Source: Akkermansiaceae bacterium (GTDB taxonomy: Bacteria; Verrucomicrobiota; Verrucomicrobiia; Verrucomicrobiales; Akkermansiaceae). Taken from it: 64,000 bases of DNA. The stretch spans positions 1 through 64,000 of the forward strand of contig CAIXKE010000013.1 in the NCBI GenBank assembly GCA_903919975.1, read 5' to 3'. A program made the position numbers and the translations under genes. Shown piece by piece: positions 1 to 64,000 of this stretch (its first letter is position 1; each line of letters opens with the position of its first letter). The notes beneath the pieces are model-generated. The model had not been told where the DNA came from, did not search any database, and saw nothing but the letters and a program-made list of their open reading frames with translations.

Positions 1-300
1 ACCGGATTGAAAATCCGAGCGACGCACCACGGGTAGCGTCTCGAGGAAGGCGCGATCGATGGTCGCCGGCAGGCTAATGTCCCTAGCGGCGAAAAGATCC
101 CGGTAGAAGGGCACTGTCTGACAGGCGTGCGCAAGCAGCTGCCTCAGTTGCCTAAACTGGTGAGTTTCAAGGAGTTCCCGGGGCCACCACTGAGATTCTC
201 CCAGCTGGAATTGCAAGGCCATCTGCTGTGTCGCTTGCAGGCCGGGGAATGCCGGGAACAGTAGATTCTGAACGTTGGAAAGAGGAGGTTGGTTCAGCAT
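1..300 (-). CDS. CapK/PaaK-like adenylate-forming enzyme, N-terminal fragment (cut by window edge)
   Basis: The minus strand opens at an ATG at 298-300 and reads without a stop to the window edge, giving 100 residues. The stretch QLRQLLAHACQTVPFYRDLF followed by LETLPVVRRSDFQSG is the N-terminal pattern of the phenylacetate-CoA ligase / CapK family (helix, an A-x-x-TVPFYR motif, then a LPV-(R/K)-(K/R)-xD motif). These enzymes activate carboxylates with ATP and are often found in capsule or polysaccharide loci. The catalytic AMP-binding core lies outside the window, so the substrate cannot be judged. No neighbour inside the window helps. Family call by eye only. Confidence 0.7.
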   Translation of the reverse strand, partial: MLNQPPLSNVQNLLFPAFPGLQATQQMALQFQLGESQWWPRELLETHQFRQLRQLLAHACQTVPFYRDLFAARDISLPATIDRAFLETLPVVRRSDFQSG

Positions 301-453
301 GGGAGCTTTGAATTTCAGTAAAACCTTTAGCCTCTCTGAATCAGGAGTTCCTTGTGCAGATCGTTTTAGGCAGTGGTTTTTTAAAACCTGCGGACGCAGG
401 GATGCAATCAGGAATATTTGATTTGATGAGTTCGAGACGGAAATTGATTTCGC

Positions 454-538
454 CGGAGCGCTGGCCTCAGTCGGCCCGTGTTAGGGAATACGAGTAAGTG
501 GCTCTGGAGATGGACTCGCCGGCTGAAGCCAGCGCTCC
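454..538. repeat. Family A inverted repeat (GGAGCGCTGGCTTCAGCC type)
   Basis: A left arm GGAGCGCTGGCCTCAG at 454-469 is mirrored by GGCTGAAGCCAGCGCTCC at 521-538, with about 50 bases between. The same 18-base word occurs near 4763, 35753, 35961 and 63220, always outside or at the very end of genes. It lies just downstream of the stop of the TPR gene. It looks like a REP/MITE-type intergenic element. Confidence 0.75.
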
Positions 539-557
539 GTTAGAAAAGGATTGGCTG

Positions 558-2918
558 TTATTTCCAGTCGGGAAACTCGGCCTTGAGCTGGCGACGGTAT
601 TTTTCCGCCTGGGGTTTGTCGCCCTGGGCTTCGAGGGCGGTGACGAGTTTCGAGAGGGCGAGCGGTTTGAGATTTTTATCATCGAGGAAACCGATGACGA
701 TGAGGTATTCGGCAGAGGCTTTTTTGGGATCGCCGGCCTTCATTTCGAGATCGCCGATGAGGATCCGGACGCCGCCGCTGGTGCGGCCTTGCGGGCGCAG
801 GGCCAAGGCTTCATCCGCAGCGGTGCGGGCCTCGGCAGCGCGATCCAAGGCGAGAAGCGCGCGCCCGCGGTCGAGCAATCCATCGGCTTTCCATGCCGGG
901 TTGTCTTCGACGAGAAGGACGTTGGAGGCGGCGATGAGCGCGCCCTCGGAATCGGCGGTTTCGAGACGGGATTTGGCCAAGTAGCGCCAGACTTCCTTGG
1001 ATGTGGCGCGGGGTTCGTCCGGGGTGGCGATGAGGCTGAGGAATTTTGCGGCCTGAGCATATTGCCCAGAGTTGTAGCCTTGCATGCCGGCCCACTGGAG
1101 CGCCTGATCCGGTAGGTCTTCCTCGTATTTCCCATCGATGGCGAGATTGATTTCCGCAGCGAGTTTATCGGCATCCTGAGAGGCGAAATAACCGAGCGCG
1201 AGGAGGATGCCGGCATGTTTGCGGTAGGCGTCCGGGCGGAGGGTGCGAGCCTTTTCGAGATAAGGGATCGAGTCTTTGGCGATGTTGGTTTTGATCATTC
1301 CCCAGCCGATCCAGTAGTTTGCTTCAGACTGGAGGTTATCGCTGAGGTTTTCGACATTTTGAAGCAGTCCCTGATAGCGGGCGATCATGTCCGGAATGTT
1401 GTTTTCGCCGCGGCGCATGCGGGCGGATTCGAGCCAAGCGAACGAGGAGAGGTCGGCAGGAATGTTAGGAGCGGTGAGGCGGTCGAAATCCGCGATGGCC
1501 TTTTGGGGCTCGGCGCTGTTGGCGTAGGCTTTGGCCCGCTTGGCGAGGGCGGAGGGGATGCGGGAATCCTTCGGATAGCGGGTGATGAATTCGCTCAGCG
1601 AGCGGATCGCCCCCTGGTGATCGCCCGCTTCGGCAAGGCACCACCCACGTTGATAGAGAAGGCCGGGACGGTTTTTCTCGCTGACGATCGAGGCGCTGAC
1701 CTCGCTGTAAACTTGCGCCGCCTCGGCGACTTTCTTGTTTGAAAACAGAGTTTCCGCCTTCATCATCAAGGCGGTGTGGATGCGGGAATCTTCCGGGCGC
1801 GCTTTTCGATAGAGTTGGAGGAAGGCGTCCACCTGATCCGGAAGATGGCGGCCCTCGATTTCGAAAAAGCAGAGTAGGCGATAATAGGAAGCTTGGAAGG
1901 CAATGTCGGTCTCGGGTTTGACGAGTCGCTCGACTTCACGGAATAAGCCCAGCGCCTCCTTCGGTTGATTGAGACGCATGTAAGAACGGGCGACGATCAT
2001 CAGGCGTGCGGCTTCCTTGTCACCTGCGGCTTTGGTGGTGCTCCTGCGGAACACGGAAATCACGTCCTTGTATTCTTTTTTTGCGAAATAATTTCCCATC
2101 ATCGCGGTCTGCGCATCGACGCGGAAATCTTCCATGCCGGGAGTTTGCATGATGAGGGCGAGGTAGCGTTCCGCGAGATCGGTCCGGTCGAGCTTGGTGG
2201 CGGTGAGGGCTGCCTGAAGGGCCGCCTCGCCCCGTATTTTCGCGGCGTGCGGTGCGGCGATGACTTCTTCAAACTGCTCGAGCGCTTCCAGCAATTTGCC
2301 GGCATTCAGGGCCAAATGGCCGAGTGCGACTTTCGCTTGCGGGGCGAAAGCGCTGCCTGTGGGGTCTTGGATGACGCTTTTGAACGAGGCGATGGCTTGG
2401 CGGTCGCGGCCGAGCTGGCGGTAGCAATTTCCGGCGAAGTAATTGCCGCGCGGGCGTTCTTCGGGTTTCGCGGCATTCGCGGCATAGCGTTCGAACATCG
2501 GGGCGGCGAGCGCGTATTCCGCCTTGTTGTAGTGGTCCGCGGCGAGCGTGTAGGCGGCGGCGGCGGCCCACTTGCCCTTGCCGTAACGGTTCAACAAGGT
2601 GCTGAAACAACGTTTCCCATCATCGGCGTGGCCGGATTGGTAATAACTGTTACCAAGATACCACCACGCCATTTCGGTATTTGGGTGGTTCGGGAATTCG
2701 ACGATGTAATCGCTCAAAATCCCGGCTGCGCGTTGGTATAGATCTTGGCGGCTGGTGGCATCGGTGGCGGTTTGCGCGGAATCGTAAAGATTCTTGCCAC
2801 GTTGGAAAAAATCGTTCGCGGTATCCGGGGCGAGCGCGGGATCCACCACTCCGGCCCGTGGCACTTGGGCGATCACGGGGCTGGCGGCTAGGAGTAGGAA
2901 GGCGAGCGTGCGTTTCAA
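558..2918 (-). CDS. Secreted tetratricopeptide-repeat protein of an ExbB/ExbD operon
   Basis: A 786-residue protein with a clear signal peptide (MKRTLAFLLLAASPVIAQ) and, for the rest, alpha-helical TPR-like repeats; segments such as WWYLGNSYYQSGHADDG and LLYQRGWCLAEAGDHQGAI are typical TPR units. It should act in the periplasm or at the envelope as a protein-protein interaction scaffold. It is the last gene of an exbB-exbD-TPR operon on the minus strand, 19 bases after exbD, so it probably works with that proton-driven energiser, as TPR proteins next to Tol/Exb systems do. No enzymatic motif is visible. Function beyond the scaffold role is unknown. Confidence 0.85.
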   Translation of the reverse strand: MKRTLAFLLLAASPVIAQVPRAGVVDPALAPDTANDFFQRGKNLYDSAQTATDATSRQDLYQRAAGILSDYIVEFPNHPNTEMAWWYLGNSYYQSGHADDGKRCFSTLLNRYGKGKWAAAAAYTLAADHYNKAEYALAAPMFERYAANAAKPEERPRGNYFAGNCYRQLGRDRQAIASFKSVIQDPTGSAFAPQAKVALGHLALNAGKLLEALEQFEEVIAAPHAAKIRGEAALQAALTATKLDRTDLAERYLALIMQTPGMEDFRVDAQTAMMGNYFAKKEYKDVISVFRRSTTKAAGDKEAARLMIVARSYMRLNQPKEALGLFREVERLVKPETDIAFQASYYRLLCFFEIEGRHLPDQVDAFLQLYRKARPEDSRIHTALMMKAETLFSNKKVAEAAQVYSEVSASIVSEKNRPGLLYQRGWCLAEAGDHQGAIRSLSEFITRYPKDSRIPSALAKRAKAYANSAEPQKAIADFDRLTAPNIPADLSSFAWLESARMRRGENNIPDMIARYQGLLQNVENLSDNLQSEANYWIGWGMIKTNIAKDSIPYLEKARTLRPDAYRKHAGILLALGYFASQDADKLAAEINLAIDGKYEEDLPDQALQWAGMQGYNSGQYAQAAKFLSLIATPDEPRATSKEVWRYLAKSRLETADSEGALIAASNVLLVEDNPAWKADGLLDRGRALLALDRAAEARTAADEALALRPQGRTSGGVRILIGDLEMKAGDPKKASAEYLIVIGFLDDKNLKPLALSKLVTALEAQGDKPQAEKYRRQLKAEFPDWK

Positions 2919-2937
2919 GATGTTTCGGAATTTAGAA

Positions 2938-3357
2938 TCACTCGGCGGGTGACGGGCGTTGGGTCGCGAAGGAAATATTCCAAATGCCCGCCTTCTGGCA
3001 GGTGTCGATGACTTCTACGATCCGTTGGTAGGCGACTTTTCCATCGCCCCGGATTCGGACGGGCTGGTTTTCAAACTGCTCGGCGATGGAGGCGAGTTTT
3101 TCGTGGAGTTGCACCAAATCCACCGTGGTTCCCTCGACGCGGATGACACCGTCTCCCAGGACATTGATGATGATTTCACCCTTGGGGCGGTTCAGTTCCG
3201 AGCCTTCCTCCGCAGTGGGCACCGAGACGTTGAGCTCGGTTTCCGATCGCGTGAATTGCCAGGTCACGATGAAGAAAATCAGCAACAGGAACACGATATC
3301 GATCATCGGTGCCAATTGCATGGCCGCAGGCTCCGGTTGTCGGCTCGAGAATTTCAT
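2938..3357 (-). CDS. exbD: ExbD/TolR-family biopolymer transport protein
   Basis: A 139-residue protein with a short cytoplasmic N-terminus, a single membrane helix around residues 17-36 (PMIDIVFLLLIFFIVTWQF) and a periplasmic domain, the standard ExbD/TolR architecture and length. The intramembrane aspartate D20, which carries the proton, is present. With the ExbB homologue upstream (11-base gap) it should form the proton-motive-force-driven motor that energises TonB-like or Tol-like envelope processes. No tonB is seen next to it. Whether it is ExbD or TolR in function cannot be told from sequence alone. Confidence 0.93.
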   Translation of the reverse strand: MKFSSRQPEPAAMQLAPMIDIVFLLLIFFIVTWQFTRSETELNVSVPTAEEGSELNRPKGEIIINVLGDGVIRVEGTTVDLVQLHEKLASIAEQFENQPVRIRGDGKVAYQRIVEVIDTCQKAGIWNISFATQRPSPAE

Positions 3358-3368
3358 GTTCGAAAATT

Positions 3369-4217
3369 TCAGATCCCTTGGATATCGCGGCGCTCGCCAC
3401 CGATGGGAGAATAGACCGGCATGGCATAATCCTCACGGGTCCGTTGATCCGGGGTGTTGTAAGCGGCCGGACTTTGTTGACGCTCCACTTGCGAATGAAG
3501 CAGGGCCATGAGGTGGGTGGCGGCGGCTTCCAGCTCGGCGATGTATTTCTGCACGCGGCCCCGGAAAAGCGAGTAAAACACCAAGGCAGGAATCCCGATC
3601 ATCAGGCCGGCCGCCGTCGTGATGAGTGCCTCGGAAACACCCTCGGCAAGTTCCATCTGGCGGACTCCGGCGACGTCTCCAGAGGAGATTTGCAGGAAGG
3701 ATTTGATCATCCCCAAGACGGTGCCAAGCAGGCCGACCATCGGAGCGATGGCGCCGATATCCGCGAGATAGGTGATCCTCGAGCTCAGCAGACCGGCTTG
3801 GCGCGAGCCCTCGGCCTCGGCCACTTCGCGCACTCCGCCGAACGAAGCCATCGGGTATTTGGTCATGAAATCCAGAGTTTTTTGGGTCACCCGAGCCATG
3901 CATTCGTTCTGGCGGTGGCAATACGCGATGAGTCCGAGGTAGTCGCGCTTGCGGATCATCGCCTCGGCAGCATCCATGAAGCGATCGCTGACCACGGCAT
4001 TGCGGCGGATGGTGAGCAAGTAAATGAGGATCAGCACCACCCCGATGATCGAGAGCAAGGCCAGCGGATACATCATGATTCCGCCGGCATAGACGATTTC
4101 CACAAAGTTCAACTGCTTGGAAGCCGCTTCTGGAAGCGCGGCGGCTGCGGCCGGGGCGGCGGATGCGAACGGGGCGGAGAGGACTAATCCCGCAATGGAA
4201 AAGTGGCGACAATTCAT
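3369..4217 (-). CDS. exbB: MotA/TolQ/ExbB proton channel family protein
   Basis: A 282-residue protein when started at the ATG at 4215-4217, which gives an N-terminal signal-like segment (NCRHFSIAGLVLSAPFASA); a longer reading frame upstream has no such logic. Three membrane helices follow: about residues 48-72 (GGIMMYPLALLSIIGVVLIL), near GAIAPMVGLLGTVLGMI, and near LITTAAGLMIGIPALVFYSL. The GLLGTVLGMI and AGLMIGIPAL patterns are the conserved TolQ/ExbB core. It is the first gene of the exbB-exbD-TPR operon. No good Shine-Dalgarno sequence precedes the chosen start, so a slightly different start is possible. Confidence 0.92.
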   Translation of the reverse strand: MNCRHFSIAGLVLSAPFASAAPAAAAALPEAASKQLNFVEIVYAGGIMMYPLALLSIIGVVLILIYLLTIRRNAVVSDRFMDAAEAMIRKRDYLGLIAYCHRQNECMARVTQKTLDFMTKYPMASFGGVREVAEAEGSRQAGLLSSRITYLADIGAIAPMVGLLGTVLGMIKSFLQISSGDVAGVRQMELAEGVSEALITTAAGLMIGIPALVFYSLFRGRVQKYIAELEAAATHLMALLHSQVERQQSPAAYNTPDQRTREDYAMPVYSPIGGERRDIQGI

Positions 4218-4281
4218 GAACGTGGAAGAGAGTTTAGCCAGCTTCCGGGCCAACGCAAGTCCCACGGCGAGCAACTCAAGC

Positions 4282-4672
4282 TCAGTCCTGCCAACCCACG
4301 AATGAGTCCGGTTTGTGGTTTTCTGGCAAATCACAAAGCGAGCACTCCATCGCGAGCACTCCTGATTCGGGAATTAATTCCCGAAAACGATGGGTCCCTC
4401 CGGCGGGGCATTTCGGCTCGGGCATGTATCCTGCCGGTCCGAGAATCTCTGACCAACGGATCTGTCCGGTCGCTCTGGTTATGCCGTGCCACCTTCGGAT
4501 CGCTTGCTGCACATTGCGGATATTCAGAACGCAACCCGCTCGATCGCTTTTGCGTTTCCAGACAAAAAAAGAGGCCCAGTAGCGCACTGACGAGGACGAT
4601 TGCGAGGGTCCACTGGATGGTTCTTTCCGGCCGATCATTTTCCGATGAATCATCTGATTGCATGAATGACAC
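4282..4672 (-). pseudogene. Frameshifted prepilin-like membrane protein with CPAGGT motif
   Basis: Two minus-strand frames together make one sensible protein. The first (from GTG at 4672 or ATG at 4663) gives a charged N-terminus and a membrane helix TIQWTLAIVLVSALLGLFF. At the run of seven T (plus-strand A run 4564-4570) the other frame takes over with VWKRKSDRAGCVLNIRNVQQ, then EPKCPAGGTHRF and a Cys-x2-Cys tail, ending at 4282. The C-x2-NIRNVQ-x-AI and CPAGGT segments are typical of small pseudopilin-like proteins of Verrucomicrobia. Removing one base from the T7 run restores about 129 residues. It may be a real pseudogene, a sequencing error, or slippage-dependent expression. Confidence 0.65.
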
Positions 4673-4698
4673 GCTCTGAGTTCTGAAAAATTGGTCAA

Positions 4699-4947
4699 TT
4701 GGGAAATATCACTGACGCTAGGGTCTCTACACCGGGGAAATGGCAGGAAAATTTAACCACAACCGGAGCGCTGGCTTCAGCCCAATGCCATCAGGGGAAA
4801 ATGATTGGGATGACCTCATAAACGCACGCTCCATCGAGATATTCACGCGTTCGGATAAGTGGCCAAGCGCAGATGGGTTTGCGCAATGCTTGCTGGCAAC
4901 TTCGCGATCTGCGTGGCGGGATGCGGGCCTCACGAGCAGTGTGCGCC
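4699..4947. other. Intergenic stretch with a single family A repeat half (4763-4782)
   Basis: No convincing gene is seen here. The half-site CGGAGCGCTGGCTTCAGCCC at 4763-4782 matches the family A intergenic repeat; its partner arm is missing. Confidence 0.5.
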
Positions 4948-5136
4948 ATGAATTTGATGATGATCTTCTCGCGTTGTGCCGTCCGCGTTATTCTGCTTTC
5001 CGCGCTGCAGTGCGGCGCGGGTTCTGGTGCTAAAGCGAAAGATTTGAGGAGCTCACTTCCGAGAGCCGCAATAATCGGCAAATTGCCCGTTGCCTCGGAG
5101 CGGGTGCTTGTCCATTCTTCGCGAGCCGATGGTTGA
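4948..5136 (+). CDS. Small possible secreted peptide, doubtful
   Basis: A 62-residue frame from the ATG at 4948 begins with a signal-peptide-like stretch (RCAVRVILLSALQCGAGSGA) and overlaps the start of the ABC transporter gene by 8 bases. It could be a leader or a truncated secreted protein upstream of the exporter operon. There is no recognisable family and no strong ribosome binding site, so it may well be a chance frame. Confidence 0.2.
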   Translation: MNLMMIFSRCAVRVILLSALQCGAGSGAKAKDLRSSLPRAAIIGKLPVASERVLVHSSRADG

Positions 5137-5989
5137 AATTCCCCCTGCTGTTGAGATCAAAAACTTGGTGAAGGATTTTAAGACATCCTTCCGTCGAGAG
5201 CCGCTGCGTGCGGTCAACGGGGTTTCGCTGCGCATCATGCCGGGCGAAGTCTATGGCCTGATCGGGCCGAATGGCTCGGGAAAATCGACGACGATGAAGG
5301 CCTTGTTAGGGCTGGTGGCGCCGACATCCGGGCACTGTGCTATTTTTGGCCGGGATTCACTCAAGGTGGACTCGCGCAACGATGTGGGGTTTTTGCCGGA
5401 AAACCCGTATTTCTACAAACATCTGAGCGGCGGGGAAACCCTGCGGTTTTACGGAAAACTCTGCGGACTGGGCGGGCGGATGCTGAATGACCGCGTGAAC
5501 GAGTTGCTGGCTTTGGTGGATCTCAGCAGTGCGCGGGATCGCCGGGTGGGCGGTTATTCGAAGGGCATGCTTCAACGGATCGGGCTTGCCCAGGCACTCA
5601 TTCAGGAGCCGCGCTTGGTGATTTTGGATGAACCCACGGCGGGCGTGGATCCGGTGGGCTCACGGCAAATCCGGGATTTGATCATGACGCTCCGCGAGCG
5701 TGGCATCACGGTGTTTTTATGTTCGCACCTGCTCGAACAAGTGCAGGAGGTCTGCGATCACATCGGGATTATTTTCCAAGGGAAAATGATCCGCGAAGGG
5801 CGCTTGGAGGACCTCATCGCCATTGAGGACCAGACGGAAATCGTGCTGCGCGATGCCAGCCCGGAATTGATTTCCAAAATCACCGCGCTGGTCGAGGCGA
5901 CTCCGGGTGCGGCTGTCGTGCGCAGCGGCAAACCCCGCACCACGCTGGAGCGCCTTTTCCTGCGTGAAATCAGCGAAGAACAACGATGA
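5129..5989 (+). CDS. ABC transporter ATP-binding protein (ABC-2 exporter type)
   Basis: 286 residues from the ATG at 5129; a longer frame from a TTG at 5090 lacks support. The Walker A motif GPNGSGKST sits at about residues 46-54, the signature-like GGYSKGMLQRI in the middle, Walker B LVILDEPTAGVDP after it, and a switch histidine in FLCSHLLEQV. The C-terminal extension after residue 230 is typical of CcmA/NatA-type subunits. It energises the permease encoded next, whose ATG overlaps its TGA (ATGA), so the two are translationally coupled. The substrate is unknown; this group includes drug, gliding-motility and Na+ exporters. Confidence 0.95.
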   Translation: MVEIPPAVEIKNLVKDFKTSFRREPLRAVNGVSLRIMPGEVYGLIGPNGSGKSTTMKALLGLVAPTSGHCAIFGRDSLKVDSRNDVGFLPENPYFYKHLSGGETLRFYGKLCGLGGRMLNDRVNELLALVDLSSARDRRVGGYSKGMLQRIGLAQALIQEPRLVILDEPTAGVDPVGSRQIRDLIMTLRERGITVFLCSHLLEQVQEVCDHIGIIFQGKMIREGRLEDLIAIEDQTEIVLRDASPELISKITALVEATPGAAVVRSGKPRTTLERLFLREISEEQR

Positions 5990-6912
5990 GCACCGCCACC
6001 TCAAAGCCGATCAAGGGTTCTCACTGGAGCCGCATCCTCACCATTGCAACGCATGCGTTCACGCAGTTGGTGCGAATGAAGGTGTTCTATTTCCTCGCGA
6101 TCTTCGCGGTGATCGCTATCGCCAGCAATTTTTTTGATTTACCTCAACACGAAGGCCCGGAGGCCGTTGGCGCGAATGTGTTGCGCTCGATCAAGAGTTG
6201 GTCGCTGGGCGCGATGACGTTGTTTTCCGTGGTTCTGGCGATCGTCGCCACGGCCCTGCTGCTGCCCAAGGATGTCGAGGACCGCACGCTTTACACGATC
6301 CTGGCAAAACCGGTGCCGCGCTTCGACTATCTTGCAGGAAAGCTGTTAGGAGTGTTGCTGCTCATCTTCGTCTCACTGGCGCTGATGGACATTCTGATGG
6401 TCGGGGTGCTGCAAATCCGTACCTCCATGGTCATCGAGCAGCAGCAGGCAATGGCGAAGGGCATGGGCTGGACGCAGGAGGCGATAAATTCCTTGCGCGT
6501 GGAAACCGAGGCCAACGGAGCGAATGCGTCACTGCAAGGAGCGGTGCTCGCGGTGTTTTTGAGAGCCTCGATCATGGCCTCACTCGCCTTGCTGATTTCC
6601 ACGTTTTCGACGAGCACGCTCTTCACCACGATCGTGAGTTTTCTGATTTACTTCATCGGCCATTTCCAAGCGGACGCCCGGGAGGTCTATCTTCATTCGG
6701 AACAAGCGGGAGAGGGGGTTTTCGCGCGAATCGGGGCCTTGTTGTTCTCGCTGGTCTTGCCGGATTTTCAGCTTTTCAACGTGATCGACGCCGTGATCGA
6801 AGGGCAGGTGATGCCCTTGATGGAGCTCGGGAAATTGGTCGTGGTGGCCGGGTATTACGCGGTGTTTTTCACCGTCGCGTCATGGTTTATCTTCTCCGAC
6901 AAGGAATTCTGA
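5986..6912 (+). CDS. ABC-2 type transporter permease
   Basis: 308 residues with about six membrane helices: near residues 32-48 (VFYFLAIFAVIAIASNF), SLGAMTLFSVVLAIVATALL, LLGVLLLIFVSLALMDIL, ASIMASLALLISTF, LFTTIVSFLIYFIGH and the C-terminal VAGYYAVFFTVASWFIF. The early segment LPKDVEDRTLYTILAKPVPR is a hallmark of ABC-2 permeases of the NosY/GldF kind. Its start overlaps the ATPase stop by four bases and the next gene begins 4 bases downstream, so this is an ATPase-permease-partner operon. Substrate unknown. Confidence 0.92.
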   Translation: MSTATSKPIKGSHWSRILTIATHAFTQLVRMKVFYFLAIFAVIAIASNFFDLPQHEGPEAVGANVLRSIKSWSLGAMTLFSVVLAIVATALLLPKDVEDRTLYTILAKPVPRFDYLAGKLLGVLLLIFVSLALMDILMVGVLQIRTSMVIEQQQAMAKGMGWTQEAINSLRVETEANGANASLQGAVLAVFLRASIMASLALLISTFSTSTLFTTIVSFLIYFIGHFQADAREVYLHSEQAGEGVFARIGALLFSLVLPDFQLFNVIDAVIEGQVMPLMELGKLVVVAGYYAVFFTVASWFIFSDKEF

Positions 6913-6916
6913 ATTC

Positions 6917-7897
6917 GTGAACATTTGGTGGAAATCAGCGATTCTTGCCGGGGCTTTGCTCGCCCTTGGCGGTGCGCGCCTGCCCTTTGAAGCCGGGCTC
7001 ACCCGCGAACTCCAGGACGTCGGGTTGATGTCCCCCGCAATGGGAATCAGCACGCGCGACCGGATCGGCCAGACGAGCTCGGTGGTCGCGCTCGGCGGCT
7101 TGCGCACCTTGGTGGCCACCTTTCTCAATTTGCGGGCGTTCACGTTTTTCACCGAACAACGGTGGTCGGATTTGGCGGACACCTTCGACACGATTGTCGA
7201 TCTCGCCCCGCGGACCCGCTACTACTGGGAAACCGGCTCATGGCACTTGGCCTACAACGCGGCGTCCTACTACCAGCAAGACTCCAAATTGCCGCCCCTG
7301 CGCCGCCGCGAGGCTTGGCGTTCGTCGATCCTGCAGGGGCGGGCATTCCTTGAGCGGGGCATCCGGAACAATCCGAACGATTGGCGGTTGCATGCCGCTC
7401 TTGGTTACTTGCTTTCGGATCCAAACAAGTTTCCGGCTTTCCGGAGTCTCCCGGAAACTTTCGCTGCCGCCGCAGAAGCATACCAAAAATCCTCCGCCAC
7501 CGGAGAGGCTCTTCCTTATGTGCGCCGGGCCGGGTTTTACTCGCTCGCACGTGTGGAAAATCGCGAAGCCGAGGCCCTCGCCATGGCCCGCACGCTGTAT
7601 GCGGAAGGGGTTGAAAATCGGACTCCCACTCTGCTGATGCTCCTGCTCGTCCTTGAGGCGCATGAAAATCCCTCCATGGATGTCGCCTCGCGGGCCATCG
7701 AGTTGTTTGGCACTTCGGAAAAAGCCTATGCCGCACTCTCCGGTCATTGGCAGAGGACTCGCGAACGATTCCCGGTCTTCGGTGTCGCCACCGCCCTCGA
7801 ATCTCTAGAAACCATTTTATCGATTCCCAAAGAAAAGAGCATTTACAACCGACCCTTACCGCCGCCGTTCGATCCAAACGATCTATTTGAAAAATAA
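6917..7897 (+). CDS. Hypothetical membrane-anchored protein linked to the ABC exporter
   Basis: 326 residues from a GTG at 6917, directly after the permease stop. An N-terminal hydrophobic segment (IWWKSAILAGALLALGGARL) suggests a membrane anchor or signal. The body is helical and TPR-like (LAPRTRYYWETGSWHLAYNA; NPNDWRLHAALGYLL), with no catalytic motif. The tight spacing makes it a likely accessory part of the exporter. No named family is recognised. Confidence 0.8.
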   Translation: MNIWWKSAILAGALLALGGARLPFEAGLTRELQDVGLMSPAMGISTRDRIGQTSSVVALGGLRTLVATFLNLRAFTFFTEQRWSDLADTFDTIVDLAPRTRYYWETGSWHLAYNAASYYQQDSKLPPLRRREAWRSSILQGRAFLERGIRNNPNDWRLHAALGYLLSDPNKFPAFRSLPETFAAAAEAYQKSSATGEALPYVRRAGFYSLARVENREAEALAMARTLYAEGVENRTPTLLMLLLVLEAHENPSMDVASRAIELFGTSEKAYAALSGHWQRTRERFPVFGVATALESLETILSIPKEKSIYNRPLPPPFDPNDLFEK

Positions 7898-7969
7898 TAC
7901 TCTCGGGTTTCGTCTCGACAGTCCCTTTCGGAATGCCAACCATCCATTCAATCTTTTCCCTGTTTCCCC

Positions 7970-8692
7970 ATGCGGATCGCTCTTTTCGGTGACATTCACG
8001 CCAATCTTGAAGCCCTTGAGGCGGTTCTCCAAGATGCCGAGAATCAAGGCGTTACGCACTATGTCTGCATGGGCGACATCGTCGGATACAATGCCGATCC
8101 CGCAGCATGTCTGGAGATCGTCCGGGCACTGGACTGCCCAATCGTCAAAGGCAACCACGACGAGGATGCCTCCGGCTCCCACTCGCTCGACAGCATGAAT
8201 CCGGTCGCCGCCGCCGCCCTCGAATGGACTCGCGAAAGGCTCACCGAGGAACAGCGCCAGTGGCTTGGCCGCCTGCGCATGGTCCGACAAGTCTCCGACT
8301 TCACGGTGGTTCACAGCACTCTCGACCAACCGGCACACTGGAACTATGTGACCAATCGCTTTGATGCGATGTCGAATTTTTCCTATCAGTTCACTCAAAT
8401 CTGTTTCCACGGCCACACCCACGTGCCGCGGGTTTACGTCAAAAGTGACCGCGTCCGCGAAGTGCCTGCCGAATCCGTAGAGATCGAAACCGACTCGAAA
8501 TATTTCATCAATATCGGCTCAGTCGGCCAACCCCGGGATGGCGATTGGCGGGCCTGCTACGTGATCTATGACACGGATCACAAGATCGTCGTTTTCCGGC
8601 GTATCGAGTATGACATCGCCAAAACCCGCCAGAAAATCATGGACGCCGGCCTGCCGGAAATGCTGGCCGAGCGCATTTTAGAAGGTCGATAA
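7970..8692 (+). CDS. Calcineurin-like metallophosphoesterase (YfcE/MJ0936 type)
   Basis: 240 residues with all the metal-ligand motifs of the family: GDIHAN (D8, H10) at the start, GDIVGYNADP around residues 38-47, GNHDE near 62, a histidine in VVHST and GHTHVP in the C-terminal half. These bind two metal ions and hydrolyse phosphomono- or diesters. Length and motif spacing fit the small single-domain YfcE-like phosphodiesterases. The gene stands alone on the plus strand 72 bases after the previous gene. The natural substrate cannot be predicted. Confidence 0.92.
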   Translation: MRIALFGDIHANLEALEAVLQDAENQGVTHYVCMGDIVGYNADPAACLEIVRALDCPIVKGNHDEDASGSHSLDSMNPVAAAALEWTRERLTEEQRQWLGRLRMVRQVSDFTVVHSTLDQPAHWNYVTNRFDAMSNFSYQFTQICFHGHTHVPRVYVKSDRVREVPAESVEIETDSKYFINIGSVGQPRDGDWRACYVIYDTDHKIVVFRRIEYDIAKTRQKIMDAGLPEMLAERILEGR

Positions 8693-8780
8693 ACGGGGCC
8701 GAAGGAGCCGCGATGCTTGTCCGCATGCGCATCCACCACAAGAGTGTCGTGGCCCTTTTCCGTCCTAAACTAATAACTCC

Positions 8781-9506
8781 TTATTGTTCGGCCATTTTGA
8801 GGGCGGATGGGAATAAGACGGAGTTTTCCAGATGAATGTGGCGGTGCAGGTCGTCTTCGAGTTCTGCCAATCCGGCGAATAGAGCGCGGTAGGTGTTGCA
8901 CGCTTCCGGCGGCGGCGTGAATCCGTGGGTGAGCTCCCGCAGTCGGGAAATCGCGTCACCCGCGTCGTCATGCTCCTGGAGCATGCAGGCGATCGGGCCC
9001 TCGAGCGGTAGGGCGTGGGCTTTCCCTTCGGTCATGGCGACAATCGCGGGAAACAGGATTTGCTCCTCTTTCTGCAGGTGACCGGACAATTCCTCCGCCA
9101 TGGCGACGAAAATTTCGTGGACTTCCACCAGTGATGGGGTGTGGCCGCCATGCACTTGGGCGACGCGTTGAGTCATCGCTTGCAAGCGAGGGAGCTCGCT
9201 CCGCAGGTAGGCGTGGTGCGTGCTCACGATGTGCTCCACCAACTCAAGCGGCGGCAACATGGCGGGGTTTTCCGCGGGATCGGTTTTGATGCGCATGCCG
9301 GCTTCGAGTTGCTCGAGCACCGCTTCCGCGGCGATCCCTTTCAACACGCAGGCCTCGCGCAGCGTGCGGTTTCCTTGGCAGCAGAAATCAATTTTGAAGG
9401 ATTGGAAAACCCGCGCGAGCGAGGGCGATTCGGCGACGATTTCACCGACGCTGCGATCAATCAGCGGTGTTCCAGCGGGCGAGAAAACAGTTGGGGAGTG
9501 GCTCAT
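8781..9506 (-). CDS. Iron-sulfur cluster repair di-iron protein (RIC / YtfE / ScdA)
   Basis: 241 residues from the ATG at 9504-9506; a TTG start seven codons earlier is less likely. The N-terminal ScdA-type domain has VGEIVAESPSLARVFQSFKI then FCCQGNRTL (C42, C43), followed by a hemerythrin-like domain with histidines in LVEHIVSTHHAYL, VHGGHTPSL, LQEHDDAG and HRHIHLENSVLFP. Such proteins repair Fe-S clusters damaged by nitric oxide or peroxide. The usual FCCGG is FCCQG here. It is divergent from the YejK-like gene, with two inverted repeats in between that could be operators for stress control. Confidence 0.92.
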   Translation of the reverse strand: MSHSPTVFSPAGTPLIDRSVGEIVAESPSLARVFQSFKIDFCCQGNRTLREACVLKGIAAEAVLEQLEAGMRIKTDPAENPAMLPPLELVEHIVSTHHAYLRSELPRLQAMTQRVAQVHGGHTPSLVEVHEIFVAMAEELSGHLQKEEQILFPAIVAMTEGKAHALPLEGPIACMLQEHDDAGDAISRLRELTHGFTPPPEACNTYRALFAGLAELEDDLHRHIHLENSVLFPSALKMAEQ

Positions 9507-9545
9507 GGTGAGAAAAGAGTCTTTCAACTCTTGCGTTAAAGCAAG

Positions 9546-9571
9546 AATAAAAGAAAGGGATTTCTTTTATT
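9546..9571. promoter_or_regulatory. Perfect 11-bp inverted repeat upstream of the Fe-S repair gene
   Basis: AATAAAAGAAA (9546-9556) and TTTCTTTTATT (9561-9571) are perfect inverted arms around GGGA. The site lies about 40 bases upstream of the RIC start and about 48 bases upstream of the divergent YejK-like start, a good place for an operator. NO-responsive regulators such as NsrR bind 11-bp arms, though normally with a 1-base spacer. Confidence 0.45.
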
Positions 9572-9594
9572 GGATTTGGGCATGTTCAATCCAA
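9570..9594. promoter_or_regulatory. Second inverted repeat TTGGATT-N11-AATCCAA
   Basis: Arms TTGGATT (9570-9576) and AATCCAA (9588-9594) flank 11 bases, the spacing of one helix turn between half-sites. It sits just upstream of the YejK-like gene start at 9619 in the divergent promoter region. Confidence 0.35.
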
Positions 9595-9618
9595 AGCAGT
9601 CGTGTAGCTTGCGCCCCC

Positions 9619-10695
9619 ATGTCAGCCAAAATTCGTTTTACCTCCGCCTACGCCACCGGTCTGGTGCTTGCCAAAGTCGGCCATCCCCAACGGGATGAGC
9701 CACTCCAGACCTCCAAGGAGGTTTTCAAGATCGAGGAGAACGATCAGGAGGCGTTGACTGCCATATTTCTCAAGCCTTTCAAAAACCTGAGTGCCCACCG
9801 GTTCAGCCATCATTCGTCGCTCGATCAGCATGAAATGAATGCCTATTCCGCGGCCATTTTCGCGGCGGACGACGGGCTGTTGGAAAAAGGCTGCGACATC
9901 GCGAAACGGCTCTACGCGAAATCCAATCACCCGAACATCAAGTCCGGCGATCTCTGCATTTCCCTGATCAAGGACATTGAGATCGATGGTGAAATGACCA
10001 CCGGGCTGTGCATTCTCAAGTCCGAGAGTGTGGTGCCCTTCCTCAGCATTTCCACCCGCGATGGCGACCTCCAGCTTCACACCGAGCAGGGCATCAACCC
10101 CGAGCGCATCGACAAGGGCTGCCTCGTGCTCAATCACCTGTCGCAGAAGGGTTATTATGTTTTAACCTTCGATCGCTCGGGTTCTGATTCCCGGTTTTGG
10201 GTGCGTGATTTCCTGGGTGTCGTGCCCATCACCGACAGCCCGTTTCTCACTAACAAGTTCGCCGGAATGGCAGTTTCATTTTTGGGTAAGGAGAAAAAAT
10301 CCGAGCCTAAAGATGATGACAGTGCGCCGTGGGATGACACCAGCGCCGTGCGGGAAGCGATCACTTACTTCGAGGAAAAAGAGCATTTCAGTCTTCAGGA
10401 GTTTGAAGAACAGGTGCTGAAAACGCCGGAGAGCAAGGCGAGGTTCGCCGAACACCGCGCCAAGGTTGAAGAGGAAACCGGCCAACGCTTGGAGGAATCG
10501 TTTGAGATTTCCAAAAAGGACGTCAGCAAGGCGAAGAAGAAGATCGGGTCGTTGATGAAGCTCGATACCGGGGTTGAGATTCGTCTGAAACCCAGCGTGC
10601 TGGGCGATCCGGACCGCGTGCTGGAACACGGCTTTGACGAGACGCGCAAAATGAAGTTCATCAAAGTTTATTTCAATGAGGATCTAGCCGATTGA
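9619..10695 (+). CDS. Nucleoid-associated protein of the NdpA/YejK family
   Basis: 358 residues from the ATG at 9619; the frame extends upstream but overlaps the divergent gene and has no support there. The sequence contains the family pattern of an N-terminal half with LYAKSNHPNIKSGDLCISLI and ILKSESVVPFLSIS, then KGCLVLNH and YVLTFDRSGSDSRFWVRDFLGV, and a basic C-terminal part. NdpA/YejK (37-kDa nucleoid protein) binds DNA in the nucleoid. Length agrees with the family. It is a single gene divergent from the Fe-S repair gene. Confidence 0.75.
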   Translation: MSAKIRFTSAYATGLVLAKVGHPQRDEPLQTSKEVFKIEENDQEALTAIFLKPFKNLSAHRFSHHSSLDQHEMNAYSAAIFAADDGLLEKGCDIAKRLYAKSNHPNIKSGDLCISLIKDIEIDGEMTTGLCILKSESVVPFLSISTRDGDLQLHTEQGINPERIDKGCLVLNHLSQKGYYVLTFDRSGSDSRFWVRDFLGVVPITDSPFLTNKFAGMAVSFLGKEKKSEPKDDDSAPWDDTSAVREAITYFEEKEHFSLQEFEEQVLKTPESKARFAEHRAKVEEETGQRLEESFEISKKDVSKAKKKIGSLMKLDTGVEIRLKPSVLGDPDRVLEHGFDETRKMKFIKVYFNEDLAD

Positions 10696-10772
10696 GCCTA
10701 AAGGCACGCCACGCATCAGACTGGCCCTTGTAAGTGGGCCTCGCATCGTTTAATAGATGTGAAGACGAATCC

Positions 10773-12035
10773 ATGGCTGCGCCTGAATCAGAAAACTCCT
10801 CTTCCGCCACCGCACCTTGGGAAAACAAGCGCGGCCCGTCGGGCACCCCCCCCGTTCGGCGCATGCTGCCGTGGCTCGGTTTGCTGGCGTTGCTCGTCCT
10901 CATTGTCTGGGGATTGTTGCCTAAGCCCGCGATCATCGAGACTGGCGTGGCGGCCCGCGCGCCACTGACGGTGCGGGTTTCCGAGGAAGGAAAGACCCGC
11001 GTACGGAACCGTTACATCGTCGCCGCACCCGTGGCCGGAAAGATGCGGCGTGTCCCACTCAAGCCCGGCGATCCAGTGGAGGCCGGCAAAACCACGCTCA
11101 CCACCATTGAGTCAGTCGTCGCTCCATTGCTCGATCCCCGGGCGCGGCTGCAAGCAGAAGCCGCGGTTTCCAAGCACGAAGCGGCTCGCAAGCAAGCCGA
11201 GGAATCGCTCGCGGCCGCCCGCAGCGCCCTAAAACTCGCCGCAGCGGAACTGGAGCGGGTGCGCTCGGTGAAACGCGATGGCGCACTCTCGGAATCCGCC
11301 CGGGATCAGGCTGAAGCCAATGCCGCAATCAAATCCGCTGAAGTGCGGGCCTTGGAGTTTTCCCTGCAAGTTATCGATTACGAACTCGCCCAAGCCCGCG
11401 CCGTGCTCGAGCGCCCGGATGTTAGCACTGCCGGCAATCTCGTCGCGGTGAACTCGCCGGTTTCCGGTCGCGTCCTCAAGGTGATGCAGGAAAGTGAGAC
11501 GATCATTTCACCGGGCACGCCCATCGTGGAAATCGGCGATCCCACGGATATTGAAATCGAGGCGGAAATCCTCTCCCGTGATGCCGTGGGCATGAAGCCC
11601 GGCGACCCGGTGGACATCGAGCAGTGGGGCGGCGAGATTCCTCTGAAAGGCCGCGTCCGCCGCATCGAACCCTCCGCTTTCACCAAAATCTCCGCCCTCG
11701 GCGTGGAGGAACAGCGCGTCTATGTGCTCACCGATCTGATCGACCCTCCGGACACCGCAAAAACACTCGGCGATCGCTACCGCGTCGAAGTTCGCGTCGC
11801 GGTTTGGCATTCGGACGAGGTGCTCGTGGTTCCCGCTGGAGCGCTTTTCCGCGAGGGCAATGCCTGGAAAACTTATGTTCATCAGGATGGGAAGGCCCGG
11901 ATTATTTCTATCGAGGCCGGTCATACCGATGGCCGACTAACCGAAGTGATCTCCGGCCTCAATGCCGGAGACAAAGTGCTGCTTCATCCGCCGGACACCG
12001 TGAAGGACGGCTCATCCGTGCATGAGCGCGATTGA
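10773..12035 (+). CDS. HlyD/RND-type periplasmic adaptor (membrane fusion protein)
   Basis: 420 residues from the ATG at 10773. A cytoplasmic N-terminus with proline-rich GPSGTPPVRR precedes one membrane helix (MLPWLGLLALLVLIVWGLLP). Then come the biotinyl-lipoyl half (VAAPVAGKMRRVPLKPGDPV), a coiled-coil hairpin of about residues 130-210, and the return half (VNSPVSGRVLKVMQESE), with beta-barrel segments after. This is a classic adaptor of tripartite efflux pumps. No inner-membrane pump or outer-membrane channel follows, so it is an orphan adaptor here. A run of eight C near 10846-10853 is in frame. Confidence 0.9.
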   Translation: MAAPESENSSSATAPWENKRGPSGTPPVRRMLPWLGLLALLVLIVWGLLPKPAIIETGVAARAPLTVRVSEEGKTRVRNRYIVAAPVAGKMRRVPLKPGDPVEAGKTTLTTIESVVAPLLDPRARLQAEAAVSKHEAARKQAEESLAAARSALKLAAAELERVRSVKRDGALSESARDQAEANAAIKSAEVRALEFSLQVIDYELAQARAVLERPDVSTAGNLVAVNSPVSGRVLKVMQESETIISPGTPIVEIGDPTDIEIEAEILSRDAVGMKPGDPVDIEQWGGEIPLKGRVRRIEPSAFTKISALGVEEQRVYVLTDLIDPPDTAKTLGDRYRVEVRVAVWHSDEVLVVPAGALFREGNAWKTYVHQDGKARIISIEAGHTDGRLTEVISGLNAGDKVLLHPPDTVKDGSSVHERD

Positions 12036-12050
12036 GTCAGCAAACAAAAA

Positions 12051-12165
12051 TTGAACCACAGATTACGCAGATTGACACAGATTTTGAAGAGGTTGTAAAA
12101 CCAAAACAGGAAGCCTGATTGGTGGATTATCATATCTGCGAAATCTGTGTAATCTGCGGTTTGAA
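12051..12165. repeat. Long inverted repeat, ACAGATTACGCAGATT type
   Basis: The arm AACCACAGATTACGCAGATT with GACACAGATTT (about 12052-12083) is mirrored by AAATCTGTGTAATCTGCGGTTT (about 12141-12163). The words are near-repeats of CACAGATT, so the element is itself built of short repeats. It fills the space between two convergent genes and could also end transcription from both sides. Confidence 0.65.
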
Positions 12166-12254
12166 ATAGCAAAAACTACCAAACAGATTCGAAGTTCGGA
12201 TTAAGACAACTGCTCGAAAGTAGTTTCTATCAACGGGCTGTTTCCGGCTCAAGA

Positions 12255-13442
12255 TCACTTGATGATCTCCACCGCAGAAATATTTTTCATCATGATATCC
12301 GGGCGATTGAGTTCAGGCAAATTACTCACGACGACCTCGCCGGAGACGCGGATTTTTTTTCCGACAAAGGGTTCAAGTTTTTGTATCATCACCCCTTTCG
12401 AGGATTTTCCGATTCTAATACCAGCTCTAGCCGCATTTTGATCCATGCTGGAAAAAACCAGATAGATAGTTTTGCCGCTATCCGAATTATCAATACTTTC
12501 GGCGGTGCCTTCGACGTTTACTTGGTTGTTGTTGTTGGCGACGATGGCCTCATGATCATTCCACTGGAGCGTGACCGGCTGTCTGGCACTTCCTGGGGAT
12601 GAATCGCGGGTCACCACAAAGACGATGACAAGCACCACCACCACCACACCAAGAGCGAGGGATACAATCAGGGGCGCTTTGGAGGGGGCTTTCCAGGTCG
12701 GTAGTTCGGAAGCGTTGGCGACCAAGAGCGCTACGGGTGGCGGTGGTTCGGCACCGACCAAGGCGGCGAGTGATGCACGGGCTTCCTGAAGGGTGGTGGC
12801 GGTCGCGTTCCTGCGCAGCCATTTGAGCCAGCCCCCGAGTCCACCACCGGATTGCTCGCTGTAGATGTGGCCGGTCCAACCCATGGCCTGCTCACCAAGA
12901 ATGGCGATGGCTTCCAGCCCGCGAGTCTCCTGACTGCTGCCCAACCACTTGAGCGGGGAAATCCAGAACGTGAATCCGCGGACGCTCTCGGGGCTGCTTA
13001 CAATGATGGATTGCAGGTTGGTTTCTATCCAAATCGCCTCTTCAGCGAGCACATGGGAGAACAGTTCGCAAACTTCCAGCGCCTGGGTGATCAAGAGAAT
13101 GGCGGACTCGGCGGGAAAAGCATTTTCCGCAATGAATGCGGCGAGCGGTTCGCCTTCGATCCATTCGGTGACGATAAAAGGCATGCGATCGACGGGATCG
13201 CATGCGCCACAAACAACCGAGCGCAGAGCTGGATGTTTCAGCCCGGCCAGCCGATCCACGGCGATTTCGTAAGCGGTTTGCTCTTCCGCATCCAGGCCGC
13301 CGCCGTCGGCTCCGAAGGGGAAAAACCGGCGCACGGCCACAGGCTTCCCGGATTGCGTATCCAAAGCACGAAACACCACCCCGAATAAATCCTGGGAGAT
13401 CAGATCCTCAATTTGGAACCGCTCAATCATTGACTGGAGCAT
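12255..13442 (-). CDS. Membrane-anchored pseudokinase with C-terminal OB-like domain
   Basis: 395 residues. The first 230 resemble a Ser/Thr kinase fold: ISQDLFGVVFRALD in place of the glycine loop, VAVRRF where VAVK is expected (R38), a C-helix-like EEQTAYEIAVDRLAGLKHPAL and a hinge FIVTEWIEGEPL. The catalytic HRD loop is replaced by IWIETNLQSIIVS and DFG is absent, so phosphotransfer is unlikely. A membrane helix follows (LIVSLALGVVVVVLVIVFVV), then an extracytoplasmic part with VNVEGTAESI and KKIRVSGEVVV that looks like an OB fold. It lies 53 bases after the CBM9-like gene, in the same direction. The role is probably regulatory, through binding; this is inference. Confidence 0.75.
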   Translation of the reverse strand: MLQSMIERFQIEDLISQDLFGVVFRALDTQSGKPVAVRRFFPFGADGGGLDAEEQTAYEIAVDRLAGLKHPALRSVVCGACDPVDRMPFIVTEWIEGEPLAAFIAENAFPAESAILLITQALEVCELFSHVLAEEAIWIETNLQSIIVSSPESVRGFTFWISPLKWLGSSQETRGLEAIAILGEQAMGWTGHIYSEQSGGGLGGWLKWLRRNATATTLQEARASLAALVGAEPPPPVALLVANASELPTWKAPSKAPLIVSLALGVVVVVLVIVFVVTRDSSPGSARQPVTLQWNDHEAIVANNNNQVNVEGTAESIDNSDSGKTIYLVFSSMDQNAARAGIRIGKSSKGVMIQKLEPFVGKKIRVSGEVVVSNLPELNRPDIMMKNISAVEIIK

Positions 13443-13495
13443 CTCACGAAATCCCGACTGCCAACGTCATCGCCTTCGGGAAAGGGAATAGAAGC

Positions 13496-14095
13496 TCATC
13501 CCGGGAAAGGTGCGAGCACGATTTTGGAAAACTGCTGCGGCTGGTGAAAATCAGGCACCTCGCCACCCAGCGCCACTGCGGTGATGAATTTCTGATCCGG
13601 CGAGCCGAGAATCATCGCCACGTTGACCCGCGAGCGCGCACCGAAATCCAATCGCACCCTCAGCAAATCGAGCGAAATCGCCATGGCGGCGACCCATCCA
13701 CCATCAGGTGCCAGCTCTGAAAAGGTCTCTACGTCCGGCATGACAATGTCCGTTGACTCCTCCCGGACGCGGGCGGCGGTGAATTCACACGACCACCAAG
13801 CGCCATTGGGTGCTAGATTGAACTCGAAATATCGACCACTCAGCGGATCGGCGATGAAAAGTTCCGCGACATCATGCTCCCACAAACCGGCTTGAAAACG
13901 ACCGGGCCGCGCCGCCGGGTGAAGGTTGGCGGGGCGGCGGTGGTGGGCGATGAACCACAGCCGGCTGGCATCCATGGCGAGGGAAAATGCGGCCGCTGGC
14001 TCCAATGGAGCGCCATGCCAGTCCTTCGCGAGCCCCAGCATCGGCACGTCTAACTCGCCCCACACCAAGGGGCGCGGGCTAGTGAAAATCGTCAT
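13496..14095 (-). CDS. CBM9-like / DOMON-like carbohydrate-binding domain protein
   Basis: 199 residues with no signal peptide. The central part, LWEHDVAELFIADPLSGRYF then EFNLAPNGAWW, matches the beta-sandwich core pattern of carbohydrate-binding module 9-like domains (W-x-x-D-x-x-E-(L/V)-F, followed by YxEFxxxPxG). Such domains bind sugar ends; in stand-alone proteins the role is often unknown. It is upstream of the pseudokinase in the same direction, so the two may be co-expressed. The protein appears complete. Family call by motif only. Confidence 0.65.
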   Translation of the reverse strand: MTIFTSPRPLVWGELDVPMLGLAKDWHGAPLEPAAAFSLAMDASRLWFIAHHRRPANLHPAARPGRFQAGLWEHDVAELFIADPLSGRYFEFNLAPNGAWWSCEFTAARVREESTDIVMPDVETFSELAPDGGWVAAMAISLDLLRVRLDFGARSRVNVAMILGSPDQKFITAVALGGEVPDFHQPQQFSKIVLAPFPG

Positions 14096-14245
14096 GCGCG
14101 AGTCTTTTGCCGGGGCGGCCCGGTTGTCGAGAAAGGAGCGCCGAGGCCATGTGATGAAATTCTTTGAGGGAAATCATAATTTTCGAAAAAATCATAGCCT
14201 TCTGGCCCAATTTACGCTTCAACCCGTTTGAGAGGAAATCATTTC

Positions 14246-15043
14246 ATGGCCCGTTCCCGTCAAGGATTCTACAACACCATCGAATACATCGGCCCGCGTC
14301 CGCAAAAGCCGAAGCGTTCGAATTTTTTCGGTGGCTGGGTGATTCTGGTGATTGCCATTGGGATTGGTTGTTGGTTTGGCCGGCCGCTGGTTCCTTTCCT
14401 CAAAGCGGCACAGGAAGGCGTCTCCATGGAGCAGGCGGAAATTCTCATTTCCTCGCTGCAAGATTCGCCCAATCCGGCGCAACGCCTCGCCGCCGCCGCC
14501 CTCATCCACTCGGGAGAAAACATCTCCTTCGATCCCGCATATTACCGCATCGCCTATCCGGATGGCGATGTCGCTCCCACCAAGGGAGCTGAGGCGGACG
14601 TTGTCATCCGTTGCGTGCGCAAACTCGGCATCGATCTTCAAAAAGAAGTCCACGAGGACATGAAATCGCATTTCCGTTACTACCCGCAATTGTGGGGTGC
14701 TTCCGGGCCGGACACCAACATCGACCACCGCCGCGTGGCCAACCTGCAACGTTTCTTCGAGCGCAAGGGCACCACGCTCACCGCCAGCCGCGAGGCTGCG
14801 GACTATCAGCCGGGCGACATCGTCATTTGGTCGCTGGCCAATGCTGACAAACACATCGGCATCATCGTTCCCGGCCCCGGCACCCACATGGCTGAGCCTT
14901 GGGTGGTCCATAACATCGGTGCCGGCGTGAAATGGGAAAATACACTCTTCGACTACAAAATTGAAGCCCACTTCCGTTATCCCGCTGAGAAGGATTCCAC
15001 TCCGCCGAAAGCAAAGGTGATCTCTGAAGAGCCCTCGATCTGA
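14246..15043 (+). CDS. DUF1287 family membrane-anchored protein
   Basis: 265 residues from the ATG at 14246, preceded by a good GAGAGG site about 9 bases upstream. An N-terminal basic part is followed by a membrane helix (GWVILVIAIGIGCWFGRPL). From residue 90 the DUF1287 pattern is plain: YYRIAYPDGDV, ADVVIRCVRKLGIDLQKEVH, PDTNIDHRRVANLQRFF, YQPGDIVIW, HIGIIVPG and VVHNIGAG. DUF1287 belongs to the NlpC/P60-like cysteine-hydrolase world; the cysteine in VIRCVRK could be the nucleophile. A role in the cell wall is plausible but not shown. Confidence 0.88.
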   Translation: MARSRQGFYNTIEYIGPRPQKPKRSNFFGGWVILVIAIGIGCWFGRPLVPFLKAAQEGVSMEQAEILISSLQDSPNPAQRLAAAALIHSGENISFDPAYYRIAYPDGDVAPTKGAEADVVIRCVRKLGIDLQKEVHEDMKSHFRYYPQLWGASGPDTNIDHRRVANLQRFFERKGTTLTASREAADYQPGDIVIWSLANADKHIGIIVPGPGTHMAEPWVVHNIGAGVKWENTLFDYKIEAHFRYPAEKDSTPPKAKVISEEPSI

Positions 15044-15062
15044 GCAAGCAATTCGCTTGCTC
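15042..15062 (+). terminator. Hairpin after the DUF1287 gene
   Basis: GAGCAAGC and GCTTGCTC form a perfect 8-bp stem with a short AATTC loop, starting at the stop codon of the DUF1287 gene. There is no T tract, so it may be a weak terminator or an mRNA 3' stabiliser. Confidence 0.45.
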
Positions 15063-15083
15063 TAACACCCAGGTTGCCGAAGC

Positions 15084-15515
15084 ATGCGATTGATGAAAAT
15101 CGTCCATCTCGCCGTTCTCGGATTTTTGTTAGAATAGGTGCAGCCGCTTCACGCCAATGGCGGCGGTTATTTCCGTGGCGGAATCGAAAACACCGGCGAT
15201 GTCGCAGGTTTCGAGCCCAAAGCCACCGAGAACATCCGCATTCTCGATGAGAAACCCACCGTCAAACTCGGCCCCAAGGAAGCCGATGTGGAAGTCCGCT
15301 ACCTGATGCGCAACGAAACGGCAAAGAAGGTGAAAGTGCGTTTCGGATTTCCGGTGGAGGAGTCGTTTGACAGGAATTGGATGGCGGGGCCGGGTGAAGA
15401 GAAAGTTCCGGACGGCAAACGGCTGGCCTATTGCCGGAACTATCAGATCGCCGCCGCGGGAAAATCGATCAAATCCACGTGGCAAGGTGAAGTGAAGGAC
15501 ATCCAAAATCCGTAA
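15084..15515 (+). pseudogene. DUF4424-like secreted protein, interrupted in the signal peptide and truncated
   Basis: The ATG at 15084 starts a good signal peptide, MRLMKIVHLAVLGFLLE, which is cut by an in-frame TAG at 15135-15137. The frame then continues as VQPLHANGGGYFRGG and on to KLGPKEADVEVRYLMRNE and VRFGFPVEESF, the N-terminal pattern of DUF4424-type secreted proteins. It stops after about 125 further residues, well short of the family length. A GTG right after the TAG could restart translation but would lose the secretion signal. It abuts a CapA remnant, so the 3' part was probably lost by deletion. Confidence 0.6.
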
Positions 15516-15516
15516 G

Positions 15517-15790
15517 GCGTCAGCCGCCGGCGAAACCGTGTTCGTCATGATGCATGGCGGCGATGAATACCGACAGGAAGTCAATGACGAGCAGCGGACA
15601 TGGACGCGCTGGCTCGTGGCTCGAAATTGATTGTGGGCGCCCACCCGCACGTCGTCCAACGGGAAGAGCGTCACGGCGGCGCGGTCATCGTCCATTCTTT
15701 GGGCAACGCGGTTTGCCCGATGGCACTGAAAGGCGCGGCCTCGGGTGCGGTGCGGAGTTTCCGGCTCGCAGCGGAGGTTCCCTGCGCTCA
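15517..15790 (+). pseudogene. CapA-family (poly-gamma-glutamate synthesis) C-terminal remnant
   Basis: The frame reading FVMMHGGDEYRQEVNDEQRT then WTRWLV breaks off near 15620 and the next frame continues with RGSKLIVGAHPHVVQREE, HGGAVIVHSLGNAV. Together they match the conserved H-G-x-E-Y, GAHPHVVQ and SLGN motifs near the end of the CapA metallophosphatase-like domain. The first two thirds of the gene are missing and one base is lost or gained at the frame change. It follows directly on the broken DUF4424-like gene. Confidence 0.65.
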
Positions 15791-16045
15791 CTTCGGTGAT
15801 GGCTCATCGCCGAGCAATCGGTCTAGATCCGCGACGCGCTCCCATGGGCAACGTTTGCGTTGGTATTTTTTCCAAACGAGGTCGCGCAGTTCGCGCCAGA
15901 TCGGCTCGGGCACCGGCTTGATGTCGGTCCAGGTGGGATCGCGCTTCTGGGTGGTGGTCATGATCGTCCAGCGGGTGCCGATGTAATTCGCACGGTAGTA
16001 AACTTTTCCTTCATCGGTATTTTCGAACCACTCATGACTTTCCAT
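15788..16045 (-). CDS. Small conserved-looking hypothetical protein
   Basis: 85 residues from the ATG at 16043-16045, ending with a TGA at 15788. The sequence is rich in tryptophan and charged residues (GTRWTIMTTTQKRDPTWTDI; PIWRELRDLVWKKYQRKRCP) and is unlike the shadow frames around it. No signal peptide and no recognised domain. It is divergent from pyrE with about 110 bases between. It may be a small regulator or adaptor, but nothing in the sequence says so. Confidence 0.55.
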   Translation of the reverse strand: MESHEWFENTDEGKVYYRANYIGTRWTIMTTTQKRDPTWTDIKPVPEPIWRELRDLVWKKYQRKRCPWERVADLDRLLGDEPSPK

Positions 16046-16156
16046 GCCGTGAGCGTGGCGCGCCGAGGGGCGGGAAACAAGCGGGGAATCCACCACAATC
16101 CGTGCCCATGGCAGATCCGCGCTTGCCCCCGCACTCCGCATTTCAAATCCTCCCGC

Positions 16157-16726
16157 ATGCTCGCCACCGCCGCCGCTCTGAAAAAACTCCTGCTCGCAAA
16201 ATCCGTCCGGACCGGATCCTTCACCCTCGCCTCCGGCAAACAAAGCGATCTCTACATCGATTGCCGCGTCACCGCGCTCGATCCTTTCGGCGCCAATCTC
16301 ATCGGCGATCTCGGCTGGCATGCCGTGCGCTCGAAAATCCATTCCGAGCACCTCAAGATCGACGCCATCGGCGGCATGACGCTCGGGGCCGACCCGATTT
16401 CCCTCGCCATCGGCATGACCTCCGCCGCCAAGCACCCGGCCGAGGCACTGCAAGTTTTCACCGTGCGCAAAGAGCCGAAGGGCCATGGCGCGGGCAAACA
16501 AATCGAGGGCAACTTCAAAGCGGGCGACAATGTGATCGTCGTCGATGACGTCATCACCACCGGTGGCTCCACCCTCAAGGCGATCGACGCCATCGAGCGC
16601 GACGGCGGAAAAGTCGCGTTCTGTCTCGTGTTGGTGGATCGCGAAGAAGGTGGCCGCCAAGCCATCGAGGCGCGGGGTATTCACGTGTTGCCATTGTTCA
16701 CGCGCAGCACCCTGCTCGGCGAGTGA
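16157..16726 (+). CDS. pyrE: Orotate phosphoribosyltransferase
   Basis: 189 residues from the ATG at 16157. The PRPP-binding motif VIVVDDVITTGGST is at about residues 126-139, and the N-terminal SGKQSDLYIDCRV and GGMTLGADPISLAI are characteristic of PyrE. The enzyme joins orotate to PRPP to give OMP in pyrimidine synthesis. Length is usual for the family. The gene stands alone, followed by an inverted repeat. Confidence 0.95.
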   Translation: MLATAAALKKLLLAKSVRTGSFTLASGKQSDLYIDCRVTALDPFGANLIGDLGWHAVRSKIHSEHLKIDAIGGMTLGADPISLAIGMTSAAKHPAEALQVFTVRKEPKGHGAGKQIEGNFKAGDNVIVVDDVITTGGSTLKAIDAIERDGGKVAFCLVLVDREEGGRQAIEARGIHVLPLFTRSTLLGE

Positions 16727-16733
16727 TCCCCAA

Positions 16734-16798
16734 GGAGCGCGGAATTCATTCCGCGAAAAATCTCATCGCGTAGCGCTGCGAAATGAATTGCGCGCTCC
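16734..16798. repeat. Inverted repeat GGAGCGCGGAATTCATT type
   Basis: GGAGCGCGGAATTCATT at 16734-16750 pairs with AATGAATTGCGCGCTCC at 16782-16798 with a single mismatch. It lies 8 bases after the pyrE stop and may double as a terminator. Confidence 0.6.
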
Positions 16799-16897
16799 AG
16801 TTCGGCCACGTCTGCCGAGCCCCCACACATAACCTCGTTTTCACCGGAATCCGCCTTACCAATTGACAGGATCAGTAAGGTGAATGATGCTTTCTGC

Positions 16898-17140
16898 ATG
16901 CTGATCAAGGTGACCAACAAACGACAGGTGACTTTCCCTGCTGCCGTGCTCAAGGCCTTGGGTGCCGGTCCCGGGAGCCATTTGGAGATTCAACAGCGTA
17001 GCGACGGATTTTTGCTTCGCCCGCGTGTGATCGATCGCAGCAAGCTGGCTCCCTTGCGTGGATTGATTGAAAAAGGAGCCAAACCGTTTGATCTCGAAAC
17101 CTTCCGTAACCAGCGCCATGACCCATCGCTACGGGATTGA
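16898..17140 (+). CDS. AbrB/SpoVT-type antitoxin
   Basis: 80 residues from the ATG at 16898; a GTG at 16880 with an upstream AGGA is an alternative that adds six residues. The swapped-hairpin AbrB motif is clear: MLIKVTNKRQVTFPAAVLKAL then GSHLEI. The C-terminal tail would wrap the toxin. It overlaps the PIN-domain gene by 23 bases, as in VapBC-type pairs, and is expected to bind both the toxin and its own promoter. Confidence 0.88.
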   Translation: MLIKVTNKRQVTFPAAVLKALGAGPGSHLEIQQRSDGFLLRPRVIDRSKLAPLRGLIEKGAKPFDLETFRNQRHDPSLRD

Positions 17141-17519
17141 TACGTCGGTTTTCGTCCGCTTGTTGACCGGTGAGCCGGAGGCGGAATATCAGAAAACGGT
17201 AAAGGCCTTCGAGCATCGCATGGAAGTCGAACCCAAAGCGGAATTCTTCGCATCGAACCAAGTGATCGGCGAGGCCTACATGGCGCTCCAACATCATTTC
17301 GGAATCGCCAAGGCAGATGCCAAAGCCGCCATGTGTGATGTGCTGACGAGCGGGCTTTGTTCGCCACAAAACGGCTCTTCGGTATTTGATGCATTGAGAG
17401 CGGACAAAGGATGCGACTTGCTGGATCGGTTGATCGCAGATGACTACGCCGCCCACAATATGAAGACGCTTACCAACGACACGAAGATGTCCCGCCTCAC
17501 GAATGCGGAAAAACTGTGA
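17118..17519 (+). CDS. PIN-domain toxin (VapC-like ribonuclease)
   Basis: 133 residues from the ATG at 17118. The PIN acidic residues are all in place: D8 in GIDTSVFVR, E52 in VIGEAY, D103 in LLDRLIA and D121 in TNDTKM. These bind Mg2+ and cut RNA, in VapC usually tRNA or rRNA. It is translated with the AbrB-type antitoxin upstream (23-base overlap). All catalytic residues suggest an active toxin. Confidence 0.9.
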   Translation: MTHRYGIDTSVFVRLLTGEPEAEYQKTVKAFEHRMEVEPKAEFFASNQVIGEAYMALQHHFGIAKADAKAAMCDVLTSGLCSPQNGSSVFDALRADKGCDLLDRLIADDYAAHNMKTLTNDTKMSRLTNAEKL

Positions 17520-17644
17520 AGTGTAGAATACTTCAAGCTTGGACCCGCCCTGTCGGAAAAAACTTGCTCTCGCTGCCACGCCTTGGCCATTGCGGCCGCA
17601 TTTTAGGTTGAGCAATCCAGCGGCGCGGTTAAAAAGTGCGGGCC

Positions 17645-18280
17645 ATGCCAGTCCAAGCACTCAACATCCTGCCGCGTCCGCCGATGGCGGGGGAAATGGT
17701 CCCGGAACATTATTTCCGGGAGCTGGCGCACCGTGAGATCCGCCGGGATGAGCGACCGCTGGAAGTGGATCTGGGATGTGGCGATGGATCATTTCTCATG
17801 GAAATGGCGGAGCATTATCCCGAGCGGGATTTCCTGGGAGTGGAGCGCTTGTTAGGCCGGGTGCGCAAGGTGTGCCGGAAGGCGACGCGGCGGGGGCTGA
17901 CAAACGCGCGGGTGCTGAGATTGGACAGCCGATACGTGGTGGAGTGGTTGCTGCCGGAAGCGCAGGTCTCGCGGCTGCACCTGTTGTGCCCGGACCCGTG
18001 GCCGAAAGTCAGGCATCACCGTCGGCGCTTGGTGCAGGCGGATTTTTTGGAAGCGGTGCGGCGGGTGTTGGTCCCGGGCGGCGAGTTCTTGTTCATGACG
18101 GACCACCAGGAATATTTCGAGTGGGTCGAGGAAAAGGTCGCGGAGTTTGGAAAATTCGAGCGACTTGAGTGGACTGAGGAAACGTTTTTCTATCCAAAGA
18201 CCGATTTCCAACAACTTTGGGAAAGCGAAGGCAAAGCGATGTGGCGGCTGCGCTGCCGGAAGTCGGTTAGTGGCGAGTGA
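17645..18280 (+). CDS. trmB: tRNA (guanine-N7)-methyltransferase
   Basis: 211 residues from the ATG at 17645 (a GTG at 17636 is possible). The SAM-binding motif EVDLGCGDGSFLMEMAEHYP with FLGVER, then LCPDPWPKVRHHRRRLVQ and a C-terminal TDFQQLWESEGKAMWRL are the TrmB signatures. It methylates G46 in the variable loop of tRNAs. It converges on the comEC gene and overlaps its end by 14 bases. Confidence 0.95.
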   Translation: MPVQALNILPRPPMAGEMVPEHYFRELAHREIRRDERPLEVDLGCGDGSFLMEMAEHYPERDFLGVERLLGRVRKVCRKATRRGLTNARVLRLDSRYVVEWLLPEAQVSRLHLLCPDPWPKVRHHRRRLVQADFLEAVRRVLVPGGEFLFMTDHQEYFEWVEEKVAEFGKFERLEWTEETFFYPKTDFQQLWESEGKAMWRLRCRKSVSGE

Positions 18281-20546
18281 GGATCACGGGCGAGTCGCTC
18301 AGAAATCCTTCGATCTGCAAGTTTCCGGACTCGTCCACCCGCAGCGTCACGCCGCCGGAGCTGGCTTGATCAATCACCAGGATGCCACGGGATTTCCAAT
18401 AATCCATAGTCTCCGGATCGCGTTTTTCCTCGATCGGGAAGGGCGAATTCGAGGCGATGATCGCGGTGGGATTCACCGCATCCAGAAACCCATCGCTGAG
18501 GGAGAGGTCGGTGCGGTGGCGGCCGGCGATGATGACATCGGCGGAGATGTCCTTGCCGCTATCTAGCAACTTTAGTTCGGTTCCCATCCCGGCATCACTG
18601 GTGAAAAGCAGTTTCCAACCCCGCCAATGCAGGCGGTAGGCCGCCACCCGCTCATCGGCCAGCGCATTCACGGCGAGTGGGTCCGGCGCATACAGGATTT
18701 CCCATCTGGCACCATCGGGAAATGCCAACGATTCGGTGGCGGCAGCGGGCCGCAAATGGATTCCCGCTTTGGGGCCATCCACCGTCCATGCGCGGAAGGA
18801 CGGACTGCGTGAAAGCTTGACTGGCATCAGCGCCTGGCGGATCGGGAGCGCCTCCCAGACGAACGAGCCGCCGCCGAGATGGCCGCCATCCGGGTGGCTG
18901 AGCACCACCGCGTCCGGCTCGATGCCGAGTTTCCGCAACGACGGCAGCACCGAATATTTGAACCCCCGCTGTCCGCCGCAATCGATGAGCACCGCACCCT
19001 CCGCGCCACCCGAAAAGCAGGCCGCGCCCTCGCCACACTCGAGATCGTAGACTAACAGCATCGGCCGTTTTTCCCGGCGCACTCGGATATTTCCGCCCGG
19101 AATCGCGGAAAACCCTTCCGCTGCAAGCACGCAGAGTTTCGCGACGCCACCATTCAAGCGATTCACCGCGTGAGAAAGCGGCGCGGCCACCGGCAATAAC
19201 GCGGCTCCTAACAAAGCGGCGGAGAGCAAAACAAATACCAACGGCACCAACACCAGCGACGAAATCATTGAAACCGGTGTCACCAAGCCGAAATGAAACG
19301 CCGTCAGCGGAGCCGAACCCAATCCCGCGACCAGCGAGACGCTCAGCGATTGGGCGAGCCAGCGCCGTTGTTTCAGCCAAAATTCTTGCCAGCGGGTTTG
19401 CAATTTTGTCGGCAGATAGATTTCCGGAACGGCCATCCATGCGAAGCATTTCGTGGCCCAAGATGTGCCCACCGCGATGACGGCCACCACGCCATAGGAA
19501 AGTTGGACGCCGGGCTGAAACAACAGTCGGCCATCCCACAACATCGCCGCCAGTAACACCGCGCCCAGCGCGTTGAGCAGATCCGGCCGACGCCGAAACA
19601 CGAAAGCGCCGAGAAACACCGAAGCCATCCACGCCGATCGCACGGCCGGCGCGCTGAAGCCCGTGATCCAGGCATAGCCAAAAACTAACGGCAATAGCGC
19701 GACGACCGCCCACCGCCGGGAAACCCCAACCCAACTCAGAACAAGCCAACCGATCGCCCCCACCATCGCCACATGCAATCCGCTCACCGAAAACACGTGC
19801 AAGGTCCCGCTATCGCGAAATGCGCTGATCAAGGCGTCCGCATCCGCCGGGATCTCGCCGATCACCACCGCCCGGATGACGCCCGCTTCTTCTGAATCCT
19901 CATCCAGACCGGCGGTCACCGCATTTCTAAAACCGTGGCGTACCTTGGCGCCGAAAGTTGCCCACCATCCGGTCACGGTTTTTCCCTCCTGCCAACCCAT
20001 CTGAAACACCGCCGCCACGCCTTGCTGCCGGAGCCATGTGGCGCGGTCGAATTCCCCCGGATTCCGCGGTTCTGGCAATGGGCCGAAGCTTCCGCGCGCT
20101 GTCACCACCGCGCCTGCCACCGGCATCTCGCCACGGCCTTCCCACAGGACTTTCACCCCCGCATTTCCCGGAGTTTGCAATTCCGCCGGGGCCACCCAGA
20201 ATCGGTCACTTCCACGGGCATCCTTCATCATCCTCGCCTGCACCCAGCCATCGGGTGCCACCAGCAAAGCCGTCTCCGCCGAATCTCGCGAAACATCGCG
20301 CCACGTGTAAACCCCCACCGCCAGCCAACCGCAAAACAACCACGCCAAAGCACATTTCCTACCCGCTGCAGACAACCCAGCCGCCGCCAGCACAGCTCCC
20401 GCCACCACCCCCCACGCCCAGTGCCCGTTCGCCGCCACGATGCATGTACAAGCCACCAAAGCCGCCGCGAACAATGGATGCCGCACCACCCAATTTTTCA
20501 GCCACCCGCGCATACTAAAGAGGAAGCTGAAATTCCAGAAGCTCAC
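18267..20546 (-). CDS. comEC: ComEC/Rec2-family DNA uptake channel
   Basis: 759 residues from a GTG at 20544-20546 that overlaps the stop of the upstream gene (GTGA); an ATG at 20513 is the alternative. N-terminal membrane helices and a short extracytoplasmic part are followed by the competence domain (AFRDSGTLHVFSVSGLHVAM, then FSAPAVRSAWMASVFL) and a C-terminal metallo-beta-lactamase-like domain (LVYDLECGEGAACF, VVLSHPDGGHLGGG). ComEC moves single-stranded DNA across the inner membrane during transformation. The usual second metal-binding D is replaced in SHPDGGH, so nuclease activity is uncertain. No other competence genes are nearby. Confidence 0.9.
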   Translation of the reverse strand: MSFWNFSFLFSMRGWLKNWVVRHPLFAAALVACTCIVAANGHWAWGVVAGAVLAAAGLSAAGRKCALAWLFCGWLAVGVYTWRDVSRDSAETALLVAPDGWVQARMMKDARGSDRFWVAPAELQTPGNAGVKVLWEGRGEMPVAGAVVTARGSFGPLPEPRNPGEFDRATWLRQQGVAAVFQMGWQEGKTVTGWWATFGAKVRHGFRNAVTAGLDEDSEEAGVIRAVVIGEIPADADALISAFRDSGTLHVFSVSGLHVAMVGAIGWLVLSWVGVSRRWAVVALLPLVFGYAWITGFSAPAVRSAWMASVFLGAFVFRRRPDLLNALGAVLLAAMLWDGRLLFQPGVQLSYGVVAVIAVGTSWATKCFAWMAVPEIYLPTKLQTRWQEFWLKQRRWLAQSLSVSLVAGLGSAPLTAFHFGLVTPVSMISSLVLVPLVFVLLSAALLGAALLPVAAPLSHAVNRLNGGVAKLCVLAAEGFSAIPGGNIRVRREKRPMLLVYDLECGEGAACFSGGAEGAVLIDCGGQRGFKYSVLPSLRKLGIEPDAVVLSHPDGGHLGGGSFVWEALPIRQALMPVKLSRSPSFRAWTVDGPKAGIHLRPAAATESLAFPDGARWEILYAPDPLAVNALADERVAAYRLHWRGWKLLFTSDAGMGTELKLLDSGKDISADVIIAGRHRTDLSLSDGFLDAVNPTAIIASNSPFPIEEKRDPETMDYWKSRGILVIDQASSGGVTLRVDESGNLQIEGFLSDSPVILTRH

Positions 20547-20905
20547 ATGCGCTTCGCGTTGCGTCCCTCATCGATGAGCTTCCAGAAATGCTTGGAATCT
20601 GCCAGTGCCTCGTCCTCGGCCAGCGGCATCTTCGAGCGGAACAGGAAATCCGAGAACGTTCCACGATGCAAAACCCGGTGAACAATCACCGAGTTCTCCT
20701 TCACCTCGAAATAAAACCGGTATTCCTTCGCCCGGAACCGATACAGAACCGTCCCGGCACGTTCGATTTTTCCGAAACGCTCGCCGCTCAGGTTTTCCAG
20801 ATCGGTCTTGCCGACTTGGAACTCATCTAGCAACTCAAGTTGCTCAAGCGTCCCGAGCTTTGAAAGCTCGGCTGCACTGATTTCATTAAAAACGATTTGG
20901 AACAC
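20543..20905 (-). CDS. RelE/ParE-like small protein coupled to comEC
   Basis: 120 residues. The middle, GTVLYRFRAKEYRFYFEVKE with VIVHRVLHR, has the beta-sheet pattern of RelE/ParE toxins (R-x-R-x-x-x-YR-x-x-(Y/F)), flanked by unusual N- and C-terminal extensions. No antitoxin gene is adjacent upstream. Its TGA overlaps the GTG start of comEC, so the two are translated together. It may be a solitary toxin-fold protein or a modulator; function is not known. Confidence 0.6.
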   Translation of the reverse strand: MFQIVFNEISAAELSKLGTLEQLELLDEFQVGKTDLENLSGERFGKIERAGTVLYRFRAKEYRFYFEVKENSVIVHRVLHRGTFSDFLFRSKMPLAEDEALADSKHFWKLIDEGRNAKRM

Positions 20906-21244
20906 CCCGGCAGACTACCCACGCCATTCGTCAGAGGAAAGCGGAAAGAAATGGAGCCGCCGCATCTGAATTCCCTTGGTTTGACAGGATCGAAACGCGG
21001 AGGCCGCGGAGGACTTCGCGAAGGAAGATGAATGCAATGTCATGGGACTCGGAATGTTTCCTGTGCTCATTCCGTTCCAAACCCCGCAATCTCTGCGCTT
21101 TTCTCTGCGACCTCCGCGATCTCTGCGTTTCGCTGAAATCTTTTTTACGCGTCGGCCCTGTGGAAAGAATTGGGTCACGATCAAGACCTTACCAACTTTC
21201 CCCTTCCCTCCCCCTGCATTCCGCTGTTCTCTGGCCGTAGAACC
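20906..21244. repeat. Intergenic stretch with inverted repeat of CGCAGAG/GCGGAGG words
   Basis: No gene is seen here. CGAAACGCGGAGGCCGCGGAGGA near 20991-21013 is mirrored by CCTCCGCGATCTCTGCGTTTCG near 21111-21132, with related words (CTCTGCGCTTTTCTCTGCG) beside the right arm. The element is built of short degenerate words and separates two divergent genes. Confidence 0.55.
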
Positions 21245-22159
21245 ATGCGGTGTTTTTACTCAGAGGACCTCGAACTTGAATTGCCATCGGGGCACCCGTT
21301 TCCGATGAGCAAATTCCGCGTGTCCAAGGACATGTTGCTGGACGGCGGCATCCTGCGGCCCGAGGAAATCATCGAGGTCCGCAGCGCGTCCACTCACCTC
21401 CTCCAGCGCGTCCACGAAACCGATTACATCCGTAAAATCGAGTCCGGCCAACTCGGCCGCAAAGAACAAATCCTGCTCGGCCTTCCCGCCACGCCGAAAC
21501 TCTACACCCGCAGCGCCACCGAGGTGGAGGCCACCCGCCTCGCATGCCACGCCGCACTCGTCGAAGGCGTCGGCGTCTGCCTAGCTGGCGGCACCCACCA
21601 TGCATTCCGCGGCCATGGCGAGGGCTATTGCGTGTTCAACGATGTCGCCATCGCCATCCGCGATCTGCAGGACAAGCAGCCCAACATTAAGATCATGGTC
21701 GTCGATACCGATGCCCACCAAGGCAACGGCACCGCCGACCTGCTAGCCGACGACCCACGCGTCTTCACCTACTCGATCCATGTCGGCCGGAATTACCCGA
21801 CGAAAAAAACCACCAGCTCGCTCGACATCGAGACGGTCCGCTACGTCGAGGGTGAGATGTATTTGAAACAACTCTTCGCCAGCCTGGCCGGAGCACTCGA
21901 TGCCTTCGCGCCCGATCTCGTCATTTGGATATCCGGCGCGGACAACCACCGCAACGACGTGTTCGGCCAAATGTATCTTTCGCTCAAAGACATCCAACGC
22001 CGCGACGAAGTTCTGCTAAGTGCCTTCATTCGCAACCGCATCCCGGTGGCCGTGCTCTACGGCGGCGGCTACAACCGCCAGCCCGAGTTCACCGCCAAGC
22101 TCCACCGCAACACCATCGCCACCGCCAAGCGCCTCGCCACGGAAGTCCGCGGACTCTAA
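21245..22159 (+). CDS. Histone deacetylase family (acetylpolyamine amidohydrolase-like) protein
   Basis: 304 residues from the ATG at 21245. The arginase-deacetylase fold motifs are present: GGTHHAFRGHGEGYCVFND with the tandem histidines 118-119, VVDTDAHQGNGTAD with the zinc ligands D154 and H158 region, and YGGGYN near the end. Bacterial members remove acetyl groups from polyamines or other small amides rather than histones. The protein is short and resembles the class IV branch. It is a single gene; substrate unknown. Confidence 0.9.
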   Translation: MRCFYSEDLELELPSGHPFPMSKFRVSKDMLLDGGILRPEEIIEVRSASTHLLQRVHETDYIRKIESGQLGRKEQILLGLPATPKLYTRSATEVEATRLACHAALVEGVGVCLAGGTHHAFRGHGEGYCVFNDVAIAIRDLQDKQPNIKIMVVDTDAHQGNGTADLLADDPRVFTYSIHVGRNYPTKKTTSSLDIETVRYVEGEMYLKQLFASLAGALDAFAPDLVIWISGADNHRNDVFGQMYLSLKDIQRRDEVLLSAFIRNRIPVAVLYGGGYNRQPEFTAKLHRNTIATAKRLATEVRGL

Positions 22160-22161
22160 CG

Positions 22162-22240
22162 CCACCTCAGTGGCGCGGGCATCCTGCCCGCAGCCGTCTT
22201 TCGTTATCTTGGACTGCGTGCAACCTGCTGCACGCAATCA
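22162..22240. repeat. Two small repeat elements (GCCACCTCAGTGGCGCGGGC and GGACTGCGTGCAACCTGCTGC)
   Basis: The first word (22162-22195) is a variant of the element near 28552 and 63144; the second (22210-22236) recurs near 29043 with an inverted partner. Both follow the stop of the deacetylase-like gene and contain short hairpins (GCGGGCATCCTGCCCGC). Confidence 0.5.
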
Positions 22241-22378
22241 ACAAGGATGACCTCGGGATTTTGAATTGACCCAAACCGAAGCCGTGTTGATAGAAACGCG
22301 GCTTCTTGTCTTGTGTCTCGAAGTCTTGTGTCTTCACATCGATCGATCCGCGGTTGGGAATCGGGGCAGTTCGCGAGC

Positions 22379-22867
22379 TTATTCCGCCGGAGGATTTATC
22401 GGACTCGCAGGCGGGGCACCACCGCCCGCTGGGCCTTTTGGTCCGCCCGGTCCGCCGTGACCTTCTTTGCCGCCTGGGCCGCCGTGTCCCATGGGAGGCT
22501 TGGGCAATTTACCACGTTCCGCATCGCTGATTTTGCCGTCACCGTCGGTGTCGAATTTCTTGAGCATTACGGCTTGGTTTGCCGTGCGGGCGGCGGCTTT
22601 TTCCTCGTCGTTGAGCTTGCCGTCACCGTCCTTGTCGAATTTGGCGATCGCTTGCTTTTTCATTTCCTCGACCTTGGCCAATCGAGCCTCTTCCATCGCC
22701 TTGCGCTCTTCATCGGATAGTTTGCCGTCGCCATCCTTGTCGAATTTCTTCACCATTCTCGGTGGCGGTCCCTTCGAGTGAGCGGGGCCTTGTGGTTTGT
22801 CTTGGGCGGAAAGAATCAAGCTCGTGCTGATCATTGCTGCCAAGGTGATCCAGGGTGTCGTTTTCAT
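22379..22867 (-). CDS. Secreted EF-hand calcium-binding protein
   Basis: 162 residues from the ATG at 22865-22867, with a signal peptide (MKTTPWITLAAMISTSLILS AQ). Three EF-hand loops are visible, DKDGDGKLSDEE, DKDGDGKLNDEE and DTDGDGKISDAE, each with the full D-x-D-x-D-G pattern. The C-terminus is a low-complexity Gly/Pro-rich tail (PMGHGGPGGKEGHGGPGGPK). It should bind calcium outside the cytoplasm; the partner is unknown. It stands alone and appears intact, in contrast to the broken EF-hand gene near 38.5 kb. Confidence 0.85.
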   Translation of the reverse strand: MKTTPWITLAAMISTSLILSAQDKPQGPAHSKGPPPRMVKKFDKDGDGKLSDEERKAMEEARLAKVEEMKKQAIAKFDKDGDGKLNDEEKAAARTANQAVMLKKFDTDGDGKISDAERGKLPKPPMGHGGPGGKEGHGGPGGPKGPAGGGAPPASPINPPAE

Positions 22868-22994
22868 GGGTGCTATCGATTTGGAATTGAAAAACCGACC
22901 ATCGGTCATATCTGCCTCTTAAAACACTGGCAACGCCGGATGGTTGCAAAGTTTTTTGCTGCCGGTTATTTGTTTTTGGCGGAATCGGGAGATT

Positions 22995-23561
22995 TCAGAT
23001 TTCGGACGCCTCGGTGGCTGCTGCCGCCGGGACAACAGGCCGCTTCCGGACCGGTAGATGATGGGGCAGAATCACGGAAAATAGATGCACGAGGGGGTAG
23101 GCGGCAAGCGCCAGCAGCAGGCCCATCGCGACGAAGCCGACGATGTAATTGCTGACGGACAGGGTGCCGACGCCGGGAAGGCTCATGTGGGCTTTTGCAA
23201 GGAAATGGGGCACGGGTAGCGACAAGACGTCGATCAACCATTGGCCGAGGCGGATCTGTGCGATCCAGAATGGCACGTTGGTGAAGGGATTGCTGATGAA
23301 ACAGGCCGCCATCGCAAACGGCACGTTGGCTTTCACCCGCATGGCGAGAATCGCCGCGACGATCGATTGCGGGATCATCGGCATCATTGAGAAAAATAGC
23401 CCGATGGCGAGGCCGGAGGCCACGGTGTCGCGGCACGGGATCCAGAGGTTGCGGTTCAGAAGCGGGCGTGAGATGGCTTGCCACCATGGACGGTGTCTGA
23501 GGCGCGGGTGCCGCAGGGACCTGAACGCCCGGCGGACCAATCTGAGATAGCTTTTTTTCAT
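22995..23561 (-). CDS. DUF2062 family membrane protein
   Basis: 188 residues from the ATG at 23559-23561. DUF2062 features are clear: a basic N-terminal helix (YLRLVRRAFRSLRHPRLRHR), DTVASGLAIGLFFSMMPMIP, an aligned second half AACFISNPFTNVPFWIAQIR, and three to four membrane helices. Function of the family is unknown; some members lie near lipid or cell wall genes. It is divergent from uppP with about 100 bases between, which is suggestive of an envelope role only. Confidence 0.85.
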   Translation of the reverse strand: MKKSYLRLVRRAFRSLRHPRLRHRPWWQAISRPLLNRNLWIPCRDTVASGLAIGLFFSMMPMIPQSIVAAILAMRVKANVPFAMAACFISNPFTNVPFWIAQIRLGQWLIDVLSLPVPHFLAKAHMSLPGVGTLSVSNYIVGFVAMGLLLALAAYPLVHLFSVILPHHLPVRKRPVVPAAAATEASEI

Positions 23562-23665
23562 GAACCGGGGCCAAACCCGTGCGGAACATTCACCGCCATC
23601 ACCGGACAAGCAACCGCAAATGCCTTGTCGGATCGATGTGCGCGCGACAAGGTGCGCCCGCAATC

Positions 23666-24553
23666 ATGGAACCTTGGCAAGCATTCATCCTCGGCCTCAT
23701 CGAAGGCATCACCGAATACCTTCCGGTCAGCTCCACCGGCCATCTGCTCGTCGCCCAGCACTTGATGGGCATCGGCACCGCGACGGACTTGGACAAAGCC
23801 GCGGCGGACACCTTCGCCATCTGCATCCAAGGCGGAGCGATCCTGGCGGTGGTCGGGCTTTATTACAAACGCGTCCTGCAAATGATCCTCGGCGTGCTCG
23901 GCAAGAACCCGGAGGGTCTCAAGCTCGCGGTTTCCATCATCGTCGGCTTCCTCCCCGCCGCCGTGATCGGCCTTCTGCTCAACGACTGGATCGAGGCAAA
24001 ATTGTTCGGCATGTGGCCCATCGTCTTCGCTTGGGTGTTCGGTGGGATTCTGATTCTTGCCGCTTCATGGTGGGCCCGGCGCGGACCGATCAAGGGTAAA
24101 GGAGTTGAGCTGTTAGAAATGTCATGGAAAATGGCGCTCATCATCGGGATGCTGCAATGCGTCGCGATGTGGCCGGGCACCAGCCGCAGTCTGATGACCA
24201 TCGTCGGCGGCTTGATGGTCGGACTATCGTTGGCGGCGGCCATCGAATATTCATTCTTGTTAGGCGTGCTCACCTTGACCGCCGCCACCGCGAAGAAAGC
24301 GCTTTGGAAAGTGCATGTTCCGGAAGCAGCGGACTATGACGTTTGGTTTGGCGGGGCGAAGTTGATGTGGAATCACTATGGAGCGTTGCCCTTGGCGGTG
24401 GGAATCATCGCAGCCACAGTCTCGGCCGCGCTGGCGGTGAAGTGGCTGGTGGCTTATTTGCAACGGCGCGGACTGGCGGTCTTCGGTTGGTATCGCATCG
24501 CCGTCGGCGTGGTGGTCGGCGGGTTAATCTTGACCGGCGTTTTTCCGGCCTAA
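23666..24553 (+). CDS. uppP: Undecaprenyl-diphosphatase
   Basis: 295 residues from the ATG at 23666. The catalytic motifs are present: LIEGITEYLPVSSTGHL at the N-terminus and MWPGTSRSLMTIVGG in the second half, with about eight membrane helices. The enzyme removes a phosphate from undecaprenyl diphosphate to recycle the lipid carrier for peptidoglycan and other polymers; it also gives bacitracin tolerance. Its stop overlaps the end of the convergent next gene by 4 bases. Confidence 0.95.
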   Translation: MEPWQAFILGLIEGITEYLPVSSTGHLLVAQHLMGIGTATDLDKAAADTFAICIQGGAILAVVGLYYKRVLQMILGVLGKNPEGLKLAVSIIVGFLPAAVIGLLLNDWIEAKLFGMWPIVFAWVFGGILILAASWWARRGPIKGKGVELLEMSWKMALIIGMLQCVAMWPGTSRSLMTIVGGLMVGLSLAAAIEYSFLLGVLTLTAATAKKALWKVHVPEAADYDVWFGGAKLMWNHYGALPLAVGIIAATVSAALAVKWLVAYLQRRGLAVFGWYRIAVGVVVGGLILTGVFPA

Positions 24554-25368
24554 CAAAAACGCACCATGTCCTTGAGGAACTGACCCCAAAGGAAAAGCAG
24601 GCCGCGTTTCGAATATTGAAAATGGCCGTCGCCAGTGAGCCGGATGACACCGGTGGCGAGGTTGTGAGCGACTTGTCTGCGCATTTCCGCCTCGATCGAG
24701 CACTCGATTTCCTCGGGATCGGGAATGCGGAGTTGCTTGGCCGGGATTTTCAATTGTGTGAGATAATCCCGGTGATTGCCGAGAATTTCGTGGAAACAAT
24801 TCCGATCGCAAGGCACGTGATTCCATCGCACATCCGGCGGGCAGCGCAGCGTCGGGGCGAATGGGAAATTCGTGGTGCGCCAGATTTTCCCTTCACAATC
24901 ATGGGAGGTGATCGTGATGAAAGCGAAGGCGACATCGCTTTGCTCGCAGAGGCAGACGGCGGCGACCGCGCGTTCCTCCGGATGCCAGAACAGTCGAAAA
25001 TATTGTTTCATGCCATCCCACTCCCAGCCACAATCCGAGACATGCTCGAAGCCGGCCTCTTCCATCGCCATGGCGGCCTCGCGTGCGTTCGGGAAAAACG
25101 ACGGATTCGGGATCGGCCGCTGACTCAGACGGTTTTCAACGGGCAAGCGCATCCGGCGAATTCGGGTCAGCAACTCGATCCATGGCAGGAACAACCAAAC
25201 CAATGCGCCGCACCAACCGGCGATGAGGTTGCCGGTCAGGAAATACAACGTGCAAAAACTGGCCGACAGAAACGTCAGTGCGCCGAGTTTCCGCAAACAC
25301 GCCGTGCGAGCCGAGCGCAAGGCGATAGCGAGCACGAATAATCCAACAACGGTCAGGGTTTCACGCAT
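24550..25368 (-). CDS. Hypothetical membrane protein
   Basis: 272 residues with two N-terminal membrane segments (ETLTVVGLFVLAIALRSA; FCTLYFLTGNLIAGWCGALV with WLFLPWIELL) and a soluble C-terminal domain starting near residue 85. That domain has EEAGFEHVSDCGWEWDGM, VAAVCLCEQSDVAFAFITI and a conserved-looking FPFAPTLRCPP, but no recognised catalytic motif. Similar two-part proteins occur as orphan genes in this phylum, to my knowledge without a function. Convergent with uppP. Confidence 0.8.
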   Translation of the reverse strand: MRETLTVVGLFVLAIALRSARTACLRKLGALTFLSASFCTLYFLTGNLIAGWCGALVWLFLPWIELLTRIRRMRLPVENRLSQRPIPNPSFFPNAREAAMAMEEAGFEHVSDCGWEWDGMKQYFRLFWHPEERAVAAVCLCEQSDVAFAFITITSHDCEGKIWRTTNFPFAPTLRCPPDVRWNHVPCDRNCFHEILGNHRDYLTQLKIPAKQLRIPDPEEIECSIEAEMRRQVAHNLATGVIRLTGDGHFQYSKRGLLFLWGQFLKDMVRFC

Positions 25369-25445
25369 GTGGATTCAGTTTTTACGAAAGTCAGGAAACA
25401 CGGATAAACAATGAGTTCCATCGTTCTTAAGGGCATGCAAGGGCT

Positions 25446-26309
25446 TTATTGCCAGGCTAGGCTCAATAACGCTTTCAGCCTCGCCGGATCCGTCGCCGAG
25501 GTCTTCGCGACAAAGCCGCGGGCATGCGCGAAATGGACATCTTCGCAACCCTCGATCCGCGTGAAATCCAGCCGCGGATGATCATTGTGGCGCGATAACC
25601 CGAAGCCCTGCCCGCGGCGGTCGGGATAGACCAAACCGACAATTTTTTGGCCGTCGGGGTGGCCATCGATGAAGCGGCCGAGGCCGGATGACGGTTCGTC
25701 CGGCAGGGGTTCAGTACGCGGCATGAACAGCACGTGGAAGGGCCCGTTCGGCGATTCGATTTCCCAGAATTCACCCGTGGCGGCGATCTCATCGAGGCGC
25801 GAGCGCAGGGATTTCAAATACCCGAGTAAATCTGAGCCGATCCAGCGCATCACTTCCCACAATGGTTCGCCGGGCTCGAGCCGCGAAACCGAGGCAAAAC
25901 GGCGTAGCAAGGTCACATCGATCGGCGAGTTGAGTTTTGCCAGCGTGTCCCGGCCGATGCCGAGCCAGCGCGAAGTTTCCATCGCGCCGCGGGTATCCAG
26001 CCATTCCGCCGGCTCCAACCAATCGCAGAATGCCCGCGCATCCTCGTAAACCCCAAGATCTTGCAGCACCAAACTCAAGGCGCACAGCGGCGGATGGTCT
26101 TTCGGAAATTGGTGGTGATCGAAATTTCCCCGCTCCGGTGCATGCTCACCGCCCACGTCCAACACCGCAATCGCCGGATCCGCGAGATCCTCAGCCGTCG
26201 GTTCGCGCCGGACGATGGGCACGGCATGGCCGGCCAACATCAGACAACAGGCGAGAAACTCGTCTTTATGCGAGCCTCCGGGGTGGGTCAAAATCAGGGA
26301 ATAACTCAT
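25446..26309 (-). CDS. MYG1-like (UPF0160) metal-dependent hydrolase family protein
   Basis: 287 residues from the ATG at 26307-26309. The N-terminus SLILTHPGGSHKDEFLACCL and later FDHHQFPKDHPPLCALSLV correspond to the MYG1 pattern (THxGxFHxDE, DHHQ) of a DHH-like fold; the eukaryotic members are 3'-5' RNA exonucleases. The C-terminal half with GLVYPDRRGQGFGLSRHNDH also fits. The histidine of FHADE is SHKDE here, but the acidic and histidine ligands are kept. It is divergent from the dehydrogenase gene. Confidence 0.75.
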   Translation of the reverse strand: MSYSLILTHPGGSHKDEFLACCLMLAGHAVPIVRREPTAEDLADPAIAVLDVGGEHAPERGNFDHHQFPKDHPPLCALSLVLQDLGVYEDARAFCDWLEPAEWLDTRGAMETSRWLGIGRDTLAKLNSPIDVTLLRRFASVSRLEPGEPLWEVMRWIGSDLLGYLKSLRSRLDEIAATGEFWEIESPNGPFHVLFMPRTEPLPDEPSSGLGRFIDGHPDGQKIVGLVYPDRRGQGFGLSRHNDHPRLDFTRIEGCEDVHFAHARGFVAKTSATDPARLKALLSLAWQ

Positions 26310-26429
26310 AAGCACCCGCGCTGGGCGGCCGCAACATAGGTGCATTGCCCGACTTGCAAAGGTTTTTGGCAATCAAGGCCACCTCACAGCCTTGCCACCT
26401 GGATATCCGGACCACACCATCGCCCCGCC

Positions 26430-27404
26430 ATGAAGCCAATGACGATTTTCTCCGATCCCCTGTTAGGCGACCGCGCCGCACAGCTCCTCCGCTCCGGAAC
26501 GGCCGGCCACATCCTACTGACTCCCGCGCTACCGGCCTCGTCCGTGCTCGCGCAAGCCACGGCGGACCCGACGTTCTCGCGGGCGGAAATCGCGTTCGGC
26601 CAGCCGCATTTGGAAAGTATCCACGCGGCGGCGGATCTGAAGTGGCTACAAGTCAGCTCAGCCGGATTCACGCGATATGATACGCCCGAGTTCCGCCAAA
26701 CCATCGCCGCGCGCGGCATCATCGTGACCAATAGCTCCGGCGTTTATGCGCAAGCCTGCGCCGAGCATGTCTTCAGCTTCATGCTGGCAAACTCGCGGAT
26801 GCTGCCGCAAGCGTTCGCCAGTCGCGCAACTAATGGATCTGGGGAATGGCTCGGACTGCGGAGCGACTCACGCTCGCTCCACGGCCAAAGCGTGGTGATC
26901 CTCGGCTTCGGTGTGATCGCAAAACACTTGATCAAATTGCTGGGGCCATTCGCCATGCGCATCACCGCCATGCGCCGCCAGCCGCTCGGCGACGAAGGTG
27001 TGCCGGTAGTCACCGCGTGCGATCTGTCAGCCGCACTCGCCACCGCGGACCACGTCATCGATATCTTGCCGGACAACCCTGCTTCGCGTGGATTTGTGAA
27101 CGACGCCGTGTTTTCCAGCATGAAACCCGGCGCCGTTTTTCACAACATCGGCCGCGGCACCACCGTGGATCAGGATGCGCTCGTCCGCGCTCTGCGCTCG
27201 GGCCGCCTTTCCGCCGCTTGGCTCGATGTCACCGATCCCGAACCGTTGCCCTCCAATCACCCGCTGCGGCTCGAGCCCCAATGTTTCATCACCCCCCACA
27301 TTGCCGGCGGTCACCACGCGGAAGATGAAACGCTGGTGCGCCATTTCCTGGAAAACCTCCGCCGCTACCTTGCGCACGAACCGCTCGTGGACCGAATCAT
27401 GTGA
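26430..27404 (+). CDS. D-2-hydroxyacid dehydrogenase family protein
   Basis: 324 residues from the ATG at 26430. The NAD-binding loop VVILGFGVIAKHLIKLLG (G159, G161) has alanine where the third glycine is usual. The catalytic arginine R242 is in NIGRGTTVDQDAL, the acid in VTDPEPLP and the histidine H290 in CFITPHIAGGHH. The enzyme should reduce a 2-keto acid with NAD(P)H; the nearest kinds are glyoxylate/hydroxypyruvate reductases. The specific substrate is not predictable. Stands alone. Confidence 0.92.
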   Translation: MKPMTIFSDPLLGDRAAQLLRSGTAGHILLTPALPASSVLAQATADPTFSRAEIAFGQPHLESIHAAADLKWLQVSSAGFTRYDTPEFRQTIAARGIIVTNSSGVYAQACAEHVFSFMLANSRMLPQAFASRATNGSGEWLGLRSDSRSLHGQSVVILGFGVIAKHLIKLLGPFAMRITAMRRQPLGDEGVPVVTACDLSAALATADHVIDILPDNPASRGFVNDAVFSSMKPGAVFHNIGRGTTVDQDALVRALRSGRLSAAWLDVTDPEPLPSNHPLRLEPQCFITPHIAGGHHAEDETLVRHFLENLRRYLAHEPLVDRIM

Positions 27405-27421
27405 GGGATTCCCCCAATCAT

Positions 27422-27895
27422 CTAATCGCCTTCATCCGCGCGGTGGAGGACGATTTGATAGCTTCCGCGCTCAAAAAGCACGCCATTCGGAAGGCCCTTC
27501 ATCTGCCATGCTCCCAAGGCAACCGCTTTTCTCAAACCCTCGGCATAAGGATTCCCAATCACCATTTTTCCCGTTTCCGGAAAATACTGCCACACCAACA
27601 TCCGGACTTTGACGTTCGGGTTCTGCCGAACCGAAATGGCCACGCTGCCGCTGAGTTTTCCCGCCTGAATCCCTCGCCCGAAATCGAAGAAATATTCGTG
27701 CGTCTCCGTCGCCGGAACACTTGGATCGGTGCTTGAGACCACTTTGTAGAAACCGCCAAAGCGGCCGGTGCCGATGTCGGTGTCGGTGGCGGTGTCGGAA
27801 ACATCCGCTCGAACGGTCACCGCAGCAGAAATGATGATGACACTCACAAGCGCCCCAATCATTTTAGGAAAAGAAAAATGGCATAGGATCATCAT
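27422..27895 (-). CDS. Secreted hypothetical protein with a very strong ribosome binding site
   Basis: 157 residues from the ATG at 27893-27895. The N-terminus (KMIGALVSVIIISAAVTVRA) is a signal peptide. The mature part, about 125 residues, is beta-rich (KVRMLVWQYFPETGKMVIGN; NGVLFERGSYQIVLHRADEG) and has no recognised domain. The start is fixed by an AAGGAGGT site 5 bases upstream. The gene ends with TAG. It converges on the dehydrogenase gene. Confidence 0.7.
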   Translation of the reverse strand: MMILCHFSFPKMIGALVSVIIISAAVTVRADVSDTATDTDIGTGRFGGFYKVVSSTDPSVPATETHEYFFDFGRGIQAGKLSGSVAISVRQNPNVKVRMLVWQYFPETGKMVIGNPYAEGLRKAVALGAWQMKGLPNGVLFERGSYQIVLHRADEGD

Positions 27896-27900
27896 GCATC

Positions 27901-27908
27901 ACCTCCTT
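27901..27908 (-). promoter_or_regulatory. Consensus Shine-Dalgarno AAGGAGGT
   Basis: The minus strand reads AAGGAGGTGATGC before the ATG of the secreted hypothetical protein, a full match to the 16S anti-Shine-Dalgarno. Most genes of this window have weak or no such site, so this one is notable and decides the start. Confidence 0.75.
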
Positions 27909-28132
27909 GTTGGAACGTGCATATTCGCACAAATCGGCGCGATGCGCAATGATCCTTCGGATAGGTTTATGGTAAGAGGTGTTAAAAGTAATGGGTTATA
28001 GATTATTACGAAGAGAACCTGCCAAGGCCTCTTCTTCTCCAATCCACGATCCAAAATCTCTTTCCCCCAATTCTCGATTCCGCGCCGGACTTTGCTTGTC
28101 TAAATGGGCCGCGATGTCTTAAAATCCCGGCC

Positions 28133-28528
28133 ATGAAACTCGGCTACACGATGCTTTATGTGAAGGACGTGCCCCGCTCGGTGGCATTTTACGAAGATGC
28201 CTTCGGATTAAGCCGTCGTTTCGTCCATGAGGCGGGCATGTATGCGGAGATGGATACGGGCGCCACCACCTTGGCCTTTGCCGCCAATGGCCTGGCGAAA
28301 TCCAACCTGCCCTGTGGCTTTGAGGAAAATGATCCAAAGCGCCTGCCCGCCGGCTTCGAACTGGCCTTCGTCACCGATGATGTCCAAGCTGCTTACGATC
28401 GCGCGCTTGCCGCCGGGGCCATCCCCATTTCCACGCCGATCTCCAAACCATGGGGTCAGATTGTCGCCTTTGTGCGGGATAAGGACGGCATTGTCGTCGA
28501 ACTCTGCACGCCCTCCACGCAATCTTGA
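28133..28528 (+). CDS. VOC-superfamily (glyoxalase/bleomycin resistance-like) protein
   Basis: 131 residues. The fold pattern is clear: MLYVKDVPRSVAFYEDAFGL at the start, ATTLAFA, FELAFVTDDVQAAYDRALAA in the middle, WGQIVAFVRDKDGIVVELCT at the end. Likely metal-site residues are a histidine or glutamate at the usual positions (E497-side E in VELCT). Members include lyases, dioxygenases and resistance proteins; which one this is cannot be told. Single gene. Confidence 0.9.
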   Translation: MKLGYTMLYVKDVPRSVAFYEDAFGLSRRFVHEAGMYAEMDTGATTLAFAANGLAKSNLPCGFEENDPKRLPAGFELAFVTDDVQAAYDRALAAGAIPISTPISKPWGQIVAFVRDKDGIVVELCTPSTQS

Positions 28529-28551
28529 TCTGTAGGAATATGCGATGATCC

Positions 28552-28582
28552 GCCACAGTGGCCCGGGCGTTTCCGCCCGGAG
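28552..28582. repeat. Repeat GCCACAGTGGCCCGGGCG type
   Basis: GCCACAGTGGCCCGGGCGTT and TCCGCCCGGAG; the same word with two changes recurs at 63144-63173 and a diverged copy at 22162. The word contains two short hairpins (GCCACAGTGGC and CCGGGCG-N-CGCCCGG). Confidence 0.6.
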
Positions 28583-28625
28583 CCAAAATTGGCCACCCGA
28601 TTTTACGGAGGTATCCGTTAGTCTA

Positions 28626-28865
28626 TCATTTTCCATCAATCGAGTGGACTACCTCCTGAAGCAGCATCTCGTCCATCTCGACGTGATGGGATCGCTCAGG
28701 AAAACGGCCTTCCTTGACGTCGGCGATGTATTCACCAAAGGCGGCGACACGTTCCTGTTGCAAGCGCCGGTTTTCATCCAGCAAATTGCGGCAAGCCTTG
28801 GCGTGACGAGGGAGGCAATCATCGTAATCGCCGAGAATATCATCTGAAAAAAGAAACTGCGTGTC
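28626..28865 (-). pseudogene. panB 3' remnant (ketopantoate hydroxymethyltransferase)
   Basis: The minus strand reads CDTQFLFSDDILGDYDDCLP then RHAKACRNLLDENRRLQQER, AFGEYIADVKEGRFPE and a TGA stop at 28626. This is the C-terminal quarter of 3-methyl-2-oxobutanoate hydroxymethyltransferase (the CDGQ-like motif, P-RHAK-Y, FP ending). Everything upstream is missing: within a few bases of 28865 the sequence becomes a phosphatase remnant on the other strand. Confidence 0.65.
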
Positions 28866-28867
28866 AC

Positions 28868-28965
28868 AGGCAAGAGGATGGTGGTTCTCAATATCCCGGA
28901 TGACTACGACTTCATGGACCCGGCGCGGATCCAATTGTTAAAGCAGCGTTGCACGCCTATATTTC
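28868..28965 (+). pseudogene. Low-molecular-weight phosphotyrosine phosphatase-like 3' remnant
   Basis: The plus strand reads GKRMVVLNIPDDYDFMDPAR then IQLLKQRCTPIFLE. This matches the C-terminus of small phosphatase-like proteins whose ends read VLDIPDDY-x-(F/Y)-MDP-x-L-(V/I)-x-LL. The catalytic N-terminal C-x5-R loop is absent. The remnant is joined tail-outward to the panB remnant. Confidence 0.5.
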
Positions 28966-29041
28966 TAGAGCGCTATCACCATGCGCTGGTCATCGCGAAG
29001 CAAAAGCAGCGAAGACCTCAAGAATCGCTTGTGATTGCAAC

Positions 29042-29156
29042 TTGGACTGCGTGCAGCCTGCTGCCGCTTTGGTTTCGCAGTCTGCTGCGGTGAGTCATTT
29101 GGGTTGCCGTCCGCAGGCTGGCGGTGGAAAGCGGCTGCAGGCCGCACGCAGTCCAT
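29042..29156. repeat. Inverted repeat GGACTGCGTGCAGCCTGCTGC type
   Basis: GGACTGCGTGCAGCCTGCTGC at 29044-29064 is mirrored by GCGGCTGCAGGCCGCACGCAGTCC at 29131-29154 (imperfect arms), with further GCAG/CTGC words between. The left word also occurs at 22210. It lies just beyond the end of the DUF1501 gene. Confidence 0.55.
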
Positions 29157-29175
29157 GTGGGGCGGTGGCTTCGAC

Positions 29176-30662
<1,487 letters not shown>

Positions 30663-30666
<4 letters not shown>

Positions 30667-33500
30667 CGGGTGAGAGCGGAGTCCAGGTTGAGCATCGTGT
30701 TCGCTACGAGCACGAGTGCGGCGGCGTTGGGGGTTTCCGCGAGCTTCGCGGAATCAGCGGGATTTTTCTGATAGTCCGAAACGCAGTCGGCGTGGAGCGA
30801 AACCAGCTCATCGATCATGGCGGGGCTAGCCGCTTGCTGGGTGGCGAGCAGGACGCCGAACGCGAGCTGAGCCGGGAGATTTGCCGAGTGGTCTCTCATG
30901 CGTTTGGCAAAACTCTGGGCGGCCTCGATGTGAGCGGGATCGTTGAGCGTGACGAGCGCTTGCAGCGGAGTGTTGCTAACCAATCGACGCGCACTGCACA
31001 GGTCGCGGCTCGGCGCGTCGAAGGTGAGGAATCCCGGAAATCCGCTGGTGCGCTTGGAGTAGGTGTAAATCCCACGGCGGTAACGATCCTCGCCCTTCGA
31101 GTCTTTCCATTTCGCCCCGTTGTAAACCGAACTCCACACTCCGGCAGGCTGTGGCGGAAACACCGGCGGACCATGCATTTTCGGCGAGAGCAATCCAGCG
31201 ACGGCAAGCGCCTGATCGCGGACCATTTCCGCGGACAGTCGGTTGCGCGGGCCACGGGCGAGCAAGCGGTTCGCCGGATCTTTTTCCACAAGGTCTTTCG
31301 ATGCGCGGTGGCTTTGCCGGTAAGTCGATGAGAGCACGATTTCGCGGAGCATCGATTTCACCGACCATTTGAAATGATTTTCAAACCGGAGCGCCAGATG
31401 ATCCAACAGTTCGGGATGGCTCGGGGGAGTGCCGGAGGTGCCGAAATCTTCGGCAGTTAGAACAATGCCGGTGCCAAAGAGTTCGCCCCACAAGCGATTC
31501 ACCATGACGCGAGCGGTGAGCGGGTTTTCCGGGCTGGCGATCCATCGCGCCATGTCGAGCCGGGTCATCCCGTCTTTGTTGTTGTTGTTAGCCAGTAACT
31601 CCGGCACGCCGGGAGAGACCACGTTTTCCTTCGACAAGCGGTTGCCCCTTGCGAAGACGCGGGTCTCGCGGGCGGGACGTTCGACCATGATCGGAACCAT
31701 GGTGCCATTGATCGCCTTATGCCGCTGGCTCATTTCATCACGGGATTTCCATGCGGCTCGGCGTTGCGGATCATGGACAAGCGACAGCCATTCGGGTCGG
31801 GTGGAAAATTCGATGGCAAACTTTCGCACCGGGGTCGCTTGGCTACCCGCTGTTTCGCCTTTCTGAGTCATCGATATTTCCAATCGCGCTCCAGCGACTG
31901 GACTCACCGATTTGACAGGAACAAAGACAAACCAACGCGGACCATCGAGTTTCGGGAATCCGCCGACATTCCCACCAGGCGCGGGATCGCGGACATCACC
32001 AAGGCGATCGGCAAAAACCTCTTGCATCGCGACAGGTGTGACTCCCCCCGCCGGATCGATGAGATTCACTTGAAACTGAGTGACCAACGAACCGCGCTCA
32101 GGCCATTTTTTCGGGTCGTCATGGTCGGGCAGGATTCTCAAACGAAGCGCACTGAATGCTGCTGCTGGGCCTGAAACTTTATGAATGTTTCCCTTGGGCA
32201 AGTTGCCTTCACTTTGAATCACTCCATTGGCGGAAATAGCCAGTTTGCCGTGACTGGGTGCAAAGACATCGGGCGTGAATGATTTCCAATCTTCCGTTGT
32301 TTTCGCTAGATCTTGCCCCGCTTGGTTGAGTTGCTCGCGGAGGGTTTTCATTTTGCCTTCCAAGGCCGAGGCCTCCGCCGTCTGCGCCGGGTCCGCCGTC
32401 ACTTTCATGCGCGGGAAATCGTCATCTTGATCGTAATCCGCTGTGCTGTTGAAGAATGCGGTGAATTGGTAAAACTCGTCGTGCGTGATCGGATCGTAAG
32501 GATGCGAGTGGCATTGCGCGCAGCCAAAGGTGGTTGCCTGCCAAGTGGTCCATGTGGTGTTAGATCGATCGATCACCGCCGCCACGCGGAACTCTTCATC
32601 ATCGGTGCCGCCTTCGGTGTTCGTTTGGCTGTTGCGATGAAATGCGGTCGCGAGTCGTTGGTCGGCGGTTGCGTTCGGCAGCAGGTCGCCGGCGAGTTGC
32701 TCGATGGTGAACTGGTCATACGGCATGTCTGAATTGAACGCGCGGATCACCCAATCGCGGAACGGCCAGATGTCGCGGTTCGGGTCTTTTTCAAAGCCGT
32801 AAGTATCCGAGTAGCGGGCGAGATCCAACCAGACCGCCGCCCAACGCTCGCCAAAACGTGGCAATGCCAGCAAGCGATCGACCACCCCGGCGCGTGCGGC
32901 GGCAAGATCATTTTTCAAAGCTTCCTGATACGCCGCCAGATCTTCCGGTGACGGCGGCAAGCCGGTGAGATCGAAGCTCACCCGGCGCAGCCATTCGCTG
33001 GGGCTGGCTTCGGGCGATGGCTTGAGGTTTTCCCGGTCGAGCTGGTGCAGGATGAAACGATCGAATGGCGCGGTCGGCCATGTTTCGTCGGAAATTATAG
33101 CAGGCGCGGATTCCTTCGGCGCGACGAAGGCCCAGTGATTCTGCCACTCCGCGCCTTGGCCGATCCAGCGCTCGATGAGCGCGATTTCGGCGGCGGGCAA
33201 GGGCGGGCCGTGTTTTGGTTTGGGCATCACCTCATCGGGATCGCTGCTGCGGATGCGGCGCAACATGTCGGACTCGGCCGGCTTGCCCGGGACGATGGCG
33301 TATTCGCCGGATTTGCCTTTGCCCAAGGCTTTTTCGCGATAAATGAATGAAATTCCGCCAGCCTCCTTCACGCCGCCGTGGCAGGCGGTGCAGTGTTTGG
33401 TGAGAATCGGCCGGATGTCGCGGTTGAACTCCACGGGCTCATCGGCCCGGGCGGACACGATGAATGCAAACGGCAGCAATGTGAAAAAGGGTCGAAACAT
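30663..33500 (-). CDS. PSCyt1-DUF1549-DUF1553 secreted protein
   Basis: 945 residues with a signal peptide (FRPFFTLLPFAFIVSARADE). A planctomycete-type cytochrome C motif, LTKHCTACHGGV, is at about residues 34-45 and should bind one haem. DUF1549 follows (WPTAPFDRFILHQLD, WLRRVSFDLTGLPPSPEDL, RYSDTYGFEKDPNRDIWPFR), with a further CAQCHSHPYDPI motif near 290. The C-terminal DUF1553 has ENPLTARVMVNRLWGELFG and SAEMVRDQALA. It is the first gene of the pair with DUF1501. Probably an exported redox-linked enzyme partner; its true activity is unknown. Confidence 0.93.
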
Positions 33501-33537
33501 CGGTCAAAGCCGCAGTCTACGAGGGACGGCTGAAATT

Positions 33538-33563
33538 GCTTTCATCTGAAAATAGATGAAAGC
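33538..33563. promoter_or_regulatory. Perfect 10-bp palindrome in a divergent promoter region
   Basis: GCTTTCATCT and AGATGAAAGC flank GAAAAT, with no mismatch. It lies 38 bases upstream of the PSCyt1 gene start and 81 bases upstream of the glycosidase start. It may be an operator shared by both or a hairpin at an mRNA 5' end. Confidence 0.45.
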
Positions 33564-33643
33564 CAAAGTTATTTGAATGCGTCTATTCCGACCCACGACT
33601 CCTTGACTTGCGCAAGGCCCGAAATGACGGCAAGGTGCGCGGC

Positions 33644-35056
33644 ATGCTTCGTTTGATATTCATTTCCCTCGCCCTCGTCGGCTTCGTTCGCGGGCAATCC
33701 TATGCGCCGAGCTCCGATCGGCCGCCGCAGCTTGCCCGCGAATTCCGCGGCGCCTGGATCGCCACGGTTCACAATATCGATTGGCCAAGCGCCAAGGGCC
33801 TCAGCTCGGCCTCCCAACAATCAGAACTCCGCGCGATCCTCGACAAGGTTTCCGCATTGAAAATGAATGCCGTGGTTTTCCAGGTCAGGCCCATGTGCGA
33901 CGCACTCTATCAATCGTCGATCGAACCCTGGAGTCCGTGGCTCACCGGCACCATGGGCCGCTCGCCGGGCTATGATCCGCTGGCCTATTGCATCAAGGAG
34001 GCGCATGCCCGAGGAATCGAGGTGCATGCTTGGTTCAATCCATTCCGCGCGCTTTCTAACAATTCCCAGGAAACCTGCGGAAATCATATCTCGCGCAGCA
34101 CACCGGGTATCACCAAGCGCTACGGTACGATGACATGGTGCGATCCCGCCAGTCCGGAGGCCCGCGCCCGCGCGCTCAACGTGATCCTTGATGTGGTCCG
34201 CCGCTATGACGTCGATGGCGTGCATCTCGACGACTATTTTTACCCCTATCCCACGGGCACGCTGCAGTTTTCCGATGGCAAAAGCCCATCGCAACGGCGG
34301 GGCTACATCGATGGTTTCGTGAGCAACCTTTACTCATCGGTGAAAAAGCAAAAATCGTGGGTGCGGGTGGGCATCAGCCCCTTCGGCATTTGGCGGCCGG
34401 GTGTGCCATCGGGGATCGAGGCGGGCCTCGATAGCTATGAGCAACTCGCCGGGGACTCCCGCAAGTGGTTGAAAAACGGCTGGGTCGATTACCTCGCTCC
34501 CCAACTTTACTGGCGGATCTATCCCCCAAAACAAAGTTTCCCCGCGCTCCTCGAGTGGTGGCGGGACCAAGGCAGCCGCCCGGTCTGGCCTGGCATCGCG
34601 ACGGATCGCATCGGCGGCCCGGAAGACCGGCGGGCGGCATCGGAAATCACCAACCAAATCGATCTCAGCCGTAAAATCGGCAAAAATTGGAACGGCCACA
34701 TCCATTGGAGTGCCAAAAGCTTGATCACCAACAAGGGCGGCATCGCCACCAAACTCGCCGGCACCTACACCCAACCCGCCGCCGTGCCGCCGATGCCGTG
34801 GTTGAATGCAGACACCCCCGCCGCGCCAAGCGTCAGCGCGTCCGTGCAGGGCGAAAACACCGTCGTCCGCTGGTCGCCCGATGGCAAAACCGCGAAAATC
34901 GCCGTGCAGGCTCGCAATGGCGGCACTTGGCGCACGGTTAAAATCGGTTCGGCAAGCAGCGGCCAGGCGACCATCCCGCGTGCGGATGCCATCGCGGTGA
35001 CCGCTCTCGACCGTTTCGGCAACGCCAGCGCTCCGAAAATTCTGGGCGTCCAGTGA
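33644..35056 (+). CDS. GHL10/DUF187-type glycoside hydrolase
   Basis: 470 residues from the ATG at 33644 with an AAGGTG site 6 bases upstream and a signal peptide (MLRLIFISLALVGFVRGQ). The domain begins with REFRGAWIATVHNIDWPS and continues with MNAVVFQVRPMCDALYQS, GIEVHAWFNPFRA, YDVDGVHLDDYFYP and WVDYLAPQLYWRIY; D and Y/F positions match the glycosyl hydrolase-like 10 family (YngK). The last 90 residues look like a fibronectin-type module. It is exported and probably cuts a polysaccharide; some relatives act on denuded peptidoglycan. Divergent from the DUF1549/DUF1553 operon. Confidence 0.9.
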   Translation: MLRLIFISLALVGFVRGQSYAPSSDRPPQLAREFRGAWIATVHNIDWPSAKGLSSASQQSELRAILDKVSALKMNAVVFQVRPMCDALYQSSIEPWSPWLTGTMGRSPGYDPLAYCIKEAHARGIEVHAWFNPFRALSNNSQETCGNHISRSTPGITKRYGTMTWCDPASPEARARALNVILDVVRRYDVDGVHLDDYFYPYPTGTLQFSDGKSPSQRRGYIDGFVSNLYSSVKKQKSWVRVGISPFGIWRPGVPSGIEAGLDSYEQLAGDSRKWLKNGWVDYLAPQLYWRIYPPKQSFPALLEWWRDQGSRPVWPGIATDRIGGPEDRRAASEITNQIDLSRKIGKNWNGHIHWSAKSLITNKGGIATKLAGTYTQPAAVPPMPWLNADTPAAPSVSASVQGENTVVRWSPDGKTAKIAVQARNGGTWRTVKIGSASSGQATIPRADAIAVTALDRFGNASAPKILGVQ

Positions 35057-35077
35057 ATTTTCCAAATCCGCAATCCC

Positions 35078-35707
35078 TTGAAAATCCACCCGAATTTCCT
35101 GCTGCTCACGTGTGTGGCGCCCGTTCTCGGATGGTCGGCATGGCAGCCGTTTGAACCGCTCACGTGGTGGCTTGAAGTCGCGCCTGTTTTTCTCGGATTC
35201 GCCGCGCTTTTCATCGCCCAGACGAGAAGCGCATGGCGTCTTTCCAATTTCGCTATTTGCCTCATCGGCATGCACATGCTCCTGCTCATCGTTGGCGGCC
35301 ATTACACTTACGCCCGCGTCCCACTGGGAAACTGGGTGGCCGAAACCTTCAATCTCTCCCGCAACCACTATGATCGGCTCGGCCACTTCGCCCAAGGACT
35401 GGTGCCCGCCGTGATCTGCCGCGAGATTTTCATCCGACTCCACGTCATCACGCGCCGCGGCTGGCTCGGCTTCTGCGTGGTTTCAGTCTGCCTTGCCATC
35501 AGCGCCACTTACGAACTCCTCGAGTGCGCGGCGGCGCTCATTTCCGCAGAGGCGGCGGAGTCGTTCCTCGGCACCCAAGGAGATGTTTGGGACACTCAAA
35601 GCGACATGTTTCTGGCAGGGATGGGCGCGTTGATCGCCGTACTCCTGCTTCCGCGGGTTCACGATCGCTCGATCGCCTTTTTGGGAAAACGCGCCGCCCT
35701 CATATGA
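35078..35707 (+). CDS. DUF2238 (YjdF-like) integral membrane protein
   Basis: 209 residues from a TTG at 35078, as no ATG or GTG lies near. About five to six membrane helices. The DUF2238 hallmarks are GGHYTYARVPLG and the NHYDRLGHFAQGLVPAVICRE stretch, then ATYELLECAAALI and GDVWDTQSDMFLAGMGALIA. Family function is unknown. It starts 21 bases after the glycosidase gene and may be in its operon. Confidence 0.88.
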   Translation: MKIHPNFLLLTCVAPVLGWSAWQPFEPLTWWLEVAPVFLGFAALFIAQTRSAWRLSNFAICLIGMHMLLLIVGGHYTYARVPLGNWVAETFNLSRNHYDRLGHFAQGLVPAVICREIFIRLHVITRRGWLGFCVVSVCLAISATYELLECAAALISAEAAESFLGTQGDVWDTQSDMFLAGMGALIAVLLLPRVHDRSIAFLGKRAALI

Positions 35708-35751
35708 TCTGCTATACCGTCAAACCTCCTGCATAACTTGACCTTGTGGTT

Positions 35752-35979
35752 ACGGAGCGCTGGCTTCAGCCCTAAGCCATTATGGATACCCGGGGTCGAG
35801 GAGCGCCGACATCCTACGGAGCGCCGACATTCTGTCGGCTGTGGCGGGGGGGACATTCTGTCACCCGTCTTCCGCGAAGCGACTCGCCGGACAGCATGTC
35901 CGTCATCCAGCAGCGCGCAAAATGCACGCGCTCCGACATTCCGTATCCTTAAAGGCATTGGGCTAAAGCCAGCGCTCCT
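35752..35979. repeat. Large composite family A element
   Basis: No gene is seen in 35708-36122. ACGGAGCGCTGGCTTCAGCC at 35752-35771 is mirrored by GGCTAAAGCCAGCGCTCC at 35961-35978. Between them lie reiterated words: GGAGCGCCGACAT at 35818-35830, a near copy GAGCGCCGACATC at 35800-35812, and GACATTCTGTC twice (35827 and 35850), plus GGACAGCATGTCC. It looks like nested insertion of short palindromic repeats. Confidence 0.65.
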
Positions 35980-36122
35980 TTGTGTAGTCCGCGTTAATGT
36001 GAATCCATGTTCATCTGCGGTTCCTTGCTCTTTTCAGATCAAATTGATGCCCCTCCCGCTTTCTTCGCCCTTGTCAGGCCACGTTTCCATGTCTTGACTG
36101 CCCGTCCAATCAATTTCCCACT

Positions 36123-36623
36123 GTGAAAGCCCACGAACTCTACACCGCCGCCGATCCCGCAATTGTCACTCAAATGCTCGATTGGTTCCGCAGCAATGAC
36201 CGCAATGTTTACAAATCCGCCGTCGCCACCCTTGCCGGAAACCGCAAGCTCCGCCCGGTATTCGTCGAGAAAAAAACCCTTGTCGATCAATACGCCTGGA
36301 TTCACAAAACCCTGAAAATCAACGCCTGCAACACCATCGGCGAGCACCTGCTGCAAGCCTACCTGATGGCCGGCCAGCAATCGATGCTCGCCATGTTCTG
36401 TGACGGCATGGGCATCCCGCACGATGGCAAGGGCTCGGTGGTCGGGAATCTCCCGAAACAACTCGAGGCCGACCGCCTCGCCACCACCATCGATCGCCTG
36501 GTCGAGCTCTTCGATCCCAAACTGCTCACACTTTACCTCCATTGCTTCAACATGCAGGTCGACGGCGGTTGGTCCGGGCTCACCGAAAAACTCGCATCCG
36601 ACGAGCGCCTCGTGCTCGCGTGA
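36123..36623 (+). CDS. Conserved-looking hypothetical cytoplasmic protein
   Basis: 166 residues from a GTG at 36123. Soluble, mostly helical, no signal peptide. Distinctive segments are MLDWFRSNDRNVYKSAVATL, KTLKINACNTIGEHLLQAYL and FCDGMGIPHDGKGSVVGNLP. No family is recognised with certainty. It lies 105 bases ahead of miaB in the same direction, separated by an inverted repeat. Its base composition is like that of its neighbours, so it is probably a resident gene. Confidence 0.75.
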   Translation: MKAHELYTAADPAIVTQMLDWFRSNDRNVYKSAVATLAGNRKLRPVFVEKKTLVDQYAWIHKTLKINACNTIGEHLLQAYLMAGQQSMLAMFCDGMGIPHDGKGSVVGNLPKQLEADRLATTIDRLVELFDPKLLTLYLHCFNMQVDGGWSGLTEKLASDERLVLA

Positions 36624-36631
36624 GTGGTTTC

Positions 36632-36723
36632 AACGTTATAAGTTATACGTTAGAAGTTGTTAGTGAAAAAAAGTCCCCACCAAGCTCTTCACTTTTAACA
36701 AACAACATATAACCCATAACTTT
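36632..36723. repeat. AT-rich inverted repeat (AAGTTATACGTTAGAAGTTG type)
   Basis: AACGTTATAAGTTATACGTT with AGAAGTTGTTAGTGAA at 36632-36667 is mirrored imperfectly by TTCACTTTTAACAAACAACA with TATAACCCATAACTT at 36688-36722. It ends 6 bases before the miaB start, so it probably forms part of the 5' untranslated region of miaB. Confidence 0.55.
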
Positions 36724-36728
36724 TTCCC

Positions 36729-38105
36729 ATGCCAAAGGTCTACGTCAGAACCTACGGTTGCCAAATGAATGAGCGCGACTCGGAGCAAGTCTTGCGCACA
36801 TTCACCGAGGGCGGCTACACCGTCACGCAGAACGAGCACGATGCCGACGCTATTCTGATCAACACCTGCTCGGTCCGCGATCAGGCGGAGCAAAAGGCGC
36901 TCGGCAAAATGGGCAACATGATGCACGCCGGCCGTGACCGGAAACACGTGGTCTATGGCTTCATGGGCTGCATGGCCCAATCCCGCGGCGAGGAGTTGTT
37001 CAAAGCCGTGCCCAGCCTCGATGTCGTGGTCGGCACGCAAAAATATCACAAGGTGTTCGAATACGTGGACACCATCCTCCAACGGCGGCTCGAAGCTCGC
37101 ATGGACGATCCCACCTACTCGTTGCGCGGTGCATCCGTCTGCGACGTCGCCGAGGAGGAAGGTTCTCAAAACACCATCCGAGATCACATCGCCAAGCCCC
37201 GGGAAGCCTCCGCTTTTGTCTCCATCATGCAGGGTTGCAACATGCGCTGCTCGTTCTGCATCGTCCCGGACACACGCGGCAAGGAACGCGGCCGGCCGAT
37301 CCGCGACATCGTCGGCGAAGTCCGCCACCTCGCCGCCAACGGCGTGAAGGAAGTCACGTTGTTAGGGCAAATCGTCAACCTCTACGGCCGCACCGAGTTT
37401 CCACGGATCGATGGCAAATCGCCGTTCGTCCAACTCCTCGAAGCCGTGCATGAAATCGATGGCATCGAGCGCATCCGCTTCACCTCCCCTCATCCAATCG
37501 GTTACCGGGACGACCTCATCGCCGCATTCACCTATCTGCCGAAACTTTGCTCGCACATTCATTTCCCGATGCAGAGCGGCTCGGACCGCATCCTTCGCGA
37601 AATGCGCAGGCCGTATAAGAACGAAAAGTTCATCGAGATCTGCGAGAAAATGAAAGCCGCCCGCCCGGGCATCGCGATCACCACCGACATCATCGTCGGC
37701 TTCCCCAGCGAGACCGAAGAGGATTTCCAAGCGACCATCTCCACCGTCGAGCGCCTGCAATTCGATAACGCCTTCGTCTTCCGCTACTCAAAACGCCGCA
37801 ACACGCCGGCCGCGGATATGGGCGAACAACTCGAAGAAACGGTCAAGGAGGAGCGCAATCAAAGATTGCTGGAAGTGGTGGACCGCCTCGCCAAGGCCAG
37901 CAATGCCGCCCTCGTCGGCACCCGCCAGCAAGTCCTCTGCGAAGGCCCGTCCAAAACCAATGCCGCCCGCCTATCCGGCCGATCGTCGCACAACAAAGTT
38001 GTCATCTTCGATGGCGATGCCGAACGCCTCACCGGCCAGATTCTCGACATCCAAATCGAAGAATCCGGAGGTTTTTCACTCTTCGGCACCGCCTGTCTGC
38101 AATAA
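36729..38105 (+). CDS. miaB: tRNA-2-methylthio-N6-dimethylallyladenosine synthase
   Basis: 458 residues. The N-terminal cluster cysteines are C11 (TYGCQMNE), C47 (NTCSVRD) and C81 (GFMGCMAQ); the radical-SAM cysteines are C170, C174 and C177 (GCNMRCSFCIVP). The order UPF0004, radical SAM, TRAM is complete, with a TRAM-like end QILDIQIEESGGFSLFG. MiaB adds a methylthio group to i6A37 of tRNAs reading UNN codons, using two [4Fe-4S] clusters. Length is usual. Single gene behind an AT-rich inverted repeat. Confidence 0.96.
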   Translation: MPKVYVRTYGCQMNERDSEQVLRTFTEGGYTVTQNEHDADAILINTCSVRDQAEQKALGKMGNMMHAGRDRKHVVYGFMGCMAQSRGEELFKAVPSLDVVVGTQKYHKVFEYVDTILQRRLEARMDDPTYSLRGASVCDVAEEEGSQNTIRDHIAKPREASAFVSIMQGCNMRCSFCIVPDTRGKERGRPIRDIVGEVRHLAANGVKEVTLLGQIVNLYGRTEFPRIDGKSPFVQLLEAVHEIDGIERIRFTSPHPIGYRDDLIAAFTYLPKLCSHIHFPMQSGSDRILREMRRPYKNEKFIEICEKMKAARPGIAITTDIIVGFPSETEEDFQATISTVERLQFDNAFVFRYSKRRNTPAADMGEQLEETVKEERNQRLLEVVDRLAKASNAALVGTRQQVLCEGPSKTNAARLSGRSSHNKVVIFDGDAERLTGQILDIQIEESGGFSLFGTACLQ

Positions 38106-38232
38106 GACCGCGATGGTGATATGGTCATTTCTCCTGGTGAAACTCCGCGGAGCGAATCAATTGTGAAAGGGGAAACGTTCATCCAACCATTCAGACGATG
38201 AAAAAGTTGAAAGAACGCCCGGCATCATGGAA

Positions 38233-38817
38233 TCAAGCATCAGTGGAGCGATTCGAGTCGAATTCTTCTTCACTGAGAAAACCGTTGCCGTCGATGTCGC
38301 GGTTATCGAAATTGCGGAGCACGTTGGCGAATTTCACACGGGGTGAGACGAGGTAACCAAACTCAATCGGGTCCAGAAAGCCGTCGCCATCGAAGTCCGC
38401 AAGTTCGAATTTTGAGAGTTTGGATTTTTTTTCGCGTGAGGTCGCGATAGGCATTCAACTCGTCCAAGGTGATGAATCCATCTGGAATGGATGCGTCGAC
38501 GACCGGTTCTCCTGATACGGGGTCCACCGCAGGTAGGTCGGGATGGGATCGATCACGACCTCAAAGGCTCCGGAAACGTCGATGGAGAGGAACCGCCTGC
38601 GGACCTCGACCAATGGAGTGCCGGGGCCTTGGGTATCGGCGAATTCGAAGATGTCCAGGCTGCCGCTTTTGTCGGCATCCGCTTGTGCAAAATCGATTTC
38701 ATGTTTTGGAATCCGGATATTCGGGGGTTTTGGAACAGCGAGTGCAGTGGCGGCAATCGCGCTGATACCTAGGGTTGCTGTAATAATAAGTTTGTGCCAA
38801 GAAAGCAGAGGATTATT
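38233..38817 (-). pseudogene. Secreted EF-hand protein broken by two frameshifts
   Basis: Three successive minus-strand frames make one protein. Frame one gives a signal-like LIITATLGISAIAATALA and DADKSGSLDIFEFADTQG; near 38525 it changes to VDPVSGEPVVDASIPDGFIT and LDELNAYRDLTRKKI; at the eight-base run 38425-38432 it changes again to KKSKLSKFELADFDGDGFLD and NRDIDGNGFLSEEEFD, ending at 38233. At least three EF-hand loops are recognisable. No standard start codon is found before the signal-like stretch, because a TGA precedes it. Either a decaying gene or a cluster of sequence errors. Confidence 0.6.
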
Positions 38818-38870
38818 CCTTCAATCAAGAGCAGCCCACCGGAGTTCACACATGTGAGGCTCTTCTTAGG

Positions 38871-39191
38871 GATGGACGATTCACATCGTATTCCTTAACC
38901 AAAGGGCGACGGACCTAATTCTGGGACTGAGAATCGAGCAGGCAGGACGTAGAGAGCCCCTCCGGACTTGCGCTTGTTGCCCCCCCCTTCCTTTGGTCCC
39001 TGCCGTAGGCGAGGTTTTTGAACATCTCGGAATTTCTTTATCTAACTAACTAGATAGTCCTGCCAAGGCTTGCGAAGTGTTTGTTAATTTAACAGGAATT
39101 TTTTGCGACGTGGAAAATGTTGAGGGTTTCATGATCAGAATTTGATTACCCCCGTAGGGGCGTTGCATGATCGCCCAGACCATGTGAGGGC
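38871..39191. other. Intergenic stretch without recognised gene
   Basis: No gene or RNA is recognised. The right part is AT-rich (TTTGTTAATTTAACAGGAAT with a TTAA-centred palindrome near 39083-39095) and 39146-39168 has a GC-rich GTAGGGGCGTTGCATG word common in intergenic repeats. Confidence 0.4.
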
Positions 39192-39260
39192 AATGAAAAG
39201 CGCTTCACTCACCTCATTGGCTTCTCATGGGCATCGGCGGACATGTTCCGCCGCTCCTTG
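39192..39260. repeat. Family B repeat (ACCTCATTGGCTTCTCATGG type)
   Basis: ATGAAAAGCGCTTCACTCAC, CTCATTGGCTTCTCATGGGC and GGCGGACATGTTCCGCC; the last word forms a hairpin. Diverged copies are at 44493-44552 (inverted), 58243-58310 and 62948-63000 (inverted). It follows the recA stop. Confidence 0.7.
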
Positions 39261-39300
39261 TCGCGCGCGCGAGGCGCTAGGAGCGGCTATTGTGAGAGGG

Positions 39301-40344
39301 TTATTTCTTCTTCTTGGCTTCGAGTCCTTCTTTGACCTTGGTTTCGAGGTCTTCGTAGAGGGCGGGGTCGGCTTTGATGAGTTCCTTGGCGGCATCGCGG
39401 CCTTGGGCGAGTTGGGTTCCGTTGTAGGAGAACCAGGAGCCACGCTTCTGGACGATCTCCATTTCAAGCGCCAGATCTAGCAAGGATCCGGTGGAGGAAA
39501 TTCCTTCGTTGTACATGATGTCGAACTCCGCTTCGGTGAAGGGTGGCGCGACCTTGTTTTTGACGATTTTAACTTTCGTGCGGTTGCCGGTGACGGTGCC
39601 GTCGGTGGCTTTGATCTGGCCGATGCGGCGGATGTCCACGCGGACGGAGGCGAAGAACTTGAGCGCACGGCCGCCGGGTGTGGTTTCCGGGTTGCCGAAC
39701 ATCACGCCGATTTTCTCGCGGATCTGGTTGGTGAAGATGCAGACGGTCTGCGCCTTGGAAATGAGGGCGGTGAGTTTCCGCATGGCGGCACTCATCAATC
39801 GCGCTTGCGCACCCACGGTGGAATCGCCGATCTCGCCGTCGAGTTCTTGCTTGGTGACGAGCGCGGCGACCGAATCGAGCACGATGACGTCGATGGCGTT
39901 CGAGCGAACGAGCGCCTCACAGATTTGAAGCGCTTCCTCACCGGAGGACGGCTGCGAGATCAGAAGGTCGTCGAGGTTGACACCGAGTTTGCGGGCGTAT
40001 TGTGGATCGAGCGCGTGTTCGACGTCGATGAAGGCGGCCAAGCCCCCGCGTTTCTGGGCTTGGGCGATCACGGTGAGAGTGAGAGTGGTTTTACCGGAGG
40101 ATTCCGGGCCGAACACCTCGACGATCCGGCCGCGGGCAAATCCGCCGACGCCGAGGGCGCGGTCAATCAGGAGATTGCCGGTGGGGATGACATCGACATC
40201 GACAACCTTGTCATCGCCGAGGCGCATGATGGCGGCTTCGCCGAATTCTTTTTGGATGTGGGCGATGGCGAGGTCCAAGTTGCGCTTGCGGGCCTCTTGA
40301 AGTTTTTCGTTTGCGGTTTCTTCTGCGTTTGCTTTTGCGGCCAT
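39301..40344 (-). CDS. recA: Recombinase A
   Basis: 347 residues from the ATG at 40342-40344; the upstream extension of the frame is not protein-like. Walker A is GPESSGKTT (residues 79-87), Walker [11 protein letters not shown], then the DNA-binding loops [19 protein letters not shown] and [22 protein letters not shown]. The C-terminus is basic (LEAKKKK) rather than the usual acidic tail. RecA carries out strand exchange and drives LexA self-cleavage. Two LexA-type boxes lie upstream, so SOS control is likely. Confidence 0.98.
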
Positions 40345-40407
40345 AGTGGTGTGGTGGGGTGTTGCGAAACTTCTGAGCGATCTTTGGGTAGACCGCAAGA
40401 AAAAAGA

Positions 40408-40421
40408 TGTTCGCTCGAACA
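40408..40421. promoter_or_regulatory. LexA-type SOS box upstream of recA
   Basis: TGTTC-GCTC-GAACA, a perfect match to the TGTTC-N4-GAACA LexA motif described for Verrucomicrobia. It lies 64-77 bases upstream of the recA start, in the intergenic region, so recA is probably SOS-induced. Confidence 0.8.
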
Positions 40422-40465
40422 AAAAGTTGCCTTTGCCGTGAAACCACGGGCGCAATCCGTCCCTT

Positions 40466-40479
40466 TGTTCGAACGAACT
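40466..40479. promoter_or_regulatory. Second LexA-type box, one mismatch
   Basis: TGTTC-GAAC-GAACT differs from the TGTTC-N4-GAACA motif by the last base. It is 58 bases from the first box and ends 14 bases before the gmk stop codon. The two boxes may act together on recA. Confidence 0.55.
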
Positions 40480-40492
40480 CGTGAATCCCCCT

Positions 40493-41089
40493 TCAGCGGA
40501 TGCGGGAAACCCGGAGCCGCTCCGCGACGACAAGCGCCAGGAATCTTGCGTAATCCTCCTCACGCGTGGCGGAGTTCAACAGGTATGTGTAATGCTGCCA
40601 GTGGCGCATTTCTTCGAGCGCATTGGCCATGCGCAAGGCGATAACCTGCTCACTGTCCGTGCCGCGGCCGGCAAGGCGGGCGTGCAATTCCTCTCCGCTG
40701 GGCGGCATCACGAACAAGTCCACCATCGCCCGACGGATATCCGGGTCGGCGCATATCCGGACTTGCTCCGCGCCCTGCACATCGATGTCCATCACCACAT
40801 CCGTGCCCGCGCTCAGATGCGAGAGAACCTCGGATTTCAACGACCCGTAAAGGTTTCCATGGACCTCGGCGTGTTCGAGGAAATCGCCCGCCGCAAGCCT
40901 GCTTTCGAAGTCCTGGCGACTCAGGAAATGATAATCCCGCCCATCGATTTCGCCCAGACGCGGTGACCGGGTGGTGCATGAAATCGAGTAGCGGGCCTCG
41001 CCGGCATCCGCGAGGCGGCGGCAGAGCGTGGTTTTCCCGGATCCCGAAGGACCGGAAACGACGAGAAGCATCCCTGAGCGTGCGGACAT
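40493..41089 (-). CDS. gmk: Guanylate kinase
   Basis: 198 residues from the ATG at 41087-41089; seven more upstream residues would be possible. The P-loop [11 protein letters not shown] is at residues 11-21, then the GMP-binding [20 protein letters not shown] and [27 protein letters not shown]. The enzyme converts GMP to GDP with ATP. It is upstream of recA in the same direction, with the LexA boxes between, so recA has its own promoter. Divergent from the SufR-like regulator. Confidence 0.96.
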
Positions 41090-41197
41090 GGCGGCATCAT
41101 GAATGAGCAAGGACCGGCGGCCAAGTGAGATTCGGATTTTTCGTCGTCGCCGATTTCATCAAGCGGCCCAATCGGAATTTGCGGATTGCTTGCCGGG

Positions 41198-41875
41198 ATG
41201 AATCCACCGACGGTTCACGCCACTCTCATGCTGCTTCCGGTATTCCGAGATTTGATCAAACCCCAGTGGCGGGCGGTGCTCGAGGAGCTCAAACGCTCCG
41301 GGGGCCAGCCCGCCAGCGAACTCGCACGCACCACCGGCAGCGGCTACATGGCTGTGAAAACCCATTGCGAGGAACTCACCAAAGCTGGCTACGTAATCCG
41401 CGCCCGATTGCCCCGCACCACCATCGGCCGACCCGAAATCTTCTACAGCCTCGCAGCCAAGGCGGACACCTTGTTTCCCCAAGCCGGAGTCGATTTCACC
41501 CTTGCCCTGCTAGATGAAATGAAGCGGATGTATGGCGAGTCCGGGCCGGAAAAGTTGCTTTTCCAATATTTCCAGAAGCGCCAGGAGTTATGGATCAAAC
41601 CCCTTGCCGCCCTCGCATCGGTCGCCGAAAAAGCGCAAAAACTGGCGAAACTCCGCAGCAGCGAAGGTTGTGCAAGTTCGTGTGAATGCGAACCCGCATC
41701 GCCCGTCCGGATCGTCGAGCTCCACAATCCCCTCCAGCGCGTTTTCGAACAATACCCGCGGGCGGTCACGATGGAACTCCGGATGCTCGAAGCCTTGCTC
41801 GGCGCTCGCGTGACCCGCCACGAACTTCCCGGCGGTCGACAATCCTCGCCGCACATCGTTTTTGAAATTTTGTGA
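41198..41875 (+). CDS. SufR-like helix-turn-helix regulator with a cysteine motif
   Basis: 225 residues from the ATG at 41198. The N-terminal winged helix (AVLEELKRSGGQPASELART and GSGYMAVKTHCEELTKAGYV) is of the DeoR/ArsR kind, followed by GRPEIFYSL, a helical dimer part and EGCASSCECEPAS with C158, C162 and C164. The end, VELHNPLQRVFEQYPRAVTM, is typical of SufR-like regulators, which hold an Fe-S cluster and repress suf genes; here the last usual cysteine near the C-terminus is missing. Targets are not visible, as no suf genes are close. Confidence 0.7.
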   Translation: MNPPTVHATLMLLPVFRDLIKPQWRAVLEELKRSGGQPASELARTTGSGYMAVKTHCEELTKAGYVIRARLPRTTIGRPEIFYSLAAKADTLFPQAGVDFTLALLDEMKRMYGESGPEKLLFQYFQKRQELWIKPLAALASVAEKAQKLAKLRSSEGCASSCECEPASPVRIVELHNPLQRVFEQYPRAVTMELRMLEALLGARVTRHELPGGRQSSPHIVFEIL

Positions 41876-41923
41876 ATGCCCGCGGGATCACCTGCGTCGA
41901 AGACCACGACGCTTCCCATTGCC

Positions 41924-44482
41924 ATGAAATCCATCCGCTTATTTCCGCTCGCCTCACTTGCCGTGTTGCTTTCCATCGGTTGTGACAAACCCGCACCATC
42001 AGCAGCATCCGAGACCGCCAAACAACTCGCCGAGATGGAACGCAAGGCTGATGAGGCCATCGCGCGCCAACAAGAACTCGAACAACAACTCGAAGACCAA
42101 AAACTCGCCGCCGAGCGCGATGCCATCGAACGCGAACGCATGGAACTCGATGAAGCACGCGCCGCCAGCGAACTGCAACAAAGCCAAACCGCCGAAGCCG
42201 ACGCGGAAAAAATCCGCCTGCGAGAAGAAGCGTTAGCCTCCCGCGAAGCAACCCTTGAAGCGCAGCGCACGGCCAGCGAGGACAAGGAAATCCAACTCCG
42301 CGAACGCGACATCCAACTCAGCGCCAGCGAGCGCGAACGCGCCGGCAGCCAAGCCCTCAACCGCGACGAGACCGCAGTGGATCAAACCCCGGTCGGAGAT
42401 TATGGCACCTTTTACGATTCGCTCTCATCGTATGGCTCGTGGTTTGAAACCCCGAATTACGGCTATGTCTGGCAACCGGGCGTCGTTCGGGATTCCGCGT
42501 GGCGCCCTTACACCCGCGGCCGCTGGGTATGCAGCGATTACGGCTGGACTTGGGTTTCCGAAGAACCCTTCGGCTGGGCCACCTATCATTATGGCCGCTG
42601 GGCACTGGTGAGTGATATCGGCTGGGTCTGGGTGCCCGGCAGCGAATGGGCTCCCTCATGGGTCTCATGGCGCACCAGCGGAAGCCACATCGGATGGGCC
42701 CCGCTCCCTCCGGAAACCCTCGCCTACCGCCAGCACCACTGGGACTCCTCCGTGGACGTCACCTTCAGCATCGGAGCCTTGTGGTTCAATTTCGTGGAAA
42801 CCCGCTACTTCGACCGACCCATCCACAGACACTGCCTCCCCTATCGCGCGAATCACACGTTCTTCCACCAAACTAACAATATCACCAACATCCACGTCCA
42901 AAACAATTGCATCATCTCCGGTGGCCCGCGTTATGCCGATCTCAGCCGGAGCATCGGGCGGACTCTTCCCTTCTGCCGCTTGGATATGGACCGCCGCAGC
43001 CGACCTAGCCGCGACTCTCTCACCATGCAGCCGCGCATCGATGGCTCACGCCTGCGGATCGCCGCCCCCTCCATCGACGCGCCATGGAATGACAACCTCA
43101 AACCAAAACACGTCAAAAAACGCCTCGATTCGATCAGCGTGGAGCGCACCAAAATCCTCCGCCCGGAAATCACCGAGCAGTTCCGCCGCAGCCGCGAAGA
43201 AAACCAGCGCAAAGCCGAGCAATCCGTCGAAACCCTCGGCGGCCGCGAAACTTTCGAGCGCCGCCGCATCGAACAACTCGAAGCAAACCGTCTCAAGTTA
43301 GACCAACAAAAGCGCAAAACCCAAGAGGTCAAAGAATCGCGTGACACCCGTGACACCCGTGACACCCGTGACACCCGTGACACCCGTGACACCCGTGACA
43401 CCCGTGACACCCGTGACACCCGTGACACCCGTGACACCCGTGACACCCGCGAAACCCGACCCCAGGATCCGCCGAAGGACCGAGTCGATCACGGGCGGCA
43501 AGCAGACGATCTGGCCACCCGCCCGACTCGCGACGAGCAAAACCGCAAACGCCCGGATTCCACTCCAAATCCCGCCGACACCCCATCCGTGCCGCCATTG
43601 CCGCGGGAGCAACCCGAATCCGTCAAACTAGGGCAACCTTCCTCGCCAACGGAAACCCCACGCCAAGCGAATCAGCCCGATCTCCAACCAAAAACCGGGG
43701 AGGTCAAAAATCCGCGCGAGCAATCCCGGCAGAAGCCCTTGGACGAAGCCCGTCAGAAACAACCGCAACCGGACAAGGAAATCCCACCCCAACCGTCTCG
43801 CCGCCAACCCAGCGAATCCCCGCGCTCGAACGACCCGATCGATCCGCAACCAAGGGTCGAAAACACCCAGCGCCAACGCGAACAAGCAACTCGCGAAACA
43901 CAACAACGAGAAGCCCAACGCGAACAAGCCCGCAAAACGCAAATCAACAACGCTCGACGCGAACAAGCCGAGCAGCTGCAACAAAACACCCAGCGCCAAC
44001 GCGAACAAGCAACTCGCGAAACACAACAACAAGAAGCCCAGCGCGAACAAGCGCGCCAAACACAAATGGACAACGCCCGACGTGAACAAGCCGAGCAGTT
44101 GCAACAAAACACCCAGCGCCAACGCGAACAAGCAACTCGCGAAGCCCAACAACAACAGGCCCAGCGCGAACAAGCGCGCCAAACACAAATGGACAACGCC
44201 CGACGTGAACAAGCCGAACAGTTGCAACAAAACACCCAGCGCCAACGCGAACAAGCAACTCGCGAAGCCCAACAACAACAGGCCCAACGCGAACAAGCGC
44301 GCCAAACGCAAATGGACAACGCCCGACGCGAACAAGCACGCGAAGCGCAACAAGAAGCCGAACGCGAACAGTCCCGCCAAAAGCAACGTACCGAACTCCA
44401 ACGTGAATCAACCCGCAAACCGTCGACAAGCTCTCGCCAGGAAGACGAGAACACCGACCCATCGCGCTTCCGGAGACGCTGA
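41924..44482 (+). CDS. Large repeat-rich lipoprotein with a DUF6600-like tryptophan-rich domain
   Basis: 852 residues from the ATG at 41924. A lipobox LLSIGC (C20) makes it a lipoprotein. Residues 30-140 are a coiled coil ([20 protein letters not shown]). A tryptophan-rich domain follows with [38 protein letters not shown] and [18 protein letters not shown], as in DUF6600 proteins. The last half is charged and disordered, with twelve Arg-Asp-Thr units and a 41-residue Gln/Arg-rich unit in four copies. It likely sits on the outer membrane and may bind polymers or the cell wall. Function unknown. Confidence 0.85.
43340..43447 (+). repeat. Tandem repeat, 12 identical 9-bp units (CGTGACACC)
   Basis: Twelve perfect copies of CGTGACACC in tandem, in frame, coding for (Arg-Asp-Thr)12 inside the DUF6600-like lipoprotein; a diverged unit CGCGAAACC follows. 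The lack of any mismatch points to recent slippage. Changes in copy number keep the frame. Confidence 0.95.
43865..44335 (+). repeat. Tandem repeat, 123-bp unit, three full copies and a partial fourth
   Basis: Units start at 43865, 43988, 44111 and 44234 and encode a 41-residue block that begins [11 protein letters not shown] and ends [12 protein letters not shown]. The first copy is the most diverged; copies three and four are nearly identical, consistent with stepwise duplication. The fourth copy runs out into [16 protein letters not shown]. Confidence 0.9.
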
Positions 44483-44492
44483 TAAAAATCTC

Positions 44493-44552
44493 TCCGGAGC
44501 GGCGGAACATGTCCGCCGATGCCCATGAGAAATCCCATGAAGTGAGCGATGC
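44493..44552. repeat. Family B repeat, inverted copy
   Basis: CCGGAGCGGCGGAACATGTCCGCCGATG and CCCATGAGAAATCCCATGAA are the reverse complement of the element at 39192. It begins 11 bases after the stop of the lipoprotein gene; the GGCGGAACATGTCCGCC hairpin may end transcription. Confidence 0.7.
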
Positions 44553-44657
44553 CAGGACCTGGATTTCCAAGTTTGCCACACGCCCCAATCGGCGGTAAAT
44601 TCCCCTCGTTTGAGTCCATCCGTGCCTGAATCGTCAAGAACCCCTCATTGCAAACCC

Positions 44658-45095
44658 ATGAAAACGATCCTCACCGCCCTCTCCACCGCGCTGCTGCTCG
44701 TCTCCTGCGTCCCTTCCACCCCCCAAGCCCGAATCCAGCGGGAGCCGGAAAAATTCGCCGCCCTCAGCAAAAACCACCAAAGCCTCGTCCAACAAGGCCA
44801 GATCAGCCGCGGCATGTCGCCGAATGCCGTGTATCTCGCCTGGGGCGGGCCATCGAGGGTTTTTCAAGGCTCTAAAAATGGCAACGCTACCGAGCGCTGG
44901 GATTACGCCGGCTCACAGCCAGTTTATCTGACGGGATTCTATGGCTCCTACGGCGGACCATACGGTCACCACGGGCACTACGGATATTCGGGCCTCGGAT
45001 TTGGGTGGGGGCCTGATGTGGCCTACATCCCCTATCGCATCGCCTCAGTCTGGTTCCTCAATAGCCGCGTCGATTCCTGGGAGCGGGTGAAGTGA
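44658..45095 (+). CDS. Small hypothetical lipoprotein
   Basis: 145 residues from the ATG at 44658. A lipobox LLVSC (C17) follows a short basic start. The mature part has QISRGMSPNAVYLAWGGPSR then ERWDYAGSQPVY, similar to SmpA/OmlA-like outer-membrane lipoproteins (G-M-x3-V-x-x-x-W-G-x-P, W-x-Y). A Gly/His/Tyr-rich stretch (GSYGGPYGHHGHYGYSG) is unusual. It lies between the repeat-rich lipoprotein and the L,D-transpeptidase, all on the plus strand, so an envelope role is likely. Confidence 0.75.
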   Translation: MKTILTALSTALLLVSCVPSTPQARIQREPEKFAALSKNHQSLVQQGQISRGMSPNAVYLAWGGPSRVFQGSKNGNATERWDYAGSQPVYLTGFYGSYGGPYGHHGHYGYSGLGFGWGPDVAYIPYRIASVWFLNSRVDSWERVK

Positions 45096-45155
45096 TCTTG
45101 TCTGCGGCTTGCCATTCTCTAAAATTGCTGCAATGTCGCTTCATTCCAAGTCCCC

Positions 45156-45836
45156 ATGAATTTCAAATCATTCCCCGCCCTTACCGTCGCCGCCCTCGCC
45201 GCCGTGACACTCATGCCATCTTGTTCAAACATGGGCGGTGGCTCAGGCATCGCCGCCTATCATGCGTATGACCGCCCCACCAAGCTGCCGTCCAATCCAG
45301 CCAACGTGCGTGTCAAAGTCTCCATCAGCAAACAACGCACCTATGTCATGGAGGGTTCTGAAGTCCTGTTAGCGATGCCCGTTGCCGTCGGCGCGCCGGG
45401 TTCCTCCACGCCGACCGGCAGCTTCCGGATTTTCAACAAGGTGCAGATGAAACGCGCGAACACCCATGGCTATGCCTACAACGGCAAACAAATCATGCAG
45501 ACCTATCTCGCCAAACGCCCCGCCGGATGGTCGTTCAAAGGCACGCCGATGCCCTATTGGTGCGAATTCAAGCCCAACTACGGATTCCACACCGGCTGGG
45601 TCAAACACCATCCTTCCACCCACGGCTGCATCCGCATGCATGAAAACCTCGCTCCGAAGTTTTTCCGCCTCGTTTCTAACGGCACACCCGTCAGCATCGC
45701 CTATTCGCAACCCGAGGACGCAACCTTCGGCAACATCCCCCTGCCCCCAGACGCCGGCCCACTGCCCGATTACGCTGGCTCGATGTATGTCGGCGACGGG
45801 TATTTCAGCCAACACAAGACCCCGAGCTATCAATAA
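45156..45836 (+). CDS. L,D-transpeptidase (YkuD domain) lipoprotein
   Basis: 226 residues with a lipobox MPSC (C23). The YkuD domain begins at VRVKVSISKQRTYVMEGSEV and contains the catalytic HHPSTHGCIRMHE (H156, C158, R160) and an upstream FHTGW. The enzyme makes 3-3 peptide cross-links in peptidoglycan or attaches proteins to it. It is the last gene of the lipoprotein group, which it may serve by cell-wall anchoring; that link is inference. All catalytic residues are present. Confidence 0.92.
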   Translation: MNFKSFPALTVAALAAVTLMPSCSNMGGGSGIAAYHAYDRPTKLPSNPANVRVKVSISKQRTYVMEGSEVLLAMPVAVGAPGSSTPTGSFRIFNKVQMKRANTHGYAYNGKQIMQTYLAKRPAGWSFKGTPMPYWCEFKPNYGFHTGWVKHHPSTHGCIRMHENLAPKFFRLVSNGTPVSIAYSQPEDATFGNIPLPPDAGPLPDYAGSMYVGDGYFSQHKTPSYQ

Positions 45837-46195
45837 TTCGGATTCCGGCGCTCTTGTCATCGCGCAACCTCACGCGCCGCTGCCGCTCCGTTACATCGCC
45901 CGCGCCAGAACGCCGGGCCGCCCATTACCGCATCCAAGCGACGGGCGATCCCGCTTGTGAATCCGCGTTCGTGGCCCGAATCGCAGCGGGGCGCTTACCG
46001 CAGAAGCGTCCAACCATGGCCTAGCCCATAGCTTCGCCAGATGGCCGAATTTTCCCTTCGAGGGTTTCAGAACCGACAACGTTCAGCCTGGAAATCAAGT
46101 GACAACCCGGAAAATGGCGGAGCGATGCGGCTTTCCTCAATGCCCGATCCGCTGAATTTCTTGCCCCCCGCCGCTTCCTCCTCTACACCCCCGGC
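45837..46195. other. Intergenic stretch without recognised gene
   Basis: No gene, RNA or clear repeat is recognised in these 359 bases. The frames that cross it are shadows of the ABC-F start region. A promoter for the ABC-F gene must lie here. Confidence 0.4.
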
Positions 46196-47824
46196 GTGCT
46201 CACGATTAAAAAGCTTACCAAAACCCTCGGCGGCCGCACCTTGCTGCGCGAGGCGGAAATGTCCATCAACTGGGGCGAACGCGTCGCCCTCGTCGGCCCG
46301 AACGGCGCCGGCAAGTCCACGCTCTTCCGCATGATCCTCGGCGAGGACAGCCCCGATGAAGGCAACATCGAGCGCGACGAATACGCCATCACCGGCTACC
46401 TCCCGCAAGAAGCCGGCGAGCCCACCGATGAAACCATCATCGAGATCGCCATGGGCATCACCCCGGAAATGATCGGTATTCTCCGCACCATGCGCGAGCA
46501 CGAGAAAACCGGCGACCTCTCACATCCGGATTTCGCCAAGGCCCAAGACCAATTCACCCACCTCAACGGCTACCAACTCGAGCCCAAGGCCAAAAAAATC
46601 CTCGCCGGCCTCGGCTTCAAACAAAACGACTTCCACAAACCCGCCCGCGAATACTCCGGCGGCTGGGTCATGCGCGCGCACCTCGCCCAACTCCTCGTCA
46701 TGGAGCCGGACTTGCTCATGCTCGATGAGCCCACCAACCACCTCGACCTGCTCTCGCTCCTCTGGCTCCAACGCTACCTGCTCAACTACTCCGGCGCCGT
46801 ACTCATGATTTCCCATGATCGCGATTTCATGGACGCCATCATCGAGACCGTCATCGAGATCGATCCGGACGCCGCCAAGCTCATTTCCTACACCGGAAAC
46901 TATTCGTCTTACCTCGAACAACGCGAGAAAACCTACGAACAACGCGTCCAAGCTTACCGCAACCAAAATAAGGAAATCGAAGGCCACCAAGAATTTATCG
47001 ACCGCTTCCGGCAGATCGGCTCCAAGGCCGCGCAAGTCCAATCCCGCATCAAGTTCCTCGATAAACTCGAACGCATCGAAAAACCCCGCGCCCCGCGCAA
47101 GCCGTTCAAATTCACCTTCCCCCAACCGCCACGCTCCAACCAAAAGGTCATGGAACTCAGCAAGGTCGGCCAGGCGTACGGCGAAAAATGCATCTACAAG
47201 GATCTCGATCTCACCATCGAGCGCGGCGACCGCATCGTGCTCGTCGGCCCGAACGGCGCGGGCAAATCCACCTTGCTCAAAATCATCGCCGGACTCATCC
47301 CCATCAACTCCGGAAAACGCGAACCCGGCTACGCCACCAAGCTCGGCTATTATTCTCAGCACCGCCTCGAAACCCTCAACGAGAACAACACCGTGCTCGA
47401 AGAAGTCATGGGCGCCTGCCCGACTCTCCGCGATGAGGAAGCCCGCTCGATCCTCGGCACCTTCCTCTTCCGCCGCACCGATGTCGAGAAACGTTGCGGC
47501 ATTCTATCAGGTGGCGAAAAATCCCGACTCAACCTCGTCAAGTTCCTCGTCGATCCGCCGAACCTCCTGCTCATGGATGAGCCCACCACTCACCTCGACA
47601 TCCTCTCGATCGACTCACTCGTCAACGCGCTCAAAGGCTACGAAGGCACGCTCGTCTTCATTTCCCATGACGTGCACTTCATCCGCACCCTCGCGGAAAC
47701 CACCCTGCACATCACCCGCAACGCCGAAGACACCGCCGCCGTCGTCACCCGCTACACCGGCGGCTACGATTACTTCATCGAAAAATCCGGCCTCAACGAC
47801 GACCGCGGCGCAGTCACAGCTTAA
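46196..47824 (+). CDS. ABC-F family ATPase
   Basis: 542 residues from a GTG at 46196. Two ABC domains in tandem without membrane parts: Walker A GPNGAGKSTLFRMI and GPNGAGKSTLLKII, signatures REYSGGWVMRAHLAQLL and CGILSGGEKSRLNLVKFL, Walker B LLMLDEPTNHLDL and LLLMDEPTTHLDI. A basic linker (YRNQNKEIEGHQEFIDRFRQ) joins them. The layout is closest to the Uup/EttA-like translation factors that act on the ribosome. The exact subfamily is uncertain. Alone on the plus strand. Confidence 0.93.
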   Translation: MLTIKKLTKTLGGRTLLREAEMSINWGERVALVGPNGAGKSTLFRMILGEDSPDEGNIERDEYAITGYLPQEAGEPTDETIIEIAMGITPEMIGILRTMREHEKTGDLSHPDFAKAQDQFTHLNGYQLEPKAKKILAGLGFKQNDFHKPAREYSGGWVMRAHLAQLLVMEPDLLMLDEPTNHLDLLSLLWLQRYLLNYSGAVLMISHDRDFMDAIIETVIEIDPDAAKLISYTGNYSSYLEQREKTYEQRVQAYRNQNKEIEGHQEFIDRFRQIGSKAAQVQSRIKFLDKLERIEKPRAPRKPFKFTFPQPPRSNQKVMELSKVGQAYGEKCIYKDLDLTIERGDRIVLVGPNGAGKSTLLKIIAGLIPINSGKREPGYATKLGYYSQHRLETLNENNTVLEEVMGACPTLRDEEARSILGTFLFRRTDVEKRCGILSGGEKSRLNLVKFLVDPPNLLLMDEPTTHLDILSIDSLVNALKGYEGTLVFISHDVHFIRTLAETTLHITRNAEDTAAVVTRYTGGYDYFIEKSGLNDDRGAVTA

Positions 47825-47912
47825 GACCGGGTTTCCGGCAAGGTGAGCCCGGATTTCGAGTTGAAAATCTCTGGCTTATTGAGGCGGTTTCAGCAGAATA
47901 ACGGCCGAAATT

Positions 47913-48224
47913 ATGGATCAAATTACGAACTTTTTGAGGCTACACCTGCACGACATCGCAATCTCCATGATCGCGACACTCCTCGTGATGTTCGGAAGCG
48001 ACATCAACCGTTTCATTAGGCAACTCGTCAAAAAACAACACTTCCTCGTACGTCTGGGGATTTTCGTGCTGGTTTGCGCGATAGGTTATGGTGTCGCAAC
48101 GATTTTTCTAGCAGACGTATTGTTGAAGGCGCTTGCCGCCATACCAAGGCAGTTCCTCGCCCTGAGCATTGTCGTCATTTTCATCTTACTGGGCCTAACC
48201 GCCGAAACACGCAAACAGATTTAA
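47913..48224 (+). CDS. Small membrane protein, DUF3392-like
   Basis: 103 residues with three hydrophobic helices: DIAISMIATLLVMFGSDINR, LVRLGIFVLVCAIGYGVATI and FLALSIVVIFILLGLTAET. The FGSDINRFIRQLVKKQHFLV stretch resembles DUF3392 proteins of gammaproteobacteria, in length and helix pattern. Function unknown. Stands alone between the ABC-F gene and cfa. Confidence 0.65.
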   Translation: MDQITNFLRLHLHDIAISMIATLLVMFGSDINRFIRQLVKKQHFLVRLGIFVLVCAIGYGVATIFLADVLLKALAAIPRQFLALSIVVIFILLGLTAETRKQI

Positions 48225-48346
48225 CCGGCGGCATCCAGCGGAAGCCGCCTACCGGAAACCAGTTTCATCCGTGGAGCCAACAGTGTCAGCCCTTGGTTTC
48301 AATCATTAATATCTGATAGTGACCGCCCGGCCTTCACCGACTGCCG

Positions 48347-49507
48347 CTAATCCACTCGTGGGCAGCCACCGGGGAGGCCGTTTTTGGTGAGTGTCCATTG
48401 CCAGACTTGCACGTCACGGGCGCGGAAAGCTCCGGCGCTGGAGAGCAAATAATACCTCCACTGGCGGTGGAATCGTTCGCCCAGATCATCGGCGTAATCC
48501 GGCCACGCGGCTTCGAAGTTTTTGTGCCACTCGAGGAGCGTCTTGTCATAGTTCGCACCGAAGTTATGCAAATCTTCGGTGACGAATAGCCCGTCCGCAG
48601 CATCGCCGATGTGGCCGATAGATGGGAGCTCGGCATTGGGAAAAATATATTTGTCGATCCATGGGTCGGTGACGCCGCCACGTTCGTTTTTGCCGATGGT
48701 GTGGAGCAGGAAAACGCCGTCATCCGCCAGACAGCGGTGGGCGACTTCCATGAACGCGCGGTGATTTTTGATCCCGACATGTTCGAACATGCCGATGCTG
48801 GCGATGCGATCGAAGCGCCCGCGGAGATCGCGGTAATCTTCAAGGCGGAATTCGAGCGGCAGATCGCGGTATTTCTCGCGGGCGAAGGCCGCTTGTTCTT
48901 TTGAAATCGTGATGCCCACGCATTCCACGCCGTAGTGTGTGGCGGCATGCGCCATGAACGCGCCCCAACCGCAGCCGATATCGAGCACGCGCATGCCGGG
49001 CTTGAGGCCGAGTTTCCGGCAGACGAGATCCAATTTCGCCTCCTGCGCCGCAGCAAGGGTGGTGGCGATTTTCCAATACCCGCAGCTATATGCCATGACC
49101 GGCCCGAGCATGGACTGATAAAAGTCGTTTCCTAAATCGTAGTGGACTTTGCCGACCTGCCAAGCGCGGTGGGCGTTTTGGCGGTTGAACAAGCGGTTAC
49201 GCAGGATGAGCAGCAAAATTCCCAGACGGGGCACCTCCCGGTCCAATCTTGCGCGAAGAAGATGCGCAAAGAATTCGTCGAGTTGTTCCGCATCCCATTC
49301 GCCGTTCACATAGGATTCCCCGAGGGCGATGCTGCCGCGCGTGGCGATCCGTTCCAGCACCCCTGGCGCGTGGATTTGCAGATCCCACGGCCGTTGGCCG
49401 TTGACGCGAATATCGGCCTTAGCCAGCAATTCTTCAATGAGCCCGCGAAGAATGAGGGCTCTCCGTGGGGGGGTGAGTTCCGACGATGCGGCAGCGAGGG
49501 TAGTCAT
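48347..49507 (-). CDS. cfa: Cyclopropane-fatty-acyl-phospholipid synthase family methyltransferase
   Basis: 386 residues. The SAM-binding core MRVLDIGCGWGAFMAHAATH, then SKEQAAFAREKYRDLPLEFR and the family motifs YDLGNDFYQSMLG, YSCGYW and IASIGMFEHVG are all visible. CFA synthases add a methylene bridge to unsaturated phospholipid chains, often on entry into stationary phase or under acid stress. The N-terminal lipid-binding part is shorter than in E. coli Cfa, as in many relatives. Single gene. Confidence 0.93.
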   Translation of the reverse strand: MTTLAAASSELTPPRRALILRGLIEELLAKADIRVNGQRPWDLQIHAPGVLERIATRGSIALGESYVNGEWDAEQLDEFFAHLLRARLDREVPRLGILLLILRNRLFNRQNAHRAWQVGKVHYDLGNDFYQSMLGPVMAYSCGYWKIATTLAAAQEAKLDLVCRKLGLKPGMRVLDIGCGWGAFMAHAATHYGVECVGITISKEQAAFAREKYRDLPLEFRLEDYRDLRGRFDRIASIGMFEHVGIKNHRAFMEVAHRCLADDGVFLLHTIGKNERGGVTDPWIDKYIFPNAELPSIGHIGDAADGLFVTEDLHNFGANYDKTLLEWHKNFEAAWPDYADDLGERFHRQWRYYLLSSAGAFRARDVQVWQWTLTKNGLPGGCPRVD

Positions 49508-49683
49508 CTATTCCGGGGGGGATGAACGAATAATATAACCGATTCGATGACTTTATCAAGAGCTCAACTGGTGGTTATTTCACGACGCACATCTTCAGCG
49601 GAAGCGGCCAAACCGCCAATTCATGAAACCCGGAATCCGATGTCTTTAGGATGGGTAGGAATGGCTCTCGCTGTGGAATTCTA

Positions 49684-52401
49684 TCAGTAATGGTCGAAGG
49701 CGGACTTCTTGCCACCCGCCAAAGCGGAATCGGCATCCAGCAGGCCGAAAAGCTGCATGGTTTTGGCCACGAGTCCGGTCCAGCCAGTCTGATGGCTAGC
49801 ACCGAGGCCAGCACCGTTGTCGCCGTGGAAATACTCGTAGAACAAGATGCAATCGCGCCAATGCGGATCATTTTGAAATTTCTCTGTTCCGCCATAGACG
49901 GGTCGCCGTCCGTGTTCATCGCGCAAAAAGACCCGACCAAGTCGATCGGCGATATTCTTGGCGACATCGAACAAATTCATCATGTTACCGGAGCCCGTGG
50001 GGCACTCGATTTTAAAATTGTCGCCGTAGTAGAGATGAAAGTTCAGCAGCGAGCGGATGATGAGTATGTTTACCGGCATCCAGATCGGGCCGCGCCAGTT
50101 GGAATTTCCGCCAAACATCCCGGTGTTGGATTCCGCCGGCAGGTAGTCCACGCGATGCTCACCACCATTCACATAAAAGATATATGGATGCCGCTCATGG
50201 AACTTGGAAAGCGCGCGGATGCCGTAGGCGCTCAGAAATTCATTTTCATCGAGCATCTTGGTGAGGATGCGCCGGAGTCGGTCCGGGTTGACCAGAGCAA
50301 GGATTCCCCGGTCTGCCTCGCCGTAATGCCCCGGCCCGGTGGGATGGATCGATTCCTTGAGTTCAGGAATCCGGCCCATTCGTTTCAGGATTCCCGCCAT
50401 CGCTCCCGGAACTTTTTCCTGCTGCCACTTCTCGAAGATCGTCGTGGCGCACAAAGGTAAAAGCCCGACCATCGAGCGCACTTTCAGTCGCGTAGCACTG
50501 CCATCGGGAAGTCTCAGCAGATCGTAATAGAAACCATCCTCTTCATCCCACATGCCGTCATGGCCGGGACGATTGATTCCAGCTGCGATGTAATAGAAGT
50601 GCTCCGCGAACTTGGTGACCATGTCCTCATAGATGGGATCCTGGGCTGCTAGATCGGCCGCGAGTTCCAGCATGTTCTGGCTGAAGAGCGCCATCCACGC
50701 CGTGCCGTCCGCCTGTTCCAGATATCCACCTGTAGGCAGCGGCGCGCTGCGGTCGAAGACGCCGATGTTGTCGAGGCCGAGGAAGCCGCCTTCAAAGACA
50801 TTCTTGCCGAAGCGGTCCTTGCGGTTGACCCACCAAGTGAAATTCAACACCAGTTTGTTGAACGTTTCCCTAAGAAAATCGAGGTCGATCTCACCGTGCA
50901 GCGCCAACTCCGTGCGGTGGAGGAAGAGCGTCGCGAAAGCGTGGACTGGTGGATTTACATCGCTGAAGTTCCACTCATAGGCGGGCATCTGACCATTTGG
51001 ATGCAGATAGGCTCCTTTGAGCATCAGCTTCATCTGATCCTTTGCGAAATCAGGATCCACGATCGAGAGCGGGAGCGTATGGAAGGCAAGATCCCAGGCG
51101 GCATACCAAGGATATTCCCACTTGTCGGGCATCGAAATCACATCCTCGTTGAGCATGTGGAACCACTCCGAATTCCGGGCATTGTGATAGCCGGAATGGA
51201 GCGGGTTCGAGTTGTGCTCATCGAGCCAATTATCCCCATCAAAAAAGAAGAACTGCTTGCTCCACAACATGCCGGCGAGAGCCTGACGCATGACATGCGC
51301 TTGGTCCGCGCTGACCGATGGCGGCATGACGGATTGATAGAACTCATCGGCTTCACGAACTCGCTCCGCGAAGGTGTTATCAAAATTCTTCCCGAAAGCT
51401 TTGTTCTCCACGCCCGGAAGCGTCTTGGTGAGCCGCAGGCGAATGGTCGTGGACTGGCCGCTGCCGATATTGAGCGTGTAGTGCGCTGCAACTTTTGTGC
51501 CTTGTTTTGCAGGGTTCACGGCCTTCTGTTCGCCGTGAATGACGCAGTTGTGAATGCCGTCTTTCACGTAAGGGCTGTCGTTCTTCAGTCCGGGGAAAAG
51601 CCGCTCGTTGTTCGTATCGTTTTCGGTGAAGAGCAGTGGCACGTCGCCCTCGCAGGACCAGATGAATTCCCCCAGCAACGGTTCGGTGGCGGCCACCGCG
51701 CGGATGTCGGCGTTCACCTCGATTTGCTTGAGGCTGGGTTTTTCGGGGGATCGGTTGGACTCGGCGATCCACGCCGCCCAGTCATTGCGGAACCAGAGGG
51801 TCGGCAGGAGATGCAGTTCCGCGGCGTCCGGACCGCGATTGACCGCAGTGATTTTTATCAGGATATCTTCCGGGCCAGCCTTGGCATACTCCACGAAGAC
51901 GTCGAAGTAGCGGTCATCAGTGAAAACCCCGGTGTCCAATAGTTCATACTCCATCTCCTCCCGATTTCGCCTGCGGTTGGTATCCACTAGGTCGGCGTAG
52001 GGAAACGCCGACTGAGGATACTTGTAGAGATACTTCATGTAGGAATGGGTCGGCGTGCTATCGAGATAGAAGTAATACTCCTTCACATCCTCGCCGTGAT
52101 TGCCCTCGCTGTTCGTCAGCCCGAATAGCCGCTCTTTGAGAATCGCATCCTTGCCATTCCACAAGGCCAACGCGAAACAGAGATGCTGATGATTGTCGGA
52201 AATGCCTGCGATACCATCCTCGCCCCAGCGATAAGCGCGCGAGCGAGCGTGATCGTGGGTGAAGAAATTCCAAGCGTCACCATTCGGGCTGTAATCTTCC
52301 CGCACCGTACCCCATTGCCGCTCGCTGACATAGGGCCCCCACTTTTTCCAAGGCTGTTTGCGCTCTCGGTCTTCTGCAAGTCTCGTTTGCTCAGCGTTCA
52401 T
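49684..52401 (-). CDS. GH63-type glucosidase (mannosyl-oligosaccharide glucosidase-like)
   Basis: 905 residues from the ATG at 52399-52401, with GAAAGAG directly before it. No signal peptide. The N-terminus [20 protein letters not shown] is typical of bacterial GH63-like enzymes. The (alpha/alpha)6 barrel shows [61 protein letters not shown] and [12 protein letters not shown], and PTGYFGGN-like [20 protein letters not shown]. It should cleave alpha-glucosidic links, for example of glucosylglycerate-type solutes or oligosaccharides. It is downstream of an outer-membrane protein gene on the same strand. Confidence 0.92.
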
Positions 52402-52408
52402 CTCTTTC

Positions 52409-52429
52409 GGGGGGTGGGGGGGGTGGGGG
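52409..52429 (+). other. G-run cluster able to form a quadruplex
   Basis: Runs of six, eight and five G separated by single T lie between the outer-membrane protein gene and the GH63 gene, on the template strand for both. Such a cluster could slow RNA polymerase. Its length makes it prone to length change. Confidence 0.5.
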
Positions 52430-52530
52430 ATTTCAGATCTGCGCACGCGGGTTTAAAAATACCACGCGAAGCCAGTGGCCAGTTTGAATTCGAAGGATTC
52501 GGAGGCGAGTGGAAGCTCAGTGCCCAAGGA

Positions 52531-53238
52531 CTAGGCATATTGGTTGTGCTGTCCCCAGACATAGGTGGTGCCTAGTTCGAGGCGGTGGCGATCGCTTTCG
52601 GCGAGTAAATCCCATCTCGGGTTGTAGCTGAGAATGGCGGACCAATCCTCATTGATGCGGAAGTCTACGGGAAACTTCACTTCGAGCGCGCTCACATCAC
52701 TGATGTCTTCGTCGAGCGGAGTGATGTTGTATTCGACGTTGATGCCGAGCGTAATGTTCGCATTGTAATCCCAGCGCAACGCGGCGATCGGACGCAAGAT
52801 GAAGGCGTGGTCGCTGAGCAAGGAGTCAGTAGCGGTTTCCAACACGGCATTGATGGCGAGGCCGTAGCGCAACGACGGGCACAGGCAACCGACGACGCCT
52901 GCGCGCAGCTCAAGATCGCCGAGACCGAACGCGCCTTCGGTGGCGGTTTCACGCCATTTCAGCGGCAGCATGAATTGAACGCCGATTGCGTGGCCGTCTT
53001 GCAGGGGAGCGCCCCAGAGCATGTTGTTTTCGAGTTTCCAGAGGTCCGATTCGTCGTAGCTTTCGTAAATGAACTCGCCGAAGTAACGACTGGAAATGAG
53101 CGTGGGATCGTAACGTTCCAGCCATGCGCGATCGGGATCGAAAAGGCTGCCGTCGGGTGCCGCGGCGGTGGCAAGGATGGAGGTGGCCGCAATGCAGATG
53201 GAGGTGGCCAGGATTCGGAATGCGGGTGTGTTTTTCAT
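52531..53238 (-). CDS. Outer-membrane beta-barrel-like protein, ended early by an amber codon
   Basis: 235 residues from the ATG at 53236-53238, with a signal peptide (NTPAFRILATSICIAATSIL). Beta-strand-like segments (GHAIGVQFMLPLKWRE; ITLGINVEYNITP; DFRINEDWSAILSYNPRWDL; HRLELGTTYVWG) fit a small transporter-like or MetA-type barrel. A TAG at 52531-52533 ends it, but the frame continues with FEFKLATGFAWYF and a TAA at 52453-52455; this last strand ends in phenylalanine, as outer-membrane proteins do. The amber codon therefore looks like a recent nonsense change or a read-through site. GH63 lies 51 bases after the natural stop. Confidence 0.7.
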   Translation of the reverse strand: MKNTPAFRILATSICIAATSILATAAAPDGSLFDPDRAWLERYDPTLISSRYFGEFIYESYDESDLWKLENNMLWGAPLQDGHAIGVQFMLPLKWRETATEGAFGLGDLELRAGVVGCLCPSLRYGLAINAVLETATDSLLSDHAFILRPIAALRWDYNANITLGINVEYNITPLDEDISDVSALEVKFPVDFRINEDWSAILSYNPRWDLLAESDRHRLELGTTYVWGQHNQYA

Positions 53239-53399
53239 TTGAATGCGGGGCTTGAATATCAGGGTGAGGATCATGCCTATAAATCGTTAGCTTGCCTGTA
53301 TTCCCGCATATCTATAATAGATCCGACACCTGAATTCCGCAAGAATCAATCAGACATTGGTCTGATGCCAGATCTATGAATCAAAGCGACGGACTGAGG

Positions 53400-53526
53400 A
53401 AGGAAGAGCCTCAAAGTCGCAGGTCAAAGGTCAGCTCAGAATTCGCGGTTCTTCGACTTTTGACTTTGCCTGCGGCTATGCAAGTTACGGCTACGCCATC
53501 ATTTTCAAAGTTCGCTAAAGCTTTGC
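53400..53526. repeat. Degenerate word-repeat region (CAAAGTCGCAGGTCAAAGGT and GCCTGCGGCTATGC words)
   Basis: Short words recur in order: CAAAGTCG/TCAAAGGTC/TTTTGACTTTG, and TTTGCCTGCGGCTATGCAAG beside TTTGCCTACGGCCATGCCAG. It is a diverged inverted and direct repeat field next to the transposase remnant. Confidence 0.4.
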
Positions 53527-53707
53527 CTACGGCCATGCCAGTTTGCGGAATCCCAGCACATAGACCAGCAATACCGTGTAAACCTGCCACCTCACCGCGT
53601 TGGCCCAGATCGAAAAGGTGGTCGAAGTCCACGTAAGCCTTGTCGAACACGACGATTTCACTGGCGGCGATGCTTGCGCAAACCTCACGGGCGCGCTTGT
53701 TGTCATG
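53527..53707 (-). mobile_element. IS4-type transposase remnant
   Basis: The minus strand reads NKRAREVCASIAASEIVVFD then KAYVDFDHLFDL, the conserved segment around the second catalytic aspartate of IS4-group transposases (GEIVVFDKAYVDF). Near 53605 the frame shifts and the reading NAVRWQVYTVLLVYVLGFRK is the hydrophobic end of the same kind of transposase. The middle part of the gene, including the third acidic residue region, is deleted, and neither terminal inverted repeat is seen. The element is dead. It sits exactly where the GH106 coding sequence stops. Confidence 0.6.
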
Positions 53708-54105
53708 CTGACCACTGACTTTTACGCAGGAACCGACCAGATGCTGCATGGAATCCTCGATTCCGACCCATGAGCCGCCGCTGCCGGCCCAGACCGGCCC
53801 GGTGCCGAGGACGACCTCCATGCCCAGTTTTCCCGCCACGACGAAGGAATTTGCGACGTGGTCCTGCCATTTTTCGCTCATGACCGGGACCGGCCACGGG
53901 GCGTCCCGAGATCGACCTCGGGGAAAAGCATGCTGCCGATGCCGGCATTTTTCATCGCGTGCAAGTCCGCCACCATCTCGTCTCGATCTTTATTTTCATC
54001 CAGAAAATACCAGTAAACCCCCGGTCGGGCCGAGTCAGGCGGGGTGCGGAAGCTCGATTTCATGCCATCGGCGAGCGCCGCCGTGGCTGTCGCCGTGAGG
54101 ACCAT
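53708..54105 (-). pseudogene. GH106 (alpha-L-rhamnosidase-like) N-terminal fragment, frameshifted
   Basis: From a signal-like start at 54105 the frame reads FRTPPDSARPGVYWYFLDEN, then DEMVADLHAMKNAGIGSMLF and PEVDLGTPRG. After a one-base shift near 53885 the next frame continues with MSEKWQDHVANSFVVAGKLG, LGTGPVWAGSGGSWVGIEDS and MQHLVGSCVKV. Both parts match the N-terminal barrel of GH106-like rhamnosidases (PPDSARPxVYWxW, GxGWAGSGGPWV). About 130 of some 900 residues remain. The break point carries the IS4-type remnant. The upstream start is uncertain. Confidence 0.65.
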
Positions 54106-54344
54106 GGCCAGTAAAGCGCCGGTTTTTTTCTTCTTAATCCTGTGTTTGAGCGGGTTTGAGTGCGGCTCATGAGTGCGAGGCAGCCCTTTTGAGCTGAGCT
54201 GAGAACAGGCTTTATTAACGCCTTATCGAGTCAGTAATTCCTTTTTCTTGGAAATAAATCTTGCTTAATGATTATCCCGTTTTGAAGACTGGGCTCAATT
54301 TTTTGAGTCGCTTTTGTCACAAGACGGTGTAAGGTCATCTCGTT

Positions 54345-54662
54345 ATGGCAATTACAACGAAACGTACACGATTCTCACGCCGCCTTCCCGATCATGTCAC
54401 CGATGAACTTTGCAGTGTTCTCTCCGAGAAAAAGATTTTCGGTTTCAATGACCTGTTTGAGCGGGTGTTTGCAAATCTAAAACTGCGGAATGCGGTCAGC
54501 GGCGGGGAGGAAATGCTCCGTCTGCGCGCCTACGAGAAACTTCAAAATCTCGTAACCCGCGGTTTGGTTGAAAAGCTCGGTAAGGAATACAAAGGCACAG
54601 CCCGCGTGCATGAGGCATCCAGCGCTTATGCGGCTGCTCAAGAAGCTGCCGCCCAAGAGTGA
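54345..54662 (+). CDS. Small hypothetical protein
   Basis: 105 residues from the ATG at 54345. Basic N-terminus (AITTKRTRFSRRLPDHVTDE) and helical body (LCSVLSEKKIFGFNDLFERV; YEKLQNLVTRGLVEKLGKEY) that looks like a winged-helix or helical DNA-binding protein, with an alanine-rich end. No family is recognised with certainty. The AT-rich upstream region (54230-54344) should hold its promoter, and a terminator follows. That isolation as a single transcription unit suggests a well-expressed gene. Confidence 0.75.
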   Translation: MAITTKRTRFSRRLPDHVTDELCSVLSEKKIFGFNDLFERVFANLKLRNAVSGGEEMLRLRAYEKLQNLVTRGLVEKLGKEYKGTARVHEASSAYAAAQEAAAQE

Positions 54663-54698
54663 GGTTGCTTTTTCTCCGATCATTCTGAAAACCCTAAG

Positions 54699-54732
54699 AA
54701 CCCGCGCCCGACAACGGCACGGGTTTTTTTTC
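54699..54732 (+). terminator. Rho-independent terminator
   Basis: AACCCG at 54699-54704 pairs with CGGGTT after a loop region (CGCCCGACAACGGCA), followed by a run of eight T. It lies about 40 bases after the stop of the small hypothetical gene. Confidence 0.75.
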
Positions 54733-54785
54733 TACCCAATGCCCGCACGGAGTTCTATGAACATGGCCGTCCAGCCACCGATTTC

Positions 54786-55157
54786 ATGCCCGACCAATAT
54801 CTCCCCGTTCTATTTCAAGTGATCATCGCGCTTGGTTTCGCCGTTGTCGTTCTCGGTGCCAGCGTGATTTTTGGTCGCTCCGGCCGGAATAACCCGACCA
54901 AGGACAGCGCCTACGAGTGCGGCATGTTGCCGATCGGCGAGGGCGCGCCAAGGTTTTCAGTGAAATTCTACTTGGTCGCGATGCTGTTCGTGCTGTTCGA
55001 CATCGAAGTGGTCTTCATGTATCCGTGGGCAGTCCAATTCCGTGATTTGATTCAGGATGGGCCCACCGCGCTCGCCAGCATGGCCGGTTTCGCAGGTGTC
55101 TTGGTAGTCGCCTATGTCTATGCACTCAAGAAGGGCGCATTGAATTGGAAATCCTGA
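54786..55157 (+). CDS. nuoA: NADH-quinone oxidoreductase subunit A
   Basis: 123 residues with three membrane helices: PVLFQVIIALGFAVVVLGAS, VKFYLVAMLFVLFDIEVVFM and MAGFAGVLVVAYVYALKKG. The signature AYECGMLPIGEGAPRFSVKF then LFDIEVVFMYPWA is that of NuoA. NuoA is part of the membrane arm of complex I. No nuoB follows, so either the complex I operon is split in this genome or this is an extra copy. The sequence itself looks intact. Confidence 0.93.
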   Translation: MPDQYLPVLFQVIIALGFAVVVLGASVIFGRSGRNNPTKDSAYECGMLPIGEGAPRFSVKFYLVAMLFVLFDIEVVFMYPWAVQFRDLIQDGPTALASMAGFAGVLVVAYVYALKKGALNWKS

Positions 55158-55194
55158 GTCAGTCCGGGAGAGCTCAACTGGCCGAGCCGCCCAT

Positions 55195-55818
55195 TCAGCG
55201 GCGACGGGTCTGTTCTTCCAGGAAGATTTCCGCGAGGCGGAAACAGCGGCGGGAAAGTTCCTTCGCATCGTTGTCCCCCACGAGGGCTACGCCTTCCTCG
55301 CTGATTTCCGCGAGATAGATTTTCCACGCGAATTTCGCGAGCAACTCGGCATTGGGCTTCGAGTGGGGGGGCTGATTCGGGCGAGGTGCTTGTGGCCGCG
55401 GCTGCGGTGCGGGAGCCTCGGTAGGCGCATCGACCGCTTGCGAAAGATTCTCATTCTCGCCGTGCGGCGCGGCATCTTGGACAGCGCCACCCTTGCCTTT
55501 TTTCCGGCGACGTTTGCGTTTGGGTCCATCCAGTGAGGAAGAGGCTCCGGACGAAGCGGCCTCGGGCTCCGGCCAATCGCTGCGTGAGGATGGAGTTTCC
55601 ACCGCCTCCGGGGCGTCCGCGAATTCCGGAAATTTGGGAACGCTGGGACGAGTTGGCGCTGAAATCACCTCGGCCATTTCGGCGGCATGTTCCGCAGGTT
55701 TCGCGGCGGTCTTCACCGCTTTCTTCGGCCGGGGATTGGAAATGCGGCGGACGCTCGGCACGGGTCCGGTCGCTGGGGTAGGGGAATCCTTGGGGGATCT
55801 TGCGGATTTTTCGCTCAT
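55195..55818 (-). CDS. Hypothetical protein with basic, disordered central part
   Basis: 207 residues from the ATG at 55816-55818; the longer frame upstream is not protein-like. The N-terminal 140 residues are low-complexity and rich in Pro, Ala and Lys, with a strongly basic patch GPKRKRRRKKGKGG. The C-terminal 50 (NAELLAKFAWKIYLAEISEE; AKELSRRCFRLAEIFLEEQT) are helical and look folded and conserved. A nucleic-acid-binding role is possible because of the basic patch, but this is a guess. Convergent with nuoA. Confidence 0.7.
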   Translation of the reverse strand: MSEKSARSPKDSPTPATGPVPSVRRISNPRPKKAVKTAAKPAEHAAEMAEVISAPTRPSVPKFPEFADAPEAVETPSSRSDWPEPEAASSGASSSLDGPKRKRRRKKGKGGAVQDAAPHGENENLSQAVDAPTEAPAPQPRPQAPRPNQPPHSKPNAELLAKFAWKIYLAEISEEGVALVGDNDAKELSRRCFRLAEIFLEEQTRRR

Positions 55819-55941
55819 AGGGTCACGGGAGGGAAGCCTATCAACCGGGCGTCCGTCGAGAAGATTCAGTGAACAAATCCGCCTCAAAAGCCGGAGAAAT
55901 CCACATCGCCATGCAGGTTCCGATGCATTAGGGTGCTCGGC

Positions 55942-56176
55942 ATGAACGAGTTGATCGATTCCGGCGACCCGCGCGCCAAAGCCGTCGGCAAGCGCCGCCC
56001 CCCCGGCAACGGGGAGCGATGCGGATTGGGAACGATTCAATCAGATACAACAGAATTTTCAACGCATGTGGGGCAAACTGCCATTCCGCAAGGGCGTTTA
56101 CCGCTTCAAAATCTGGGAAAGCTTCGATGAATGGAAAACAAATCTGATGATGCGGAATGCACCCGGCCGCCGGTGA
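55942..56176 (+). pseudogene. Small partner gene of a nucleotidyltransferase module, frameshifted at a C run
   Basis: The ATG at 55942 gives NELIDSGDPRAKAVGKRRP. At the run of seven C (55998-56004) the next frame takes over with GSDADWERFNQIQQNFQRMW and GKLPFRKGVYRFKIWESFDE, ending WKTNLMMRNAPGRR and TGA at 56174-56176. The second part is plainly protein-like. It overlaps the ATG of the following nucleotidyltransferase remnant, as in two-gene modules. Losing one base from the C run would restore the gene. Confidence 0.5.
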
Positions 56177-56638
56177 TGGGTGATCTCGTCGATCTTTATC
56201 GCGAGCTCAATCAAAGAAACGCCAGCTAAATCGTAGTTGGAGGGATGGCGATCAACATCCACGGATTTCCGCGGAACACGGAAGACATTGATTTGCTCAT
56301 CGTGACCAGTGAAGACAACGAGGGCAAAAATCCTTGAAGTTCTAACACTTTTGCCCGACGGCGCAGCCAAGGAATTGAGGCCTAGAGAAGTCGCCGAGTA
56401 TGTAGTGGTCCGGGTTTGTGATGTAATCACCGTTGATTTGATGGCAAAGGCCTGCGGTCACGATTACGAAACGGCCAAATCCATGGTTAGTCCTGTCATA
56501 GTTGATGGTGTGGCAATTCCCTTTGCTTCCCCCACCTTGTTGTGGAAAACCAAGCAGTCTCATCGTGAAAAAGACGCGGTGGATCGCTCGTTTTTGCGCA
56601 GACTGTTGGAAGACCGCGGCGAATGGCCGGCGGTGTGA
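56131..56638 (+). pseudogene. Nucleotidyltransferase-fold (MNT/AbiEii-like) gene with stop and frameshift
   Basis: From the ATG at 56131: MGDLVDLYRELNQRNAS, a TAA at 56227-56229, then IVVGGMAINIHGFPRNTEDI and DLLIVTSEDNEG. A one-base shift in the A run 56326-56330 leads to KILEVLTLLPDGAAKELRPR, VVVRVCDVITVDLMAKACGH and LLWKTKQSHREKDAVDRSFL. The GG-(M/S)-A-x-x-x-HG and TEDIDLL motifs are those of small nucleotidyltransferases found as antitoxins or abortive-infection partners. Both faults are single-base changes. A likely decayed defence or toxin-antitoxin module. Confidence 0.65.
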
Positions 56639-56735
56639 AGCGGGCTTTAACCGATCTCATGGAAATTCCGGAAGGCAAGGATCGTGTCGCAGGATCTCCG
56701 TTTCGCGTTGCTCGGTGGGCGCGGAGGATGCCAGA

Positions 56736-57551
56736 GTGTCGGCGATGGAAACGGCCGAACATCTGACGCTGCGGCGATCGACACTTGCCAAGGTGATTCT
56801 CGCTTTAATCGGGGCGTTCCTGCTCGGCGGAATGTTGGCGGGGTATTTCATCAAAACCGCGCCTAACCACGATGCTCAGCGGCAACCAACTCCGCCACAA
56901 AATGACGCCGCACTGGTCCGCTCATTATTAAATGAAAATCTATCAGACCGCGACTTCGATTTCGCCACCATCGCCGAGGCTTGCTCCGAAAAACGCGTCC
57001 TGTCGCTCGATGATAGCCCAGCGCACCAACGCGTCACCACTGCCGTCGGGCTCGCTCTATCAGAAACGATTACCGCCTTGAATCAGCCCGATTCCCCAGT
57101 GCGGAAACTCCGCCGCATTAACGAAGCCTCAAGGTTTTTCGAAGACGGCCTGCTCACCCGCATCGATGCCATGCCCGGTCTGGATTGTGAAGTCCCACCC
57201 ACCCGCTCCGGCGAGCATCAACGCTCAGGCTACCCGGATTTGCGCATCACCGATCAGAAATCCGGCGCCGTCTTTTACCTCGACCCCAAACTCGTCGAGC
57301 AAGGCTCCGCCGACAGTACATTCCGTAGCTTTTATTTCGAACCGAAAAATCAAACGCTCAAAATCAATGACGATGCCGTCCACTTACTTGTCGGCATCGA
57401 ACACGACGGGAAAACCGGCGAGTGGACCTTCAGCGGCTGGCGACTCGTCGATCTCTCCACCCTCCGCGTCCGGCTCAAGGCCGAGTTCCAAGCCTCCAAT
57501 GCCGAGCTTTATCAAAAAACCAGCCTTTCCCTACCCACTCCAACTCGCTAG
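56736..57551 (+). CDS. Membrane-anchored protein with a PD-(D/E)xK-like nuclease motif
   Basis: 271 residues from a GTG at 56736, with GGAGG 8 bases upstream; an ATG at 56745 is the alternative. One membrane helix (AKVILALIGAFLLGGMLAGY) near the N-terminus. The C-terminal domain contains SGYPDLRITDQ and AVFYLDPKLVEQ, a PD-x(n)-(D/E)-x-K-like arrangement (PDL...LDPK), then STFRSFYFEPKNQTLKINDD and AVHLLVGIEHDG, as in restriction-endonuclease-like folds. It lies after the broken nucleotidyltransferase module and before a sulfatase pseudogene. A nuclease role is inference from the motif only. Confidence 0.65.
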   Translation: MSAMETAEHLTLRRSTLAKVILALIGAFLLGGMLAGYFIKTAPNHDAQRQPTPPQNDAALVRSLLNENLSDRDFDFATIAEACSEKRVLSLDDSPAHQRVTTAVGLALSETITALNQPDSPVRKLRRINEASRFFEDGLLTRIDAMPGLDCEVPPTRSGEHQRSGYPDLRITDQKSGAVFYLDPKLVEQGSADSTFRSFYFEPKNQTLKINDDAVHLLVGIEHDGKTGEWTFSGWRLVDLSTLRVRLKAEFQASNAELYQKTSLSLPTPTR

Positions 57552-57560
57552 TGTCACCAT

Positions 57561-58235
57561 ATGGAACCACTTCTCTGCCTCCTGCTTTTACTCAGCACCC
57601 TCAGCCTCTCACCCGCCGCCGCGCCTCCCAACATCGTCATCATTTTTATCGATGACATGGGCTATGGCGACATCGGCCCCTATGGCACAACCCTACAGAA
57701 AACCCCTAACCTCGACAGCATAGCGAGCGAAGGCATGAAACTCACCTCGTTCTGTGCCGCTCCAGTTTGCTCGGTTTCCCGGGCGCACCTGCTAACCGCT
57801 ACTGCCCCCGCATCGACGTGCCGGGCGTCTATGGCCCTGGTGCCGGCAACGGACTCAATCCCACGGAAAACACCCTCGCCGAGCGACTCAAGGAACGCGG
57901 CTACGCCACCCTGCGCGATCTCAAACTCGCGGAAAGCACCCTCGTTGCCTTCACCAGCGACAACGGCCCATGGCTCATCAAAGAAGCCGATCGCGGCAGC
58001 GCCGGCCCATTGCGTGGCGGGATAGGCGGCACTTGGGAAGGCGGCGTGCGCGTGCCGACGATCGCGTAGTGGCCAGGTAAAATCGCTCCTAACACCAGCG
58101 TTGACGCCGTAGCGGTCACCATCCACCTCCTACCCACCGCCGTCGCGCTCGCCGGCGGCACCGTCCCGGATCAACCCGCGATCGACGGCTGGGACCTTTC
58201 TCCGCTTCTTTTTGGCAAAACTCAAACTTCCCCAC
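57561..58235 (+). pseudogene. Sulfatase, heavily decayed
   Basis: The first frame from the ATG at 57561 has a signal peptide and [40 protein letters not shown] and the active-site region [10 protein letters not shown] one-base shift near 57796 moves to [20 protein letters not shown] and [12 protein letters not shown]; an internal deletion near 57912 joins this to [17 protein letters not shown]; and the TAG at 58067-58069 replaces the W of VPTIAWWPGKIAP. The frame then continues to PAIDGWDLSPLLFGK and is cut at a family B repeat. At least three independent lesions, so clearly dead. Confidence 0.8.
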
Positions 58236-58242
58236 GAGACGC

Positions 58243-58310
58243 TCATGAAAAGCGTTTTTCTCACCTCATTGGCTTTCCCAAGGGCTCGGCGGACACGTTC
58301 CGCCACTCCA
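58243..58310. repeat. Family B repeat, at the sulfatase remnant end
   Basis: CATGAAAAGCGTTTTTCTCAC, CTCATTGGCTTTC and CGGCGGACACGTTCCGCC correspond to the element at 39192. It marks the end of recognisable sulfatase sequence and lies in the leader region of ubiE. Confidence 0.7.
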
Positions 58311-58394
58311 TGGGTGTGCATTTCACTCATGCAATCTCACGAATCCACCTACAGAGCGCTTGATTCCCACTCGATCCGCCCCAAAGCTCCCGCC

Positions 58395-59075
58395 ATGCCC
58401 GATGCCGTTTACGTCCGCGACGCCTTCGCAAGAATTGCCGATCGCTACGTGCTCACCAATCACGTCCTGAGCTGCGGCATGGACATCTGGTGGCGCAAAG
58501 TCGTCACCGCCCGCATCCGCCGATGGAAACCCAAGTCCTTGCTCGATGTCGCATCCGGCACTGGCGATCTCGCCCTGGAAATCCAAGACCATTGCCCGGA
58601 TTGTGACGTGATCGCCTCGGATTTCTGCGCGGAAATGCTGGCTCACGCAGCCAGCCGCGGTGTCGCCCACACGCTCGTTGCAGACGCCCTGCAACTACCA
58701 TTCCCGGACGGGAAATTCGACGTCGTCACCGTCGCCTTCGGTCTCCGCAACATGGCGGATTACCCGGCCGCCCTGCGCGAAATGTTCCGTGTCCTGAAAC
58801 CCGGCGGACACTTGCTGATCCTCGATTTCTCATTGCCCGGCGGCATCCTCCGCACGCCTTACCGGCTCTACCTCCACCACGTTTTACCGCGCATGGCCGG
58901 CTGGCTAACCGGCCAACGCGACGCCTACGAATACCTTGGCGGATCGATCGAGGCATTTCCTTCTGGCGATGCGATGTGCGACTTGCTAGAAACCTGCGGA
59001 TTCACCGCACCCGATGCCCGCCCGCTCACCGGAGGCGTGGTTTCGATCTATCAGGCCACGCGTCCCATGCCGTGA
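58395..59075 (+). CDS. ubiE: Ubiquinone/menaquinone biosynthesis C-methyltransferase
   Basis: 226 residues from the ATG at 58395; an ATG at 58329 would add 22 residues that look unconserved. The UbiE/MenG signature is clear: YVRDAFARIADRYVLTNHVL, LLDVASGTGDLALEI, FPDGKFDVVTVAFGLRNMAD and EMFRVLKPGGHLLILDFS. The enzyme methylates demethylmenaquinone (or its ubiquinone counterpart); in this phylum menaquinone is the usual product. Its TGA overlaps the GTG of the CCA-adding enzyme gene (GTGA). Confidence 0.95.
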   Translation: MPDAVYVRDAFARIADRYVLTNHVLSCGMDIWWRKVVTARIRRWKPKSLLDVASGTGDLALEIQDHCPDCDVIASDFCAEMLAHAASRGVAHTLVADALQLPFPDGKFDVVTVAFGLRNMADYPAALREMFRVLKPGGHLLILDFSLPGGILRTPYRLYLHHVLPRMAGWLTGQRDAYEYLGGSIEAFPSGDAMCDLLETCGFTAPDARPLTGGVVSIYQATRPMP

Positions 59076-60415
59076 AAAAGCCACCCACGATCCCCGCCCG
59101 CGAGGCGGCCCTGGAGCTCGCCCGCCGCCTGAAAGCCGCCGGGCATGAAGCCTTGTTTGCCGGCGGCTGCGTCCGGGATCGTTTGTTAAATCATCCGCCG
59201 GAAGATTATGACATCGCCACCTCCGCCACCCCCACTCAGGTGATGGGCATTTTTCCGGGTTCTAACGAAGTGGGCGCCCACTTCGGCGTGGTCATCGCAA
59301 AACATGGCGGCCACCACATAGAGATCGCCACCTTCCGCACCGATGGCAGTTATCATGACGGCCGCCGACCGGAATCCGTCACGTTTTCCACCCCGCAGGA
59401 AGACGCCCAACGCCGGGATTTCACCATCAACGGCTTGTTCGAAATTCCTGAAACAGGAGAAGTCATCGACCACGTCGGCGGCCTCGCGGATCTGAAAGCC
59501 GGCATCATCCGCGCCATCGGAGATCCCACCGCGCGCTTCATCGAGGATGGTCTGCGCTTACTGCGCGCCGTCCGCTTCGCCGCGCGGATGGGCTTTTCCA
59601 TCGAACCTACAACCGATGCCGCACTCCGCGAATGCGCGTCGTTGTTAGGCAAAATATCGCCCGAACGTATCCGCGATGAGTTTTCAAAAATTCTCACCTC
59701 GTCGCGCCGCCGCGAGGGCATCGAACATTTGGTCAATAGCGATCTGATCCGCCATTTCATGCCCGAAGTGCTGCCGATGATCGGTTGCGAGCAACCGCCG
59801 GAATGGCACCCGGAAGGCGATGTTTACACCCACACGCTCATCATGCTCGGCATGCTCGCACCCGATGCACCGCTCGAACTTTGCCTCGCGGTCCTGCTCC
59901 ATGATATCGCAAAACCTCCCTGCCGCACCATCGATCCCGACGGCCGCATCCGCTTCAACGGCCACGACTCCATGGGCGCCACCATGGCGGAAACCATTCT
60001 CCGCCGCCTGCGCTATTCGAACAGCGTGATCGATGCCGTCGTGCCGATGGTCGCCCGCCACATGCAATTCATGAACGTGCAGAAAATGCGCGTTGCAAAA
60101 CTCAAACGCTTCATGGCCGAACCCTCCTTCGACCAGGAAATGGAGCTGCACCGCGTCGATTGCGGATCCTCCAACGGTTTCACCGACAACTACGAATTCC
60201 TCCAAGCTAAAGCCAAAGAATTTGCTGCCGAGCCGCTGATCCCGCCCCCACTCGTCACCGGCCGCGACCTCATCGAACTTGGCCTCCAACCCGGCCCACG
60301 CTTCAAAGAAATCCTCGAAGCCCTCCAAACCGAACAACTCGAAGGAAGAATCCAAGAACGCGACCCCGCCCTCGAATACCTCCAACAGTTGGTCCAAATA
60401 TTAGAAAAAACCTGA
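59072..60415 (+). CDS. CCA tRNA nucleotidyltransferase / poly(A) polymerase family protein
   Basis: 447 residues from the GTG at 59072, chosen because it overlaps the ubiE stop. The nucleotidyltransferase core has FAGGCVRDRLL, PPEDYDIATSATPTQVMGIF and QRRDFTINGLFEI; the RNA-binding part RFIEDGLRLLRAVRFAARMG and an HD domain with LAVLLHDIAKPPCR follow. It adds CCA or poly(A) to RNA 3' ends; the class II family does not separate these by eye. Length is usual. Second gene of the ubiE operon. Confidence 0.93.
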   Translation: MKKPPTIPAREAALELARRLKAAGHEALFAGGCVRDRLLNHPPEDYDIATSATPTQVMGIFPGSNEVGAHFGVVIAKHGGHHIEIATFRTDGSYHDGRRPESVTFSTPQEDAQRRDFTINGLFEIPETGEVIDHVGGLADLKAGIIRAIGDPTARFIEDGLRLLRAVRFAARMGFSIEPTTDAALRECASLLGKISPERIRDEFSKILTSSRRREGIEHLVNSDLIRHFMPEVLPMIGCEQPPEWHPEGDVYTHTLIMLGMLAPDAPLELCLAVLLHDIAKPPCRTIDPDGRIRFNGHDSMGATMAETILRRLRYSNSVIDAVVPMVARHMQFMNVQKMRVAKLKRFMAEPSFDQEMELHRVDCGSSNGFTDNYEFLQAKAKEFAAEPLIPPPLVTGRDLIELGLQPGPRFKEILEALQTEQLEGRIQERDPALEYLQQLVQILEKT

Positions 60416-60593
60416 CTTTTGTACCAGGCCGATTCTCTAGCCCGCCAGAAAGATGTCTTGGGCGTAACTTCACCTTAGTTTTCCACACCCATCATTGACG
60501 CCCTGCCGCCCCCAATAAAATTATGAAACCCAAAACTTAGGCCTTGGCAGTTGGAAATATTAATTTAGTTTTTCTTTTTTCATCTTTGGTCAC

Positions 60594-61013
60594 ATGACAG
60601 GCACGCCCCATCCATGTTCGCCACCCGAAGCGTCTGCGTGGCGCTCGGGTCGAATTGCCTTACCTGCCATCCTCGTAGTCGGTGGGCGCGCCTTGCTCGT
60701 AGTTTGGATTTTGCTGGGCCTGATGGTCTGCTCCGAGAGCTTACCTGACGTCATCGCAGATTTTCACGCTCATGAACAAAGCCATCTGATGGATCCTTGG
60801 CACGGATCTGGCGAGGAAACTTCACCAGTACCGAGCCCTACCAATCATTTTCACTGTCATGTCATTCATGATTTTTCATCGGCGGAAGTGGACCTTCTTG
60901 GAGCCATTACTCCAGTCGCTCCGGCCCTAGGCGTACTTGCTCTTGTATGCAGCAAGCACCATTCCGCCCCGGACGAGTTATTCTTTGAAATGTTGAAGCC
61001 GCCCTTGATCTGA
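60594..61013 (+). CDS. Histidine-rich small membrane protein
   Basis: 139 residues from the ATG at 60594 with one or two hydrophobic segments (AILVVGGRALLVVWILLGLM and VAPALGVLALVCS). Between them lies a histidine-rich stretch, DFHAHEQSHLMDPWHG and NHFHCHVIHDF, which could bind metal ions such as Cu, Ni or Zn. No family is recognised. The upstream 180 bases are AT-rich and hold no gene. It is isolated from metal transport genes, so the role is open. Confidence 0.55.
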   Translation: MTGTPHPCSPPEASAWRSGRIALPAILVVGGRALLVVWILLGLMVCSESLPDVIADFHAHEQSHLMDPWHGSGEETSPVPSPTNHFHCHVIHDFSSAEVDLLGAITPVAPALGVLALVCSKHHSAPDELFFEMLKPPLI

Positions 61014-61141
61014 GTGCACGTCTTAAGACGTCTGCCTACTCGCGTAGGTGTGTGCCATCTGTGCTGCCACCTCTCATTTTGAGCCTTAATGCTGGGTCAT
61101 TTTCCAGTATTCATATCCAACTTTCTAACTAATTCTGCTTT

Positions 61142-62062
61142 ATGTCTTGCAATCTTTGCCATCAAACCCGCTTCAACCTCGTTGCCAATACCGACGCCAA
61201 ATCAGGTGCTCCGCTTAATGTCTATTTTTGCGAGTTCTGCGGGCTCATTCAACAATCCCCGCTTCCCTCCGCCGATCAACTCCACGATTACTACTCAACG
61301 AGCTATCGCCTTGATTACAAAGGCACTTGGCACCCGAAACCCAAACACATTTTCCGCTCAGTGCGCTGTGCTCGCAGCAGGCTTGAATTCCTCCGAAAGT
61401 CGGGAATACGTGACGGTTTGCTGCTGGATATTGGAGCCAGCAGCGGAGAGTTCGTTGCTCTGGCACGCCAAGCAGGGTTCGATGCAAGCGGAGTCGAACC
61501 AAACCAAGGATATGCTGAATATGCCCGCTCGGAATACCATATTCCGGTAACAACCGCCGGGTTGAATCAAATCGAAGGTCAATATGACGTGATCACTCTT
61601 TTTCATGTGTTAGAACACTTGCTTTCTCCAGCGGAGGTTTTTCAACATCTCCATTCCCTGCTTAAACCGGATGGCAAACTATTCATCGAAGTCCCATGGG
61701 TCTTGTCTGGCTCCATCGCTCCAAGCAACCGCTACTTTAAAGCCCATCTTTATTACTTCGATGTCGAAACCCTACAGGCCAGCGCCAGTGCATACTTCGA
61801 TGTTATATCAACCTGTGTGCTTGGCAATCTACGCATGATTATGCAGCCTCGGCCAGCGATTGCCCCGCTCTCCTTGCCATCCGCAGATTACCTTGCAGCT
61901 CTTCCCGCTCGTCTTCACCGGCAGGGCTGGCTCAACTATCTAACTCACGGCGGCGGATTCTTCAAACTCGCGGATAAGGTTCACCGTCTGTGGCAAGAAA
62001 ACCGCGTGAGCCGCTTAAGAGGCCGGGAGATTATTACTTTATGCGATAGATTGCCTAAATAG
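61142..62062 (+). CDS. Class I SAM-dependent methyltransferase with zinc-ribbon N-terminus
   Basis: 306 residues. The N-terminus has two Cys pairs (SCNLCHQTRF and YFCEFCGLIQQSP), as in methyltransferases of sugar and polysaccharide pathways. The core shows DGLLLDIGASSGEFVALARQ, FDASGVEPNQGYAEYARSEY, YDVITLFHVLEHLLSPAEVF and LKPDGKLFIEVPW. Such enzymes often methylate nucleotide sugars. Neighbours give no hint about the substrate. The codon use is slightly more AT-rich than upstream, which may indicate transfer. Confidence 0.9.
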   Translation: MSCNLCHQTRFNLVANTDAKSGAPLNVYFCEFCGLIQQSPLPSADQLHDYYSTSYRLDYKGTWHPKPKHIFRSVRCARSRLEFLRKSGIRDGLLLDIGASSGEFVALARQAGFDASGVEPNQGYAEYARSEYHIPVTTAGLNQIEGQYDVITLFHVLEHLLSPAEVFQHLHSLLKPDGKLFIEVPWVLSGSIAPSNRYFKAHLYYFDVETLQASASAYFDVISTCVLGNLRMIMQPRPAIAPLSLPSADYLAALPARLHRQGWLNYLTHGGGFFKLADKVHRLWQENRVSRLRGREIITLCDRLPK

Positions 62063-62264
62063 CAAAGCGCGCCCGACTCACTCGAAACCGGAATGGCCGT
62101 CATGGATGATCCGCTATCAGCATTATACAAACTTCACTCCCACAGCAGGCGGCCATCGATTCCCGCGTATTTCGAAACCACATTGTTGGCACGAAGCCGC
62201 TCAACCGCAATTTCCCATCTCACCAACACACCAACACATCGCCTGCAGAATCAATCGAAATGTT
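62063..62264. other. Start of a degenerate gene-poor stretch (62063-63184)
   Basis: No intact gene is seen from 62063 to 63184. It holds a possible beta-propeller fragment on the minus strand, a short direct repeat, a family B copy and a GCCACAGTGGC-type copy, listed separately. The rest, including 62500-62890, shows nothing recognisable. Confidence 0.5.
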
Positions 62265-62460
62265 CTAAGCGGTAATCATGTTAGGAAGAGTCTTGTTCTC
62301 ACGGGCTTCCCAGCGGACCCCGCCGTCAGCGGAATCATAACACAGAATCCGCAAATCACGGCCCGAGTCATCTGTCCGAAAATAGCCTCCTGCCACCACG
62401 ATCTCATTTCCCAGAGAATCCGTGCCTGCCGCCAGAGACAACAACACCCCGCCCCCCTCG
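62265..62460 (-). pseudogene. Possible beta-propeller repeat fragment
   Basis: The minus strand reads SLGNEIVVAGGYFRTDDSGR then DLRILCYDSADGGVRWEARE and stops at 62265. The pattern G-N-x-(V/I)-V-x-G and (K/C)YD-x-x-G-x-x-x-W is that of secreted repeat proteins with propeller blades. Only about 60 residues remain and no start is visible. Confidence 0.35.
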
Positions 62461-62893
62461 CGGATGTCCGACCAAAGCAGCGGCGCCTGATTTCTCCGCC
62501 ACTAAAAAATCAGGCAGTATGAAAGCACCCGACACCCCGAAAAACTCTCATGCATCCGCAGATACATCCGGAACGCCTCGCCTTCTCTCGACACATTCGT
62601 ATTTGGAATCGCGAAAAACACAACGGTGCTCACTGCTTCAAAAATCCTGCAAGAGTTTAAAGATTCGAGCTCAAGCATCGCGCTTCACGTTGCGATAGAG
62701 ATGAATAAGGATGACTATTTGCAATTCTACGCTGGCAAAACCACCAATTCGGGCAGGGACGTGGTCATCCAGTCACACCCCCCTGTTTGCCCTCGGCATG
62801 GATTGAACCAAAGCACCCGGTGACCGGGCGTGATACCCCACCAAGTTAACATTTATTTGGGGCTGATCCTTCGCCTCGTGCCGCTCCCCACGA

Positions 62894-62942
62894 CGCACTG
62901 CTGCTCACTCCAAGAAGCCGCACTGCTGCTCACTCCAAGAAG
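62894..62942 (+). repeat. Short tandem direct repeat (24-bp unit, two copies)
   Basis: CGCACTGCTGCTCACTCCAAG followed by AAG, twice in a row with one base between. It lies next to an inverted family B copy. Confidence 0.6.
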
Positions 62943-62947
62943 CGCAC

Positions 62948-63000
62948 GAATGTGTCCGTCGATGGCCATGAGAAGCCAATGAGGTAAGCGGTTCGCTTTC
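62948..63000. repeat. Family B repeat, inverted and diverged
   Basis: GTGTCCGTCGATGGCCATGA and GAAGCCAATGAGGTAAGCGG match the reverse complement of the element at 39192 with several changes. Confidence 0.55.
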
Positions 63001-63143
63001 CATTGTCTCCTCATAGCTAGGGCGAACATGTTTCGCTCCTTCTTATGTCAAATAGATGTCTACCAAGATAGGCTCAGACATCCTGACGCGCCGGAAAATG
63101 GGATGACCTGCCGAATGAAATGGCATCGGGCGAAGACGCCCGC

Positions 63144-63173
63144 GCCACAGTGGCCCGGGCGTCTCAGCCCGGA
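63144..63173. repeat. Repeat GCCACAGTGGCCCGGGCG type, second copy
   Basis: GCCACAGTGGCCCGGGCGTC then TCAGCCCGGAG, near-identical to the element at 28552-28582. Confidence 0.6.
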
Positions 63174-63184
63174 GTCTAATGGGG

Positions 63185-63673
63185 TCACGCGATTTCAGGG
63201 ATATTGCCTGGAAGTCCGGCTGAATCCAGCGCTCCGTGAGAGTTGCTATTTGCCCGGCGCGGGGTGGCCCAGTGGTCGACGGAACTGTTCACGAGAAACT
63301 CGGTGCCGAGGGCTTCGCGGCCGAGCAACATGCGGTGGATCATGCGTTTCCGACAGACGAGGCTGACAACGATCCGCTTTTCCACTTCCGCAAGGCGCAG
63401 GGTGGTTTCGATAAAAATCCGGCTGACTCCTTGGCCGGTGCTGCTGCGGACGTGTTTGCGGAGTTTGATCGGTTCCTCCAGCGTGACGAGTCGCTTGTCT
63501 TTGCGGTCAAGGCGGACGGTGAATCGCACGCGGTTGCCGGGCAGCTCATGTATCTCTGCGCAATCGATCGCGCTGCTGCGGGCGCCGGTATCCGCCTTGG
63601 CGCGCATTTTGAGCGACCACTCGGGGAATTCGACCCACTCCCGCCAGCCGATGATTTGTTTGGCGTCGTGCAT
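63185..63673 (-). CDS. Retropepsin-like (RimK-associated, DUF785-type) protein
   Basis: 162 residues. The N-terminal QIIGWREWVEFPEWSLKMRA and KADTGARSSAIDC, with the aspartic-protease-like DTGA, are the hallmark of the so-called ATP-dependent zinc protease / RimK-associated family. The core continues to RMIHRMLLGREALGTEFLVN, where family members usually end within a few residues. Here the frame runs on for about 28 residues through a family A repeat (SHGALDSAGLPG). It starts 15 bases after the RND adaptor stop, on the same strand. Target unknown. Confidence 0.8.
   Translation of the reverse strand: MHDAKQIIGWREWVEFPEWSLKMRAKADTGARSSAIDCAEIHELPGNRVRFTVRLDRKDKRLVTLEEPIKLRKHVRSSTGQGVSRIFIETTLRLAEVEKRIVVSLVCRKRMIHRMLLGREALGTEFLVNSSVDHWATPRRANSNSHGALDSAGLPGNIPEIA
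63220..63238. repeat. Family A half-site inside the 3' end of a coding region
   Basis: GGCTGAATCCAGCGCTCCG, one change from the family A word at 521-538. It encodes part of the C-terminal tail of the retropepsin-like protein. Confidence 0.6.
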
Positions 63674-63688
63674 CGTGGTGGTTTTCCG

Positions 63689-64000
63689 TTAGGGGGCAAG
63701 GATGACTTGGCCGGTTTCGAGGCCGTCTAGGATTTCGGTGTCGTCGCCGGAGACCCGGCCGCGTTTGATGGGGCGGCGTTCGGTTTTGCCGTCGGCGAGT
63801 TTGATCTCCGCGGTCCAGCCGCGTGAGTCGTGGGCGAGCGCCTTGGTGGGGATGACGATAGCGGCGGGTTTCTGATAGGAAATGAGGTGGACTTTTACCG
63901 TAGCTCCGACGGCAGGCTTGGGGTCGGCGGGCCAAGTGGCGGAAAGGTGAGCGCGGTAGCTGCCGTCCGGCTCGGGAATGCCGGCGAGCTGGGTGAGTTT
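63689..64000 (-). CDS. RND-type periplasmic adaptor, C-terminal part (cut by window edge)
   Basis: The minus strand reads openly from the window edge to a TAA at 63689-63691, 103 residues. Segments are GSYRAHLSATWPADPKPAVG, ATVKVHLISYQKPAAIVIPT, KALAHDSRGWTAEIKLADGK and GDDTEILDGLETGQVILAP. This is the beta-barrel and membrane-proximal domain of HlyD/RND adaptors (the IVIPTKAL and GDDTEILDGLxxGQ-(K/V) patterns). The pump gene should lie upstream, outside the window or be absent. The retropepsin-like gene follows 15 bases later. Confidence 0.8.
   Translation of the reverse strand, partial: KLTQLAGIPEPDGSYRAHLSATWPADPKPAVGATVKVHLISYQKPAAIVIPTKALAHDSRGWTAEIKLADGKTERRPIKRGRVSGDDTEILDGLETGQVILAP

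Follow-up and report, generated by a model that had tools for sequence, protein, structure and literature searches.

Receptor kinases of the PknB (PASTA) type are laid out as a kinase domain, a transmembrane segment and an external domain. Among pseudokinases, EssB/YukC of type VII secretion is presented in a review (PMC12599244) as a cytoplasmic pseudokinase with a degraded Gly loop, a shortened activation segment and one membrane helix. The same review describes the MviN/MurJ pseudokinase (ActPs3), in which all motifs are degraded, the activation loop is deleted and, in many members, a helix follows the kinase domain. Here we analyze a predicted membrane pseudokinase with an OB-like outer domain, encoded in a 64,000-nt stretch of an Akkermansiaceae genome (the whole stretch is hereafter called the window). 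Neither "verrucomicro" nor "OB-fold" occurs in the review PMC12599244. A search of the open-licence literature found no description of an OB-fold with a bacterial Ser/Thr kinase or transmembrane pseudokinase and, by title, no report of such a pseudokinase from Verrucomicrobia or Akkermansiaceae.

The features on which our analysis draws are as follows.

12255..13442, minus strand: gene for a protein with pseudokinase, membrane helix and OB-like domain, 395 aa; alternative start ATG at 13430
12747..13430, minus strand: predicted kinase-fold domain, residues 5-232, with Gly loop SQDLFG, VAVR38, W138-I-E140 at the HRD place and T158-F-W at the DFG place; activation segment of 17 residues
12606..12680, minus strand: single membrane helix, residues 255-279, predicted from the structure model and hydropathy/charge
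12258..12575, minus strand: C-terminal OB-like domain, residues 290-395, predicted to lie outside the cytoplasm
13496..14095, minus strand: stand-alone protein of predicted CBM9 fold, 199 aa, separated from the downstream pseudokinase gene by 53 nt
14228..15043, plus strand: DUF1287 protein (Pfam E 2.9e-57), divergent from the CBM9-like gene

The initial annotation had described a clean frame whose product is anchored by one helix. The frame is exactly where it was placed, on the minus strand and coding for 395 aa, and a single membrane helix is predicted. The true start may nevertheless be the ATG at 13430, because orthologues begin near the position of Met5. Elsewhere in the window, an intergenic inverted repeat at 12054-12161 has 20-nt arms that are 90% complementary and is built on CACAGATTACGCAGAT, of which the genome holds four exact copies; a small ORF pair at 16880-17519, AbrB-like then PIN-like, looks by eye like a toxin-antitoxin module.

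By structure model, the inner half of the protein has a bilobal protein-kinase-like fold. The whole-protein AlphaFold2 model, made from 14 alignment rows, reached a mean pLDDT of 79.4 and a pTM of 0.56. In VIA, residues ~1-232 matched PknI best (5m09; Z 17.7, rmsd 3.5, 214 residues), PknA scored Z 17.6, and kinases among the best 50 matches listed spanned Z 15.7-17.7 over 205-224 residues; the best Foldseek match was PknB (E 9.5e-10). Only kinases were among the matches listed by Foldseek and VIA for the whole model, and structures of EssB/YukC and MviN were absent among the fold matches listed, an absence that carries no weight against a relationship. The kinase fold that had been proposed, with structure prediction as its check, is therefore clear in the model. 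Sequence methods detected only the N-lobe: NCBIfam kinase models matched the protein at E 2.5e-6 to 3.9e-4 and the PknB model at E 1.5e-5, all far under the cut-off, PknB chains in the PDB matched at E 1.3e-5, and Pfam kinase models matched none of 14 family members at E 0.1.

Catalytic motifs were read from an alignment of 62 family rows and 19 kinase rows from the same genome, two of which are one protein. Eighteen of the 19 Pkinase places in the genome gave rows for this alignment and the early tree (L137 gave none and L122 repeats L134), and 17 were used in the later tree and in profile scoring. A contig fragment (L094) was excluded from family counts, and a degenerate kinase without OB (L121) was included in the OB-locus, first motif-alignment and charge counts and left out of the segment and signature counts, the final motif counts and both trees. 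Judged by the residues of an active Ser/Thr kinase (Pkinase, PF00069), the window protein falls short at every one, with R, E, S and T in place of the beta-3 Lys, catalytic Asp, Asn and DFG Asp. Across the family, the beta-3 position is Arg in 51 rows and Lys in a single one (L115), the alpha-C Glu is retained in 2 of 62, the catalytic-loop Asn in 1 of 62 and the DFG Asp in none. The losses of the beta-3 Lys (R38) and of DFG named in the initial annotation are thus borne out, and canonical phosphorylation chemistry is, as it had supposed, absent by motif loss. Two of its statements need amending: the glycine loop has lost two of its three glycines but keeps the third (G21), which is preserved in 58 of 62 rows, and the HRD Asp is indeed gone but has been replaced by Glu (E140), itself an acid. 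The stretch between the DFG position and helix F also differs in length: it counts 17 residues in 49 of 62 family rows, the window included (range 13-39), whereas 11 of the 19 kinase rows have 38 (range 30-44), and the APE Glu occurs in 1 of 62 family rows vs. 19 of 19 kinase rows. Five N-lobe residues, Q17, R39, D82, D85 and P88, are identical in all 62 family rows.

The outer domain was said to resemble an OB fold. In the whole-protein model, the order of elements in residues 290-393 (b-b-b-a-b-b) fits OB topology, but matches to OB-type (tRNA_anti-type) Pfam models were weak, with a best E of 4e-4, and came from 2-5 of 47 members. Against solved structures, the OB profile found glucose dehydrogenases best (E 0.0027), with RecG at E 0.074. 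The OB set A3 comprises 46 of 58 OB stretches plus that of the window. The window domain matches the family OB profile at E 5.5e-31, being itself one of the profile rows. Among the 62 pseudokinase loci, OB is present in 53, doubled in several, and absent from nine; of these nine, L047 is truncated where its contig stops, G061 continues through stops, and in G149 a short OB match at a contig end is consistent with being the part that the truncated pseudokinase gene there lacks. With whole-genome E-values, the profile matched 81 of 195 family genomes at E 1e-5, including a small number of proteins that are short or 290 aa long and have no kinase part. Four open frames of 153-180 aa (L175, L176, L182 and L199) carry the same OB domain behind a stretch that looks by eye like a leader and perhaps represent a stand-alone exported OB family. 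As for orientation, net charge around the helix in 63 proteins was higher on the N side in 44, lower in 6 and equal in 13, the window protein being among the last; charge and layout together suggest that the kinase half lies inside and the OB domain outside.

Of 195 genomes searched in the window's family, 62 gave a strong match to the pseudokinase (E 1.3e-20 or better). They are distributed over genera g1 (35, of 44 genomes), g7 (16), g8 (1), g11 (9) and g12 (1), where the genomes of the family and class searches are even samples of larger groups. Genera g2, g9 and g12 also contain more weakly matching members that share the layout and the losses, and g9 has further ones by eye. In an order-wide search of 239 genomes, 28 matched at E 1e-20, all of them in the window's family. 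Thirteen relatives are labelled Akkermansiaceae, Verrucomicrobiaceae, Verrucomicrobiales, Verrucomicrobia, Akkermansia or Prosthecobacter, and these labels are mutually inconsistent. Five g1 loci without the gene (L103 and L123-L126) held no convincing remnant of it, the best match reaching E 0.007 over 19 residues.

Purifying selection has kept the pseudokinase in relatives of the window. Among the 25 closest relative pairs, NG86 estimates of dN/dS for the kinase half could be computed for 24 and were 0.05-0.37, although these values are rough, with many dS above 1, and come from pairs that do not include the window gene. For the whole protein, dN/dS rose to 0.57 in one pair. The kinase-half range indicates that the family is not decaying.

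We also asked where else the OB domain occurs. Its profile matched 85 of 335 genomes of the class, 66 of them outside the window's family. Among 26 OB-bearing proteins that we read, part of those listed outside the family, 16 were canonical kinases from 13 families and 10 were other proteins; this proportion is not a frequency, because the last 12 were picked for lengths of ~450-550 aa. The 16 kinases (L173, L174, L177-L181, L183, L185, L209-L213, L216 and L220) have motifs of DFG and APE type together with HRD, which is HLD in one. Fifteen of them have their strongest hydrophobic stretch between kinase and OB. Scored with the pseudokinase profile, their median was 31.2 bits, vs. 10.7 for 17 other kinases of the window's genome and 62.7 for kinases with HEAT repeats, but six of the seven HEAT-kinases had been chosen from pseudokinase matches and score high in part for that reason, which makes the window's own genome the fair place to compare; there, the HEAT-kinase reached 57.7 bits and the 17 other kinases at most 29.0. 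Taken together, OB- and HEAT-kinases scored above the other kinases (Mann-Whitney p 1e-4), and four of the 16 OB-kinases scored just 4-15 bits. Within the window's genome, 12 of the 19 Pkinase matches form two runs of six (G000 contigs C10, 1572-13228, and C98, 19830-32578).

An earlier tree of the 62 family rows and 19 kinase rows split the two on one branch (100/98), with long-branch warnings. In a later, unrooted tree of 27 of the 62 pseudokinase rows against 40 kinases, the pseudokinases again formed one branch (support 100/99), and the tree resolved three branches, namely pseudokinases, other genome kinases, and OB- and HEAT-kinases (100/99, 99/92 and 94/91). A clade of pseudokinases with OB-kinases is not rejected by the AU test (p 0.255), the best tree being one without it; because the trees are unrooted and have long branches, they do not settle which group is sister to the pseudokinases. 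One family member, L115 (in G005), keeps the beta-3 Lys, HxD, the APE Glu and the signature residues and matches Pkinase at 1.3e-12, and has lost the DFG Asp, the Asn and the alpha-C Glu. Its placement is unsure because it lies on a long branch and its OB is weakly detected (5.6e-12 in the 62-locus search and not seen at E 1e-5 in the whole genome). The pseudokinase probably descends from active OB-receptor kinases, although an independent fusion is possible because OB also occurs alone or on other proteins, as in 10 of the 26 read. More tentatively, we envisage a stepwise conversion in which canonical OB-kinases passed through an intermediate such as L115 to strongly selected pseudokinases that gained a new N-lobe binding site, closed down the activation segment and may now serve as allosteric subunits of active kinases.

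Given its maintenance by selection and its probable descent from working receptor kinases, the protein probably signals through binding and not through phosphorylation. We therefore favor, with moderate confidence, the reading that it is a single-pass receptor pseudokinase derived from an active OB-receptor kinase and acting by binding, as a scaffold or allosteric partner; a scaffold-type role, already raised in the initial annotation, is plausible for a membrane pseudokinase without phosphorylation chemistry. The ancestor would have been a receptor Ser/Thr kinase that was active and bore an OB domain on the outside, of a kind that survives in other families of the class, and the window's family would have lost the catalytic residues and activation segment while keeping the fold, the membrane helix and, mostly, the OB domain. 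The cytoplasmic half may bind a partner, such as a kinase, an FHA-type protein or a component of an envelope machine, through its N-lobe, where the signature residues would form the binding face. Outside, the OB domain may sense or anchor to an envelope ligand, and output would be allosteric or scaffolding instead of phosphotransfer. No common partner emerged from neighbors shared across genera. Instead, neighbors vary by genus, being CBM9 in g1, a RecG-like gene downstream in g7 and CinA- or Maf-like genes in g11, while some g1 genomes have a GTPase-like gene on the downstream side (all non-CBM9 names by eye).

A more specific proposal is that the dead subunit pairs through its N-lobe with an active relative, the kinase-TM-HEAT protein of the window's genome (G000:C112, 936 aa), and tunes its activity, so that catalysis would reside in one protein and the OB sensor in the other. 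This HEAT-kinase is the sole other pseudokinase match in that genome, with the lead in score given above, and the HEAT part (Pfam HEAT_2) occurs in 50 of the 62 pseudokinase genomes (intersected by eye). However, the remaining 12 have no HEAT match at E 1e-10, which leaves the HEAT-kinase unsupported as an obligate partner, and HEAT is also present in 77 of the 133 genomes that have no strong match to the pseudokinase (127 of 195 overall). Moreover, many HEAT matches cover only part of the profile and may belong to proteins without a kinase, the scores of the other six HEAT-kinases carry the selection bias already described, and no linkage between the two genes was seen. We thus regard this pairing as unlikely.

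Lower still do we rate the idea that the fold retains nucleotide binding or has acquired new chemistry, like SelO or SidJ, through R38/R39 and the acid E140. The prevalence of Arg at the Lys place would suit such chemistry, as would the invariance of R39, D82 and D85 and the acid that 46 of 62 rows have where the HRD Asp would stand (Glu in 38, Asp in 8). Yet both metal-ligand positions (the Asn and the DFG Asp) are gone almost throughout, the acid is missing in all g11, g12, g9 and g2 rows and in three g7 rows with the gene retained, and the invariant residues sit in the N-lobe.

The initial annotation also paired the pseudokinase with its CBM9-like neighbor. A CBM9-like gene does lie upstream on the same strand, and its product has, by model, the CBM9 beta-sandwich fold: sequence comparison with Pfam CBM9_2 gave E 0.049, under the cut-off, whereas the model (pLDDT 91) matched 4jpq at Z 19.2 and three entries of two CBM9 modules at Z 14.3-15.7 (7nwn, Z 15.7). 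Among genomes that carry the pseudokinase, 28 of 35 in g1 and none of 27 in other genera have the two genes side by side, with coordinates intersected by eye and some draft contigs ending near the pseudokinase gene; in G010 they lie ~5 kb apart on opposite strands. The presence of CBM9 itself is uninformative because it is found in 185 of 195 family genomes at E 1e-5. Each gene also occurs without the other, as in nine g1 genomes that have CBM9 (E <=2.1e-6; eight at <=6e-52) and whose pseudokinase matches are at best E 9.8e-7, and in G141 and G176, which have the pseudokinase and no CBM9 match. DUF1287 is a steadier and wider-spread companion of CBM9 than the pseudokinase is, standing beside it in 22 of 26 g1 loci fetched with the pair and in 8 of 9 CBM9 loci sampled at places with no pseudokinase nearby. 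The divergent CBM9-like and DUF1287 neighbors recur in several genera of the family with the pseudokinase present or not (window 13496-15043, L123-L130). No leader-like stretch was seen by eye at the conserved start of the CBM9-like protein in 14 rows, which suggests that it is probably cytoplasmic and not a partner for an external ligand. On the linkage counts, we reject a general functional pair, and although the shared strand and a 53-nt gap with no terminator-like site would suit a two-gene sensor in g1, we consider one very improbable. Least credible of all is a decayed kinase without function, which the missing motifs and the loss of OB in some copies might suggest, in the face of an intact frame, the low dN/dS in relatives and the retention of the gene in 62 of the 195 family genomes.

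How, then, does our preferred reading, a receptor pseudokinase that acts by binding, sit beside described systems? By the description available in PMC12599244, the window protein shares with EssB/YukC each of the features listed at the outset, but it differs in its OB-like outer domain. It likewise shows the activation-loop deletion, degraded motifs and C-terminal membrane helix described there for ActPs3, but it is without the MviN part, comes from a different phylum and departs from the ActPs3 motif signature (VALT, Lsidhps; Table 1 of the same source), having, by eye, VAVR and WIETNLQS instead. Nor does it carry the GLW pseudokinase signature (GLW at HRD and poly-Leu at the beta-3 Lys), with WIE and VAVR at these places. 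From the descriptions in the review, we regard it as resembling EssB/YukC and MviN and do not assign it to either.

The PknB-type kinases are among its nearest solved folds and sequence matches, but they are active, whereas the window protein has no catalytic residues and has an OB-like domain in place of PASTA. The canonical kinase-TM-OB proteins share with it a homologous OB domain and the same order of parts, and differ in having kept the motifs that its family has lost. These proteins also point to OB domains as a further external part of bacterial Ser/Thr kinases, alongside PASTA. Across lineages, these proteins would form a series from a working receptor kinase to a catalysis-free receptor with the same outer domain, which makes the role of a kinase fold after catalysis testable in environmental bacteria.
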